From Bacteroidales bacterium (GTDB lineage Bacteria > Bacteroidota > Bacteroidia > Bacteroidales > UBA1715), in contig JAQICB010000116.1 in assembly GCA_027858745.1 (NCBI GenBank), positions 1 to 58,629 of the forward strand: a stretch of 58,629 bases of DNA. The letters are read 5' to 3'. The number at the start of each line of letters is the position of its first letter. The stretch's first letter is position 1. Made by a program: the position numbers and the translations under genes. Shown here piece after piece: positions 1 to 58,629 of the stretch. Under the pieces are notes generated by a model, which searched no databases, had not been told where the DNA came from, and worked only from the letters and a program-made list of their open reading frames with translations.

Positions 1-54
1 ATAGCTCGCTATTATTCAATAATTTGCCTTGATAAACAGCTTTTTATATCAACC

Positions 55-120
55 GAGGACAAAGGACGAGCTCAGCGGAGCTAATCTGAACTCGAAAAAT
101 TACGTCGAACTCAGGTTAAC
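55..120 (-). repeat. Two adjacent hairpins, possible dispersed palindromic repeat
   Basis: Seen: downstream of the methyltransferase gene, positions 86-95 and 105-114 form a 10-bp stem with a 9-base loop. Read as minus-strand RNA the stem is fully paired using two G-U pairs; read as plus-strand RNA the same two positions are A-C mismatches. Positions 69-82 form a second stem of 5 bp with a 4-base loop. The stretch is more GC-rich than its surroundings. There is no T-run after the stems, so a plain intrinsic terminator is not convincing. A dispersed intergenic repeat is an inference that needs a genome search. Confidence 0.4.
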
Positions 121-161
121 AGTGCACATCTATTTCCGTAATCGAATACTAACTCAAGTGT

Positions 162-1205
162 TTATTCTTTTTGTGCAATTACAATAACACGTGGAGCAAC
201 CAAATCTTCTATAGAAATATGTGGATATACCTGCTGAGCTTGTCGCACAATATCAGACGTCATCATTTGCACATGTTGCTCTTTAATATATGGCAAAACA
301 GAACAAATTTTCAGTCCGGCATTCGTAACTCCGGTACGCATATCCTGAATAGACATTCTATTTATACCTTGGTTATAAAAAGAAATATCCATTTCTTTTT
401 CTTCAAATCTTATTTCAGAAATATAGCGTTCAAAATCTTGATTGTTTAAACGAACATGCCCCCATAAAAAATCTAAAGTACAATAACTATGTCCCCCATT
501 TAACCCAAAAAAAGGATTATACTCATGAATCATAATACCTCCCGAACGTAACAATTTCGCACAATTATCAAAAGCTTGCTGCGGATTATGAAGATGCTCT
601 AATACATCCCAGCTACAAATAATATCGAAAGATTCTTTGGGAAAATGAGAATTACAAATATCATCATCACGAAAAGAAACAGATCGAGAAAAAGAAGAAG
701 CAATCCGTTCTCGAAGTATTTTCAAATCATCATTAACTTCGCACAGAGCAGATTCATCAGTATTGTGTTGGGAAACAGCTTTCACTTTATATCCCGAAAA
801 TTCTGTGCCTGTAACCGATTTTGCCCCCCTCTCTGCAAGACTAAATGAGGTAGCTCCGGAATGACATCCAACTTCAAAAATATCACTTTCAGAAATCAGT
901 TTTCCGCTTGCTTCACATAATAAAATCAACTTTTCTGCAGCTATTTCACCATTAGAAATAAATGTTGAAATAATTTCTGAGGAATAATTAACCTTCTTTT
1001 GCGAAAAAATTTTCTCCCATCCAGGTTTAATTTTTGAACGTAATCCGTCATACAAAATATGCGTGTTTTTTTGAGAATCAACAAAACTTCCCATAACAGG
1101 CAAAGATGAGGTTTGCAATGGTGCCTCAAAAAGCTGTTGAATATATTTACTTTGTTTTGCTTTATGAATAAAAAATGAGATTATACGAGAAAGATATTTT
1201 TTCAT
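162..1205 (-). CDS. SAM-dependent class I methyltransferase
   Basis: A 347-residue protein with a Rossmann-type methyltransferase core. The SAM-binding glycine motif is EVGCHSGATS (about residues 106-115), followed by an acidic residue after the next strand (GTEFSG) and the motif SWDVLEHLHNP typical of Methyltransf_11/23 proteins. The N-terminal 90 residues are basic and of no known family, and there is no convincing signal peptide. It is the last gene of a minus-strand run, 11 bases after rseP. The acceptor cannot be read from sequence; a small molecule or glycan of the envelope is possible. The start is ATG. Confidence 0.8.
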   Translation of the reverse strand: MKKYLSRIISFFIHKAKQSKYIQQLFEAPLQTSSLPVMGSFVDSQKNTHILYDGLRSKIKPGWEKIFSQKKVNYSSEIISTFISNGEIAAEKLILLCEASGKLISESDIFEVGCHSGATSFSLAERGAKSVTGTEFSGYKVKAVSQHNTDESALCEVNDDLKILRERIASSFSRSVSFRDDDICNSHFPKESFDIICSWDVLEHLHNPQQAFDNCAKLLRSGGIMIHEYNPFFGLNGGHSYCTLDFLWGHVRLNNQDFERYISEIRFEEKEMDISFYNQGINRMSIQDMRTGVTNAGLKICSVLPYIKEQHVQMMTSDIVRQAQQVYPHISIEDLVAPRVIVIAQKE

Positions 1206-1216
1206 AATTCCAATAT

Positions 1217-2521
1217 TTATAATAATCGACCAAAATCAAGGACAATAGCATACAGAAATAGAGCTAAAATGATAATCATTCCAATTTTCTGTGCGCGTTC
1301 GAGAAAATCATCACTTGGTTTTTTCCCGGTAAACAATTCATAGAATAAAAACATAAGATGCCCGCCGTCTAATCCTGGTATTGGCAACAAATTCATAAAA
1401 CCGATAATAAGCGAAAACAAAGCGGTCAGTGTCCAAAACCACTGCCAATTCCAGCTCGGATCATACAATTTTCCCATAGAGACAAAACTACCCAGCTGTT
1501 GTGAGCCTTCTTTCGTAAAAATCAATTTTAACTGTTTCACATAAAACCAAAGATTGGAAAACCCCATAGAAATACCGGCAGGTATAGATTCAAAAAACGA
1601 ATACTCTCTTTGTTCAAATGTAAATAATTGCTCCAAAGATTTACGATATACCCCCAAAGTTCCATCTTGAGATAAAGTTATAGGAATAGTATCGGTATAG
1701 CCATTACGAATTACGACAATATGTGTTGGGATCTCTGCAAATTTTGAAGAATTTATCACAAAATCCATAAACGAAGGTGTTTCGAGCGTATCAATACCAA
1801 TAATTCTATCGTTGCGACGCAATCCTGCTTTTTTAGCAGGTGATTCAGGAATAATTGAATCAATATAAAACGGTATAAATTCACTAATAAAAAACGGTTT
1901 TTTTTGTCGTAACAACTGTGCTTGAATGTCGTTCGGCATCGTAACCGTAACCTCACTCCCATCTCGCAAAACCGTAATTTTTTGAGCTTTATCAATCACA
2001 ATTTTAGACATAACCTCTCCCAACCGTTCAGGTTTTTCATCATCAACACGAAGAATTTTATCGCCATCCTGCAAACCGGCTTCAAGAGCAAGAGAATCAC
2101 AATAAATACCATATTCTACATTTTCAATAGGCAAATATTTTTCGCCCCACACATATAAAACTCCGGAATATATGATAAAAGCAAGAATGAAATTAAAAAT
2201 AACACCACCCGAAATAATAAGAAACCGCTGTCCTAAAGTTTTCGAACGATATTCCCACTCCTTTGGTTCTTCAGATTTATGAGCCTTATCCAAAGATTCA
2301 TCTATCATTCCCGAAATCTTACAATAACCTCCAAAAGGCAACCAACCAATTCCATAGGTTGTGTCACCTTTTTTATATTTAAATAAAGAAAACCAAGGAT
2401 TAAAAAACAAATAAAATTTTTCGACACGAGCTTTAAATAATTTAGCAAAGGTAAAATGCCCCAATTCGTGAATGAGAACTAATATAGAAAGACTTAAAAT
2501 AAGTTGTATTGTTTGTAACAT
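1217..2521 (-). CDS. rseP: RIP metalloprotease RseP (site-2 protease)
   Basis: An intramembrane zinc metalloprotease of family M50 (434 residues) that in other bacteria cleaves anti-sigma factors and leftover signal peptides within the inner membrane. The zinc-binding HELGH is at residues 18-22 in the first membrane segment. The third zinc ligand motif, LLPIPGLDGGH, is near residue 385 in a C-terminal membrane segment. Two PDZ-type domains lie between them (about residues 125-205 and 210-290). Length and layout match the Bacteroidota form. It starts 6 bases after dxr, an arrangement common in this phylum, so the two are probably co-transcribed. Confidence 0.95.
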   Translation of the reverse strand: MLQTIQLILSLSILVLIHELGHFTFAKLFKARVEKFYLFFNPWFSLFKYKKGDTTYGIGWLPFGGYCKISGMIDESLDKAHKSEEPKEWEYRSKTLGQRFLIISGGVIFNFILAFIIYSGVLYVWGEKYLPIENVEYGIYCDSLALEAGLQDGDKILRVDDEKPERLGEVMSKIVIDKAQKITVLRDGSEVTVTMPNDIQAQLLRQKKPFFISEFIPFYIDSIIPESPAKKAGLRRNDRIIGIDTLETPSFMDFVINSSKFAEIPTHIVVIRNGYTDTIPITLSQDGTLGVYRKSLEQLFTFEQREYSFFESIPAGISMGFSNLWFYVKQLKLIFTKEGSQQLGSFVSMGKLYDPSWNWQWFWTLTALFSLIIGFMNLLPIPGLDGGHLMFLFYELFTGKKPSDDFLERAQKIGMIIILALFLYAIVLDFGRLL

Positions 2522-2527
2522 AAGATA

Positions 2528-3682
2528 TTAAATTAAAGAGCGTGCATACATAATTGCTTCATGATGAGTTTCGACATAATCCGAAAGCTGCGGATTCTGA
2601 ATAAAAGTTATTGTATCCATCGTTTGTGCAATAATATCAGACATACGACAAAAGGATACTTTATCGTGTAAAAAAGCTTCTACCGCCACTTCATTTGCCG
2701 CATTCATGACACAGGGTATATTTCCATTTTGCGAAATTGCTTCAAATGCAAGAGCAAGATTTCGAAAAACAGACATATCAGCCTGTTCAAAAGTTAATTG
2801 TGGATAATCGAAGAAATTAAATCGGGGAAAATCAGAATAAATCCGATGCGGATATGTTAAAGCGTATTGAATAGGTAATTTCATGTCAGGTAAGCCCATT
2901 TGAGCTTTAATTGAACCATCACAAAATTGAACAGCAGAATGAATAATAGATTGAGGATGAATAACAATTTCAATATTTTTGGGTTCAACACCAAAAAGCC
3001 ATTTCGCCTCAATCATCTCCAGCCCTTTATTCATAAGACTTGCTGAGTCGATTGTAACTTTAGCCCCCATATCCCAGTTTGGATGTTTCAAGGCATCTTC
3101 TTTCGTTATCGATTCCAATTGTGCGTACGAAAACGAACGAAAAGGACCACCCGAAGCAGTTAAAATAATTTTTTCAGCTTCGTTTCTATACGCCAATTCA
3201 CCGGACAAGCACTGAAAAATAGCTGAATGTTCGGAGTCTATCGGAATGATAGAAGAGGTATGCTTTTGCAACAATGAATGAACTAATTGCCCCGCAACAA
3301 CTAAGACTTCCTTATTTGCCAAGGCAACAATTTTGTTGTGTTTAATAGCCTCAATAATGGGTAAAAGCCCGGCATAACCTACAAGAGCCCCAACAACAAT
3401 ATCGATACAATCCATGCTAACAACATCAATAAGAGATTCCTCACCGGCAAACACCTTTATATCGTAGGGGTCGAGAGCATCAAAAACATATGAATATTTT
3501 TCTTTATTACTTATTATAACCGTATTGGGATTATATTGTATTGCCTGTTTAATTAACAAATCTGCATTATTATGAGCGGTCAATACCTCAACAACAAAAG
3601 TTTCAGGATTTTTTTCAATAACCTCAAGTGTTTGTGTTCCGATAGAACCGGTAGAACCTAAAATTGCAATATGTTTTTTCAT
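2528..3682 (-). CDS. dxr: 1-deoxy-D-xylulose-5-phosphate reductoisomerase
   Basis: DXR converts 1-deoxy-D-xylulose 5-phosphate to 2-C-methyl-D-erythritol 4-phosphate using NADPH, the committed step of the MEP isoprenoid pathway. The 384-residue protein has the NADPH motif GSTGSIG at residues 9-15, LANKEVLV, the metal-binding IDSEHSAIFQ, and the substrate-loop region SASLMNKGLEMIEAKWLF. All are intact and the length is normal. It lies 6 bases upstream of rseP and 102 bases downstream of the M23 peptidase gene, in one minus-strand run. The start is ATG. Confidence 0.97.
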   Translation of the reverse strand: MKKHIAILGSTGSIGTQTLEVIEKNPETFVVEVLTAHNNADLLIKQAIQYNPNTVIISNKEKYSYVFDALDPYDIKVFAGEESLIDVVSMDCIDIVVGALVGYAGLLPIIEAIKHNKIVALANKEVLVVAGQLVHSLLQKHTSSIIPIDSEHSAIFQCLSGELAYRNEAEKIILTASGGPFRSFSYAQLESITKEDALKHPNWDMGAKVTIDSASLMNKGLEMIEAKWLFGVEPKNIEIVIHPQSIIHSAVQFCDGSIKAQMGLPDMKLPIQYALTYPHRIYSDFPRFNFFDYPQLTFEQADMSVFRNLALAFEAISQNGNIPCVMNAANEVAVEAFLHDKVSFCRMSDIIAQTMDTITFIQNPQLSDYVETHHEAIMYARSLI

Positions 3683-3784
3683 TCCTTATTTTTAATTAAT
3701 TTTTTTGGTCAAACAGACGTTCATGAAATAATAGAGATATTGATGTGAAAAACATGAATGACTCATTAAATACGCTCCAATTTA

Positions 3785-4660
3785 TTAAAATGAAATATAT
3801 TCTTCCGGGTTAACCGGAACCCCATTTTTCCATAATTCAAAATGCAAATGCGGACCACTGGTAATTTCACCGGTATTTCCAATAATCGCAATTCCTTCTC
3901 CTGCTTTAACTCTATCACCGGTTTTTTTAAGTAATTTAGAATTGTGTTTATAAAACGATATGAAATTATTTTCGTGTTGCACACCAACAATATAACCTGT
4001 TTCGAGAGACCACGATTGAATAATTATCGACCCGTCGAGCACCGACCGAATAACTTCGTTTTTTTCGGCAACAATATCAATAGCCCAATGTTGACTTTGT
4101 GAAAAACATTGCGAAATTATTCCCGTAATCGGTGCTATAAATTTTTTAGAAAAAATATTGGTCGAAACGAATACACCGGGATTTTCAGAAATATTTAAAT
4201 CCTCATATTTTTGCACTTCATGACGAAGAATTGAGTCATACACCGAACGTTCAAAAGAAATATCTTGTTGTATTGCCGTTACACTATCGGGTTCATACAC
4301 ATATTGTGGAGGTGTTTCTCCTCGCAAAATATCTTGAAGAGCAGACAAATACTGCTCCTGAACCTTAAGTTTATATTCCAAAGAATCTGTTTGTATTGCT
4401 GTTTCAAGAATTTTTTGTCGCTCTTCAAGTTTAGGATAATTTGGGATAACATATTCTTTTAAAGGAGTATATGCAATAAGCAGATACACAAAGGCAACCA
4501 AAACTAAAGAACTAAATCCGACAAGAAAAAAAACATTAAGCCTATTTAATCGATATGAAAAAACCTCTTCAAAAGATTCATCATTATAAATAATCAAACG
4601 ATACTTATCGCGTAATTTCTCAATACGTTTTTTTTGATTCGGTTGTTTTTTCATAATCAA
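3785..4660 (-). CDS. Membrane-anchored M23 (LytM) peptidoglycan peptidase
   Basis: A 291-residue protein with a basic cytoplasmic N-terminus, one membrane segment (about residues 42-64), a short coiled-coil-prone stretch (about 75-110) and a C-terminal LytM domain in the periplasm. The zinc ligands are present: H191 and D195 (HWAID) and the HLH pair at H271/H273. The enzyme is therefore probably active on peptide cross-links, unlike the degenerate LytM activators of division amidases. Upstream lies a TAnnTTTG box. A second ATG two codons in is equally possible as the start. Confidence 0.9.
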   Translation of the reverse strand: MIMKKQPNQKKRIEKLRDKYRLIIYNDESFEEVFSYRLNRLNVFFLVGFSSLVLVAFVYLLIAYTPLKEYVIPNYPKLEERQKILETAIQTDSLEYKLKVQEQYLSALQDILRGETPPQYVYEPDSVTAIQQDISFERSVYDSILRHEVQKYEDLNISENPGVFVSTNIFSKKFIAPITGIISQCFSQSQHWAIDIVAEKNEVIRSVLDGSIIIQSWSLETGYIVGVQHENNFISFYKHNSKLLKKTGDRVKAGEGIAIIGNTGEITSGPHLHFELWKNGVPVNPEEYISF

Positions 4661-4671
4661 GACATAAAAAA

Positions 4672-4679
4672 CAAATATA
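4672..4679 (-). promoter_or_regulatory. Candidate -7 box TATATTTG for the M23 gene
   Basis: The minus strand reads TATATTTG, an exact match to the Bacteroidota -7 consensus TAnnTTTG, 11 bases before the M23 start codon. No clear -33 TTTG is present at the right distance, so this rests on one box only. Confidence 0.3.
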
Positions 4680-4692
4680 CAATTTTAAGTCA

Positions 4693-5352
4693 TCATTCTG
4701 TTATTATCTCACCATCTTCCATAGTAATAACTCTATCGGAAAGTTCAGACAAATGAGTATCGTGAGTAACAATAACAAATGTTTGATTGAATTCTTTACG
4801 CAAAGAAAAAAATAATTCGTGTAATTCAATTTTATTTTTCGAATCAAGATTTCCGGAGGGTTCATCTGCAAAAATAATTGCAGGATTATTAATCAGTGCT
4901 CGTGCAACTGCTATTCGTTGTTGCTCACCACCCGATAATTCCCCGGGCTTATGATTCATACGATGTGAAATGTGCAGAAAATCTAATAACTCTTTTGCAC
5001 GTTTTTCTGCTTTCCGTTTGGATGTGTGACAAAAAAAAGCGGGAATACAAACATTTTCAAGAGCAGTAAACTCGGCTAATAAATGATGAAATTGAAATAC
5101 AAAGCCAATATGCTCGTTTCGAAATTGAGCCAATTGTTTTTCTCGTAATTTTGCAATATCAGTATCCAAAATCTTCAGGTCGCCACTATCTTGCAGCAAC
5201 AGGGTGCCCATAATCTGCAAAGCGGTTGTTTTCCCGGCTCCACTAGCTCCAACTATAGATACAATTTCGCCTTCTTCTACAGAAATTGAAATACCTTTAA
5301 GAACCTTTAAAGAACCATATGTTTTCGTAATATTTTGAGCATCAATAATCAT
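4693..5352 (-). CDS. LolD/MacB-type ABC transporter ATPase
   Basis: A 219-residue ATPase subunit with Walker [11 protein letters not shown]-loop FVFQFHHLL, signature [15 protein letters not shown], Walker B IIFADEP and the H-loop VTHD. The sequence is closest to the LolD/FtsE/MacB group that works with periplasmic mechanotransmission permeases, in lipoprotein release or export. No permease gene is adjacent, as is common for LolD in this phylum, so the partner is unknown. The chosen ATG at 5352 gives a normal N-terminus ([13 protein letters not shown]) and leaves 13 bases after the exchanger gene. An upstream in-frame start would add 21 unusual residues and overlap that gene. Confidence 0.9.
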
Positions 5353-5365
5353 ACAATCAATTTCT

Positions 5366-6319
5366 TTATATAATATTAAAAAATAAGGCAGCAATATATA
5401 TTGAATATAAGGCAAGATAGAGAGCTCCTTTAATGCGCGTTACTTTTGCTTTATATAAGGGCACAATGAATAACAACAAAACGATACTCACCACAGTTAC
5501 CATTATCATATCAACACTATACCGTGAAATAAAATCGGCGGTTTCAATGGGTTTTGCGAGACCGGTTATTCCAAAAACGGCACCAATATTAAAAATATTT
5601 GAACCGATAATGTTACCCACAGAAATATCCATTTCCTTACGTATAGCCGCAATTATTGACGTAGAAAGTTCGGGTATACTCGTTCCAAAAGCAATTAATG
5701 AAATTGAAATTATTCGTTCATCTACGCCAAAATACAGTGCAATTCCGGATGCACCTCGCACCAAAAAATCAGAACCAAAACTGAGCGTTATACAAGATAA
5801 AAAAACGAGTACTATTGCTTTCCATAAGGTCATTGTAGGAGGAATGCATTCATCTTCTTTTGTATCGTCACAAGACTCTGCCTTCTTTGAAGTTAAAGAC
5901 ACATAAATAAAACCAAGGAGAATTAAAAAAAGTATTCCAGCTTCTATTCTGGAAAGGGTATTATTTGATAAGAAAAGCAACGCCAATGCCATTAAAACAA
6001 ACATAAACAACCAGTCTCTCAAAATCGTTTTGCTTACAATTTGTATAGGATATATAACCGCAACGCAAGCGAGTACGAGTGCAATATTGGCAATATTTGA
6101 GCCAAGCACATTACCTATCGCAATATCGGAATGACCGGTCATATTGGCACCGAAACTCACCCACAATTCTGGAGCAGATGTACCAAATGCGACTACTGTG
6201 AGTCCGACAACCATAGAAGATAATTGATAATGCCGAGCGATTTGAACACTGCTATTTACGAGGTATTTCCCACCGAAAACAACAAGAACAAAACCTAATA
6301 ACAAATAAAAAATTGACAT
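5366..6319 (-). CDS. Calcium/sodium antiporter, CaCA family (YrbG-like)
   Basis: A 317-residue inner-membrane exchanger with about ten membrane segments. The two inverted alpha repeats are clear: [10 protein letters not shown] with [11 protein letters not shown] in the first half, and [10 protein letters not shown] with [11 protein letters not shown] in the second. The conserved acidic ion ligands (the E of GTSxPE) are kept in both. The likely role is Ca2+ or K+ exchange against Na+. It lies between a small lipoprotein gene (12 bases) and the ABC ATPase gene, probably in one transcript. The start is ATG. Confidence 0.93.
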
Positions 6320-6331
6320 ACAATTATACTA

Positions 6332-6724
6332 TTAATAACATTTTTTGATACCCCACCGAGTGTGTCCTCGATTTTCCCAGCAGCGATGTGTTCTTTTTAT
6401 TTTAGTAACCCGCCACGTCATACCATTATACTCTGCATACACAATATATTTATACGCTTCAACCGAATCATCTTCTAAATTAGAATGTACAAGAGTTATT
6501 TTATACGTATTTGGTTTTTTCAATTGTTTCCAATCCAAAACCACCGAATTATTATCAGGAAACAGATAGATAACTCTCATCACCTCGGCAGGACTCATTA
6601 TAGAAACATCATAGCGTATGGAATCATTTACTGATTGTGGTGATACAACTTCGTACTTACTTCTACAAGAATTCATACTTATAAGAAAAAAAAAACCTAT
6701 AATCAAACAAATTCTTGGTATCAC
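6332..6724 (-). CDS. Small lipoprotein of unknown function
   Basis: Not a family I recognise. With the GTG start at 6724 it has 130 residues: a short hydrophobic signal (IPRICLIIGFFFLISMNSC) with a lipoprotein-type cysteine, then about 110 soluble residues. These have a strand-rich look and a basic C-terminus containing CWENRGHTRWG. The GTG lies 8 bases after the stop of the glycosyltransferase gene. An ATG at 6796 is in frame but would overlap that gene by 65 bases and place 24 charged residues ahead of the signal sequence, so I reject it. Placement between the glycosyltransferase and exchanger genes suggests co-transcription but gives no function. Confidence 0.65.
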   Translation of the reverse strand: MIPRICLIIGFFFLISMNSCRSKYEVVSPQSVNDSIRYDVSIMSPAEVMRVIYLFPDNNSVVLDWKQLKKPNTYKITLVHSNLEDDSVEAYKYIVYAEYNGMTWRVTKIKRTHRCWENRGHTRWGIKKCY

Positions 6725-6731
6725 ATCAACT

Positions 6732-9700
6732 TTACCTTTTTCGTTCAGAGAGAATCTCTTTAAGCGTAAAAGATGGTTCAACTCGACTCCATTCATACTC
6801 TAATTTTTCAACAAATCCCGTATCATCACGTCCAATAGCTATCTCGGCAATACGCAATATAGATTGCATATATCGTTGCTCTTCAGACTTAATAAGCTGT
6901 TTATATGCAGGACTTAAAGATTTAAACCATTCCAGTTCATCAACCATATTTTTGACATAAATCATCAACTCATTATTTCCTAAGTCTTGTGCATCATTTA
7001 AATAATAAGCATAGGCAGTTGTAATAATACCATCATCAAAATAAGGAAATTGCCAATCCGGCATAATAGTTTTCAATTTTTTAAGTACCTGAAGAGCAGA
7101 ATCTTTTTTATTTTCTTCTGCCAATTGAATAGCGAGGTGATTGAACATCGAACGTACCCCGATTACTCGAACTGTACGTTGATTAAAATGACACATATGA
7201 ACCGAAGAATCACCCATTCCTCCCCATTCATATTTATTCATTAAATTATCATACAAAATATCGCTGTCTGAGTATGGCATATTAAGACTACGACTTTCAA
7301 CAGGCACAAATTTATACGCAAAGCCATCATATCGAATATATTTCTCTATACCTAATTCTTGTGCAGACATTGGATTGGTAAAATATAAAGGTCTGTCCCA
7401 AGTAAAGCCATCCAAAATATCATAAATAAGAAGTCTGTTTTTATAAATAGATAAATCTCTATCATTTTGCGTAATTTCGAACAATATTTTAGAAACTATT
7501 TGACTACTGTCTTCTGCAGCAACAACATTTTTATCCAAGACCTCTTGTTTATCGACATTTAAAAATAATTTTCGTGCAGGGAAGAAATTATATTTATCAC
7601 CCATATATTCCGTACGCATATCATCGTCACGGACAATTTCCATTGCATCGGAAATATTAATATGTCGATTTTTGGTAAAGCTCGATTCTTGCACACGCAC
7701 CACATCACGGATACCTTTGGCAACCTGATCGGGCGTTAATTTTGTAGGCAAAGGCTCAGAAGTATACGTTTTACGCATCATTTGTTGTGAATACCAATCG
7801 GTCGACAATAAAGGAGAACACAAAACTCTCTGATCAATACCAATTTCTTCCGTTTCTTGAATATACCAAAGCGGGAAGGTATCGTTATCTCCGGCAGTCA
7901 CAATCATACTGTTTGGCGGAAGAGTTTTCATATAATTTTTGGCAAACTCACGAGCTGTATATCTACCTGAACGATCGTGATCGTTCCAGTTTTCATTTGC
8001 AAAAAGAACCGGTATAGGAGCTGCCAACAAGAATGCAAGTGCAGCACTTACTTTCGAATTTTTCAGATATGTTTTTCCAATCTGATATAAGCCCAAGACA
8101 CCAAGCCCCATCCAAATGGCAAAAGCATAAAAAGAACCGGCATATGCATAATCACGTTCACGAGGTTGATATGGTGTTTGATTCAAGAATACCACAATTG
8201 CAAGCCCGGTCATAATAAACAAAACTAAGACAATAAAGGCATCTTTTCTTCGGGTTCCGGCATGATAAATTAAGCCAATAAGTCCGAGAAGCAAAGGTAA
8301 CATATAATACGTATTGCGAGCCGGGTGATTTTTAGCTTTGTCAGATATTTCAGTCTGATCGCCGACAAATAACTTATCAATTGCATTAATTCCGCTAATC
8401 CAGTTACCATTAGTCAATTCGCCGTGGCTTTGTACATCATTTTGTCGACCGGCAAAATTCCACATAAAGTATCTGATATACATATGCCCTATTTGATAGG
8501 TAAAGAAAAATTTCAAATTTTGTGAAAACGTTGGTATTTCATACTGACCTTTTGATTGAGAATAGCGTTCTTTTTCATATACCACACGTTTCGTATTAAC
8601 CCCCTCTTCAATTCCGCTCCATCGTTTATAGGCACGTACATGATTCGGGTCACGACTATACATTCTAGGAAAGAAAGTGGTAAACTCAGAAGCCCACACA
8701 TATTCAATACCATTACTCACCTTCACATATTTTTCACCCCGAGGGGTATACGTAAATTTTTCTTTCACATTTGCAGACCCATCATTATTCCAGTCGGGTG
8801 CTGCATTATAAACCGGACCGTACACAAGTGGGTTCGAGCCATACTGTTCACGATTCAAATATGACAATAATGAAAATACATTATCTGGTGCATTTTCATT
8901 CATGGGAGGATTTGCATTCGAACGAACAACAATCATTGCATACGAAGAATATCCAATCATAATAACAGCTGCTGCATTTACAATGGTATTTAATGCCCAC
9001 GGATTTTTTGAACCAATATAATAAATTAAAGCAGCCACCCCACCTAAAATTAATAGCCCAAGAATAAATGAACTGGCAATAAATGGTATACCAACTAATA
9101 ATGCAACGGCTGATACCGCTATTGTTTGAATATTTAGCGACGCCTTTTTATGAGTTACAATCATGCCATACGCTAGAGCGGCAATTAGGACGACAATATA
9201 CATAATAAGCCCCGAATGAAACGGCATGCCTAGAGTATTGACAAAGAATAATTCAAAAAACGATGCAAGTTGAACAGAACCAACAATAACGCCCCACATC
9301 ATAAACGCTATAAGCATAAAGGAAATAAGACCGGCAATAATAACCCCTTTTATGGTAACGTGATATTTTTTAAAGTAATACACATATACAATAGCAGTAA
9401 TAGTCAACAAGTTCAATAAATGGGCTCCAATTGACAATCCCATTAAAAATGCAATAAGCAAAATCCATTTATCAGACCAGGGTTTTTCGGCCACATTTTC
9501 CCATTTCAGAATTGCCCAAAACACGACAGCCGTAAACAAAGAAGACAAGCCATACACTTCCGCTTCAACCGCTGAAAACCAAAACGTATCGCTAAACGCA
9601 TATGCAGATGCACCAACAAGACCAGCCGCAAAAATCATAAAAAGAGAAATGCCCGATAACTCTTTTTCCACAAAAAACTTACGAGCTAAATGCGTAATTG

Positions 9701-9992
9701 TCCAGAACAAAAACATGATTGTTGCACCACTGGCAAGAGCTGTCATAATATTGATAGACTTTGCAATAAGCTCCAAATTGTCTCCGACAAAAATAGCAAA
9801 AAAACGTGCCAATATAAGATAAAAAGGAGCCCCTGGCGGATGACCGACTTCCAGTTTTGATGCTGTTGCAATAAACTCACCACAATCCCACAAACTTACA
9901 GTCGGTTCAAGCGTCAATAAATAAACAAGAGTAGCACCAATAAACGTTAACCACCCAATAACTAAATTATAAAAAGAGAATGTTTTTTTCAT
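6732..9992 (-). CDS. DUF2723-family membrane glycosyltransferase (TMEM260/PMT-like)
   Basis: A 1086-residue polytopic protein. The first ~330 residues and a further block near 560-680 carry about twelve membrane segments. The acidic motif SLWDCGEF at about residues 33-40, followed by GHPPGAPFYLILARFF, matches the catalytic first loop of DUF2723 proteins. These belong to the GT-C superfamily and are related to protein O-mannosyltransferases and human TMEM260. The C-terminal ~400 residues are soluble and probably periplasmic, ending in a helical region that resembles degenerate TPRs. The likely role is transfer of a sugar from a lipid carrier to exported proteins; the donor and acceptor are unknown. 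A TAnnTTTG box lies 21 bases upstream. Confidence 0.88.
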   Translation of the reverse strand: MKKTFSFYNLVIGWLTFIGATLVYLLTLEPTVSLWDCGEFIATASKLEVGHPPGAPFYLILARFFAIFVGDNLELIAKSINIMTALASGATIMFLFWTITHLARKFFVEKELSGISLFMIFAAGLVGASAYAFSDTFWFSAVEAEVYGLSSLFTAVVFWAILKWENVAEKPWSDKWILLIAFLMGLSIGAHLLNLLTITAIVYVYYFKKYHVTIKGVIIAGLISFMLIAFMMWGVIVGSVQLASFFELFFVNTLGMPFHSGLIMYIVVLIAALAYGMIVTHKKASLNIQTIAVSAVALLVGIPFIASSFILGLLILGGVAALIYYIGSKNPWALNTIVNAAAVIMIGYSSYAMIVVRSNANPPMNENAPDNVFSLLSYLNREQYGSNPLVYGPVYNAAPDWNNDGSANVKEKFTYTPRGEKYVKVSNGIEYVWASEFTTFFPRMYSRDPNHVRAYKRWSGIEEGVNTKRVVYEKERYSQSKGQYEIPTFSQNLKFFFTYQIGHMYIRYFMWNFAGRQNDVQSHGELTNGNWISGINAIDKLFVGDQTEISDKAKNHPARNTYYMLPLLLGLIGLIYHAGTRRKDAFIVLVLFIMTGLAIVVFLNQTPYQPRERDYAYAGSFYAFAIWMGLGVLGLYQIGKTYLKNSKVSAALAFLLAAPIPVLFANENWNDHDRSGRYTAREFAKNYMKTLPPNSMIVTAGDNDTFPLWYIQETEEIGIDQRVLCSPLLSTDWYSQQMMRKTYTSEPLPTKLTPDQVAKGIRDVVRVQESSFTKNRHINISDAMEIVRDDDMRTEYMGDKYNFFPARKLFLNVDKQEVLDKNVVAAEDSSQIVSKILFEITQNDRDLSIYKNRLLIYDILDGFTWDRPLYFTNPMSAQELGIEKYIRYDGFAYKFVPVESRSLNMPYSDSDILYDNLMNKYEWGGMGDSSVHMCHFNQRTVRVIGVRSMFNHLAIQLAEENKKDSALQVLKKLKTIMPDWQFPYFDDGIITTAYAYYLNDAQDLGNNELMIYVKNMVDELEWFKSLSPAYKQLIKSEEQRYMQSILRIAEIAIGRDDTGFVEKLEYEWSRVEPSFTLKEILSERKR

Positions 9993-10013
9993 GTTGATGT
10001 ATTATTTTTTTTA

Positions 10014-10021
10014 CAAAAATA
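10014..10021 (-). promoter_or_regulatory. Candidate -7 box TATTTTTG for the DUF2723 gene
   Basis: The minus strand reads TATTTTTG (consensus TAnnTTTG) 21 bases before the start codon, in the 69-base gap after thiL. No -33 box is found at the usual spacing, so read-through from thiL may also contribute. Confidence 0.32.
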
Positions 10022-10061
10022 GGTAAAGCAAAATTTTTTCACACATTATTCAATAAATATT

Positions 10062-11093
10062 TTACTCAAAGGTATTCCACCCCTGTGCTTTAAGGGTTAC
10101 AGGGCTACCTGAACGAGTAATCATAGACAAACTTTGTTCTTTTTCCACAATAGAGCCAATAACAGACACTCCTTTAATTTTCAGAACCTCCTTATAAGAA
10201 TCAATTGGCACCGTGAATAACAATTCATAATCTTCCCCACCATTTAATGCAGGGATAACCGGGTCAACCTCAAATTCGGCAACCACTTGCGATGTTTCTT
10301 TATGAATAGGTATTTTATCTTCGTAAATATGACAACCGACATTACTTAGTGAACAAATATGAAAAAGTTCTGATGATAAACCGTCCGATATATCAATCAT
10401 AGCTGTTGGTACTATGTTCGCTTCGCGTAATTGGTCAATAATATCTTTTCGTGCTTCCGGCTTTAGATGTCGTTCAATAACATATTCGTATCCTTCGAGT
10501 TGAGGCTGAGCACCACCTGTTTGCTCATACACAGACTGTTCTCGTTGCATAACCTGTAAGCCCGAATATGCCGCACCTAAATCACCACTTACACATATTA
10601 AATCATTAATCTGAGCGGTGTTTCGATATACTACTTGTTTCACCGGCACACTTCCGATTGCAGTAACACTAATAGCCAAGCCGGTGACTGAAGAACTCGT
10701 ATCTCCACCAATCAAATCGACATTATATGTATCACAAGCAAGCTTAATTCCATCATATAACTGTTCAATAGCCTCAACTGTAAATTTTGCAGAAACAGCT
10801 ATACTTACCGTAATAGATTCAGGAATCCCATTCATTGCGTAGATATCAGACAAATTAACTGTAACAGCCTTATAACCCAGATGTTTGAGTGGGGTAAAAA
10901 GCAAATCGAAATGAATTCCTTCCATCAACAAATCAGTTGTAACAAGAGTATGATTTTTTGCGTCTTTTTGTAAAACAGCACAATCATCTCCTATACCACG
11001 AATGGTGGTATCACGTTGAGATTGAAACTTTTTTGTGATATGAGAAATTAATCCAAATTCACCTAATTCATCTAATGTTGTTTGTTTTGACAT
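10062..11093 (-). CDS. thiL: Thiamine-phosphate kinase
   Basis: ThiL phosphorylates thiamine monophosphate to the active cofactor thiamine diphosphate with ATP. The 343-residue protein shows the family motifs in order: GIGDDCAVL (metal and ATP), TTDLLMEGIHFDL, VNLSDIYAMNG, GGDTSSSVTGL, and NGGEDYELLFTVP near residue 280. Length is typical. It stands apart from other thiamine genes, between the S8 peptidase gene (29 bases upstream) and the DUF2723 gene. No TPP riboswitch is visible upstream. The start is ATG. Confidence 0.95.
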   Translation of the reverse strand: MSKQTTLDELGEFGLISHITKKFQSQRDTTIRGIGDDCAVLQKDAKNHTLVTTDLLMEGIHFDLLFTPLKHLGYKAVTVNLSDIYAMNGIPESITVSIAVSAKFTVEAIEQLYDGIKLACDTYNVDLIGGDTSSSVTGLAISVTAIGSVPVKQVVYRNTAQINDLICVSGDLGAAYSGLQVMQREQSVYEQTGGAQPQLEGYEYVIERHLKPEARKDIIDQLREANIVPTAMIDISDGLSSELFHICSLSNVGCHIYEDKIPIHKETSQVVAEFEVDPVIPALNGGEDYELLFTVPIDSYKEVLKIKGVSVIGSIVEKEQSLSMITRSGSPVTLKAQGWNTFE

Positions 11094-11122
11094 ATGTTTA
11101 CTATTAACGAAATTTTCAAAAA

Positions 11123-12790
11123 TTATTGTTTTGTTATTTTTTGTACGTAGTGAACCGAACCGCAGGATATTACTACAACATACACTCCCGGATTAAGATG
11201 AGATAATTCTGTTATAGAATATTCATTTACATAACCGGTTAATGGTACTTTTTCTGAAAAAACTACCCGTCCGACTGATGAAAAAATGTGTATATCCAAA
11301 GTATCATACTCAGCATACAAAACCTCAACTTTCAATTCTTTTGTAAACGGATTGGGGTATACCCGAGCATATTGTAAGACTGTTTCGAAAAGTTCGAGAC
11401 GTAAATATTTCCGTGCTTTTTCAAAATCCGGAATTCCATATCCGAAATATCCGTCGGGTATATGCTTTTTATGAGCCGAAAAGATAACCGCCTCACGAAT
11501 TTTTTGTGCAGATAAATCGGGAAACTCTTGCCATAGGCATGTTACCATACCCGTCATTAAGGGCGCAGAAAACGAAGTGCCGGCACTTGATTTTTTCACA
11601 TTACCGGGAGGACACATAACAGCCGGTCTCATACCGAGAGTAACCACTTCAGGTTTAATACGTTTATCCGGTGACGGACCTTGTGAACTAAAATAACACA
11701 AAGAACTGTCTTGATTGATTGCACCAACAGTAATAATACTATCAGCATCGGCAGGTGCAGTAATATATTGCCATTCGGTAAGTCCGGAATTGCCGGCACT
11801 GGTAACCAGCAACATTCCTTTTGCGGCTGCAATTTGAGAAGCTTGAGAAATTCGAGCTGTTTTACCATTCATGTCGGTATACACATAATCCATTGTATCT
11901 TCATCAAAGGTGCTATAACCAAGAGACGTGTTTGCAACATCTGCACCGGCACTATCGGCATATTCAATAGCCGCAATCCAATTTTCTTCTTCAACAGGAT
12001 ACTCCGTATGCCCTTCTTCGGTCCGCAACAACAAAAAACTAGCTTGAGGTGCAGTTCCTACCAATGTGCCGGGCAAAAAACCACCAATTAAAGACAAAAC
12101 AGCAGCACCATGATTAGCTTCCTCAAAAATCGGAATATTCTGTCCCGAAAAATCTTTATAATCCACTATCTGATTATTCCTCCAAAGGTGTTGTAAGACT
12201 TGAGCAGAATCAACATGTAAAAAACCTGCATCAAGAACAGCAACCAACATACCTTTCCCCATATATCCATCTTTATGCATATTTGCTCCATTCACTATAG
12301 CAATTTGATCATACGAAATACCATAAAAATCTTCAGGATTCATCGTCACAACATCATCTAAAGAAAAAGAAGAAACAGGAATTGTATCTGCTAAGGCGAG
12401 CTTCTGAGGATGTGCTTTCGTTAACTTTGCAACACGTACACATTCCCGAACAAACGGCAATTTATGTATTTTTTCAAGTGTTTTTTTCTCATTTGCAGAA
12501 TCAATTGCTACTACTATAGAATTGAACCATTTTGAAGAGTTACAGAAAACTGCATTATAGGTTACCACACTATCAATATACCACTGATTTACCGGAAAGT
12601 CTTGCTCAGTAACAGGAATAGAAAATTTCTCGCGACGTTCTATTGCACGAGCACTTAAAAACATTTCCGGTTCATCAACAGAAAATACAGAATTCTCTTT
12701 ATCGGCAAACGACACTCGGTATCGAGAACCATTTTGAGCAAAAGAAAAACTTGCTACAAAAAAAAAAGTTATAGTAATAAGGTGTTTCAT
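11123..12790 (-). CDS. Secreted S8 subtilisin-like protease with T9SS sorting domain
   Basis: With the ATG at 12790 the protein has 555 residues and a standard signal peptide (ending SFSFAQ). The catalytic triad of family S8 is visible: D187 (VAVLDAGF), H227 (NHGAAVLS) and S406 (AGTSFSAP), plus the oxyanion asparagine N334 (SAGNSG). The last ~80 residues, from YPNPFTKEL to GVYVVVISCG and KITKQ, form a type A C-terminal sorting domain of the type IX secretion system. The enzyme is therefore expected at the cell surface or outside. An in-frame ATG eight codons earlier is less likely because it adds residues before the signal peptide. Confidence 0.92.
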   Translation of the reverse strand: MKHLITITFFFVASFSFAQNGSRYRVSFADKENSVFSVDEPEMFLSARAIERREKFSIPVTEQDFPVNQWYIDSVVTYNAVFCNSSKWFNSIVVAIDSANEKKTLEKIHKLPFVRECVRVAKLTKAHPQKLALADTIPVSSFSLDDVVTMNPEDFYGISYDQIAIVNGANMHKDGYMGKGMLVAVLDAGFLHVDSAQVLQHLWRNNQIVDYKDFSGQNIPIFEEANHGAAVLSLIGGFLPGTLVGTAPQASFLLLRTEEGHTEYPVEEENWIAAIEYADSAGADVANTSLGYSTFDEDTMDYVYTDMNGKTARISQASQIAAAKGMLLVTSAGNSGLTEWQYITAPADADSIITVGAINQDSSLCYFSSQGPSPDKRIKPEVVTLGMRPAVMCPPGNVKKSSAGTSFSAPLMTGMVTCLWQEFPDLSAQKIREAVIFSAHKKHIPDGYFGYGIPDFEKARKYLRLELFETVLQYARVYPNPFTKELKVEVLYAEYDTLDIHIFSSVGRVVFSEKVPLTGYVNEYSITELSHLNPGVYVVVISCGSVHYVQKITKQ

Positions 12791-12795
12791 TATAT

Positions 12796-12825
12796 AAAAA
12801 AGCCATCTATTCAAAAACGGTGGCT
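12796..12825 (-). terminator. Probable intrinsic terminator after the stress-protein gene
   Basis: On the minus strand a 7-bp stem with one mismatch (12819-12825 with 12801-12807) is followed by six T. It lies between the universal stress protein gene and the S8 gene and would separate their transcripts. Confidence 0.5.
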
Positions 12826-12851
12826 ATATTTCATATTATTATAATAATTGA

Positions 12852-13682
12852 TTATGAAATAACACCAAAACCGCCATATTTTGCCTCTCTTGGGAAAACA
12901 GTAATAACTGAAATCATTTTTTTGTTCGCAATTATTTTTTGTTCGGTTGCACCAAACATATAATCAGTTATTTCCAATTTACGGAGTGTGGTAATTAAAA
13001 TTGCATTTGCATGAATAGAATCTGCATAATCAATAACATTTTCAGAAAAATCTTTTTTTCCGTCATCTTTTATTTGAACATATTCAATTTTATGTTTCTC
13101 AAGCACACTTTTCGCAAACACAAGATTTGAGTGAATACGTTTTTTCAAAGCTGGGTCAGAGGCATTTTGAACATATAAAAATATTTTAGATTTGAAAAAT
13201 TTATTTAAATATACGGCCCACGAAACTTTTTGTTTATCCTCCGTTTTATAATCAATAGGGAACATAATATTTTCAAAATGTTCATCTTTTGGCGGACGTT
13301 GCACAACAATAAACGGCATTTTAGAACCTTCAATTACCTTAAGAGCCCAACTACCGGTTATTTTTTGGAGACCTTTAATTCCATGAGTCCCCATGAATAC
13401 AAATAAAGCATCCAAAGAATTGGCAACTTCGGTAATTTCTGTGAAAATAGTCCCTTCTTTCACAATATAGTTCGGTTGAAACTCATATTTTTTCAATGCA
13501 TCTTCAACTACAATATTTAAACGAGACTCTGCTTCCGCAATATCTTTTTCTCTATCAACTATGTGTAAAAGAGACACTTTAGAGCCAATAACTTTTGCAA
13601 AACGAATTGCATGTTGCATTGCATAATCGGCAACACCCGAAAAATCCCAAGCGACTAATATAGTTTTATCTTTATGTTCCAT
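12852..13682 (-). CDS. Tandem universal stress protein (UspA family)
   Basis: A 276-residue cytoplasmic protein made of two Usp domains (about 1-140 and 150-276). The first domain keeps the start TILVAWDFSG and a glycine-rich nucleotide-loop region beginning GTHGIKG and reaching TGS. The second lacks a comparable glycine motif and is probably a non-binding partner half. Such tandem proteins are common in Bacteroidota and respond to energy or envelope stress. It is divergent from the cyclase gene with 75 bases between them. The start is ATG. Confidence 0.9.
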   Translation of the reverse strand: MEHKDKTILVAWDFSGVADYAMQHAIRFAKVIGSKVSLLHIVDREKDIAEAESRLNIVVEDALKKYEFQPNYIVKEGTIFTEITEVANSLDALFVFMGTHGIKGLQKITGSWALKVIEGSKMPFIVVQRPPKDEHFENIMFPIDYKTEDKQKVSWAVYLNKFFKSKIFLYVQNASDPALKKRIHSNLVFAKSVLEKHKIEYVQIKDDGKKDFSENVIDYADSIHANAILITTLRKLEITDYMFGATEQKIIANKKMISVITVFPREAKYGGFGVIS

Positions 13683-13704
13683 ATATATTTTTATTAAAAT
13701 TTAG

Positions 13705-13712
13705 TACATTTG
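13705..13712 (+). promoter_or_regulatory. Candidate -7 box TACATTTG for the cyclase gene
   Basis: The plus strand reads TACATTTG (consensus TAnnTTTG) 45 bases before the TTG start of the cyclase gene, within the divergent spacer. The -33 region is only T-rich and not an exact match. Confidence 0.35.
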
Positions 13713-13757
13713 AAAATATTTTCTTTTTAAAATTTAAAAATAATACAAAAAACTAAC

Positions 13758-16700
13758 TTGAGAAACATATATTACATACTTTTTTTCATTTTTGTGTCTT
13801 TTTCTACTGTTTTCTCTCAAACAATAGAATTAGGAGTTCCTTTTTATGAAAATATCTCACCGAAAAAAATTGGATACGGGGGTGCTAATTATTCGATAAC
13901 TCAAGATATAAATGGCACCATGTATTTTGGGAATTTCAACGGTATTCTCTCATATAATACTATTTCATGGGATTTGACTGATTTTAAAGGCAAACCAATT
14001 TTGTACAGAGATAAAGTTGGACATATATACGTTGGCGGCTACAACAAAATTGAAGAAATATATCTTGACGAATTTGACAACACTCATTTTGTGAGCCTAC
14101 TCGACTCTTCAGTATCTTTTGGGCAAGTATCATTTATTGAACATTTTAGAAACCAACTTTTTTTTATTGCAAATCATACCTTATATAAAATATCAAGTCG
14201 CACAATAATCCCTATATGTACAGATTCTACTCATTTAAGAATATTTACCGACAGAGATGCTCTGTATGTATCTAAATCTGACAATTTATATACCTATGAG
14301 TTTAATGAATTGCGCCCATTTAAACAATCTGATTTTTTTAAAAACAAACCAATTATAGATGTTTTTAGATTTTCTAACTCGGTAGTGTTCCGAACTCACG
14401 ATTCGTTTTATACGCTATCATTATCAAACACCATAAAAAAATTCACCACTCAAATTGATAAAGACTTAGAATTGTTCGGATACAGCTGTTCGGAACGATT
14501 ATCAAACAACACATTAGCAATTGGCACACACAATAACGGTCTGTATTTTATTGATAAAGATGGTAATTTAATTAATTATTTAAATACGCAGAGTGGTTTA
14601 TTTGATAATACGATTCACGATCTTTTTGTTGACAAATCAAACAACTTATGGCTTGGCTTCAGTAATGGAATAGCCCGTATTGAAGTTCCCTCTGCTTTTA
14701 CGTATTTTACGGCACGGCAAAATATTCAAGGGAGCGTCTTTAGTATTGAAAGGCACACCAATTTTATGTATTTCGGAACACAAAAAGGTATTTATAAATT
14801 AACACGTACCGGCACAAACAAAGAAACATTTCAAAAAATTGAACCAAGTCATGTCTCCTGCAATACACTCATTTCATATAAAAATATATTATTCGCAGGA
14901 ACAAATAAAGGTTTATATACAATTACACAATCGGGACATAGACAAATCACATCGGATCCCATTACGGCAGTATGCCTGTCGCTTGATTCAACAAATCTCA
15001 TATTAGCAGGCACACAACACATTTATTTTGTTCCAATACAAAACACCACGACATTTGAAGTTTCCTCCACTTTTGGTCCGATAAACGGCGAAATTCAATC
15101 TATATCTCAAGACCAAACAGGCACCATTTGGATTGGCACCTATTATAATGGTATATACAAATTACAAAACAACACCATAACTAAATCTCACGGACGAGGA
15201 CTGGCACACAATTTAGAATGGATTGAAGTTTTTCACACCTCCGAAGGCACTCTTTTTTCTACTTCAGACGGAATCTATCGATACGATGATAATATTCATG
15301 TTTTTTACGCCGACAATACTATTCCAAAACCGGTTCATTATTCTAATTCGAGAGTTCGCTGCATAAAAGAAGATGCAAACAATAATATTTGGCTTACTCT
15401 AGCTTCCCAAGGATTATACAAAAATCAAATTGCAGTTGCATGGCACACTCCGGGAATAAATCGATATACTTTTATCACATCACAATTCAACAAACTTTCT
15501 TATTTTATTTGTAATACAATTTATCCCGACAAGAACTCTGTTGTATGGTATGGCGGTTTCGACGGATTGGTTCGCTTAGATTTCAAACAACTTTCGTCTC
15601 GAAAAAATCCTATTCAAACCTACATTCACGAAATAACTATTGGTAAGGACTCGCTTATAAACAATTACAGAAAATCGGGCAACTCACATATGGTTACCAT
15701 TCCCTACACTCATAATTCTATACGTTTTGACTATGGGGCACCAATTTATGAAAACAATAATGATGTAACATATTCATATAGACTCGAAGGATTTCAAAAT
15801 AATTGGTCTGCCAAAACATCTGCGACATATAAAGAATTTTCTAATCTTCCCGCCGGAAAATACACATTTGAAGTTCGAGCGATTGATACTAATGGAAATA
15901 ATGCAAAAACATCATCTTTTTCGTTTAAGATAACCCAACATCCCTTACTCCGATGGTGGGCTATTATTTTTTATGTGATTTTACTTGTTTCAATCGTAAC
16001 AATAATTCTACGCTGGAGAGCATATCAATTTATTAAAGAAAAATCAAGATTGAGTACCATTATTAAAGATCGGACAGAAGAATTATTGATAGAAAAAGAA
16101 AAAACCGAAGTGCTTCTAAGCAATATCTTACCCGAAGAAACCGCAAAAGAGTTAAAAGAAAAAGGACGCGCCAGTTCTATGCGTTTTAACATGGCAACAA
16201 TTCTTTTTTCTGATATTCACGGATTTACAAAAATTGCCGAAGAAATGAATCCGGATATTCTTATTGACGAATTAGATAAATTCTTTTTAGAATTCGACAA
16301 AATTGTAGAAAAACACAATATAGAAAAAATTAAAACTATTGGCGATGCCTATATGTGTGCCGGCGGTATACCACAAAAAAACACAACCAACCCAATTGAG
16401 GTTGTGGTTGCTGCCTTAGAAATGCAATATCGCATCAAAGAAATTCAGAAAGACTCATCAATAGTTGATAAAGAATATTGGGGACTCCGTATTGGCATAC
16501 ACACCGGTCCAATTATTGCAGGTGTTGTGGGGAGTAAAAAATTCTCATACGATATTTGGGGTGACAGCGTTAATACAGCAAGCCGTATGGAATCTTCCGG
16601 CGAAGTAGGCAAAGTAAATATTTCTGAAAGCACGTATATTCTTATTCAGGAATTCTTTGATTGTGAGTACCGCGGAAAAATGCCTGTTAAATACAAAGGC

Positions 16701-17405
16701 GACATAGATATGTATTTTGTGAAAGGATTTAAACCACAATTTACTGATGATCCACTCAAAAATTTTCCAAACGAAACATTTAAATTTAAATTCTTGTTGC
16801 TTAAATTCGAAGATTTACAAGAAATGATGTTTGAACGACTCGAAAAAGAGCTTCCTCCAAATCTTCTCTACCATAACCTTAAACATTCAATTGATGTTGT
16901 CGTTCAAGTAGAAATAATAGCACGAGATGAAAATGTAAATGATAAAGATTTATTTATATTAAAAACAGCTGCTCTTTTTCATGACTCAGGATTTCTGCTC
17001 GGTTACGATGAACATGAAGAAATGGGAGCACAATTATGCAGAAATATTTTACCAAAATATAATTATACCGAAGATCAAATAAATGTAATTTGTGATATCA
17101 TTTTAGCAACTCAATTACCACATAAACCTAAAAATCATTTAGAGGAAATTATGTGTGATGCTGACTTAGATTATTTGGGAAGAGATGATTATTTCCCTGT
17201 TTCTCGTGATTTATACAAAGAATTAATGGAACAAGGGATTATGACAAAAAGTGAATTTGAGTGGAATAAAATGCAAATAAAATTTTTGCAAAACCATCGC
17301 TTTTTTACCGAATCATCGAAAAAACGGCGAAATGCAAACAAGAATAAACAAATTCAAAAACTACAAGAACAAACTCGCAGTTTTAATAAAATAAAAAACA
17401 CATAA
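13758..17405 (+). CDS. Propeller sensor-adenylate cyclase-HD domain fusion
   Basis: A 1215-residue membrane protein. Order: signal peptide (about 1-20, ending TVFSQ), two-component-regulator-type beta propeller repeats (about 30-640, with motifs such as NLWLGFSNGIARI and TIWIGTYYNGIYKL), a Y_Y_Y domain (about 645-725), one membrane segment (about 734-753), a coiled linker, a class III cyclase domain (about 810-990), and an HD domain (about 1035-1195). Metal aspartates D819 and D863 are present. Lysine in KIKTIGDAYM and aspartate in SYDIWGDSVN are the adenylate-specifying residues. The HD domain keeps HNLKHS, FHD near 1075 and CDADLDYLG. Inferred role: an extracytoplasmic ligand controls cAMP synthesis and possibly hydrolysis. 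The start is TTG; no in-frame ATG precedes the signal peptide. Confidence 0.9.
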   Translation: MRNIYYILFFIFVSFSTVFSQTIELGVPFYENISPKKIGYGGANYSITQDINGTMYFGNFNGILSYNTISWDLTDFKGKPILYRDKVGHIYVGGYNKIEEIYLDEFDNTHFVSLLDSSVSFGQVSFIEHFRNQLFFIANHTLYKISSRTIIPICTDSTHLRIFTDRDALYVSKSDNLYTYEFNELRPFKQSDFFKNKPIIDVFRFSNSVVFRTHDSFYTLSLSNTIKKFTTQIDKDLELFGYSCSERLSNNTLAIGTHNNGLYFIDKDGNLINYLNTQSGLFDNTIHDLFVDKSNNLWLGFSNGIARIEVPSAFTYFTARQNIQGSVFSIERHTNFMYFGTQKGIYKLTRTGTNKETFQKIEPSHVSCNTLISYKNILFAGTNKGLYTITQSGHRQITSDPITAVCLSLDSTNLILAGTQHIYFVPIQNTTTFEVSSTFGPINGEIQSISQDQTGTIWIGTYYNGIYKLQNNTITKSHGRGLAHNLEWIEVFHTSEGTLFSTSDGIYRYDDNIHVFYADNTIPKPVHYSNSRVRCIKEDANNNIWLTLASQGLYKNQIAVAWHTPGINRYTFITSQFNKLSYFICNTIYPDKNSVVWYGGFDGLVRLDFKQLSSRKNPIQTYIHEITIGKDSLINNYRKSGNSHMVTIPYTHNSIRFDYGAPIYENNNDVTYSYRLEGFQNNWSAKTSATYKEFSNLPAGKYTFEVRAIDTNGNNAKTSSFSFKITQHPLLRWWAIIFYVILLVSIVTIILRWRAYQFIKEKSRLSTIIKDRTEELLIEKEKTEVLLSNILPEETAKELKEKGRASSMRFNMATILFSDIHGFTKIAEEMNPDILIDELDKFFLEFDKIVEKHNIEKIKTIGDAYMCAGGIPQKNTTNPIEVVVAALEMQYRIKEIQKDSSIVDKEYWGLRIGIHTGPIIAGVVGSKKFSYDIWGDSVNTASRMESSGEVGKVNISESTYILIQEFFDCEYRGKMPVKYKGDIDMYFVKGFKPQFTDDPLKNFPNETFKFKFLLLKFEDLQEMMFERLEKELPPNLLYHNLKHSIDVVVQVEIIARDENVNDKDLFILKTAALFHDSGFLLGYDEHEEMGAQLCRNILPKYNYTEDQINVICDIILATQLPHKPKNHLEEIMCDADLDYLGRDDYFPVSRDLYKELMEQGIMTKSEFEWNKMQIKFLQNHRFFTESSKKRRNANKNKQIQKLQEQTRSFNKIKNT

Positions 17406-17409
17406 AATT

Positions 17410-18423
17410 ATGATTAACTGGGCTCAATTGCCTTTTGCGTATAAAAAGACACACACAAATATTCGTTGTGTGTATAGTAACAATGCATGGGAAACAATAA
17501 CATCTCACACTGATGAAAATGTAAATCTTCATATGGCGGCCTCATGCCTCCATTACGGACAAGAATGTTTTGAAGGCTTAAAGGCATATCGCGGAAAAGA
17601 CAACAAGATTCGTATTTTTAGATGGGAGGAAAATCTCCGCAGATTAAATAAATCTGCAAATCGTCTTTCTATGCCGTCTATTCCACCCGAAATCTTTGAG
17701 CAAGCTCTTCGCAGATTGATAGAAGAAAACAAAGATTTTGTACCTCCCTACGGAACAGGAGCTTCTCTATACATCAGACCGTTACTAATTGGTACAAGCC
17801 CTCGATTAGGATTAAGCCCTGCCGATGATTATATGTTTGTTATGTTTTGCTCTCCGGTGGGTCCTTATTTTAAAACGGGATTAAAACCGGTAAAAATAAT
17901 TATAGAACGCGACACAGATCGCGCAGCTCCGCTTGGAACCGGAAATGTAAAAGTTGGTGGCAATTACGCACCGGCACTTATTACCACAGAAAAAATTCAT
18001 GCCTTAGGTTATAGTGCCGCATTATATCTTGACCCAAAAGAAAAAAAATATATCGACGAATGTGGTCCGGCAAACTTTTTCGGTATTAAAAACAATACCT
18101 ATATCACCCCCGACTCACAATCTATTCTTCAGTCTATTACCAACATGAGTCTCAAAACGGTTGCTTCAGAAATATTGGGGCTTTCGGTAGAAGAACGAAA
18201 AGTTCCTCTTGAAGAATTATCTGAATTTGAGGAAATTGGACAGTGCGGCACAGCTGCGGTACTAACGCCTGTTTACGAAATATACGACCCGATTACAAAA
18301 AATCACTATACATACGGAAATCCTGAAGAAACAGGAACAGTATGTAGGCAATTATTTGAAACATTAATTGGCATTCAATATGGAGACATTCCAGATAGAT
18401 TCGGATGGAACACAATAATTTAA
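17410..18423 (+). CDS. ilvE: Branched-chain amino acid aminotransferase
   Basis: A class IV PLP aminotransferase (337 residues) that carries out the last step of Leu, Ile and Val synthesis and the first step of their breakdown. The PLP lysine is K181 in GNVKVGGNYAP. Other family motifs are CLHYGQECFEGLKAYRG, GTSPRLGLSPA and the C-terminal EIGQCGTAAVLTPV. Length and motifs fit the BCAT group rather than D-amino-acid or lyase members. It begins 4 bases after the cyclase stop, so the two may be co-transcribed, although no functional link is evident. It is far from the leu operon at 41.5-46.3 kb. Confidence 0.95.
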   Translation: MINWAQLPFAYKKTHTNIRCVYSNNAWETITSHTDENVNLHMAASCLHYGQECFEGLKAYRGKDNKIRIFRWEENLRRLNKSANRLSMPSIPPEIFEQALRRLIEENKDFVPPYGTGASLYIRPLLIGTSPRLGLSPADDYMFVMFCSPVGPYFKTGLKPVKIIIERDTDRAAPLGTGNVKVGGNYAPALITTEKIHALGYSAALYLDPKEKKYIDECGPANFFGIKNNTYITPDSQSILQSITNMSLKTVASEILGLSVEERKVPLEELSEFEEIGQCGTAAVLTPVYEIYDPITKNHYTYGNPEETGTVCRQLFETLIGIQYGDIPDRFGWNTII

Positions 18424-19595
18424 ATTATGAAAAACTATACGTTTTTGTCTGTATCTTCTTATTGTCTGCAACTATTCAGGCACAATCTTTTCGGATCACA
18501 AAAACGGTAGTTAACTCATCGATTACCGACACCTGTTTATCATTGCCGGACAGCATAACATCTGTTTCGTTGTATTCGGATGAAGCTATCAATTTTACAG
18601 ATATTCTTATAATTACAGACTCAGCCACGTATATTCCTCATGAAGAAGGTATACATACAGAAACGGAAAATGGTATGTGGTCAGAATTAATTATTTTTGA
18701 ACATCCACAAACACATCTGTGTATAAGCAAACCGGTACATAAATCAATTACTTTTACCGGCATATATGTTCAGCCTTATACTGAAATAGAAAAGCAGTCA
18801 GCAGTTCAACTCAAATCATCTTCGTGTTCCGATGTTCCAACTATGATTTATCAAGACGAATGGCGTGCTGATTTACCTGCACCGGATTATGAACGCATCT
18901 ATACCGAAACAAAAAATATTATTATTCATCATTCCGCAGGTTCTAATGATGACGCAAATTATACCGACGTGGTACGAAATATATACACATACCATACAGA
19001 AACAAGAGAATGGGACGATATTGGATATAATTATTTGATTGCACAAAATGGCATAATCTATGCCGGCAGAGACCCCGGAGAATTTCCGCAAGACATGGTT
19101 CAAGGAGCACATTTTTCCGGAAATAATGCACACACACTCGGCATTTGTGTCTTAGGAAACTACGAAGAAGTACTAGTGCCCAACACTGCATATCAATCTC
19201 TTCGAAAACTGGTTACCTGGAAATGTGCAAAAGATTCCTTGCAACCACTTCTCACGGCAAGTCACCCACTCAACAGCAAGCTACCCATTATTGCCGGACA
19301 TGCAGATGGTGCAGCAACACTTTGTCCGGGAAATTATTTGTATGAATTTCTACCAATTCTCCGAAATGAGGTAGCTGATTCTCTCAGACAATGTGGATAT
19401 ACTATTGCTACGGATTTACCTGAAATAGCATTCCACAATCAGACTTCAAAAAAAGGGTCTATTTCAGATACTGAACTCTGCTATGTATTCACAATACAGG
19501 GACAATTAATAGCCAAAGATATTGTTGAAAAAATAAGACATTATACAGAAAATCCTCTGTATATAATTATTCCTCAAAAAATTACCGAGGAATAA
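18405..19595 (+). CDS. Secreted N-acetylmuramoyl-L-alanine amidase (PGRP/Amidase_2)
   Basis: A 396-residue exported protein. A hydrophobic signal (about residues 11-26, ending TIQAQ) follows a 10-residue head. The catalytic domain spans about 165-330: KNIIIHHSAG (H175/H176), GYNYLIAQNGIIYAGRD, GAHFSGNNAHTLGICVLGNY (H236), and GHADGAATLCPG. H299 and C307 match the His and Cys zinc ligands of T7-lysozyme-type amidases. It should cleave the bond between MurNAc and L-Ala. The C-terminal 50 residues faintly resemble a T9SS sorting domain (VFTIQGQLIAK, YIIIPQKI). The start overlaps ilvE by 19 bases. An ATG at 18427 looks natural but is in the wrong frame. Confidence 0.87.
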   Translation: MEHNNLNYEKLYVFVCIFLLSATIQAQSFRITKTVVNSSITDTCLSLPDSITSVSLYSDEAINFTDILIITDSATYIPHEEGIHTETENGMWSELIIFEHPQTHLCISKPVHKSITFTGIYVQPYTEIEKQSAVQLKSSSCSDVPTMIYQDEWRADLPAPDYERIYTETKNIIIHHSAGSNDDANYTDVVRNIYTYHTETREWDDIGYNYLIAQNGIIYAGRDPGEFPQDMVQGAHFSGNNAHTLGICVLGNYEEVLVPNTAYQSLRKLVTWKCAKDSLQPLLTASHPLNSKLPIIAGHADGAATLCPGNYLYEFLPILRNEVADSLRQCGYTIATDLPEIAFHNQTSKKGSISDTELCYVFTIQGQLIAKDIVEKIRHYTENPLYIIIPQKITEE

Positions 19596-20319
19596 AATAA
19601 AAATCCTGAGACAAAGTCATTGCTTCCTCATCAGAAATTTTTTCTAAAGATTTATTACGCAAGACTGCACAATCATAGTGCATGTACTTAAATAAGGAAA
19701 TAACCCTCATTCTATTTTCCTGCCCACCGAGTTCAGATTGCACAAGCGGACGAAAGCGATTAATTGTTTTCTGCATATTTTCAAACACTACCGATTCATA
19801 GCCTTCTACATCGCACTTAATAAAATGCAAGTCTGTTAAATCAGCAAATAATTCATCGGGATTTCGCATTTCGACATCAAAAAAATGCACATATTTTTCC
19901 TGAGCAGAACTTGCAATTTTGGTCATCCCGTGATGAATACGTCCATTTTTTTCGGGGATGCCCATTTGTACGGTTCCCGAATCCTTGCCAAGAGCAAAAG
20001 GAAGTAGATGAACATGGGGATTTTTATGTGGTTGTACATTTTTTTTCCAAATTCCTCCAAATAACGGAATTGGTTCCACTGCATATACCTGTCCCGTTTT
20101 ACCTACTAAATGAGCCATGCGAGTAGAATAATAGCCAAGATTTGCTCCAATATCAATACAGGTATTGCCGGGAGAAATTACCGAGTCCAGATAAAATAAT
20201 TCTGGATATTTTGTTCGCCACCATCCACGAGACACACAAAAAATATACAATTTACTTACCAATTGCAAGTACCAACGAAGACCTAACAGACCTAATAAAA
20301 GATTTCGAATAATTCTCAT
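19582..20319 (-). CDS. FkbM-family methyltransferase
   Basis: A 245-residue protein with the FkbM methyltransferase fold: CIDIGANLGYYSTRMA (SAM binding, about residues 55-70), VYAVEPIP, and HFIKCDVEGYESVVFENM, the signature near residue 170. Members methylate hydroxyl groups of sugars or polyketides; in Bacteroidota many act on surface glycans. The N-terminus is basic and hydrophobic (RNLLLGLLGLRWYLQLVSK) and may associate with the membrane. Its start codon touches the stop of the small upstream gene (TAAATG), so the two are translationally coupled. The 3' end overlaps the amidase gene tail to tail by 14 bases. Confidence 0.87.
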   Translation of the reverse strand: MRIIRNLLLGLLGLRWYLQLVSKLYIFCVSRGWWRTKYPELFYLDSVISPGNTCIDIGANLGYYSTRMAHLVGKTGQVYAVEPIPLFGGIWKKNVQPHKNPHVHLLPFALGKDSGTVQMGIPEKNGRIHHGMTKIASSAQEKYVHFFDVEMRNPDELFADLTDLHFIKCDVEGYESVVFENMQKTINRFRPLVQSELGGQENRMRVISLFKYMHYDCAVLRNKSLEKISDEEAMTLSQDFYFIPR

Positions 20320-20475
20320 TTACTCTTCCGGTTCTAAATATTTTTTTCTGAATTGTTCATACGAATGAGGAAAAAACTTTTTTCCGACCCATGGAACCAC
20401 ATACAAAGTTAAAAGTCGCACAAGAAGTATTGTGCATATTATAATTGCTAAAGCCTGAACTACCCACCAAAACAT
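20320..20475 (-). CDS. Small membrane protein, DUF4834-like
   Basis: From the ATG at 20475 this is a 51-residue protein with one membrane segment (about residues 4-25) and a charged C-terminus (FFPHSYEQFRKKYLEPEE). It resembles the short DUF4834 proteins of Bacteroidota, whose role is unknown. A TTG further upstream would add ten residues and would begin inside the likely promoter region, so the ATG is preferred. Its stop codon directly abuts the FkbM start, which supports a shared transcript. Confidence 0.6.
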   Translation of the reverse strand: MFWWVVQALAIIICTILLVRLLTLYVVPWVGKKFFPHSYEQFRKKYLEPEE

Positions 20476-20492
20476 ATATCTAAGTTTTTTAA

Positions 20493-20500
20493 CAAATGTA
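20493..20500 (-). promoter_or_regulatory. Candidate -7 box TACATTTG for the DUF4834-fkbM pair
   Basis: The minus strand reads TACATTTG 17 bases before the ATG at 20475, an exact match to TAnnTTTG. No clear -33 element is seen at 17-23 bases. Confidence 0.38.
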
Positions 20501-20614
20501 CACAAATATTTTTAATGATTGGTATGGATTAAAAGTTCTGATGAAAAAATCTTCCGCATAATAAATGAACTATAAAAATCTGCCCTAATCTGTGAAATCT
20601 TATGCCGAAATATG

Positions 20615-20622
20615 TATTTTTG
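20615..20622 (+). promoter_or_regulatory. Candidate -7 box TATTTTTG for hisS
   Basis: The plus strand reads TATTTTTG 15 bases before the hisS ATG. A weak TGTG (20591-20594) sits 20 bases further upstream in the -33 position. Confidence 0.4.
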
Positions 20623-20637
20623 TAAAAAAATTGAAAT

Positions 20638-21999
20638 ATGGCACAAAAACCTTCTATTCCAAAAGGAACAAGAGATTTTATACCTGCGGAAATGACAAAA
20701 CGCAGATATATTTTTGATACGATACGTTCTGTTTTCACCTTATTCGGATATCATGCAATAGAAACTCCCGCAATGGAAACATTGGATACACTTATGGGAA
20801 AATATGGCGAAGAGGGTGACCGATTAATATTTAAAATTCTCAACTCCGGTGAATTTCAACAAAAAATTTCAGCCGAAAATTTATCGCACAATTCTTCGCA
20901 ACAATTGGCTGCAAAGCTCTGTGAAAAGGCTCTCCGATATGACTTGACCGTCCCTTTTGCCCGTTTTGTGGTACAACACAGAAATGACATTCAGTTTCCG
21001 TTTAAACGATACCAAATACAACCGGTGTGGCGTGCAGACAGACCACAAAAAGGTCGGTACCGAGAATTTTATCAGTGTGATGCCGACATTATTGGGAGTG
21101 ATTCTTTAATAAACGAGATAGAATTAGTACAAATTATAGATTCTGTTTTCACATTATTTGATATACCAATTACCATTAAAATAAATAATCGAAAAATTTT
21201 AAGTGGCATAGCCGAAATAATTGGCGAGCCGGAAAAAATTGTAGACATCACCATTGCAATTGACAAATTAGATAAAATTGGGCTCGAAAATGTTCAAAAA
21301 GAATTAGCTTCAAAAGGATTAACAGAAGAAGCTATCAACAAACTCAATCCCATTCTTTCTCTTTCCGGTAATTATACAGAAAAAATTCATACCTTATCAC
21401 AGTTATTAGACGCATCAGAAATTGGAAAAAAAGGTATTGAAGAAACAGAGTACATATTTTCATCACTTTCGCATCTTTCAATTTCAGCAGATGTGGAATT
21501 AGACATCAGTCTGGCAAGAGGACTAAATTATTATACCGGAGCAATCTTCGAAGTAAAATCGCAAACCGTTGCCATCGGAAGTATTTGCGGCGGTGGTCGG
21601 TATGACAATTTAACCGGGGTATTTGGGATGCCTGACATATCGGGAGTCGGTATTTCATTTGGAGCCGACAGAATTTATGATGTTCTTAATCAATTAGATA
21701 AATATCCTCAAGAAATTACACAAACAACTCGCATTTTATTTGTAAATTTCGGCGAACAAGAATCTCAAAAAGCATTACAATATATGCAAAGCGTCCGAAA
21801 ACAAAATATTGCATGCGAATTATATCCCGACAATGCAAAAATGAAAAAACAAATGAAATATGCACACGACAAAGATATTCCGTTTGTTGCAATAATAGGA
21901 GAAGATGAATTACGTTCAGAAAATATTACACTAAAAAACATGAGTACGGGGGAACAAACATCTCACACAATAAATTCTCTTTGTACCGAAATTAAATAG
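20638..21999 (+). CDS. hisS: Histidine-tRNA ligase
   Basis: A class II aminoacyl-tRNA synthetase (453 residues). Motif 1 lies in [12 protein letters not shown] and following residues, motif 2 in [20 protein letters not shown], the histidine motifs are [15 protein letters not shown] and [12 protein letters not shown], and motif 3 contains [13 protein letters not shown]. The C-terminal ~90 residues form the anticodon-binding domain. Length is normal for Bacteroidota. It heads a plus-strand run with coaD 8 bases downstream. The start is ATG with a promoter box just upstream. Confidence 0.97.
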
Positions 22000-22007
22000 C
22001 ATTAGAC

Positions 22008-22469
22008 ATGAATTCAACAAAACGTACAGCTATTTTTCCCGGCAGCTTTGACCCATTCACTATTGGGCATATGTCGATATTAGAACAAGCAATGCCTCTT
22101 TTCGATGAAATTATCATTGCAATTGGAGTGAACTCTGCAAAAAAGGATTTTTTCCCTTTAGATCGACGAATACAACATATTACATCCCTTTTTACAGACA
22201 CCCCAAAAATTTCAGTTGATACATATACATCCTTAACTATTGAATACTGTAAAAAAAGAAAGGCACAATTTATATTACGGGGATTACGAAATACCACAGA
22301 TTTTCAGTTCGAAAAATCAATTGCACAAATGAACAGCAAATTATTGCCCGAAATCGAGACCATATTTCTTGTAACACCTCCTGAATTTGGTCATGTTTCA
22401 TCAACAATAATTAGAGACTTAATTTCCTACGGCACAGATGTTTCAGAATTTATTCCCGGAAAAATTTAA
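22008..22469 (+). CDS. coaD: Phosphopantetheine adenylyltransferase
   Basis: CoaD makes dephospho-CoA from 4'-phosphopantetheine and ATP, the penultimate step of CoA synthesis. The 153-residue protein has the nucleotidyltransferase motif FPGSFDPFTIGHM at residues 10-22, the IxRGxR stretch ILRGLRNTTDFQFEK, and the C-terminal PEFGHVSSTIIRDL. It is intact and of typical length. It lies 8 bases after hisS and is followed 1 base later by the thioredoxin-fold gene, so all are probably in one transcript. Confidence 0.96.
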   Translation: MNSTKRTAIFPGSFDPFTIGHMSILEQAMPLFDEIIIAIGVNSAKKDFFPLDRRIQHITSLFTDTPKISVDTYTSLTIEYCKKRKAQFILRGLRNTTDFQFEKSIAQMNSKLLPEIETIFLVTPPEFGHVSSTIIRDLISYGTDVSEFIPGKI

Positions 22470-22470
22470 T

Positions 22471-23961
22471 ATGATACAGTCAAAATTATTTATATTATTA
22501 TCTCTATTCAGTATCTTTATAAGCATTCTTTCGGTACGTGCACAAGATACGCCCCAGATTTCGCACACCACTATTTCCGGAAATTCTCCCGAACTTGCTC
22601 GTACCGACATTGTTTTATACAAATACACCGACTATATTACCCATACAGAAGAAATTATTGACACTTTTTTTGTCGATACAAGTGGGAATTTTACTTGCAC
22701 ATTTCCGCTCAAACACACACAAGAAATATTTATGTATCTTGGAGTATACAAATGTTTTTTATTTGCTGAACCCGACAGCACACATGAAATTATACTCCCA
22801 CCACCACGTGAAAAAACATTACAAGACGAAATTAATCCTTATTTCAAACATGAAAATATAAGTTTAGGAATTAAAAATCCGAACCCAGATGATTTAAATC
22901 TGCACATTTATAAATTTAATAATATTTACGAACGCTTTCTTACCAAAAACTTTCAAGTTTTACTCGTGCTTCGAGATAAATCATTGGTTGACAAACTAGA
23001 ACGTCATTTAGACAGCGTTTTTAAGGACTATTCTCATCCATTTTTCGATACATACTCTTCTTTTCGAATATACACACTCCGCCATATGGCATATGAGCGA
23101 GATATGAACAGAACAACTAAGAAATATTTAATTAACTCAAAACCTAATTATTACAACCCACCATACATAAGTTTCTTTCAAATGCTCTGGAAAGATTATA
23201 TTCTCAACAATCATATGAAAGAGTTAGGCACCGATATGAAACAATCAATTATTTTTGGAAAAAGCCCTACAATGTTTAAAGAACGACTTGACTCATATGT
23301 TTCATTTCGGAACGACACTTTACAAGAGCTCATCCTCTTACAGTGCCTTTACGACTGCTTTAAAGACCCAATCACCTTTCCAGAACAGACAGTGCGACAA
23401 ACCTTGGATTCTGTTATAATACTCACCCAAATTCCAGAACACATAACAATTGCCCAATCAATTTTATCTCAACAAAATTCTGTACAAGAACACGACTCAG
23501 CCCCCGATTTTACGCTTTCCACCGCCGACAGTTTACCAATAAAGCTTTCAGCATATAGAGGAAGTTATGTGTACCTTGGCTTTTGTCGCTCCGAAAACTT
23601 AGAGTGCATTCAAAATTACAAAGTACTCCAGAAAATCCAAGAAAACACCAAAGGCTATATAGAAATAATTATCGTAAGCTATGAGAAAGATTTTGAAACA
23701 TTCAGTGAGTTTGTGAAAAAAAATAAAGAAAACTACAATTGGACATTTGTTTATGGGAAAAATAATTCAGAAATTGCCAAGAAATATAAAGCATCGGCAA
23801 TGCCAAGTTTTATTTTGATTGATCCGAACGGTGATATTGAACTTTTACAAGCTCCGCATCCGATTGATAACTTTCAACAAAAATTTGCAGCTATTTACAA
23901 AGAATGGAAAGCAAAAAAACAGAAAGAATATAAAGAACAACAATTTCAACGTCAATGGTAA
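22471..23961 (+). CDS. Exported thioredoxin-fold protein lacking the CxxC pair
   Basis: With the ATG at 22471 this is a 496-residue protein with a signal peptide ending in LSVRAQD. The N-terminal ~340 residues resemble the helical DUF5106-type region found before AhpC/TSA or TlpA domains in Bacteroidota. The last ~150 residues have a thioredoxin fold (APDFTLS, the proline loop ASAMPSFILIDPNG). At the active-site position the sequence reads FCRSENLECIQNYK: the second cysteine of CxxC is present but the first is asparagine. A classical dithiol reductase activity is therefore unlikely. An upstream in-frame ATG would overlap coaD and precede the signal peptide. Confidence 0.78.
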   Translation: MIQSKLFILLSLFSIFISILSVRAQDTPQISHTTISGNSPELARTDIVLYKYTDYITHTEEIIDTFFVDTSGNFTCTFPLKHTQEIFMYLGVYKCFLFAEPDSTHEIILPPPREKTLQDEINPYFKHENISLGIKNPNPDDLNLHIYKFNNIYERFLTKNFQVLLVLRDKSLVDKLERHLDSVFKDYSHPFFDTYSSFRIYTLRHMAYERDMNRTTKKYLINSKPNYYNPPYISFFQMLWKDYILNNHMKELGTDMKQSIIFGKSPTMFKERLDSYVSFRNDTLQELILLQCLYDCFKDPITFPEQTVRQTLDSVIILTQIPEHITIAQSILSQQNSVQEHDSAPDFTLSTADSLPIKLSAYRGSYVYLGFCRSENLECIQNYKVLQKIQENTKGYIEIIIVSYEKDFETFSEFVKKNKENYNWTFVYGKNNSEIAKKYKASAMPSFILIDPNGDIELLQAPHPIDNFQQKFAAIYKEWKAKKQKEYKEQQFQRQW

Positions 23962-23967
23962 ATCATT

Positions 23968-24726
23968 ATGAAAAAAGCAGAGTATGAAATATTATTACGA
24001 GAATTGGCTCAACAGGGGAAACTAAGCGAACTGCTTTCAACTTCAGAACAATTAGCTTCTGATTTTCCGGAATGGCACTTAGCTTGGCACTACGTAGCAG
24101 TAGCATATGGACTTTCGGGAGACCACGAGCGTGCTGTTACCCATTTTATTCAAGCACTCGAACGAAAACCTAATTCAGTAAAAGCTCTTTACGGACTCAG
24201 CGTTTCGTTTCATGCTCTCAAAATGTACGAACAAGCTATTGCTTGTTTACTCAAACACAAAGAATTACATGGAAACGAATTCAAAATTCTATTTAGTTTA
24301 GGTGTTAATTATACTGAACTAAACATGATTTCAAAAGCGGTCGATTCATTTAGAGGAGCATTGGAAATTGATTCGAAAAATGAAAAAACCTTGTTCTGTT
24401 TAGCTGACTGTTACCGAATTCAAGAGAAATATAAAGAAGCAATTGAACTATTCCTACAAGCACTGGAAATTAACCCCAAAAACCTTCTTGTTCTTCATAA
24501 TACAGCAGTTTCTTACAAATACTTAAACAATAATAAAAAAGCTGTGGAGTATTACAAAAAAGTATTAGACTTAAACAGTGGATTTGTGCGTGCCTTACGA
24601 AATCTTGCGGAAATATATATTGAAGAAAATGATGCGGAAAAAGCTTGTAATTTACTCTCTTCTGCTTTATCAAATCATCCTGACTCACAAGAAATAAAAG
24701 AACTTCACGCAAAAATATGCTCGTGA
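23968..24726 (+). CDS. Tetratricopeptide repeat protein
   Basis: A 252-residue protein built almost wholly of TPR repeats (about six, 34 residues each), with the W-LG-Y-A-F-A-P pattern clear from GDHERAVTHFIQALERKPNS onward. It has no signal peptide or membrane segment, so it is probably a cytoplasmic scaffold. It begins 6 bases after the thioredoxin-fold gene and overlaps the start of the transporter gene by 10 bases, which indicates one transcript. No specific partner can be named. Confidence 0.88.
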   Translation: MKKAEYEILLRELAQQGKLSELLSTSEQLASDFPEWHLAWHYVAVAYGLSGDHERAVTHFIQALERKPNSVKALYGLSVSFHALKMYEQAIACLLKHKELHGNEFKILFSLGVNYTELNMISKAVDSFRGALEIDSKNEKTLFCLADCYRIQEKYKEAIELFLQALEINPKNLLVLHNTAVSYKYLNNNKKAVEYYKKVLDLNSGFVRALRNLAEIYIEENDAEKACNLLSSALSNHPDSQEIKELHAKICS

Positions 24727-25685
24727 AAATGCTCAAAAAAATAGGTGTTGACGGATTTATTGCATCTCTTATAGCAGCAATTATACTTGCCTACTTATTC
24801 CCGAACATCGGTACCGAAACAGCATTTCTTCCGGTTTCTCATATCACCTATTATGGTATAAGTTTGGTGTTTTTCTTATATGGTCTCAAATTTAATTTTT
24901 CGGAATTTGCACAAGGCTTATCCAATTGGAAAATGCACATTATAATTCAAACGACTACCTTTATACTGTTTCCGACTCTTATCCTACTCTGCAAACCATT
25001 CATTACAGACCAAACCATTTGGTTAAGCATGTTCTACTTATCAGCTCTGCCATCAACCGTTTCTTCTGCGGTAATAATGGTTTCATTAGCAAACGGAAAT
25101 ATACCGGCATCAATATTTAATGCCAGCATTTCAAGTCTTGCAGGAATTTTGATAACACCGGCATGGATGTCCTTTTTTTTATCAGCTCACATACAGGATT
25201 TTAATGCATATGACATTTATGGTAAATTAGTCTTTCAAATTATACTTCCTATAACCATAGGTATGATTTTACATCCGTTAATTGGAAAATATGCTCTAAA
25301 GAAGAAACCTACACTCAAATATTTCGAACAAGGCATTGTCGTTTTTGTTATATATACCTCTTTTTGCCGCTCGTTTGCTGAGAATATTTTTTCCGACTAT
25401 TCCGGTTTAACTATTGCAACAATAACCATAGGCATTATTATCCTTTTTCTTACTGTCTTTTTCCTCCTAAAAATTATAAGTGCTCACTTATTGATGAACA
25501 GAAAGGACACTATTACTGTTCAATTTTGCGGTTCCCAAAAATCTCTCCTTCATGGTGTTGCCATTGCAAGTATTCTATTTGCCGATTCTACCATTACAGG
25601 TTTTATTCTTATTCCTATAATGCTCTACCATTCCATTCAGCTCATCATAACAGGATATATTGCACACAAAATGGCAAAAAAATAA
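24717..25685 (+). CDS. SBF-like (bile acid:Na+ symporter superfamily) membrane transporter
   Basis: A 322-residue membrane protein with eight to ten hydrophobic segments. It fits the SBF-like/DUF4137 group (E. coli YfeH type): an early LVFFLYGLKFNFSEF stretch, LPSTVSSAVIMVSLANGN, the family signature for the fold, and VQFCGSQKSLLHGVAIASIL near the C-terminus. The substrate is unknown. The ATG at 24717 overlaps the TPR gene by 10 bases; an ATG at 24729 (MLKKIGVDG) is an equally good start. The run of overlapping genes suggests translational coupling. Confidence 0.85.
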   Translation: MLVKMLKKIGVDGFIASLIAAIILAYLFPNIGTETAFLPVSHITYYGISLVFFLYGLKFNFSEFAQGLSNWKMHIIIQTTTFILFPTLILLCKPFITDQTIWLSMFYLSALPSTVSSAVIMVSLANGNIPASIFNASISSLAGILITPAWMSFFLSAHIQDFNAYDIYGKLVFQIILPITIGMILHPLIGKYALKKKPTLKYFEQGIVVFVIYTSFCRSFAENIFSDYSGLTIATITIGIIILFLTVFFLLKIISAHLLMNRKDTITVQFCGSQKSLLHGVAIASILFADSTITGFILIPIMLYHSIQLIITGYIAHKMAKK

Positions 25686-25738
25686 GAGATTTTTGTGTGC
25701 ATAATGTATAGTGAAACATCAGATACAAGATTTTTTCA

Positions 25739-25746
25739 TATATTTG
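25739..25746 (+). promoter_or_regulatory. Candidate -7 box TATATTTG for the ROK kinase gene
   Basis: The plus strand reads TATATTTG 33 bases before the ROK start codon, in a 94-base gap. No -33 TTTG is present at the expected spacing. Confidence 0.35.
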
Positions 25747-25779
25747 TGAAACAATAAACAAACATTTAAGATTACTCAT

Positions 25780-26748
25780 ATGGATATTACAATTGGTATA
25801 GATATAGGTGGAACAAATACCGTTATTGGGTTTGTTACCAAAGAAGGGAAAAGTCTTCACGAAACCTCATTTCGCACAACAGATTTTCCAACAGTAGAAC
25901 CATATATAAAAAAACTGCAAGACACCATAGACAGAATACTCTCGGAACATTCCGATTGGAATTTAATGGGGATAGGTGTCGGTGCACCAAATGCCAATTA
26001 TCATAACGGAACCATTGAAGAAGCTCCAAACCTTGCATGGAAAGGAACAATTCATTTTTGTAATTTACTTGAAAAACACTTTCCACATATAACTACAGCC
26101 ATTACAAATGATGCCAATGCTGCAGCTATGGGCGAAAAAATGTATGGCGCAGCAAAAGATTTATCAGACTTTGTTATGATTACACTTGGCACCGGTCTTG
26201 GAAGTGGTCTGTTTGTAAACGGCGATTTAGTTTATGGTCACGATGGATTTGCCGGAGAATTAGGGCATACACTCGTATATGAAAATGGCAGAGAATGTGG
26301 GTGTGGCAATAAAGGCTGCCTCGAGACATATGTTTCTGCAACAGCAATAGTTCGTACCATGGCAGAGATTCTCTGTAACTCAAGCAAACCCTCAGTACTT
26401 CGCGATGTGCCGTATAACGAAATGACCTCACTCTCTATCCAACAAGCTTTAAAAAATGGGGACGAGCTTGCAAAAGAATGTTTTGAATATACCGGGAAAA
26501 TTCTGGGCATAAAATTAGCAGATTTGGTATGCCATACAAGCCCATCACACATATTTTTATTTGGTGGTGTCGCAAAAGCTGGTGATTTAATTATTGAACC
26601 TACCAAACGCTCAATGGAAGAACACTTGCTTACAATTTTTAAAAATAAAATAAAAATTGAACAAAGTGGCTTACTCAATGAAAATGCTGCTGTTTTGGGG
26701 GCAAGTGCACTAGCGTGGAAAGAACTCGAAAAAAGAGGAAACCTATAA
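25780..26748 (+). CDS. ROK-family sugar kinase (probable glucokinase)
   Basis: A 322-residue ROK protein without a DNA-binding N-terminus, so it is an enzyme rather than a repressor. It has the ATP motif IGIDIGGTNTVIGFV (residues 4-18), the catalytic region TNDANAAAMGE, GTGLGSGLFVNG, the substrate histidine in GFAGELGHT and the zinc-binding CGCGNKGCLE. Family knowledge points to phosphorylation of glucose or a related hexose. It stands alone with its own promoter box and converges on the VC0807-type gene. Confidence 0.9.
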   Translation: MDITIGIDIGGTNTVIGFVTKEGKSLHETSFRTTDFPTVEPYIKKLQDTIDRILSEHSDWNLMGIGVGAPNANYHNGTIEEAPNLAWKGTIHFCNLLEKHFPHITTAITNDANAAAMGEKMYGAAKDLSDFVMITLGTGLGSGLFVNGDLVYGHDGFAGELGHTLVYENGRECGCGNKGCLETYVSATAIVRTMAEILCNSSKPSVLRDVPYNEMTSLSIQQALKNGDELAKECFEYTGKILGIKLADLVCHTSPSHIFLFGGVAKAGDLIIEPTKRSMEEHLLTIFKNKIKIEQSGLLNENAAVLGASALAWKELEKRGNL

Positions 26749-26777
26749 TTAACTATTCGGAATAAAAAAAACACGAA

Positions 26778-27473
26778 CTATTTTTTCGAAACGACGATAT
26801 CCTCGAGAGAATATCCGGTTAAGCGTTTAATATGTTTAAACACATTAAATAACACAAAGCCTAAAATAATAGTGCTCGGAAGTGCTATTACCGGAAAACT
26901 AAGAGCGTTCATACGTCCTAATTCCTCAACATAGGCAGAGGTTCCGGGTTCGCTTTGCAAGACAATGCGAGCCAAAATAAAATTTAAGGTAGACGATAGA
27001 AAAAACGAAACAGCAACCCAATATGAAGATTTAATAACAATAGCCTGAAATTCATCTGATTTGTTTTGTTCTCGTAATGATTCATGTACTTTCGATAAAT
27101 CCATAACATCTTCATTAAACAAAATTTTAGTGACAAGATTTTTCTCCGTTTTTACAGTAAACAAAACAATTAAACCGATAATTAACGGAACAGATGCTTC
27201 TTTTACGGCTATCCAGAGCGGAGATAATTCAAATAAGCCAAACACACCCGTAAGTAAAATACTCGTAAACCCAAGAATAGAGATTATGTTAACATTTCTT
27301 CGATTGATAAAATCATACACGGCATACGTTACCGGAAACAATAATGCAATTACGAGACTGTAAATAGGTCCTAAATAAGCATCACCACTAAGTTTAGTCA
27401 TAATTAATACCGGAGCAACAATATTAAACACCAAACTCACAAACACATTTTCTCTTTTCTTCTTCGGGCTCAT
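26778..27473 (-). CDS. VC0807-type integral membrane protein
   Basis: A 231-residue protein with about six membrane segments and a basic N-terminus (MSPKKKRENVF). It matches the VC0807 family, distantly similar to intracellular septation protein A, in the region NIVAPVLIMTKLSGDAYLGP and in the later FFLSSTLNFILARIVL stretch. No biochemical role is established. It lies just beyond the terminator of the SusC/SusD operon, so it probably has its own promoter in the 25-85-base gap upstream. Confidence 0.75.
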   Translation of the reverse strand: MSPKKKRENVFVSLVFNIVAPVLIMTKLSGDAYLGPIYSLVIALLFPVTYAVYDFINRRNVNIISILGFTSILLTGVFGLFELSPLWIAVKEASVPLIIGLIVLFTVKTEKNLVTKILFNEDVMDLSKVHESLREQNKSDEFQAIVIKSSYWVAVSFFLSSTLNFILARIVLQSEPGTSAYVEELGRMNALSFPVIALPSTIILGFVLFNVFKHIKRLTGYSLEDIVVSKK

Positions 27474-27492
27474 AATTTCAAAACATTACAGA

Positions 27493-27530
27493 GTAAAAAA
27501 AAGAGTATTGAAATACATCAATACTCTTTT
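27493..27530 (-). terminator. Strong intrinsic terminator of the SusC/SusD operon
   Basis: A perfect 13-bp stem (27518-27530 with 27499-27511) and a 6-base loop, followed on the minus strand by a T-run. It lies 28 bases after the stop of the third operon gene. Confidence 0.9.
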
Positions 27531-27558
27531 CATAATATATATATATATCTTTCAAATA

Positions 27559-28917
27559 TTATTCACTAACCGTAACAGTATACTGAACCGTATCAACTGA
27601 CGTATAAATATATAAATCAACAGGATCAGTAAAATCAATTGCAGTTACTCCATTTTCAATCTGAACGTCTGAAGAACCATCATTATAAAATGCTTGAGCG
27701 AATTTAGTCATTGTAATCGAAGGCACTAAATTAGTCACATCAGTTCCCGGGAACACAGTTGCAGCAATATTAGGTGTCGCAGAAAAATCTGCAACTACTA
27801 CCGGATTCAAATTAATAAATTCAAGGTTTGTCATTTGAGTAGGTATACCAACCGGAGTTATTGTAAAATCTTGAGGTGTAGTACCATCCTGAGCTGTGAC
27901 AGTAAGTGTTACCGGCGAAGACAAATCAATATCATCTCCAGACGCAATATCTGTTCCACCAATTGAAACCGTAGCATGTTCTGAAACGGTAAAATCGATT
28001 GCAACAGCATTTAAATTAGTAGCAGCAGGTAATTCAACATCAACACCTGAGCCGCTGATTTCACCATCGAAACCAGCAATAGAGAGTTCGGTTAAGTCAT
28101 TTTCGGAAGATGGGGTGCCGTACGTTGCTTGTAAAGTATAATCTTTACTTGGAGCTCCTTCACCAACAGCAGATACTGTAATTATACAAGGTGATTCTAA
28201 ACTACCTTGCCATGTATATACTCCATTTGCAAGGGACAATTCACCTTGATCAACAGTAACTAAAGCATTATTAACTGCAAATTTTATTGCTGCATATGAC
28301 AAATCGAAGCCATATGAAACCGGTAGTTCAACAAGAGTACCACTTATATCAGGAGCGACACCCGCTAAATCAGCAGGAAGGACAACATTGAAACTATAAT
28401 TAACCTTAGTTGGATCAGCACCTTGTGGTAAAAACAAAGATGTTACTGTATCAAGGACTTCGATTTCAGCAGAATCAACAGTTTCCTTAAACGAATTATC
28501 TTCTTCATTAAAATTTCTACTCACAAAATAAACCATAAAAGTACCAACATCAGAAAATACATGTCCAGATGTTAAGTAATACTCTCCATTTTTAAATGTT
28601 AATGGTTTACCTGCTGCCTTTGACGCAACCTTATTTGTATCAGCATTAGATAAAGAATCATGTAAGAATCTTTTGGTATAATCATACCCTTTATCCCCAG
28701 GCCATACAACATACATTTCAGCATCATTAGACTCACTCACAAAGATTGCTGTTTCATTTAAATAAAATGGATTTTTATTGGGGTTATCTCGATTAAGCAT
28801 AAAATCGGTCTCTTCATACCAAGAAAAACCACCGTCAGGCTGTTCAATTTTATCTTTACACGAAGTTAAATAAAACATGACAGCAATTAAAATATAAATA
28901 AATTTAAGATTTTTCAT
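27559..28917 (-). CDS. Surface lipoprotein with DUF5018-like repeats (SusE-position)
   Basis: With the ATG at 28917 the protein has 452 residues and a lipoprotein signal (AVMFYLTSC, cysteine near residue 19). About residues 25-150 are a PKD-like region. Three cadherin-like beta-sandwich repeats follow, at about 150-265, 270-350 and 355-450; the middle one has the DUF5018 look (TELSIAGFDGEI, VTLTVTAQDGTTPQDFTI). As the third gene after susC and susD it occupies the place of surface glycan-binding lipoproteins, so ligand binding at the cell surface is inferred. No enzyme motif is present. Another ATG lies two codons upstream. Confidence 0.82.
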   Translation of the reverse strand: MKNLKFIYILIAVMFYLTSCKDKIEQPDGGFSWYEETDFMLNRDNPNKNPFYLNETAIFVSESNDAEMYVVWPGDKGYDYTKRFLHDSLSNADTNKVASKAAGKPLTFKNGEYYLTSGHVFSDVGTFMVYFVSRNFNEEDNSFKETVDSAEIEVLDTVTSLFLPQGADPTKVNYSFNVVLPADLAGVAPDISGTLVELPVSYGFDLSYAAIKFAVNNALVTVDQGELSLANGVYTWQGSLESPCIITVSAVGEGAPSKDYTLQATYGTPSSENDLTELSIAGFDGEISGSGVDVELPAATNLNAVAIDFTVSEHATVSIGGTDIASGDDIDLSSPVTLTVTAQDGTTPQDFTITPVGIPTQMTNLEFINLNPVVVADFSATPNIAATVFPGTDVTNLVPSITMTKFAQAFYNDGSSDVQIENGVTAIDFTDPVDLYIYTSVDTVQYTVTVSE

Positions 28918-28934
28918 ATACATAAGATTAAAAA

Positions 28935-30629
28935 TTAATATCCAGGATTTTGAATTAAATTACCACCGGTATGAAGAATAATTTGAATATTCGGAATCGG
29001 CAACCTTCCTTCGGTTGCAGAATTCCAACTAACAGGATTACCGGCAACATCTTCGGTAATTGACCCGAAAATCTCATCATCTTTTCCCCAACGAACAACA
29101 TCAAAATAGCGACTTGATTCACAAAACAATTCCATACGACGTTCTTTACGTACTTTATTTAAAGTAATTGCTGAGTAATCTGCTGGTTCAAGACTAGCAG
29201 GTACAGAATAATCATATTGCTTATACCCAGTTTGTTGTCGTGTACTTTTTCTTGCACGTACACGCAACCAATTAACATAGGCGAGAGCTTCTGTAGTATG
29301 CCCTGACTGAACTCCAGCTTCTGCAGCTATCAATAAGACATCTGCATATCGAATTACCGGTATAGATTTACCAGTATTTTGTGCCTTTGTCGCATCATAT
29401 TTATCATAATATACAGTATTTTTCATACAATAATAGCCAGTCGTTTTACCAGGTGCAAAATAAACTTTATAATGTTTTTGTCCATTAGCTAAATCAAGAT
29501 AAATACTATCCCCCTCTTCCTTCATCATTGTTAGTCGAGGATCAGCAGGGTTAAATTCATCAACTAAATCTTGTGTTGGCATCATAAAACCATATCCAAA
29601 ATCACTTATTCTTATTGGTTTGTCCGTTTCAGGATCAATAACCCATCGAATATTAGTATAAGTTGGCTTAATTGATCCTTCGGCACCATCGTTTCTATTA
29701 TAACTATCACCAGAGTTAGAATTACTAATATATTGGATAGTAAACACAAATTCATCACTAAATTGATTTTCCAAATTCATATCAAAGACATCTTGATACT
29801 TATTCTCTAATTCATAGGGATTATTTGAATTTGTAATTAAATTATTAGCAACGGTAAATGCTGATTCATAATCAGAATCTTCACCGAAATATTCGTTATC
29901 GGCACGATATAAATAGACCTTTGCCAATAATGCTTGCACAGCCCCTTTCGATATACGACCGAAATCCTCAGTCGCAGAATATTCCCAAGGAAGATTATTT
30001 TGAATAGCTTCAAGTTCTGAAATAATAAATTCATACATTTTTTCCATCTGCTTAGTTCCAGTTGAATTATCATTTTCTGCTCTATTACCTAAAGCTGTTG
30101 CTTCATCAGGAGTGACCGATGACGTTAATAATGGTACAGGTCCCCAAATGCGAGCCATATCAAAATAATAATACGCACGTAAAAAACGAGCCTCTCCACG
30201 ATATTGCTTATATAGAACGCTATCCTTTCCTGATATCAAATTTTCTGTCTGTTCCAACAAACTATTTGCTCTACCAATACCAATATAATAACTATCCCAC
30301 ATATTTGCAATCATTTCATTAAGTGGTGTTACATTATACGTACACATAGTAAATATATCATACGCATCTTCTTGATATGGTTTGGAAATATCTGAACCAC
30401 CTTTTTCGGCATCATCAGAACAAACATCACCAATAGCCCAATGATTTATACCATACATTTCATGCCATTGTAGAGGATCATAAACTGCATTTACAGCTAG
30501 TTTACAATTTTCCGGACTATCATAGAATGTCAAATTACTTGACACTCCAAGTGGTTCTTTTGTTATAAAGTCATCACTACACGAAAGTAATGCTATAACA
30601 GATATTAGAAATAAAACTATTTTTTTCAT
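28935..30629 (-). CDS. SusD/RagB family nutrient-binding outer-membrane lipoprotein
   Basis: A 564-residue protein with a lipoprotein signal (LISVIALLSC, cysteine at about residue 17) and the SusD layout: helical TPR-like N-terminal part (RFLRAYYYFDMARIWGPVPL) and the C-terminal block RVRARK with VRKERRMELFCESSRYFDVV. It caps the SusC channel and helps capture the ligand at the surface. It starts 11 bases after susC. The ligand cannot be inferred because no glycoside hydrolase or peptidase gene is in the operon. Confidence 0.95.
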   Translation of the reverse strand: MKKIVLFLISVIALLSCSDDFITKEPLGVSSNLTFYDSPENCKLAVNAVYDPLQWHEMYGINHWAIGDVCSDDAEKGGSDISKPYQEDAYDIFTMCTYNVTPLNEMIANMWDSYYIGIGRANSLLEQTENLISGKDSVLYKQYRGEARFLRAYYYFDMARIWGPVPLLTSSVTPDEATALGNRAENDNSTGTKQMEKMYEFIISELEAIQNNLPWEYSATEDFGRISKGAVQALLAKVYLYRADNEYFGEDSDYESAFTVANNLITNSNNPYELENKYQDVFDMNLENQFSDEFVFTIQYISNSNSGDSYNRNDGAEGSIKPTYTNIRWVIDPETDKPIRISDFGYGFMMPTQDLVDEFNPADPRLTMMKEEGDSIYLDLANGQKHYKVYFAPGKTTGYYCMKNTVYYDKYDATKAQNTGKSIPVIRYADVLLIAAEAGVQSGHTTEALAYVNWLRVRARKSTRQQTGYKQYDYSVPASLEPADYSAITLNKVRKERRMELFCESSRYFDVVRWGKDDEIFGSITEDVAGNPVSWNSATEGRLPIPNIQIILHTGGNLIQNPGY

Positions 30630-30640
30630 GTTTATATTTT

Positions 30641-33600
30641 TTAAAATTCTAAATTAACTCCAATAATAAACGCACGTGCTTGAGGATACACACCTCGATC
30701 TACACCAAACTCTGGACCTTCATAATTAAGTGTTGTATTTGTACCTATTTCAGGATCAAACCCACTATAATTTGTAAATGTTAATGCATTTTGGATTTGA
30801 CCATATACTCTAAAACTATTAAGTTTAATTTTTTGACTTACTTTTTCAGGCAATGTATAACCTAAAGTTATATTTTTTAAACGTAAATATGATCCATCTT
30901 CAACAAAACCAGAATGAGGGAAAGCATCATCTCTTTTAGTAAACCACGATGGGTCTGACGGATTTTCAGAACCTGAATTCTCTTCTGACCAAACATCCAA
31001 ACGACGGGTAGAATAATTTGAACTGAGATACCCACCATCTAAATACCATTTGGTAACATTAAATATCTTATTTCCATATGAACCTTGAAATTGTAATCCT
31101 AAATCGAAACTCATAAAGTTTACATTTGCAAAAAATCCATACGTAAAATCAGGATGTGGACTACCTATAAAAGTAATATCCTTAGAAGTAATTCGACCAT
31201 CACCATTTACATCGACAAATTTATAATCACCGGGTTCAACCAAACCCGCTTGACCACCTTCATTAACTTCTTCCCATGATTGATAAATCCCATCAACTTT
31301 ATACCCAAAAAAAGAAGCTATTGGATATCCAACCTTTGTATTACAAACATAAGAATCAGCCCTATCGACTTTTCCACCTGGCAATTCGGTTCCACCCAGT
31401 TCAATAACTTCATTATTAATTTTAGAAATATTACCGGATACACTGTAGGAAAATTTACTGTTTGCGTTGTCTTCATTTATCAGTACACTATTTCGATACA
31501 ATATACTTAACTCTACTCCTTTATTATTTATTTCACCAACATTTGCAATTGGGTTATTTTCTGAACCATCAATACCAACTACCGAAGGCACTTCAATATT
31601 AACTAAGTTATCAATATTATTTTTAATGAAATAATCAGCATTTATCACCAAACTATTTTTAAAAGCCTGTAGATCAACACCAAACGACCAACTTGTAGCT
31701 TCTTCCCACTTCAAATTTTCATTTGGGATAGATAAAGGCACAGATCCCGAAACTTCTGACCCTCCAAACGTATACCCTGAGCGTGCATCGTTTACTATTG
31801 AAGCAACATATTTATAATTACCTACATTTTCATTTCCTATTTTACCCCATCCACCACGAAGTTTAAGCATATTAATATTCTCTTTCAAATACTCATTTCC
31901 ATAAAAGAAAGATTCTTTATTAATTAACCATCCGAAACCAAAAGAGGGAAATGTTCCCCATTTATTACCGGAACCAAAACGTGATGAGGCATCACGACGA
32001 AGCGTTACATTCACCGGATATTTTTCCATAAAATTATATTCTACTCTACCAAAATAAGATAACATAGTGTGTTCATTTGGAGCTTCCCATGTTTCAACCC
32101 ACACCCTTGACTCGCTATCTAAACCAGTTATATAAAATTGCTGTCCTTCCTTTTCACTGATTCCCGACATAGATGTATTATATGTTTCTTGTGCTTCGTA
32201 TAATGCCTCTTGTCCTGCCAAAACACGAAAAGCATGCTTTGTCTTTGTTGTATCAACGTTATCACGAATATTGAAACTATATGTTAATGTGTTTGTCAAA
32301 TTCCATTCGCTTCCAAATTGAACATTATTAGACATATTTGGCACATCATTTTTTTGACTTGGTGAGACCTCATATTCAGGTGTAAAAACTTCTTCATTAT
32401 TTTGCCAAAAACCATAATGATATTGCGTTTTAAAATCTAAACCATCAAAAAAAGTATAATTTGCCCAAACTGTTGCTCCTACACCATAACCTTGTATATT
32501 GTCATTTGTGTTTTCATATAAGGCAACAGGGTTATGATAATCACTATTTTGTGCTTGATTATATTCACCTAAAGAATCTTTTGGTAATATTGTTGGATCA
32601 GCAATTAATGACAAGCCTAATAAAGATTGCTCCAATCTCCCTTCAGGAACTACATCCTGAGATGATAAATTAAATCCCGTATTCATTCCGAAATCTAATT
32701 TATCTGTCAATTGATACATTCCTTTATATCCGATATCATACCGCTCATATCCTGATTTTTTAACAATTCCTTCTTGATTTCGATATCCTGCAGACATACT
32801 CCAAGAGGATTTAGCCGACCCACCGTCAATTGTGATATTATATCGTTCAATTATAGCATCGCGTAATACTTCATCTTGCCAGTTAGTATTTGCAAAATCA
32901 GCAACTTCGCTTGCAGTAAATACAGAATCATCCCCATTCCTTAGGGCATGAGCATTTTTTATTTCAGCATATTCTTCAGCAGTCGCAACATCCATTTGTT
33001 TCCATGCAGACTGAACACCTCGATAACCATCAAATGAAATTCTCGAATAATCTCCACCATTACCATCACCGGCAACAGAGTTACCACCTTTAGTTGTAAT
33101 CAGCACAACTCCATTTGCACCACGAGCTCCATACATGGCTGTAGAAGAAGCATCTTTCAATATCGAGATTGACTCAATATTTGAAGGGTCCCCTTTATAT
33201 TCATATCCCGAAGGCACTCCATCAACCACGTATAGTGGGCGAGTATCACCTGTTGTCCCACGACCACGTATTACAATATCCATCGCTGCACCCGGTGATC
33301 CTGAATTTGATTGCACCTGAACACCCGCAGCTCGACCTTGCAAGGCCTGATCTAAATTTACCGTCGGATTATCATTTATCTCTTCTCCACCAATATGTGC
33401 AATACCTCCGGTAACATCCTCTTTCTTTTGAACCATGTAACCTGTTTTAACAACAGTTCCTAATTGAACCGCATCATTTGCCAAGCGCACTTTAAACGTC
33501 GTTTGATCCCCAACAGTAACAGTTTTTTTCTTATACCCAAGAAAAGTAAATTCCAATACTGATTCCGAACCTTGTACTGTGAGCTTGAAATTACCGCTCG

Positions 33601-33781
33601 CATCAGTATACGTTCCGTTAGTTGTTCCTTGTTCTACCACATCGGCATATCCGATAGGTTTACCTGTGCCGGCATCGGTAACTTGACCTGACACTTCTAT
33701 TTGAGCGCTGGCGTACCCAAACGATAAAAACGCAAGCGAAAATAACATCATGCGTTTTAAATGACTGTAGAGTTGTTTCAT
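30641..33781 (-). CDS. SusC/RagA family TonB-dependent transporter
   Basis: A 1046-residue outer-membrane receptor. It has a signal peptide (ending SFGYASAQ), a carboxypeptidase-regulatory-like domain (about 27-115: SGQVTDAGTGKPIGYADVV), a plug with the SusC signature (YVVDGVPSGYEY, NIESISILKDASSTAMYGAR, GANGVVLITTKGG), a beta-barrel, and a C-terminus ending in the phenylalanine pattern GVNLEF. It imports large nutrients using TonB energy together with the SusD partner downstream. The promoter region upstream holds long A-tracts and a TATTTTTG box. Confidence 0.96.
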   Translation of the reverse strand: MKQLYSHLKRMMLFSLAFLSFGYASAQIEVSGQVTDAGTGKPIGYADVVEQGTTNGTYTDASGNFKLTVQGSESVLEFTFLGYKKKTVTVGDQTTFKVRLANDAVQLGTVVKTGYMVQKKEDVTGGIAHIGGEEINDNPTVNLDQALQGRAAGVQVQSNSGSPGAAMDIVIRGRGTTGDTRPLYVVDGVPSGYEYKGDPSNIESISILKDASSTAMYGARGANGVVLITTKGGNSVAGDGNGGDYSRISFDGYRGVQSAWKQMDVATAEEYAEIKNAHALRNGDDSVFTASEVADFANTNWQDEVLRDAIIERYNITIDGGSAKSSWSMSAGYRNQEGIVKKSGYERYDIGYKGMYQLTDKLDFGMNTGFNLSSQDVVPEGRLEQSLLGLSLIADPTILPKDSLGEYNQAQNSDYHNPVALYENTNDNIQGYGVGATVWANYTFFDGLDFKTQYHYGFWQNNEEVFTPEYEVSPSQKNDVPNMSNNVQFGSEWNLTNTLTYSFNIRDNVDTTKTKHAFRVLAGQEALYEAQETYNTSMSGISEKEGQQFYITGLDSESRVWVETWEAPNEHTMLSYFGRVEYNFMEKYPVNVTLRRDASSRFGSGNKWGTFPSFGFGWLINKESFFYGNEYLKENINMLKLRGGWGKIGNENVGNYKYVASIVNDARSGYTFGGSEVSGSVPLSIPNENLKWEEATSWSFGVDLQAFKNSLVINADYFIKNNIDNLVNIEVPSVVGIDGSENNPIANVGEINNKGVELSILYRNSVLINEDNANSKFSYSVSGNISKINNEVIELGGTELPGGKVDRADSYVCNTKVGYPIASFFGYKVDGIYQSWEEVNEGGQAGLVEPGDYKFVDVNGDGRITSKDITFIGSPHPDFTYGFFANVNFMSFDLGLQFQGSYGNKIFNVTKWYLDGGYLSSNYSTRRLDVWSEENSGSENPSDPSWFTKRDDAFPHSGFVEDGSYLRLKNITLGYTLPEKVSQKIKLNSFRVYGQIQNALTFTNYSGFDPEIGTNTTLNYEGPEFGVDRGVYPQARAFIIGVNLEF

Positions 33782-33857
33782 GAATTATTTGTTTTTATTA
33801 ATTAATAATTTTATATAAATAAATATATCCTCACTTATTTATTTTTAGGATTAGGTA

Positions 33858-33865
33858 CAAAAATA
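33858..33865 (-). promoter_or_regulatory. Candidate -7 box TATTTTTG of the SusC operon
   Basis: The minus strand reads TATTTTTG (TAnnTTTG) with a weak TTAG 18 bases upstream in the -33 position. The leader to the susC ATG is about 76 bases and AT-rich. A-tracts of 9, 7 and 9 bases (33900-33926) lie upstream of the -33 position and may act as an UP-like or bending element. Confidence 0.45.
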
Positions 33866-33949
33866 GAAAAAATATTTTACGTACTAATACTTATGTATGT
33901 TTTTTTTTGTTTTTTTGTTTTTTTTTAATTCTATATGTAATTACCATTT

Positions 33950-35017
33950 ATGACACGGAAAACTGTTTTAGTAGCAATGAGCGGAGGGATTGACAGTACC
34001 GTTGCGGCACGCTTACTCTTACTCCAAGGACATTCGGTAGCGGGTTTATTTATTTCATTTTTCAATGAAACTTGGGCGCATTCGCAGGTAATTGAACAAC
34101 AAAAAAAATCGCAAATGCATGTAGAGAAAACATGTTCTGAACTACACATTCCTTTTTTCCATAAAGATATGTCTGAATATTTTTATACTGAAATTGTGTC
34201 CTATTTTGTGTCTGAATACGCTCAAGGACGCACACCCTTCCCCTGTGCGGTTTGCAACCCAAAAGTGAAATGGAAAACTCTCTTTGATACAGCTCAAGAA
34301 TTAGGCTACTCCTACATTGCGACGGGACACTACACAGAGATTGTACTAAAAAACAACATACATTATATAAGGAAGGGGAAAGATTATAATAAAGATCAAT
34401 CATTTTTTCTGTGGGCACTTCCCCAACATATTTTAGAAAAAACAATATTTCCTCTTTCAAATATCACAAAAGAAGAAACATATTCCATAGCAAAATCTCA
34501 TGCTATTACGTCGGCTCAAAAAAAGGAAAGCACCGGAGTTTGTTTTTTACACAATGGCGATTATCGAGCATTTGTAATGCACGAATTATACAAAAAAGGC
34601 ATTCACATTCCGGAAGGAACTCATCGAGACTTAAGCGGAAATGTTATTTCAAAAAACAAAGGTTACATTCATTATACTGTCGGACAACGAAAAAAATTAG
34701 GAATCAACCTCAACAAACGAGTATTTGTCCATTCAATTCATCCTGAACAAAACACGATTCTATTATCAGATTATGCTTCGTTATATAAAACTTCATTTAC
34801 CATTATAAATTACTATTTTCACTCCATAGCCGACACACAAAAAAAACTTATTGTGAAAATTCGCTATCGTGAACAAGCAACCGAGTGTACTATAACTAGT
34901 GAAAGCGAATCAAGTCTCATCGTACATCTTTGTACTCCTTTAGAATCGATAGCTCCCGGGCAAACTGCGGTGTTTTACGACGGAGACTGCGTTGTCGGTG
35001 GTGGTTTTATTCAATAA
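33950..35017 (+). CDS. mnmA: tRNA-specific 2-thiouridylase MnmA
   Basis: MnmA adds sulfur to uridine 34 of Lys, Glu and Gln tRNAs. The 355-residue protein has the ATP-pyrophosphatase loop AMSGGIDSTVAARLL (about 9-22). The catalytic C102 is in VCNPKVKW, the partner C198 in STGVCFL, with GHYTEI between and the C-terminal VGQRKKLGI and APGQTAVFYDG regions. All key residues are kept. It is divergent from susC. The start is ATG; a short gap separates it from dnaE. Confidence 0.94.
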   Translation: MTRKTVLVAMSGGIDSTVAARLLLLQGHSVAGLFISFFNETWAHSQVIEQQKKSQMHVEKTCSELHIPFFHKDMSEYFYTEIVSYFVSEYAQGRTPFPCAVCNPKVKWKTLFDTAQELGYSYIATGHYTEIVLKNNIHYIRKGKDYNKDQSFFLWALPQHILEKTIFPLSNITKEETYSIAKSHAITSAQKKESTGVCFLHNGDYRAFVMHELYKKGIHIPEGTHRDLSGNVISKNKGYIHYTVGQRKKLGINLNKRVFVHSIHPEQNTILLSDYASLYKTSFTIINYYFHSIADTQKKLIVKIRYREQATECTITSESESSLIVHLCTPLESIAPGQTAVFYDGDCVVGGGFIQ

Positions 35018-35122
35018 TACGAATTCCTCAAAATCTTATTTTTCCATAGTTATCAACATGCTGTTTTTTTGACGAAATTTTTTGTATTTTTATGCTTCTT
35101 ATTATATATAAAAAATACGTAT

Positions 35123-38100
35123 ATGTTCCTCATTTTTGACACAGAAACTACTGGTTTACCTGCAAATTATAATGCGCCATATTCTGACTTGGATAATTGG
35201 CCACGCATGGTTCAACTAGCATGGCAAATTCATGATAAAAAAGGAACCTTTATCTGTGCTAAAAATTATATCGTAAAACCTGAAGGATTCGAAATTCCTT
35301 TTGAGTCAACTCAAACACATGGCATTACAACGGAACAAGCACTCGAAAAAGGATCCGATTTAACAACTGTTCTTGAAGAGTTTAATAAAGATTTACAAAC
35401 AGTATCCCATGTTGTTGCTCACAATTTTTCGTTTGATTTGGCAATTGTAAGTGCCGAACATATTCGAACACAGAGCGAAAATATTCTGAAAGACAAGATT
35501 GCGGTCGACACAAAAGATGCCAGTACCGATTTTTGTCAATTGCCCGGAGGTAGATATGGTCAGTTCAAATGGCCTAAGCTACACGAATTGCACACAAAAC
35601 TCTTTGAAGAAGATTTTATAGAAGCTCACAATGCCAGTGGAGACGTAAATGCAACAGCTCGCTGCTTTTTGGAACTTATACGTATTGGCGTTATTACCAA
35701 AGATACTCTAAACACAGACTCTTCTTTTATCACAAACTTTACAAAAGCTAATCCGGAAAAATTTCAAGCTGCAGAAATTACAATTGAATCAAATTTCGAC
35801 ACGAAGGAAACAGCTGAACCCATAATCGAAGAAAAAATACCTGAAGAACATACGGAAACGGAAGATATTTCTGTTGATTCATATGTCCATTTACATGTTC
35901 ACACCCAATATTCAATCCTTGACGGAGCAGCAGCTATTTCCGATATTGTTACAAAAGCAAGTGAAGACAATATGCCGGCACTCGCAATAACTGACCATGG
36001 CTCCATGTTTGGCGTTAAAGAATTTCATCAAGCCTGTACACAAAAAGGTGTCAAACCAATTATAGGGTGTGAAACATATATTGTAGACGATCTGGAAACT
36101 AGAAAGGATAAAAGCAATTATCACCTCATTTTACTGGCAAAAAATTATACGGGATACAAAAATTTATTGCGTCTCATTTCCGAAGCTCATCTCAATGGAA
36201 TGTATTACAAACCGAGAATCGACAAAAAATTATTGGAAACATACAAAGAAGGGCTCATAGTTCTCTCGGCATGCTTGGGTGGTGAAGTTGCAAAAAAAAT
36301 GGTAAAAGAAGGTGTTAGCGAAGCCGAAAAAACAATAGAGTGGTATCATTCCGTTTTTCAAGACGATTTTTACCTTGAATTGATGCGCCATCCAACAGAA
36401 GATGAGCATCTTAAACAAGATGTTTACGAAAAACAAAAATATATTAACAAGGAATTATTTAAAATTGGCAAAAAACTCAACATAAAATTAGTTGCAACAA
36501 ATGATGTGCATTTCACCCACGAAAAAGATGCTGATGCTCATGATTTATTAATTTGTTTAAATACCGGAGCTGATTTTCACGACCAAAATCGAGTTCGTTA
36601 TACTCGTCAGGAATGGTTTAAAACCACCTCGGAAATGCAGAAATTATGGTCTGATGCACCCGAAGTGCTGGCAGAAACGCTTGCCATTAGTAATAAAATT
36701 GAAGAATTCGAACTTAATTCGAGTCCTATTATGCCGGAGTTTCCAATACCTGAAGATTTTGGCACAATTGAAGGCTATGCAAAAAACCTGAAAGAGGAAG
36801 ATTTACGAAAAGAATTTGAACGTTTCGATAACCTAGGCGGATTTGAATCGGTTATTCGCATTAAATTCGAATCAGACTACCTTGCTCATCTCACTCTCAA
36901 TGGTGCAAAAATAAAATATGGCGAAGAAATTCCTGACGGTCATATTCAACGAATACATCTTGAGCTGGATACGATTAAGCAAATGGGATTTCCGGGTTAT
37001 TTTCTTATTGTACAAGATTTTATAAACGAAGCCAGAAATATGGGTGTATTGGTAGGTCCCGGACGGGGATCTGCTGCCGGCTCAGTTGTTTCTTACTGTT
37101 TAGGTATTACAAATATTGACCCCATACAATACGATTTACTGTTCGAACGATTTTTAAATCCCGACCGTATTTCAATGCCCGATATTGACATTGACTTTGA
37201 TGATGACGGGAGACAAAAGGTTCTCGATTGGGTAACCGAAAAATACGGATATGATAAAGTTGCACATATTTGCACGTTTGGAACTATGGCGGCAAAAAGT
37301 GCATTGAAAGATGTTGCACGGGTATTAAAACTGCCACTTCAAGAAGCAAATAGAATTACCAAAGAATTTCCGGATAACGGAAAACTTAACAAATCTTTTA
37401 CATATATAATTGAGTCTGAAAAAGAATTAGGTGATTTAGACAAAGTCACGAATAAAATACTCAAAGAAAAAAAGGAAGCTGCAGGTAATGATGACGGAAA
37501 AAAGCTTACCCAAGCAGATGTTCACTTATTTCTTATTGATGAAATAAAGAAGGCTCGTGCAGACGGAAATCCAGTAGAAATTGAAACTATTAAAAATGCG
37601 TGTATTCTCGAAGGTTCTGTCCGCCAATACGGTGTTCACGCATGTGGAATTCTAATTGGGAAAAATCCATTGCACGAACACCTTCCGCTTATGCCAACAA
37701 AAGATGAGCATATTATGACAACCCAATACGACGGGCGTTTTGTGGAAGATATCGGCTTACTAAAAATGGACTTTTTGGGATTACGTACTCTTTCAATAAT
37801 TAAGGAGGCTTTAATTAACATTGAACGCTCGGCGGGACAAAAAATTGACATTGAAAGTATTGATTTTTCAGACCCTACAACCTTCGAATTATTTGGGAAG
37901 GGCAATACAACTGCCATTTTTCAATTTGAATCGCCGGGAATGAAAAAACATTTGCGAAGCTTAAAACCTAACCGTTTTGAAGACTTGGTTGCCATGAATG
38001 CATTGTACCGACCGGGACCGATGGAATATATTCCTGAATATATTGCACGTAAACATGGTTTAAGCAAAGTTGATTACGATCATCCATTAATGGAAAAATA

Positions 38101-39610
38101 TCTGAAAGACACCTATGGTATTACAGTCTTTCAAGAACAGGTGATGCTTCTCTCAAGAGCTCTCGCAAACTTCACCCGTGGACAATCGGACGAGTTACGA
38201 AAAGCAATGGGGAAAAAGAAATTTGACTTGATGCAGAAACTTAAAAAGAAATTCGTATCGGGTTGCTTGAATAATCCTGAATTTATGGATGGGTGTACGC
38301 AAATTAATAAAGAACCAGAGCCCCTCATTGAAAAAATCTGGAAAGACTGGGAAGCTTTTGCACAATATGCATTTAATAAATCGCACTCGGTATGTTACGC
38401 CTACATTGCCTTCCAAACCGGCTATTTAAAAGCTCAATTCCCTGCACAGTTTATGGCAGCGGCACTCAGTTGTAATCTATCAAAATCTGAGGAAATTGCA
38501 AAACTTATGGAAGAATGCAACAGAATAGATACGCAAGTTCTTGTCCCTGATGTGAACGAAAGTCAAATAAATTTTGCAGTAAATAAAGACGGTCAAATCC
38601 GTTTTGGACTTGGTGCAATAAAAGGTGTGGGAGAATCTGCATCAGAAGCTATTATTTCTGAAAGAAATGCAAACGGTCCTTATGCAGATATTTTTGATTT
38701 TATTTCCCGTATCAATCTTCGTACGGTAAACAAAAAAAATCTGGAAAGTCTTGCTTTGAGTGGAGCATTCGATAGTTTTGGTATTGAACGTTATCGGTTT
38801 TTTGCAGCTGATGAAACAAGCACCTCTTTTATAGAAACGCTCCTAAAATTTGGTAACAGTATAAATGCCAGCCCTGAGCCAAACATGATGTCCTTATTCT
38901 CTGCCGACGAAATCTCTATTGAAAAGCCAAAAATACCATCGCCTCCACCATGGGGAAATATGGAACTTCTCCGTAAAGAAAAAGAACATATTGGCATTTA
39001 TTTATCGGCACACCCGCTTGATGACTACAAATTTATTATTAAGCATTTTTGTAAAATAGCACTTAATGAATTATCAGACATTAACCAATTTAAAAATCAT
39101 ACACTTTGCCTTGCCGGAATGGTAACAAAATTGGAACCTAGAGAAACTAAGAATGGTAAAAAATTCTTAAAATTTACCATAGAAGATTTTAATGGCAGTT
39201 TTGAATTTGCACTTTTTGGTAAAGATTTTCAAAAATTTGCGTCTGATATATTATTAAATGAAAAAATATGTGTGCAAGGTAAGGTTGAAAAAGGCTGGGG
39301 CGACAGCCAGGATTACACACTTAAAATTGAAAAAATTGAACCACTTTCGATTTTACAAGAACGAATTAGAACTTGTAACATTCGAATAAATATTGTAGAT
39401 TTAAACGATGAATTAATTTCACAAATTTTATCTGTTGCTCAAAACAATGATATTCAGGAAGAAAATGGTTTTCCCTTGAATGTTCAAGTGTACGATAAAA
39501 AAGAAAAAATATATATTACCATGCTCTCGAATAAAAAAACTCAATATATTACCCGTGAATCATTCGATGAATTACAAAATATTTCAAAAATAGACTTTTC
39601 ACTTAATTAA
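35123..39610 (+). CDS. dnaE: DNA polymerase III alpha subunit with fused DnaQ-type exonuclease
   Basis: The main replicative polymerase, 1495 residues from the ATG at 35123. An N-terminal DEDDh exonuclease domain (about 1-200) has D6 and E8 in FDTETTG, D105 in AHNFSFD, and H169/D174 in HNASGD. A Glu-rich linker (about 205-250) leads to a PHP domain (YVHLHVHTQYS, ITDHGSM, GCETYIV, SACLGGEV, TNDVHF), the polymerase core with catalytic PDIDIDFDDDGR near residue 690, helix-hairpin and OB-fold parts, the latter about 1330-1410. Exonuclease fusion in DnaE is known in parts of Bacteroidota. A TTG 18 codons upstream would add a hydrophobic stretch and spoil the exonuclease start. Confidence 0.95.
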   Translation: MFLIFDTETTGLPANYNAPYSDLDNWPRMVQLAWQIHDKKGTFICAKNYIVKPEGFEIPFESTQTHGITTEQALEKGSDLTTVLEEFNKDLQTVSHVVAHNFSFDLAIVSAEHIRTQSENILKDKIAVDTKDASTDFCQLPGGRYGQFKWPKLHELHTKLFEEDFIEAHNASGDVNATARCFLELIRIGVITKDTLNTDSSFITNFTKANPEKFQAAEITIESNFDTKETAEPIIEEKIPEEHTETEDISVDSYVHLHVHTQYSILDGAAAISDIVTKASEDNMPALAITDHGSMFGVKEFHQACTQKGVKPIIGCETYIVDDLETRKDKSNYHLILLAKNYTGYKNLLRLISEAHLNGMYYKPRIDKKLLETYKEGLIVLSACLGGEVAKKMVKEGVSEAEKTIEWYHSVFQDDFYLELMRHPTEDEHLKQDVYEKQKYINKELFKIGKKLNIKLVATNDVHFTHEKDADAHDLLICLNTGADFHDQNRVRYTRQEWFKTTSEMQKLWSDAPEVLAETLAISNKIEEFELNSSPIMPEFPIPEDFGTIEGYAKNLKEEDLRKEFERFDNLGGFESVIRIKFESDYLAHLTLNGAKIKYGEEIPDGHIQRIHLELDTIKQMGFPGYFLIVQDFINEARNMGVLVGPGRGSAAGSVVSYCLGITNIDPIQYDLLFERFLNPDRISMPDIDIDFDDDGRQKVLDWVTEKYGYDKVAHICTFGTMAAKSALKDVARVLKLPLQEANRITKEFPDNGKLNKSFTYIIESEKELGDLDKVTNKILKEKKEAAGNDDGKKLTQADVHLFLIDEIKKARADGNPVEIETIKNACILEGSVRQYGVHACGILIGKNPLHEHLPLMPTKDEHIMTTQYDGRFVEDIGLLKMDFLGLRTLSIIKEALINIERSAGQKIDIESIDFSDPTTFELFGKGNTTAIFQFESPGMKKHLRSLKPNRFEDLVAMNALYRPGPMEYIPEYIARKHGLSKVDYDHPLMEKYLKDTYGITVFQEQVMLLSRALANFTRGQSDELRKAMGKKKFDLMQKLKKKFVSGCLNNPEFMDGCTQINKEPEPLIEKIWKDWEAFAQYAFNKSHSVCYAYIAFQTGYLKAQFPAQFMAAALSCNLSKSEEIAKLMEECNRIDTQVLVPDVNESQINFAVNKDGQIRFGLGAIKGVGESASEAIISERNANGPYADIFDFISRINLRTVNKKNLESLALSGAFDSFGIERYRFFAADETSTSFIETLLKFGNSINASPEPNMMSLFSADEISIEKPKIPSPPPWGNMELLRKEKEHIGIYLSAHPLDDYKFIIKHFCKIALNELSDINQFKNHTLCLAGMVTKLEPRETKNGKKFLKFTIEDFNGSFEFALFGKDFQKFASDILLNEKICVQGKVEKGWGDSQDYTLKIEKIEPLSILQERIRTCNIRINIVDLNDELISQILSVAQNNDIQEENGFPLNVQVYDKKEKIYITMLSNKKTQYITRESFDELQNISKIDFSLN

Positions 39611-39637
39611 ATAACAACATATTAAATACAAATAATT

Positions 39638-39955
39638 ATGGCATTAGAAATTACAGAATCAAACTACGAAGAATTGGTTGCAAAATCAGACAAATTAGTT
39701 GTAATCGACTTTTGGGCAGAATGGTGTGGGCCATGTCGCTTAGTTGCTCCATTTATTGCAGAATTAGCAACCGAATATAACGGAAAAGCAGTGATAGGAA
39801 AATGTGATGTTGATGATAATCCTGATATTGCTTCGAAATTTTCTATTCGAAATATTCCAACTATTTTATTTGTTAAAAACAACGAAGTTGTTGACAAATT
39901 GATTGGTGCTGTTCCGAAAACAAAAATTGCGGAAACTATTGAAAAAAACCTATAA
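39638..39955 (+). CDS. trxA: Thioredoxin
   Basis: A 105-residue cytoplasmic thioredoxin with the WCGPC active site (about residues 29-33), the preceding VIDFWAEW strand and the cis-proline loop IRNIPTILFVKNNE. It reduces disulfides in target proteins using electrons from thioredoxin reductase. It lies 27 bases after dnaE, where trxA is often found in Bacteroidota, and 50 bases before the DUF58 gene. It has no signal peptide, unlike the thioredoxin-fold protein at 22.5 kb. Confidence 0.96.
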   Translation: MALEITESNYEELVAKSDKLVVIDFWAEWCGPCRLVAPFIAELATEYNGKAVIGKCDVDDNPDIASKFSIRNIPTILFVKNNEVVDKLIGAVPKTKIAETIEKNL

Positions 39956-40005
39956 TTGAGCGTTTTGACAATTTATCTAAAACAAATATCTAATCTTTGT
40001 GGTGT

Positions 40006-40932
40006 ATGAAAACACTTCAAGATATTGAAAACCTTCAACAATTTGACAATTTTGAATTTATTGCAAATCAAATTGTTGAAGGTTTTATTACCGGTCTTCA
40101 TCGTAGTCCGTTCCATGGTTTTTCTGTGGAATTTGCCGAGCATCGATTATACAATCAGGGGGAATCAACAAAACATATTGACTGGAAACTGTATGCAAAA
40201 ACAGACAAATTATTCGTAAAACGATTTGAAGAAGAAACAAACTTACGATGCCACATCGTTATAGACACATCCTCTTCGATGCTATACCCGTTTCAAGATA
40301 AAAAACTGGATTCTAAATTAGATTTCTCCTTATATTCGGCTGCGGCACTCATTCATCTGCTCAAAAAACAACGAGATGCGGCAGGGCTAAGTTTTTTTGA
40401 TACGGAATTACACCTTCATACCGAAGCAAAACTCACCCAAACACATATTCAACGATTGTATGCTGAACTCAATCGCTGTTTGCACTCACAAAACGAACAA
40501 TCATTTGAAAAAGAAACAAATATAGCATCGGTTCTCCATCATATTGCCGAACTTGCCCACAATCGGTCACTCATTATTATTTTCAGTGACTTTTTTCAGA
40601 ATACTCCGTACGAAGAGTTATATGCAGCATTTCAGCATCTTAAATATAACAAGCACGAAATAATTGTTTTTCATACTATTGAACCACAAACAGAAGAGTT
40701 TTTTGAGTTTTCAAATAAACCATTACATATAACCGATATGGAAACCGGGGAAAAAATTAAAATTCATCCGAATTTAGTACGAGATAATTACGCAAAAAAT
40801 GTACAAACTATTATCAAAAACCTTTCTCTCAAATGTGCAGAATATGGTATTGATTATAATGAAGCAGACATAAACAAAGGTTTTCACCAAGTATTACTGT
40901 CTTTTCTAATAAAGCGAAATAAATTATTCTAA
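40006..40932 (+). CDS. DUF58 domain protein (MoxR-associated, VWA-like)
   Basis: A 308-residue protein of the DUF58 family. The signature is HGFSVEFAEHRLYNQGE with HIDWKLYAKTDKLFVKRFE (about residues 40-75), followed by a von Willebrand A-type MIDAS motif, VIDTSSSM. Relatives act with MoxR AAA ATPases, in Bacteroidota within the bat gene cluster linked to aerotolerance, but neither MoxR nor bat genes are adjacent here. The ATG at 40006 is preferred over a TTG three codons upstream. The end overlaps gldH tail to tail by 9 bases. Confidence 0.88.
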   Translation: MKTLQDIENLQQFDNFEFIANQIVEGFITGLHRSPFHGFSVEFAEHRLYNQGESTKHIDWKLYAKTDKLFVKRFEEETNLRCHIVIDTSSSMLYPFQDKKLDSKLDFSLYSAAALIHLLKKQRDAAGLSFFDTELHLHTEAKLTQTHIQRLYAELNRCLHSQNEQSFEKETNIASVLHHIAELAHNRSLIIIFSDFFQNTPYEELYAAFQHLKYNKHEIIVFHTIEPQTEEFFEFSNKPLHITDMETGEKIKIHPNLVRDNYAKNVQTIIKNLSLKCAEYGIDYNEADINKGFHQVLLSFLIKRNKLF

Positions 40933-41400
40933 TTTTACTACCTTTAAACCCACAGACATAACATTAGGAATATACTCATAATGTGCGTCCATTTTGTTTT
41001 GCAAGACAAATACATTTTTTCCTTGAGGCAAAGCTTTTCCTGAAATAATTGTATGTTCAATATCCCAAATATCGCCACTTCCATTACCAATATAATTACC
41101 TTTTGCATCAATTATAGGTAATCCCATGGTAAATTCAACCGTGTCGGAATCGGGAGAAGAATGAGAAAAATCAAACACGACTCGGTTAAATTGAAATCCA
41201 TCAACATAACGAAACATAACAATTACATCATATAGCTGAAGCGGATCTGTATTATCAAACTCAAAAGAATATTTTTCGTTTTTCGGCATACGATGTTCAT
41301 CATTTTTAATATTTTCTGAATATACCGTATTTATAATTTCAGTACACGAGGACATAAACATAACAAAACCGATAAAAGCAAGGATGGAAAATTTTCTCAT
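40924..41400 (-). CDS. gldH: GldH-family gliding motility lipoprotein
   Basis: A 158-residue lipoprotein: the signal peptide MRKFSILAFIGFVMFMSSC ends at cysteine 19. The body has the GldH hallmarks: an immunoglobulin-like strand pattern with YDVIVMFRYVDGFQFNRVV, DTVEFTMGLP, and the GNGSGDIWDIEH motif followed by LPQGKNVFVLQ and MSVGLKVVK. GldH is required for gliding in Flavobacterium and is also found in non-gliding T9SS-bearing species. It stands alone, downstream of the leu operon terminator. Its presence agrees with the T9SS substrates elsewhere in the window. Confidence 0.8.
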   Translation of the reverse strand: MRKFSILAFIGFVMFMSSCTEIINTVYSENIKNDEHRMPKNEKYSFEFDNTDPLQLYDVIVMFRYVDGFQFNRVVFDFSHSSPDSDTVEFTMGLPIIDAKGNYIGNGSGDIWDIEHTIISGKALPQGKNVFVLQNKMDAHYEYIPNVMSVGLKVVKLE

Positions 41401-41480
41401 AGGTATGAATATTTTAATTGATTATTATAGTCAAATATACTGAATTATATCGGAAAAACTTCTGAAGAAGAAAAAAACAT

Positions 41481-41511
41481 AAAAAAAGCCGCTTATTTCT
41501 AAGCAGCTTTT
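41481..41511 (-). terminator. Intrinsic terminator of the leu operon
   Basis: A 10-bp stem (41500-41509 with 41486-41495, including one G-U pair) with a 4-base loop is followed by seven T on the minus strand, starting 8 bases after the leuB stop. The plus strand also has a T-run, so it may work in both directions. Confidence 0.88.
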
Positions 41512-41516
41512 TGAAT

Positions 41517-42581
41517 TTATGCATTTGCAATATATTGTGTTATCCAATCACCGACATCAGAAGTTGACTTGGGATTTTCTTTTGAAATATCTTCCGTTAC
41601 AACACCTGAATCCAATGATTTCAGCACCGCTTCACGAATTAAATCTGCTTCTTTATTGAGTTTAAATGCATATTCAAACATCATTGCAGCAGATAAAATA
41701 GTAGCAATAGGATTTGCAATATTTTTTCCGGTTGCTTGTGGATACGAACCATGAATCGGCTCAAAAACGCTGGTATGCAAACCAACAGATGCTGAAGGCA
41801 ATAAACCTAAAGAACCGGTAATAACCGAAGCTTCATCAGTTAAAATATCGCCAAACATATTTTCAGTTACCATAACATCGAAATTTTTGGGCCACTGAAT
41901 AATTTGCATTGCCGCATTATCTACAAACATATATTGTGTTTCCACCTCCGGATATTTTGGTTCAATTTCCTGTGCAATTTGTCTCCACAATCGAGACGTT
42001 TCAAGCACATTAGCTTTATCGACAACCGTCAGTTTTTTGTTACGTTTCATCGCATATTCGTACGCCAAGGTAACAATTCGCTCAATTTCCTCACGAGTAT
42101 ATACGCAATTATCAAAGGCAGTATTTCCGTTATCTTTACGACCTTTCTCGCCAAAATAAATACCACCGGTCAATTCGCGAATACAAAGAAAATTTGCACC
42201 ATCAACCAAATCTTGTCTTAATGGCGATTTATGAAGTAATGAAGGAAACGTTTCAACCGGACGTAAATTAGCAAATAAACCCAATTGTTTTCTCATTCGC
42301 AATAAACCTTGTTCCGGACGAACCGAAGCTGAAGGGTCATTATCAAATTTTGGATGTCCAACAGCACCAAACAACACGGCATCAGACTCCATACATACTT
42401 TATGTGTTTCTTCAGGGTATGGGTCTCCAACAGCATCGATTGCCGCAGCTCCGGTAATTGCTTCGGTATAGGTAAAACTATGTCCAAATTTATTTTCAAT
42501 TGCTTTTGTAACTTTTAAGGCTTCTTGAATTATTTCCGGACCGATTCCATCACCGGCAAGGACTGCTATTTTTGCTTTCAT
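41517..42581 (-). CDS. leuB: 3-isopropylmalate dehydrogenase
   Basis: LeuB oxidises and decarboxylates 3-isopropylmalate to 2-oxoisocaproate with NAD+. The 354-residue protein has [12 protein letters not shown] at the N-terminus, the substrate arginine region [28 protein letters not shown] with the catalytic lysine, and [20 protein letters not shown], the isocitrate/isopropylmalate dehydrogenase signature. It is the last gene of leuACDB, 32 bases after leuD and directly before a terminator. Confidence 0.97.
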
Positions 42582-42613
42582 ATACTATGATAAAAATTAA
42601 ATTATTAAACGTA

Positions 42614-43207
42614 TTATTTTCTTGTTTTTTCGAACTCCTCTATTTCAGGTAATTTATTGATTAAATAATCGATATCATCAAAACCATTCAACAAACAATC
42701 TTTTTTATATGGATTAATGTCAAATGATTCAGATTTTCCCGAAGAGATAATCGTAAAAGTTTGATTTGGCAAATCAAGTTTAAATTCAGCTTCATTATTA
42801 TGTTCAATTTCACGAAATATTTCAGACAAAAACGATTCGGAAATTTGAACCGGTAACACACCATTGTTGAGTACATTGTTTTTAAAAATATCGGCAAAAA
42901 AGCTTGAAACAACTACACGAAAACCATAATCGGCAATAGCCCAGGCTGCATGCTCACGAGAAGAGCCACAACCAAAATTCTTACCACCGACTAAAATAGA
43001 ACCGGTATATTTCGCATCATTTAATGGAAAAGAAGGAATTGGTTGATTGTTATTATCATATCTCCAATCACGAAACAGATTATCTCCAAATCCGATTTTA
43101 TCAGTTGCTTTTAAAAAACGTGCCGGAATAATTTGGTCAGTATCAATTTCCTCAATAGGAATTGGAACGGCACGAGAAACGATTGTATTAATTTTTTCTA
43201 TTGGCAT
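42614..43207 (-). CDS. leuD: 3-isopropylmalate dehydratase small subunit
   Basis: The 197-residue small subunit of the isomerase that turns 2-isopropylmalate into 3-isopropylmalate. It has the swivel-domain motifs [12 protein letters not shown] and [18 protein letters not shown], the latter near residue 75. It works with LeuC, encoded 36 bases upstream on the same transcript. Length and motifs are normal. The start is ATG. Confidence 0.97.
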
Positions 43208-43243
43208 TATTATAATGATTAATAGTTAATGACTAATGATTTT

Positions 43244-44641
43244 TTATAAAAACTCTCGCGGATCGGTAATTTTTCCGGTAATAATAGCAGCTGCTGCCGT
43301 TAACGGACTTGCAAGAATAGTGCGAGAGCCGGGACCTTGACGACCTTCAAAATTTCTGTTTGAAGTTGCTACGCAATATTTACCCGGAGGAACTTTATCA
43401 TCATTCATGGCCAAACATGAAGAACAGCCCGGTTCACGAAGTTCGACACCTGCTTCTTCAAGAATTTTATCAATTCCCTCCTCTTTTATTTGTTGAGCTA
43501 CCAAGTAAGAACCCGGAACAACATACGTGTTTATATGAGGAGCTTTTGTTCTTCCCTTAAGAATAGACGCTACCAATCGGAAGTCTTCAATTCGACCATT
43601 TGTACAACTCCCAATAAAAACCCAATCAATTTCTTTTCCAAGTAATTGTTGATTCTCCTCAAAGTTCATATACTTAAGTGCTTTTTTGAATGTTTCCTGA
43701 GAAGAAGGTTCAATAGATGAAACGGAAGGAATAGAATCAGCTATTTTCATTCCCAATCCGGGATTTGTTCCATACGTTACCATAGGAGTGATATCGGCTG
43801 ATTCGAAAGTATATTCTTTATCAAACACCGCATCATCGTCAGAATACAATTCTTTCCATTTTTCGACTGCAGCATCAAAATCAGCACCTTGCGGAGCATA
43901 TTTTCTTCCTTTCACATATTCGAACGTGGTTTGGTCCGGAGCAATCATACCGCCTCGAGCACCAAGTTCGATACTCATATTACACACCGTCATACGAGCT
44001 TCCATGGTCATATTTCTGATAGCAGAACCGGCAAATTCAATAAAATACCCGGTTGCTCCACTTGCAGTTAATTGAGAAAGCACGTATAAAATAAGATCTT
44101 TCGACGTTACACCTTTTCCCAATTCACCATTAATAATTATGCGCATTTTCTTCGGTTTCGGCTGCAAAACACACTGACTTGCAAACACCATTTCCACCTC
44201 ACTTGTTCCAACACCAAATGCAACAGAACCAAATGCTCCGTGAGTAGACGTGTGACTATCGCCACACACAATTGTCATACCCGGCTGCGTATATCCTAAT
44301 TCCGGACCAACAACGTGAACAATTCCGTTATACACATCGCCAAGACCATAATAGGTAATTCCATGACGAGTACTGTTATCTTTTAGTTTTTCTACTTGAA
44401 GTGCAGACAATTGTTCCTTAATAGGCAAATGCTGATTTTCCGTTGGAATATTATGATCGGCAGTTGCCGTAATTTGATCAGGACGAAACACTTTTCTTCC
44501 TCTGTTCTCTAAGCCTGAAAAAGCCTGAGGACTAGTCACCTCATGAATAAATTGACGGTCGATATATAAAATACTCGGACCATCAGAAATCTCAGAAACA
44601 ACATGACTGTCCCAAATTTTATCGAATAAGGTTTTTCCCAT
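43244..44641 (-). CDS. leuC: 3-isopropylmalate dehydratase large subunit
   Basis: The 465-residue aconitase-family subunit that carries the 4Fe-4S cluster. Cluster cysteines lie in [13 protein letters not shown] and GCSSCLAMN; the substrate-binding [13 protein letters not shown] region is intact near residue 130. It pairs with LeuD. It starts 25 bases after leuA, and the order leuA-leuC-leuD-leuB is usual in Bacteroidota. Expression should follow the attenuator upstream of leuA. Confidence 0.97.
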
Positions 44642-44666
44642 TTTAATTATTATTATTTATTATTTA

Positions 44667-46163
44667 CTATTCTATTACTTTACTTATCGCATCAACAAAA
44701 GCTTCAGCCGAAGCAGTTACAATATCGGTATCAACTCCGAAGCCGTAAAAATAATTATTTTCGCATTCAATTTGAACACTTACTCGACCAAAATCATCAC
44801 TACCACCTGCAAAGCCCTGAATAAGAAACTCTTCCAGTTTTATTTTTTTATTAAATATTTTTTTGATTGCGGAATAAGCAGCATCAACCGGTCCATCTCC
44901 CATCGCAGATTCAGTTCTTGTCTCATTTTGAATTTCAAGAGACACAGTAGCGGTCGGAATCATAGACTTACCACAAATAACCTGTAAAGAATTAATTTTG
45001 ATAGCTCGTTTTTGAGCTCGTTTTTCCTTACCGACCAATACCCCTAAATCATCATCATTAACCTCTTTTTTCAAATCGGCAACTTTCAAAAATTCTTGAT
45101 AGGCACTATCTAATTCCTCCTGTTGGAGTGCATAACCTAAAATTTCTAAGCGATGACGAAGAGCTGCTCGGCCACTACGAGCAGTTAATACTATAGAAGA
45201 TTCATTAACACCAACATCTTTGGGGTCGATAATCTCATAATTTTCACGCATTTTCAAGACACCATCTTGATGAATTCCGGAAGAATGAGCAAATGCATTT
45301 TTACCCACAATAGCTTTATTTGCTTGCACCGGACTTTTCATTAATCGTTGTACCAATCGGCTTGTTTGAAATAAATGTGGGGTGTTGATATTCGTTTCAA
45401 GACCTAAATTATGGCTTTTAATTGCCATTACAACCTCCTCAAGAGCAGTATTTCCGGCACGTTCACCAACACCGTTTATAGTTACCTCAACTTGTCGTGC
45501 ACCATTAATGACACCGGAAACCGTATTAGCCGTAGCCATACCTAAATCATTATGACAATGAGTAGAAATAATAGCCTTATCAATATTAGGAACATTATCC
45601 ATTAAATACTTAATTTTTGCACCAAATTCATGTGGCAAACAATATCCGGTAGTATCGGGAATATTAACAACCGTTGCTCCGGCAGCAATAATTTGTTCAA
45701 CCACACGAGCCAAAAATTCATTATCCGTTCGTCCTGCATCTTCACAATAGAACTCAACATCTTCCACAAAAGACTTTGCATATTTCACGGCATCAATACC
45801 ACGCTCCAAAATCTTTTCGGGAGTCGATTGTAATTTATGATGAATATGATAAAATGAGGTGCCTATTCCGGTATGAATACGTGGATGCTTTGCAAATTTT
45901 AATGCATCGGCAGCAACTTCAATATCTTTTTTTACCGCACGCGTTAAACCACAGATAGTTGGATTGGACACGGCTTTAGATATTTGCACAACCGATTCAA
46001 AATCTCCCGGACTCGAAACAGGAAATCCTGCCTCAATAACATCAACTCCGAGCAGTTCTAAAGCTTTTGCGATCTCAATTTTCTCCACCATGTTTAATTG
46101 ATTTCCGGGAGCCTGCTCCCCATCTCTAAGTGTTGTATCAAACACAAAAACTTTATCATTCAT
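44667..46163 (-). CDS. leuA: 2-isopropylmalate synthase
   Basis: LeuA condenses acetyl-CoA with 2-oxoisovalerate, the first committed step of leucine synthesis. The 498-residue protein has [16 protein letters not shown] (residues 10-25), [16 protein letters not shown] (metal-binding HxH), and [15 protein letters not shown]. The C-terminal ~120 residues form the regulatory domain that binds leucine in relatives, so feedback inhibition is expected in addition to the leader control. The full-length form (about 500 residues) separates it from the shorter homocitrate synthase type. Confidence 0.96.
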
Positions 46164-46194
46164 AATTTTACTATTTTAAAGTAACACATTTAAT

Positions 46195-46227
46195 AAAAAA
46201 ACCCTCTTAGCACAAGCAAAGAGGGTT
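46195..46227 (-). terminator. Attenuator terminator in the leu leader
   Basis: On the minus strand a perfect 9-bp stem (46219-46227 with 46200-46208) has a 10-base loop and is followed by seven T, all upstream of the leuA ATG (46163). A terminator placed between promoter and first gene, after a short leader gene, is the hallmark of attenuation. Confidence 0.88.
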
Positions 46228-46262
46228 TATATATTTTAAAATCATATATACAATTCCCTCTC
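46219..46262 (-). promoter_or_regulatory. Leu leader antiterminator hairpin
   Basis: On the minus strand GAGAGGG (46256-46262) can pair over 7 bp with CCCTCTT (46219-46225), the first arm of the terminator. Inside the same hairpin a TATATAT/ATATATA stem of 7 bp closes on a 9-base loop. The two hairpins cannot form together, so this one would prevent termination. Confidence 0.75.
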
Positions 46263-46266
46263 ACTA

Positions 46267-46311
46267 CTAAGCGAGGAGGATAATTGATAATATGATAATT
46301 GTTTTGTTCAT
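46267..46311 (-). CDS. Leu operon leader peptide (Ile/Leu-rich)
   Basis: A 14-codon open frame reading MNKTIIILSIILLA with stop TAG, followed at once by two more stops in frame (TAG TGA). Five of 14 codons are isoleucine (ATT, ATC, ATA, ATT, ATC) and three are leucine (TTA, CTC, CTC). It begins about 15 bases after a TATATTTG box and ends 4 bases before the antiterminator arm. A ribosome stalled on these codons would leave GAGAGGG free to form the antiterminator. Translation is inferred, not shown. Confidence 0.78.
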   Translation of the reverse strand: MNKTIIILSIILLA

Positions 46312-46325
46312 ATATTTCTTTTGTG

Positions 46326-46357
46326 CAAATATATAATGTTTTTATTTATTGACGCAA
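46326..46357 (-). promoter_or_regulatory. Promoter of the leu operon
   Basis: On the minus strand TTG (46355-46357) and TATATTTG (46326-46333) are separated by 21 bases, fitting the Bacteroidota -33 TTTG/TTG and -7 TAnnTTTG arrangement. Transcription would start just before the leader peptide. Confidence 0.65.
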
Positions 46358-46382
46358 GGTCAATTAAAAAAATTACATTTTT

Positions 46383-46757
46383 TTATATTTTCTGCTCAAC
46401 AAATGTGAAAGTCAATTCCACAATTTGTTCATATTCCTCACCGGCTTCTTTCATATCATCGTCCTCTTCAACATACCACCATTCAACCTTCACTTCATAT
46501 TTATTTAGTTTTTGTGCTGCCTCAAGACGCTGCAATATTTCCAATAAAAATTTTGAAGATGCGGTATTATAATATTCCAGATTAACACGAAAAATAATAC
46601 AAGAAACATCCGAGGACAATATTTCTGACAATTCTTCAATTATTGGAACATAAAAATCTTTTGCATTTTCGGGAAATGAACGTCCCGATATTTCAAAAAC
46701 AGATGTTTCTGAATCAAAAATAACCTTTGGAGTATATGACGTTGATTGAATATCCAT
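46383..46757 (-). CDS. SiaC-family regulatory phosphoprotein (DUF1987)
   Basis: A 124-residue protein of the DUF1987/SiaC family. Recognisable parts are STSYTPKVIFD at the N-terminus, the FEISGRSFPENAKDFYVPI stretch near residue 20, and FRVNLEYYNTASSKFLLEIL, which contains the Thr/Ser phosphorylation region of the family. In Pseudomonas SiaC is switched by a kinase (SiaB) and phosphatase (SiaA) and controls a diguanylate cyclase. No such partners are adjacent here. It lies directly upstream of the leu promoter and has its own stop 25 bases before it. Confidence 0.87.
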   Translation of the reverse strand: MDIQSTSYTPKVIFDSETSVFEISGRSFPENAKDFYVPIIEELSEILSSDVSCIIFRVNLEYYNTASSKFLLEILQRLEAAQKLNKYEVKVEWWYVEEDDDMKEAGEEYEQIVELTFTFVEQKI

Positions 46758-46800
46758 TTTTGTTTGCTAAAATACAGTATAAATTTTGATTTTCAAAAAT

Positions 46801-47583
46801 TTATATATCAACACTACTCGAAGTATGAATAATTTTCTGTGCAAAATCTTCTCCAAGCTCATATCCAACAGTATATATTTCATCAATTTTACTAAAATCA
46901 AATGTTAAATACTTTCGTGATTCGGGAGGGTCAATAAAATAATCACATAAGTGAATTTTATGATGTACCGTATTATAGATACTCACCTGATAAATTCTAT
47001 CGGCAATATCAATAATGCTAGAAAACGAGTCAACCGGTTCTATATAATTGACATGAATACCAATAATTTTATCTGCTTTTCCTTGCAGCACAAGTGCCGG
47101 AAAATTATTAGTAACACCTCCATCAACATAATATTGACCATTAATGATTTTTGGTTTAAACAATACCGGAATTGTAGCCGAGGCAATAATATATTCAAAT
47201 AATTTTCCGGATGAAATAATTTCATTTTTCCCGGTATTCAGATTAGTAATGGACACATATAAAGGTATTTGCAAACTCTCGAAATCATTTGACACAAGAT
47301 TTTCGTTTAAAACATTCATAAGCTCCACCATACTTCTATGGCGAGCATACACTAACGAAAGCCATGAAAACGAAAGTGTGTCTATATGTTTTTTAAATAC
47401 ATTGCGAATAGCTTTCGGCTCAAAACCTGCTGCAATAAATACTGCAATTACAGCTCCCATACTCGTTCCCGCAATCACCGAAGGTTTTATATTATGCTCA
47501 TATAAACGCTGCAATATACCCAGCTGAACAATAGCACGAGCTCCACCGCCACTTAACGAAATACCATAGGAATAATCATTCAT
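46801..47583 (-). CDS. Patatin-like phospholipase
   Basis: From the ATG at 47583 this is a 260-residue patatin. It has the oxyanion glycine loop SGGGAR (11-16), the nucleophile S41 in AGTSMGAV and the dyad aspartate D154 in VDGGVTNNFP, so it should be an active acyl hydrolase of lipids. A longer form from an ATG at 47640 would add a hydrophobic stretch of about 17 residues that could be a signal or anchor; the shorter form leaves room for two divergent promoters, and I prefer it with moderate confidence. It is divergent from the AlkD-like gene. Confidence 0.85.
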   Translation of the reverse strand: MNDYSYGISLSGGGARAIVQLGILQRLYEHNIKPSVIAGTSMGAVIAVFIAAGFEPKAIRNVFKKHIDTLSFSWLSLVYARHRSMVELMNVLNENLVSNDFESLQIPLYVSITNLNTGKNEIISSGKLFEYIIASATIPVLFKPKIINGQYYVDGGVTNNFPALVLQGKADKIIGIHVNYIEPVDSFSSIIDIADRIYQVSIYNTVHHKIHLCDYFIDPPESRKYLTFDFSKIDEIYTVGYELGEDFAQKIIHTSSSVDI

Positions 47584-47658
47584 AAATAATACAATAAAAA
47601 ATACTGAAACTAAAATAGTAAAAATAATATAAAATTGCATATTTTTATGCACTAAAAA

Positions 47659-48330
47659 ATGAGTATGGTACGGGATATATTTACACAAACATTACAATTC
47701 ATTAAACAACACCAAGATGGTGAGACGGCAGAATTATTGAGATACAGAGGGTTACAGTATAATATGATGTATGGCGTTTCGTCTGCCATTTTATACAGTT
47801 ATGCAAAAAAACTTGAGAAAAATCAAGAACTTGCAGATATGCTCTGGAAAGAAGATTTTCGCGAAGCAAAATTACTTGCCTTGATGCTTTCTGACCCAAA
47901 CACCATTTCGGATGAAGCTATCGAAAACATAGTTGGTTCATTTACGAATCATGAACTCGTTGAAAATGCATCTTTATATCTTCTGCCATACGTTCCCAAT
48001 CCGATTGAGAAAGCATATAATTGGATAGAAGACGAAAGAGAATTTGTCAAAATGACAGGATATATGTTGGTAAATAAAATAGCAAGCCGATTAAAAAATG
48101 TAAATTTCAAACAACTTGCTAACTTTGTTCCACTCTACGAACGTGACTTCACGCACAGTAGTTTTTTTGTAAGAAATGCGGTAGCAAATGCGTTTCAAGA
48201 AGTGGCATTTCGAAAACCGGGACTCAAAAGGCATATTGTTGATGCAACAAAACGAGTGTTACAACAGAATATTGGCACTGAATTTGAGTTACAGGCACAA
48301 GATATGTTACACGTATTAAATTATTGTTAA
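47659..48330 (+). CDS. AlkD-like HEAT-repeat protein (DNA alkylation repair family)
   Basis: A 223-residue all-helical protein of the AlkD/DNA alkylation repair family: RGLQYNMMYGVSSAILYSYAKK at the N-terminus, and helices of the KLLALMLSDP and YMLVNKIASRL type. The motif around WWDxxD that forms the catalytic cleft of active AlkD is not seen; the corresponding stretch reads NHELVENASLYLLPYV. A role in binding DNA or protein without base excision is therefore possible. It is followed 18 bases later by the BI-1 gene. Confidence 0.75.
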   Translation: MSMVRDIFTQTLQFIKQHQDGETAELLRYRGLQYNMMYGVSSAILYSYAKKLEKNQELADMLWKEDFREAKLLALMLSDPNTISDEAIENIVGSFTNHELVENASLYLLPYVPNPIEKAYNWIEDEREFVKMTGYMLVNKIASRLKNVNFKQLANFVPLYERDFTHSSFFVRNAVANAFQEVAFRKPGLKRHIVDATKRVLQQNIGTEFELQAQDMLHVLNYC

Positions 48331-48348
48331 ACTTAATTATTTTCAGAT

Positions 48349-49122
48349 ATGTTACACAAATCATCTAATCCCGCTTTCGCAAAAATAAATTTTGCATCAT
48401 ATGCAAAAACAGGCGAAGGTGTTATGACCATAAATGGTGTCATAAACAAAAGTCTTCTTCTTCTCCTTATTATTATTGTTGGTGCTTCTATAACCTGGAA
48501 TATGGTATTTCAAGGAACCGCCTCGGTTACCGGTCTTATGATAGGAGGATTAATCATGGGGTTCATTTTTGCACTTGCAACAATTTTCAAAAAAGAATGG
48601 GCTCATATTACAGCGCCTCTCTATGCTATTGCACAAGGTCTTTTTCTGGGTGCTCTTTCTGCTTTTATTGAATCGAGCTTTTTAACTACCGAAACCGGTG
48701 CTGCAACAGCCCAATCCGGAATTGTAATGAAAGCGGTAGCCTTAACATTTGGCGTGTTTTTACTCATGTTTTTATTATACCGAAACAGAATAATTAAACC
48801 AACGAAAAAATTCATGCTTGGTGTAACCGCAGCTACAGGAGCAATTGCTCTTATGTATTTACTAAACATAGTTTTGGGATTTTTTGGAAGTGGATTATCA
48901 TTTTTGCATAGTAGCGGACCATTTGGCATAATTATTAGTTTAGTAATAGTTACAGTAGCGGCATTAAATCTGATTTTGGATTTTAAATTTATTGAAGATG
49001 GCGTTAACCAAGGTGCTCCAAAACAAATGGAATGGTACTTTTCATTTGGTTTAATGGTAACATTAGTATGGCTCTATATTGAGATTTTACGATTGTTGGC
49101 ACTTTTATCGGGCAGAAATTAG
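48349..49122 (+). CDS. Bax inhibitor-1/YccA family membrane protein
   Basis: A 257-residue protein with seven membrane segments of the TMBIM/BI-1 superfamily. The family stretch ALYAIAQGLFLGALSAFIES is recognisable near residue 90 as PLYAIAQGLFLGALSAF, with acidic residues near the C-terminus (DFKFIEDGVNQG) that in relatives gate a pH-sensitive Ca2+ leak. In bacteria YccA also modulates the FtsH protease. It is probably co-transcribed with the AlkD-like gene and ends at a clear terminator. The start is ATG. Confidence 0.93.
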   Translation: MLHKSSNPAFAKINFASYAKTGEGVMTINGVINKSLLLLLIIIVGASITWNMVFQGTASVTGLMIGGLIMGFIFALATIFKKEWAHITAPLYAIAQGLFLGALSAFIESSFLTTETGAATAQSGIVMKAVALTFGVFLLMFLLYRNRIIKPTKKFMLGVTAATGAIALMYLLNIVLGFFGSGLSFLHSSGPFGIIISLVIVTVAALNLILDFKFIEDGVNQGAPKQMEWYFSFGLMVTLVWLYIEILRLLALLSGRN

Positions 49123-49187
49123 GTTTACGCTTGCCGAAGGCATTTTTCAAAAATTCTTCAATTCAACAAAAAATTCGAAAAAATAAT

Positions 49188-49220
49188 CAAAAGGGATACA
49201 TATAATGTATCCCTTTTTTT
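49188..49220 (+). terminator. Intrinsic terminator after the BI-1 gene
   Basis: A perfect 12-bp stem (49190-49201 with 49205-49216) with a 3-base loop runs into seven T on the plus strand. Confidence 0.9.
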
Positions 49221-49236
49221 ATACGAAAATAAATAC

Positions 49237-49267
49237 AAAAAAAAAGTACCTGTAGAAAAACAGATAC
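49237..49267 (-). terminator. Intrinsic terminator of the coiled-coil gene
   Basis: On the minus strand GTATCTGT (49260-49267) pairs with ACAGGTAC (49246-49253), 8 bp with one G-U pair, followed by a run of nine T. It lies 31 bases after the coiled-coil gene and faces the terminator of the convergent BI-1 gene. Confidence 0.85.
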
Positions 49268-49297
49268 TCTTGATAATCATTGTATGAAACAAAAATT

Positions 49298-49582
49298 TTA
49301 TTTAAATAAATTTCCTAATTCCGAAAAACCATTCTTAAAATGTTCGGCACTTGCTGAAAAAACTGAACTCGCATCTTTCCACTTATCATCAGCAGAATTT
49401 AACAAATCATCATATTTTGCTTGTAAGTCTGTTTTTTTTGCCTGCAAATCAGCTATTTTTTTATTATATGATTCTTTTGCTTCCGTTTTAACTTGATCTT
49501 TTTTAAGTTCTAATTCTTCTATCTTTACAAAAATTTCATCAATACTTTGTTTTGCTTTTTGTTGTGTTGTTTGTCTGTCCAT
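49298..49582 (-). CDS. Small coiled-coil protein
   Basis: A 94-residue soluble, highly charged protein, predicted to be mostly helical: residues 8-65 have a heptad-like pattern rich in K, E, Q and A (SIDEIFVKIEELELKKDQVK). The C-terminal part is a short amphipathic helix (FKNGFSELGNLFK). It resembles stress-response coiled-coil proteins of the sll1863 type, but I cannot name a function. It lies 140 bases after the zinc-ribbon gene, so it may be a separate unit from the SprB operon, and it has its own terminator. Confidence 0.75.
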   Translation of the reverse strand: MDRQTTQQKAKQSIDEIFVKIEELELKKDQVKTEAKESYNKKIADLQAKKTDLQAKYDDLLNSADDKWKDASSVFSASAEHFKNGFSELGNLFK

Positions 49583-49722
49583 AATAAAAATAATTTTAAA
49601 TTAATACTTCATGTATAATACAACATAATACATAGAATAACAAATAATTCAATAATAATTATAACAAACTGAATTACTAGTACTTATATTTTGTACGGCA
49701 AAGGAGAGAAATACTTACGGAT

Positions 49723-50352
49723 TTATTCCTCTTTATAGTTATATTTCACATCAAATCTACTATCAGTTACAGAATGGCGGGGAAAGTTTTGTTTTGTAAT
49801 AAATAAACCACATTCCGAACAATGACTATCATATTTTGATATTGGCGTGCCACAAGCCGAGCACACATGCGGATTATTCATCCATTCTTGTTGCTGAGCA
49901 GTCATACCATCTTCAAGAACATCATGAACGGTAATATGACTAATAATACGGGATGAAAGTCCTGAAAAGAACAGGTGATGAATAAGATAAAACACCACGA
50001 TAAATATTCCGGAAAACCACAGAAAAAAATGCAGAGAAAATGCAGAAAACACCGCAGCAAATAACACCACAAATATGGTAATATTAATAAAATTACGCTG
50101 TTCTATTTCTATATCACAATTGTACGTTTCATTGAGAGAACAGTGAACAGTAACTTTGTATGGTATATACAAAAAACTCTTGACCACAAATTGAATTGTA
50201 GTATCTGTTGCCGCAATTATTGTATGTTTTGATTGGATATACTCCCGTAATTTACGATGAAAATACGGTTGCAATTCATATACCGGTATGCGATGTGAAT
50301 ATCGAAAAAACCTGAAAAGATTATTTTTTTTGTCTTTCTTTTTTTTGTTCAT
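49723..50352 (-). CDS. Membrane protein with C-terminal zinc ribbon
   Basis: A 209-residue protein of no family I know. A Lys-rich start (MNKKKKDKKNN) is followed by a soluble region (about 12-90), two membrane segments (about 92-130) and a cytoplasmic tail with a four-cysteine zinc ribbon (CSACG and CSECG, about 168-186). It overlaps the end of the DUF4296 gene by 32 bases in another frame, inside A-rich DNA. It is the fourth gene of the SprB-like/PorP operon. A regulatory or assembly role at the membrane is only a guess. Confidence 0.8.
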   Translation of the reverse strand: MNKKKKDKKNNLFRFFRYSHRIPVYELQPYFHRKLREYIQSKHTIIAATDTTIQFVVKSFLYIPYKVTVHCSLNETYNCDIEIEQRNFINITIFVVLFAAVFSAFSLHFFLWFSGIFIVVFYLIHHLFFSGLSSRIISHITVHDVLEDGMTAQQQEWMNNPHVCSACGTPISKYDSHCSECGLFITKQNFPRHSVTDSRFDVKYNYKEE

Positions 50353-50716
50353 TAATTCGTCTTTTGCGCATTTGTTCTAATTTAGCATGGTGTGTATTAA
50401 GCGAATCCAACACCAATGTGTAAACTTCCTGAATACCTCCATGGACAGAATAATATTCAATACTTTCACGAAACACGCTATCGGCATATCCGTATGTCCT
50501 AAAAATCACACTATCGTAGTATTCTTTCGGCAATTCCACCTTTTCTCTACGAGAATTGTTATGGACTTGCACAATGCCATCAACCATGTGCATATCAATC
50601 AACATTTCCGAAAGAGTTTCTATAGGAATCAATTCATCCGGTTTTTTTACCTGTTCTTGGCACGCAGAAAAAAGTATACTTATACTGATAAAAAAAAGTA
50701 TTTTTTTTATAATCAT
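50321..50716 (-). CDS. DUF4296 lipoprotein
   Basis: A 131-residue lipoprotein with signal IIKKILFFISISILFSAC (cysteine at residue 19). The body matches DUF4296: IETLSEMLIDMHMVDGIVQ near residue 33, YYDSVIFRTYGYADSVFRESIEYY, and a charged Lys/Arg/Gln-rich end. This family is specific to Bacteroidota and of unknown function. Its ATG overlaps the PorP/SprF stop by one base (TAATG), which shows translational coupling. Confidence 0.85.
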   Translation of the reverse strand: MIIKKILFFISISILFSACQEQVKKPDELIPIETLSEMLIDMHMVDGIVQVHNNSRREKVELPKEYYDSVIFRTYGYADSVFRESIEYYSVHGGIQEVYTLVLDSLNTHHAKLEQMRKRRINEQKKERQKK

Positions 50717-51666
50717 TATTTAATAGAATTAAATTGTAAACCAAGATATATTTCATGAGAACCAAACGAATCTTTTCGTAAGGCATTATAATTTAAATCA
50801 TACGCATATCCAAAATGAATTTTGTTTCTGTAATTATATGCAAAATGCATTACGAAAGCACCTCCGCTCCTATATTGAATACCGGTAGATAAAATATTTT
50901 TATACGTAGCCATTGCTCCCAATTCTACTTGCAAGGGCGTTCGATAAAAATAGCGAATACGCATTGTTGGCTTAAGTTCCACATCGGAACTAAGCGAATA
51001 CATATATCCCCCATTAATTGTTACATGGTTTAATAAATGGTAAATGGTTTCATTATTCATAACAAGAGTGTCATCAATTACATCAATTTCATTTCGAAAT
51101 AACTGATCTAAACTAAAGCCTGCATAAAGTCTAGACGATTGCAAATACATTCCGAATGTTGCATCAGGTTTCACAGACTGAAACATATCTTCAGACACAT
51201 TCACTTCGGAATGTAAAAAACGAACCTTGGTTAAATCAACAGTATATTGCATAAATCCGGCATGGAGACCAAATGATAAGGCATATACCGTGCTCAAATC
51301 TATTGAATAACTATATGAACCATATGCTGCAAAGCGAGAAAAAGCACCCTGTCCGTCATTCAAAATCATTCCACCCCAACCCATTGGCAGAGATTTATGT
51401 GGCCCGTAGAAAGAGAAGCTTGTAGTTACCGGTGCATTTTCAATGCCGACAAACTGATATCTGCTATTTACATGTGCCGAATAATACGAATTAACACCCG
51501 CATATGCAGGATTTATAACATATTGATTATACGAAGACAAGGAATACAAAGGCGTTTGCTGAGCCTGTATGAAGCTGTTCAGCATACACAACGCAATACA
51601 CAAGCCACACACTTTATAAAAAAGTTGTATCTGCTCTAAAATTTTATGTTGAGTATATCTATTCAA
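50716..51666 (-). CDS. PorP/SprF family type IX secretion outer-membrane protein
   Basis: A 316-residue beta-barrel-like protein of the PorP/SprF family: a signal-like hydrophobic region (about 19-34, ending SFIQAQ), then QTPLYSLSSYNQYVINPAYAG, the family start, and alternating beta strands to the end. In Flavobacterium SprF is needed to export SprB, and members are usually encoded next to a type B T9SS substrate, exactly as here (8 bases after the SprB-like gene). The start codon is TTG; the first in-frame ATG lies inside the signal region and is not usable. Confidence 0.9.
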   Translation of the reverse strand: MNRYTQHKILEQIQLFYKVCGLCIALCMLNSFIQAQQTPLYSLSSYNQYVINPAYAGVNSYYSAHVNSRYQFVGIENAPVTTSFSFYGPHKSLPMGWGGMILNDGQGAFSRFAAYGSYSYSIDLSTVYALSFGLHAGFMQYTVDLTKVRFLHSEVNVSEDMFQSVKPDATFGMYLQSSRLYAGFSLDQLFRNEIDVIDDTLVMNNETIYHLLNHVTINGGYMYSLSSDVELKPTMRIRYFYRTPLQVELGAMATYKNILSTGIQYRSGGAFVMHFAYNYRNKIHFGYAYDLNYNALRKDSFGSHEIYLGLQFNSIK

Positions 51667-51674
51667 TTGTCTGT

Positions 51675-54600
51675 CTAATAAATTACTGATATTGAACCTG
51701 CCTGAGGTTCAGTTCCTTTTTCATCATTATATTCAATAATATAATAATACGTTCCCGTTGGCAACAAATTTCCTCTTCTATTTCGTCCATCCCAAGGATG
51801 TGTATAATATGTGCCATCACTTTCAAACACTTTTGCCCCCCAACGGTTAAATATTTTTACCACCGCATTGGGACAAGAATATAAATACGGAATAATCCAG
51901 GTTTCATTATCACCATCATTATTCGGCGTAATACCGGTTGGCACAAACACATCGGAGAAAACATGCACATACACTTTGTCTGTTTCAATGCAGCTGTTTC
52001 TGGTTACCGCTTTTGCATTATAATAACTCGAAACTAAAGACTGCAATTGCAAGGAATATAACCCCGAACGATTATATGACTGTTCATGTGTAACAGTATC
52101 TTTTATTTGTCCTCGTCCCGTTTTCGTCGTATTTGTAGATGACCAGTAAATAGTATCAACACCGTCAACTAACGAATCTTTATGCGTAAACCAGGGAGGA
52201 TTTATTGGTTCGATTGTAAAATAATCATCTTGAATAACAAATACCGAATCTGTTCCTATAATCATATTATTATCATCCAAAATCTGCAATTCAAAATTAA
52301 CCGAATCATAATGAGCAATAGAAAACAAAGCTTCTTTCGAGACACAACCATCTAATCTATACTGCATCACAATCAATGTGCTATCGGAATAATAATCAGT
52401 TTGGGGATCGACCCAGACTTTTGATGCAGAAACATCCGATATATCAGCAGTTTTGTTGTGAGCACGTGCTTGCCACATAAATACCCGTTCCTGATTTGCC
52501 GTTGAATAACCAGCATTAAAGGATTCTTCAACATCAGCTTCTAATTGAACAGAATCTTCCAAGCAAATTTCTATTCTTTTTTTCACATTACCATTTGTTG
52601 TAAAAATAGATGGCTGCAACACAAGCTGAGGAACAACAGTGGCGACAAACAAGGTACTCACACATTCATTTGTTCCCATAATCGAAACTGCATAATCTCC
52701 CATCGGTAAATCTTGTGCCTCAGCTGTTGTTTGAGAATATCGGTCGTTCCATGCAAAAGTAAAATCACTAAAATCTGTATATGTACCATTTTGTGTTGTA
52801 ATACTCTCAATTAGAACAGACCCGTTCGGTACTTTATTCGCCAAATCATCATCAGTATAAAAATCACAATGTGTTGGCACAACCGATGTCTCAATTTCTG
52901 TAACCCTTATTGGATTCGTTCTATTTTTGAACACCTCGTAACACACGCCGGTCGAATCGAACACCGTGAAGAAATATTCACCAGCCGGCAAACCGGTACG
53001 TTCAAGATTTGAAGAACCGTCATACCAGGTTGTTGTTGTTGTTTCATCGTGCCATCTGAATTTATACGGTGGATTAGGTCCAAAAATAGTATCAACTGCA
53101 ATATTTCCGGTATGAGAAATAGAACCACAACCGGTAATGTTTACTGTAAAATCGGCAGAAATTGGTGGCGGATTTTCAAATTCATATTGAGCAGTATCAC
53201 TCAGACAATTTCGTGTATCTTCTGCCACCACTTTATATATGCCCGCAGGCGTATTGGTAACATAATTTTCCGAAGATTCTATTATATTGTCGTTATATAT
53301 CCAAGTATAATTGTATCCCGGGTGTCCACCTTGAGATTGTGTCAATAATTTTCCGGTGCCATTATTACAAAAAATAGATTCAAGCTCAACAAATTGAATA
53401 TGTATTGAATCGGGATTATATAAAGTATCGAAGGTATACGATACCATACAATTTTTATTATCAGTCACCTCAACAATATATTCGCCTGTGGCAAGATTTT
53501 CTGCACGCGGATTATTGATTGTAGAATTATGACTCCACGAACACAAAAATGGAGCATATCCATTTACCATACCTACCTCAAGCTCTCCATCAGAATCACC
53601 AATACAAGAAATAAGATACCGATCTTTTTCAAACAAGGAAAAATCAGAAATATTATCAACTTTTCCACTATCCACAATTTCACATCCATTACCATCTGTT
53701 ATGGTTACCTCAATATATTCCGGCCAGGCATTATTGTACGCAGGTCCCGTTTCACCGGTCTCCCATTCATAGCTAAACGGAGGAGTTCCACCTATTAATT
53801 CAACATGCATTTCACCCGTAGAATCTTCACAATAAGACGGATTATCTGTAATAAAAAAACGTTGTAATTCAGGTGCTTGGGTAATCGTAAATTCCCTTTC
53901 GACAGAGCACACACTTAAATCCTCAGAAACAGAAACCTCAACCGTTCCTGCCGGCACATTAGTCGCAACAGCACCCACATCACCACTCGACCAACTATAG
54001 CTGTATGAACTACTTACGCCGCCACTCGCCACGACCTCAACCGAACCCGTTGATTCGCCATAGCACAAGACATTTGTTTGAGAAACCACATCAATTGATA
54101 AAGCAACCGGCTCCACCGTGAGCAAAGCAGAACGCACACAAGTATTTGCATCAGTTACTTGTACAACATATTCGCCGGGACATAAAGAATCAGACAGAGC
54201 CGTAACGTCTCCGTTTGACCAGTCATACGAATACGGAGCAGTTCCATTTTGCGGAAGAGCCAGATATGATTCATTACAAGGTTCACAAAAAGTTATTGCT
54301 TGACGTTCAAAATTAATAGTCAAGGTAGAATTATCTTGCAAAAATAAAATTGTATCAAGCGTACAGCCGGCATTATCGGTTACCGTCACCTCATACACAT
54401 CAGCTTTCACATTTTGTATGAGCGAATCGGTATCGCCGGTTGACCATGCAAACGTATACGGAGGAATACCCCCAAAAGGATCAACAGCGACTTCTCCCTC
54501 AGCAATACCACAATTAGGTTCAATAAAAAAAGCATCGAGTCCTATGCGTGGCATCGTATCAACAATAATAACGCTATCAACATATTCACAGGCATTATCA

Positions 54601-57600
54601 TCAGTTACGGTAATATAATTTTTTCCACCGCAAAGACCATTAGCAGTTGCATTTGTTTCACCCGACGTCCATTCATACGAATACGGAACTATTCCGCCAC
54701 CAACATTTATTGTAGCACGACCATCACATATCCCACCACAACTAATACCTTTCGTATTATCAATAATTGCGGTCAAAGCTGTCGGTTCAAGAATCTGGAC
54801 ACTATCCGAAACCACACAGCCATCGGTATCCTGCACCGTAAAAGTATACATATCGGGACCAATATTTGCATTGATATAAGACGTTTTTCCATTTGACCAA
54901 GAAACCGAATAAGGCGTAACGCCACCTTTTACGCTCGCCACGGCATACCCATTATCGAAACCATAACAGCTTACCATACCAGAATCAATAATATTTGCCT
55001 CCAAGACCTTATATTCATACAACTCGATAGAATCAGTAGCTTGACATAAAAAAGAATCGTATACCGTTACCATGTATACCCCTTCGGCAAGAGAAGAAAT
55101 TGTATTCGTGCTTTCACCGGTTGACCAGTCATAGGTATATGGAGCTGTTCCCAAATTCGGGATTACCGTAGCCTCACCGGTAGCTGCACCAGCACACCTA
55201 ATTCGTTCATCAGGACTCTGAACAGAAACAGACAAACTCGAGGTATCCTCAACCACAAAATCAGCAGAAAACAGACAACCATTATTGTCAGTAACAAGTA
55301 CCGAATAACTATCAACAGCAAGATTTATGATTGAATCCACCATTTCACCCGTTGACCATAGATACGAATATGGAGTTGTTCCCCCTTGTATTTCCACAAA
55401 AGCACTTCCCTCAGCCTCATTACATGGAGTTTCCGTCGTCCCCATATCTTGTGCATACATTGGGGAAATTGTTTCCAAAAACAAACTATCCGTAACAGTA
55501 CAACCAAGATTATCTGTTATCGTAACATAATACCAACCTTCGAGCAGTCCGGTTCGAGCAGAATCAGTAATTCCGTCACGCCATTCATACGAAAAAGGCG
55601 GATTTCCATACAAAGCAGAAGCAGTAATTTTACCATCAGAACGACCAATACAGGTGATTTTTTCTGAGTCGAAAATAACCCCAAATTCATTGATATTTGT
55701 TAAATCTATTTCATCAGTTGTACTACAGAAATTATCATCCGTTACCGTTACCGAATACAGCTGCGGAACCAAGTTATTAATTGTTGCCGATGTATGCCCC
55801 GAATTCCAGCTATACGAATAATCGTCCGCAACAACGCCCCCAACAGGATTGACCGTAAGAGCACCCTCCGACACATCCTGACAGATAATATCTTCAATAG
55901 TAAATGATAACTCAAGCGTATCAGGTTGCAACAACGAATAATTAGCTGTTGCGTCACATCCATTATCATCAGTAACATCAACCGAATAAATACCTTCAGG
56001 AATCCAGTTAGAAACCTGACTCGTTCCACCATCAGACCAAGAAAAAACATATGGTGTAACACCACCCGTAGTTATAGCTTCCAACCTCCCGGTTTCACCA
56101 TAACACTGAATTTCATTATATTCATCAATAGAAACCGCTAAATTTGGTGGTTGTGTAACTATGTGCGATTCCGTTACGGTGCAACCATTATTGTCCGTTA
56201 CCGTTACCGAATACGTATCAGCACACAATGTAACTGTTTGAATATCCGGCAAGGCATTATCCCAATCGTACAAAACATACGGTGTTGTTCCGCCCGTCAC
56301 GACAACCTTCACATCCACATCACAATCACCATAACAGTCAACCGAAGTTTTTGCCGGAGAATTATCAGGAGCAAGAATTTGTGCAGTTAATTCATCCGGT
56401 TCAGACAAATTCAGACTTACCGAATTTTCACAAGCTTCCGCATCAAAAACCGTAATTGTATATACATTTTTCTCCAAATCATTTCGTATAAAATCTGTAT
56501 CTGTCGAATCATTTCCGGCATCATCCCATTGTACAGAATACGGTGCTAATCCGCCGCTCACACTCACTTCTGCTGCTCCATTCTGATATCCAAAACAGGA
56601 AGGCATTGTAGATGACACAATCGTCCCTTCAACACCATCTAAGGGTTCAGTCAAAGTAAAATCAACCGTATCAGAACAACCAATATCGTCAATAACCACC
56701 ACTTCATAATACTGTGGTAACAAATCAGTACGAGCAAGCCCAGAGCCACCATCAGACCATTCATACAACAAAGGTGACACACCATACTCAGATGAAATAT
56801 ACGCCTCACCAATATTCATCCCCTTACATCGTATATCTTCAGTGCTATCAAGAAACAATTCCAATTTATCTTCCGGTTCTGTTATTTCAAAATATGCCGT
56901 ATCATCACAACCAATAGCGTCAGTTGCAACAACATACTGATTTCCTGCATATATGCTATTGTTATCCTGCGCAATAGTTCCATCACTCCATTCATAAGAA
57001 ACCGCTCCTGTTGTGTTGATTGCTGACGCAAAAGCACTTCCACTTGGTTGTCCCTTACACATAATATTTTGAATATTAGAGACACTTACCACAACATCAA
57101 CAGAAACAACTGAAGCAGGCATCAAAGATGTTGCAACACAACCAACTGCATCAGTTACTGTTACATCATAATTATTAACACAGACGTTTGAGATACTTTC
57201 AGAATCTGAATACGAACCCAAAGCACCGTCATCCCAAGAATAAGAAAACGGTTCAATACCCCCAACAACTGTTGCAGAAACAGAACCCACACATTGTGAT
57301 TCGCAACCGGCATTTTTAATTGTTTGCACCGAAACCCCATACGGCTCAGCTATTAATGTATGTGACTGAATATCATCATTAATCACAAAACTTTCTCCTC
57401 CGGAAACATCTAAAACATAGGCACCATATCCATTATTAGGTTTCAAATTATAAAAGACATGGGTATTATCAGCAGTTACGTCCGAACTGAATATTTCAAT
57501 CGGCTCACTACTTGAATTAAACAATATATATTTTTTATTAGTGGTATGGCCACTCACGGTTATACGAAGCTCACCATTTGCAGGGGCTGTACACGTAGGA

Positions 57601-57686
57601 TTGACCCATTCAAATTCAATTGTCTGTGCAAAAAGAGAATAGGAACACAAGAAAAACAATAAATAAACAGACAGCCGTTGTAACAT
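51675..57686 (-). CDS. Giant SprB-repeat surface protein with type B T9SS sorting domain
   Basis: A 2003-residue secreted protein. A signal peptide (ending YSLFAQ) is followed by about 19-20 SprB-type repeats of roughly 75-85 residues between about 100 and 1600. Each repeat has a GGxxPYSYxWSxG core and a pair of cysteines flanking it. A region of about 300 residues without clear repeats comes next. The C-terminal ~90 residues are the gliding-motility-associated domain (FVPTGITPNNDGDNETW, VKIFNRWGAKVFES, LPTGTYYYII), the type B signal for T9SS export. The likely role is a cell-surface adhesin or gliding filament. No catalytic domain is visible. Confidence 0.93.
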   Translation of the reverse strand: MLQRLSVYLLFFLCSYSLFAQTIEFEWVNPTCTAPANGELRITVSGHTTNKKYILFNSSSEPIEIFSSDVTADNTHVFYNLKPNNGYGAYVLDVSGGESFVINDDIQSHTLIAEPYGVSVQTIKNAGCESQCVGSVSATVVGGIEPFSYSWDDGALGSYSDSESISNVCVNNYDVTVTDAVGCVATSLMPASVVSVDVVVSVSNIQNIMCKGQPSGSAFASAINTTGAVSYEWSDGTIAQDNNSIYAGNQYVVATDAIGCDDTAYFEITEPEDKLELFLDSTEDIRCKGMNIGEAYISSEYGVSPLLYEWSDGGSGLARTDLLPQYYEVVVIDDIGCSDTVDFTLTEPLDGVEGTIVSSTMPSCFGYQNGAAEVSVSGGLAPYSVQWDDAGNDSTDTDFIRNDLEKNVYTITVFDAEACENSVSLNLSEPDELTAQILAPDNSPAKTSVDCYGDCDVDVKVVVTGGTTPYVLYDWDNALPDIQTVTLCADTYSVTVTDNNGCTVTESHIVTQPPNLAVSIDEYNEIQCYGETGRLEAITTGGVTPYVFSWSDGGTSQVSNWIPEGIYSVDVTDDNGCDATANYSLLQPDTLELSFTIEDIICQDVSEGALTVNPVGGVVADDYSYSWNSGHTSATINNLVPQLYSVTVTDDNFCSTTDEIDLTNINEFGVIFDSEKITCIGRSDGKITASALYGNPPFSYEWRDGITDSARTGLLEGWYYVTITDNLGCTVTDSLFLETISPMYAQDMGTTETPCNEAEGSAFVEIQGGTTPYSYLWSTGEMVDSIINLAVDSYSVLVTDNNGCLFSADFVVEDTSSLSVSVQSPDERIRCAGAATGEATVIPNLGTAPYTYDWSTGESTNTISSLAEGVYMVTVYDSFLCQATDSIELYEYKVLEANIIDSGMVSCYGFDNGYAVASVKGGVTPYSVSWSNGKTSYINANIGPDMYTFTVQDTDGCVVSDSVQILEPTALTAIIDNTKGISCGGICDGRATINVGGGIVPYSYEWTSGETNATANGLCGGKNYITVTDDNACEYVDSVIIVDTMPRIGLDAFFIEPNCGIAEGEVAVDPFGGIPPYTFAWSTGDTDSLIQNVKADVYEVTVTDNAGCTLDTILFLQDNSTLTINFERQAITFCEPCNESYLALPQNGTAPYSYDWSNGDVTALSDSLCPGEYVVQVTDANTCVRSALLTVEPVALSIDVVSQTNVLCYGESTGSVEVVASGGVSSSYSYSWSSGDVGAVATNVPAGTVEVSVSEDLSVCSVEREFTITQAPELQRFFITDNPSYCEDSTGEMHVELIGGTPPFSYEWETGETGPAYNNAWPEYIEVTITDGNGCEIVDSGKVDNISDFSLFEKDRYLISCIGDSDGELEVGMVNGYAPFLCSWSHNSTINNPRAENLATGEYIVEVTDNKNCMVSYTFDTLYNPDSIHIQFVELESIFCNNGTGKLLTQSQGGHPGYNYTWIYNDNIIESSENYVTNTPAGIYKVVAEDTRNCLSDTAQYEFENPPPISADFTVNITGCGSISHTGNIAVDTIFGPNPPYKFRWHDETTTTTWYDGSSNLERTGLPAGEYFFTVFDSTGVCYEVFKNRTNPIRVTEIETSVVPTHCDFYTDDDLANKVPNGSVLIESITTQNGTYTDFSDFTFAWNDRYSQTTAEAQDLPMGDYAVSIMGTNECVSTLFVATVVPQLVLQPSIFTTNGNVKKRIEICLEDSVQLEADVEESFNAGYSTANQERVFMWQARAHNKTADISDVSASKVWVDPQTDYYSDSTLIVMQYRLDGCVSKEALFSIAHYDSVNFELQILDDNNMIIGTDSVFVIQDDYFTIEPINPPWFTHKDSLVDGVDTIYWSSTNTTKTGRGQIKDTVTHEQSYNRSGLYSLQLQSLVSSYYNAKAVTRNSCIETDKVYVHVFSDVFVPTGITPNNDGDNETWIIPYLYSCPNAVVKIFNRWGAKVFESDGTYYTHPWDGRNRRGNLLPTGTYYYIIEYNDEKGTEPQAGSISVIY

Positions 57687-57871
57687 AAAAACACAAAATA
57701 TATCTAAACGTGTACGAATGAGAACATTAAATGTTGCATTTATTTAGAGCAATGCACACATATTATTATGATGCTAAAACTACAAAAAAAATTTAGTTGT
57801 AAAATTGCATTTCATTAGTTTTTTTAAAGAATTGATAGTATTTTCGTTAATTATTACCAAAAACAATACTC

Positions 57872-58597
57872 GTGTCAGTTTTAAAAACAGAACATATTAA
57901 AAAAGTTTACGGAAAACGTACTGTTGTAAAAGGGGTTTCGATTGAACTACATCAAGGAGAAATTGTAGGCTTACTCGGACCAAACGGAGCCGGAAAAACA
58001 ACATCATTTTACATGATTGTTGGTCTGATTCGTCCAAATGAAGGAGACGTGTGGCTCGACAATGAGGTGATAACCAAACTTCCTGTATATAAGCGAGCAC
58101 GTTTAGGTATAGGATATTTAGCCCAAGAAGCATCGGTATTTCGTAAACTGAGTGTTGAAGATAACATAAAAGCGATACTCGAAATGTCGTCACTTTCGAA
58201 AGAAGAACAGCACCACCGATTAGAAGAACTAATTTCAGAATTTGGATTAGGAAAAATCAGGAAAAATTTGGGGATAGAACTTTCCGGTGGCGAGCGACGA
58301 CGAACCGAAATTGCACGAGCACTGTCAACCAAGCCTAAATTCATTCTTCTCGACGAACCATTTGCAGGCGTCGATCCAATTGCAGTCGAAGACATTCAAG
58401 GAATTATTGCAACCTTACGCGAAAAAAACATCGGTATTCTTATTACCGACCACAATGTTCACGAAACACTTTCAATTACAGACAGAGCATATTTACTCTA
58501 CGAAGGCAACATCCTCAAATCAGGAAGTGCCGAAGATCTCTCGAACGACGAAGAGGTGCGACGTGTTTATTTAGGACAAAACTTTGAGTTGCGGTAG
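57872..58597 (+). CDS. lptB: LPS export ABC transporter ATP-binding protein
   Basis: A 241-residue ATPase that powers lipopolysaccharide transport from the inner membrane through the Lpt bridge. It has Walker [10 protein letters not shown] (about 37-45), the LptB-type stretch [17 protein letters not shown], signature [15 protein letters not shown], Walker [17 protein letters not shown] and H-loop ITDHNVHET. The start is GTG at 57872; it is the natural one because the ABC domain begins at once. It is divergent from the SprB-like gene across a 185-base spacer in which I see no certain promoter. Confidence 0.96.
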
Positions 58598-58629
58598 ATT
58601 AATTAAGGCACAAGACATTAAGCAAAAAA

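Follow-up and report, generated by a model that had tools for sequence, protein, structure and literature searches.

A probable leucine- and isoleucine-sensing attenuator upstream of leuACDB in Bacteroidales

Introduction

The leuABCD operon of Escherichia coli and Salmonella is controlled by the leuL attenuator, whose leader peptide is not known to use control codons other than those for leucine, and the ilvGMEDA leader brings more than one branched-chain amino acid together in a single leader. Bacteroid-trp is a leader of trp genes. The leader of the ilv-leu attenuator of S. aureus is described as Leu-rich and as also containing three Ile residues (PMC5794164). The LEU element of Actinobacteria is described as a short frame ahead of leuA with consecutive Leu codons; it is said to form a pseudoknot in which these codons pair with the Shine-Dalgarno box to make the base stem, and the account of its structure mentions no terminator (PMC1262725). 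Within the phylum of interest here, Bacteroid-trp RNA (RF01692) is tabulated as a Bacteroidetes motif that is likely cis-regulatory (PMC2864571, Table 1), and strong clues for leader-peptide attenuation upstream of amino acid biosynthesis operons are reported for Flavobacterium psychrophilum, section 19 of that paper naming pheA and hisG elements and no leu leader (PMC9723704).

Here we describe a leader in a contig of 58,629 nucleotides from a Bacteroidales bacterium (JAQICB010000116.1, assembly GCA_027858745.1), the whole of which we call the window. Like leuL, it combines a leader peptide carrying regulatory codons with competing hairpins upstream of leuA; unlike leuL, it has both Ile and Leu codons and a Bacteroidota-type promoter. 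It shares with the ilvGMEDA and S. aureus leaders the combination of several branched-chain amino acids, but those leaders precede ilv genes, whereas this one precedes leuACDB alone, and its Ile codons are consistent with isoleucine synthesis by way of citramalate. The LEU element also places Leu codons in a short frame before leuA, but differs in its pseudoknot and Shine-Dalgarno pairing. Bacteroid-trp belongs to a different operon, and the window leader has no Rfam match. F. psychrophilum belongs to the same phylum, but a leader of the window's plan was not found at 17 leuA loci outside Bacteroidales. A search of open-access articles found no description of a leu leader of this plan in Bacteroidales. 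Ribosome-mediated attenuators are a known kind; in this putative member the link between control codons and the wiring of the pathway is unusually clear.

Results

Anatomy of the leader and its operon

Along the minus strand from 46357 to 46195 lie, in order, a Bacteroidota-type promoter (the consensus in this phylum being TTTG/TAnnTTTG), a leader frame, the hairpin arms and a terminator, with leuACDB next. The leader is flanked by a promoter, predicted by motif, and a biosynthetic operon. A same-strand open frame (46383-46757) lies upstream and ends some 70 nt short of the leader ATG, at 46383. The features are as follows.

46355-46357, minus strand: TTG, a -33-like promoter element 21 nt 5' of the -7 box, from sequence
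46326-46333, minus strand: -7 box TATATTTG, a sequence motif that fits TAnnTTTG
46267-46311, minus strand: leader frame MNKTIIILSIILLA, 14 codons and a stop, with five Ile and three Leu codons; ATG at 46311, stop at 46269-46267
46251-46286, minus strand: 1:2 hairpin with ATT ATC CTC CTC in its 5' arm; folding -14.5 kcal/mol, z -4.0
46256-46262, minus strand: arm 2, GAGAGGG, starting 4 nt past the leader stop codon, from sequence
46219-46262, minus strand: 2:3 antiterminator hairpin; folding -13.2 kcal/mol, z -3.2
46219-46225, minus strand: arm 3, CCCTCTT, common to antiterminator and terminator, from sequence and folding
46195-46228, minus strand: 3:4 intrinsic terminator, hairpin 46228-46199 and seven T at 46201-46195; folding -16.8 kcal/mol, z -5.5
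44667-46163, minus strand: leuA, 2-isopropylmalate synthase, ATG at 46163; TIGR00973, 689.7 bits (cut-off 598.7)
43244-44641, minus strand: leuC; TIGR00170, 645.3 bits (cut-off 560.25)
42614-43207, minus strand: leuD; TIGR00171, 192.5 bits (cut-off 116.25)
41517-42581, minus strand: leuB; TIGR00169, 459.1 bits (cut-off 353.2)

Arm 1 of the 1:2 hairpin contains the final Ile and Leu codons of the frame (46284-46275). For each of the 1:2 hairpin, the antiterminator and the terminator, none of 200 dinucleotide shuffles was as stable, and since the three hairpins share arms, folding predicts that they are mutually exclusive. An earlier sequence-only reading had proposed the TTG and TATATTTG promoter elements, the frame MNKTIIILSIILLA with its five Ile and three Leu codons, GAGAGGG and CCCTCTT, and all of these lie on the minus strand where it had put them. 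It was also right that arm 3 serves both the antiterminator and the terminator, making the two exclusive, which folding and arm covariation bear out, and the imperfect pairing that it suggested between CTCCTC and GAGAGGG appears in the 1:2 hairpin. Its stem lengths need revision: the terminator has the seven T that it counted, but its stem is 10 bp with an inner 2 bp rather than 9 bp, and the outer 7 bp of the antiterminator enclose an A/U stem of 8 bp, not 7.

Conservation and covariation in Bacteroidales

LeuA searches matched 40 of 60 relatives at E <= 0.001 (four of these only weakly) and 94 of 218 genomes of the order Bacteroidales at E <= 1e-30. The start region of leuA was taken from 99 Bacteroidales genomes; G026, G103, G132, G142, G150 and G151, with strong LeuA matches that were fragments or of CimA level only, were left out. 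Our leader finder gave no credit to Leu or Ile codons, and eight leaders were set by hand (G001, G002, G005, G013, G020, G078, G169 and G172). For G020, the automatic choice was a different frame with one Leu and two Ile codons; we used its Leu frame because L085 has a similar one. The leaders of G020 (L140) and L085 are alike and differ from the others, with a short Arg/Leu peptide and different arm sequences.

Leaders of the same plan were found upstream of leuA in 66 of the 99 genomes, including all 14 searched from the window's family (G000-G013, G000 being the window's genome) and, among named records, Parabacteroides, Tannerella and Paludibacter. The other 33 have no such leader at leuA: 22 gave no candidate, and 11 finder matches were judged not leader-like and set aside (G022, G055, G100, G101, G118, G144, G163, G212, G216, G220 and G227). 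In 12 of these 33 genomes an ilvC-like end, its C-terminus judged by eye, lies at most about 190 nt before leuA, and 16 of the 58 genomes with cimA in the leu operon are among the leaderless. Outside the order, 17 leuA loci yielded no candidate leader of this plan; they come from other orders of the class and are those of the other-order genomes, among 90 genomes searched, with a LeuA match at E <= 1e-100. At no fewer than five of these loci, leuB or ilvC immediately precedes leuA.

Leu and Ile together make up 0.42 of the residues of the 66 leaders when these are read in frame; the remaining frames give 0.21 and 0.09. Each of the six Leu and three Ile codons is used, ATT accounting for 171 of the 245 Ile codons. 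A short, presumably translated frame with codons for the products of the pathway recurs in relatives.

A first test of arm complementarity by swapping arms between groups, in which the arms also covaried, took leaders that had been picked partly by their arm 2 pairing, and for this reason we repeated it with a choice blind to arm 2. This blind choice gave a leader in 63 of the 99 genomes, with the same frame in 58 of the 60 shared with the main table of leaders; its doubtful frames are those of G005 and of G022, G100 and G227, the last three outside the main table. Over 37 family-level groups (each family represented by a single genome, except that the window's family contributed its four genera as separate groups), arm 2 was more complementary to its own arm 3 (20.0) than to swapped ones (15.6), a difference reached in none of 5000 permutations. 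Swap tests replaced pair counting on a MAFFT alignment because arm 2 of different genera fell into different registers in the alignment. The 1:2 hairpin has a fold z below -1 in 21 of the 37 groups. In 50 of 63 genomes, TAnnTTTG is present in the 60 nt that precede the leader ATG, where shuffled sequence would have it in 7%. The window leader is more than a chance arrangement: relatives have the same plan, and its arms covary. The sequence-only reading had named conserved Leu and Ile codons and compensatory stem changes in relatives as the signs to look for, and relatives have both.

Two further observations concern these loci. Just past the leader stop (about 46266-46235 in the window), GYATG or GTGTG is present in 23 of 63 leaders (shuffled expectation 12%) and may be a polymerase pause site. 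Contig JAJDIA010000049.1 (L097, L099; 14277 bases) holds two inverted leuA copies with like flanks, perhaps an assembly palindrome.

A probable citramalate route to isoleucine through LeuCDB

LeuC, LeuD and LeuB also act on citramalate on the way to isoleucine. IlvA and CimA are described as alternative first enzymes for isoleucine (PMC9026213). In 58 of the 99 genomes, the stretch taken past leuA contains a cimA gene, usually in the order leuA-leuC-leuD-cimA-leuB. In the nearest relative, a frame of 124 amino acids (L031:6597-6971) is found between leuD and leuB, the place of cimA in other families.

The window's genome has a cimA-like gene on another contig (G000:C50:7528-9066). The best of 13 families for its protein is NCBIfam NF042433, with 657.1 bits, under the equivalog cut-off of 950. 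Among solved structures, the Leptospira citramalate synthase scores 399.7 bits and the next best 173.2, with isopropylmalate synthases at 160.9 bits or less. We predict that it encodes a CimA-like citramalate synthase of the Leptospira type.

We looked for IlvA (threonine dehydratase), using TIGR01127 for the window's genome and TIGR02079 for a set of 44 genomes. In the window's genome neither model found it (69 bits with TIGR01127, cut-off 378.75; 67 bits with TIGR02079), and TIGR02079 gave at most 72 bits in the 13 tested genomes of the window's family. All 13 cimA-negative genomes have IlvA at 288.8 bits or more, 11 of them over the TIGR02079 cut-off and two under it (G044, 315.0 bits; G037, 288.8 bits). 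The cut-off is passed by just one of the 31 cimA-positive genomes, G041; scores of about 175 bits were obtained for G160 and G231, and no more than 75 for the rest. The absence of cimA was established with a CimA query in G020, G037, G213 and seven further genomes; for G044, G139 and G220, which enter the IlvA count only, it comes from the 218-genome LeuA search alone, which in G069 overlooked a fragment of cimA. Across these 44 Bacteroidales genomes, CimA and IlvA almost exclude each other. Because a CimA-like gene is present and IlvA is undetectable, isoleucine synthesis in the window's organism most likely runs through LeuCDB.

Isoleucine codons and gene order

We classed the leaders by gene content, with five left unclassed because the contig ends before the gene order is known (G023, G066, G082, G188 and G215). 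Leaders with cimA in the operon have a median of 4.5 Ile codons (range 2-7, n=42), and those with leuCD(B) downstream and cimA elsewhere a median of 4 (range 1-5, n=5; the window has 5). Where leuA stands alone (11 leaders) or cimA is absent (3), the median is 1 (range 0-3, n=14). Nine of the 11 leuA-alone leaders come from the window's family, and for these nine the gene order was read over 1.5 kb downstream (3 kb in named contigs).

The first and last classes differ in Ile codons with a Mann-Whitney p of 1.6e-8, computed over leaders. Like the other p values that count leaders or families, it overstates the case, since related genomes are not independent observations. Leaving out the hand-set leaders preserves the difference (39 vs 12; medians 5 and 1; p 1.1e-7), as does removing the window's family from the second group, either by itself (42 vs 5, p 1.1e-4) or together with G020 (42 vs 4, p 4e-4). 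For the share Ile/(Ile+Leu), 24 families compared with 5 groups give p 3e-4. Leu codons are slightly more numerous in the leuA-alone/no-cimA set (p 0.004).

On the LeuA tree the gene-order class changes six times. Its supported branches provide five independent pairs; the average numbers are 4.0 pairs in agreement with the rule, 0.5 against it and 0.6 showing no difference. The median sign-test p is 0.125, and fewer than six pairs cannot reach 0.05. Three leaders are exceptions to the rule: G012 (leuCD downstream, 1 Ile), which is grouped with the leuA-alone genomes, G006 (leuA alone, 3 Ile) and G185 (cimA in the operon, 2 Ile). The association between Ile codons and gene content is clear, although the formal power to test it is low; that the codons follow the citramalate route is for now a proposal.

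Within the window's family, genera g3 and g4 have leuA alone, except for G012; MKTFCLDILLLLLVSVR and MTHTNNILLCLLLTM are examples of their leaders. leuC was found elsewhere in eight of the nine leuA-alone genomes of the family and was not found in G007 (79% complete). Inspection by eye of eight stretches upstream of the detached leuC in g3 and g4 found no leader there.

A second leader at ilvD

The enzyme encoded by ilvD is common to valine, isoleucine and leucine synthesis. An attenuator-like leader precedes this gene in the window's genome (L229:1229-1371, G000:C68), with a Val-rich peptide, MIMKNLLNIVLVVVVVISEMK, an antiterminator of 11-bp pairing (-18.9 kcal/mol, z -3.8, its stability equalled by 1 of 200 shuffles) and a terminator of -15.1 kcal/mol (z -6.1). 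The many Val codons fit an enzyme shared by the three pathways. We rejected the idea that the leuA leader is common to ilvD, which lies on another contig with this leader of its own.

Discussion

Proposed mechanism

The anatomy of the leader, its conservation, the covariation of its arms and the gene content of its genome make it very probable that this is a ribosome-mediated transcription attenuator sensing charged tRNA-Leu and charged tRNA-Ile. Its construction resembles that of classical attenuators in the control codons of the frame, the exclusive antiterminator and terminator, and the position between promoter and operon; the 1:2 hairpin is clear in the window but in only 21 of the 37 groups. 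RNA polymerase would transcribe the leader and the 1:2 hairpin while a ribosome begins translation at 46311. With leucine and isoleucine ample, the ribosome would run on to the stop codon at 46269. Only 4 nt separate this stop from arm 2 (46262-46256), and judged by ribosome footprints the ribosome should therefore cover that arm. Arm 3 would then pair with arm 4 and transcription would stop near 46195. With either amino acid short, the ribosome would stall on the Ile or Leu codons (46299-46275), opening arm 1 and freeing arm 2, which would pair with arm 3 and allow read-through into leuACDB. That the frame is translated, that ribosomes stall on it and that read-through responds to either amino acid are expectations of this model.

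Retention of the Ile codons would follow from the second role of LeuC, LeuD and LeuB, in the citramalate route to isoleucine, in organisms that have CimA and lack IlvA. This gives a reason for the suggestion of the earlier reading that shortage of isoleucine, as well as of leucine, opens the operon. The earlier reading remarked that only leucine genes follow the leader; this is correct for the operon but misleading for the pathway, since LeuCDB is common to both routes. The citramalate role of LeuCDB is the likely answer to why Ile codons precede an operon of leucine genes only.

Alternative explanations

The attenuator could sense leucine only, its Ile codons being incidental to short, A+T-rich hydrophobic frames. 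In the window it is the Leu codons that stand closest to the stop, ATT predominates among the Ile codons, and the independent contrasts are few. Yet all three Ile codons are used, and the number of Ile codons drops to 0-3 where LeuCDB is outside leader control or cimA is absent. The drop occurs at similar regional G+C too (0.31 in G160, with no Ile codon), although G020, also with none, has 0.45. The gene content moreover indicates that the window's organism needs LeuCDB for isoleucine. We consider sensing of leucine alone unlikely.

Two other readings would dispense with a sensing leader peptide altogether. The terminator might merely end the upstream gene (46383-46757), next to a short frame arisen by chance, as the same strand and the short distance to the leader ATG would allow; but the leader persists in relatives whose upstream genes differ, most leaders have a promoter box immediately before them, and covariation of arm 2 with arm 3 is needless for such an element. 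On these three grounds we rejected this reading, which we hold to be highly improbable. Alternative terminator and antiterminator folding is equally a property of T-boxes and other ligand-binding RNAs, but a single one of the three frames shows the enrichment in Leu and Ile. At gathering score, Rfam gave no match in the window and nine related loci, RF01692 and RF01743 (Leu/phe leader) being among the families covered. A T-box or other catalogued RNA was rejected on this result, and there is very little chance that the element is a ligand-binding RNA rather than a translated leader.

Significance

Returning to the two-amino-acid attenuator, we think it fairly probable that control codons follow pathway wiring in evolution: with CimA and LeuCDB under the leader, both Leu and Ile codons are used, and where leuA is detached, or IlvA serves in place of a lost cimA, the leader becomes Leu-only. 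The repeated drop in Ile codons is a testable natural experiment on the evolution of attenuator specificity. Leader codon make-up could also predict pathway use, Ile codons before leuCDB pointing to the citramalate route. Found at leuA across many Bacteroidales families and matching no Rfam family, the leader would add a common regulatory element for the order. If the proposed mechanism is true, this leu attenuator would watch two end products, with one enzyme set common to two pathways.
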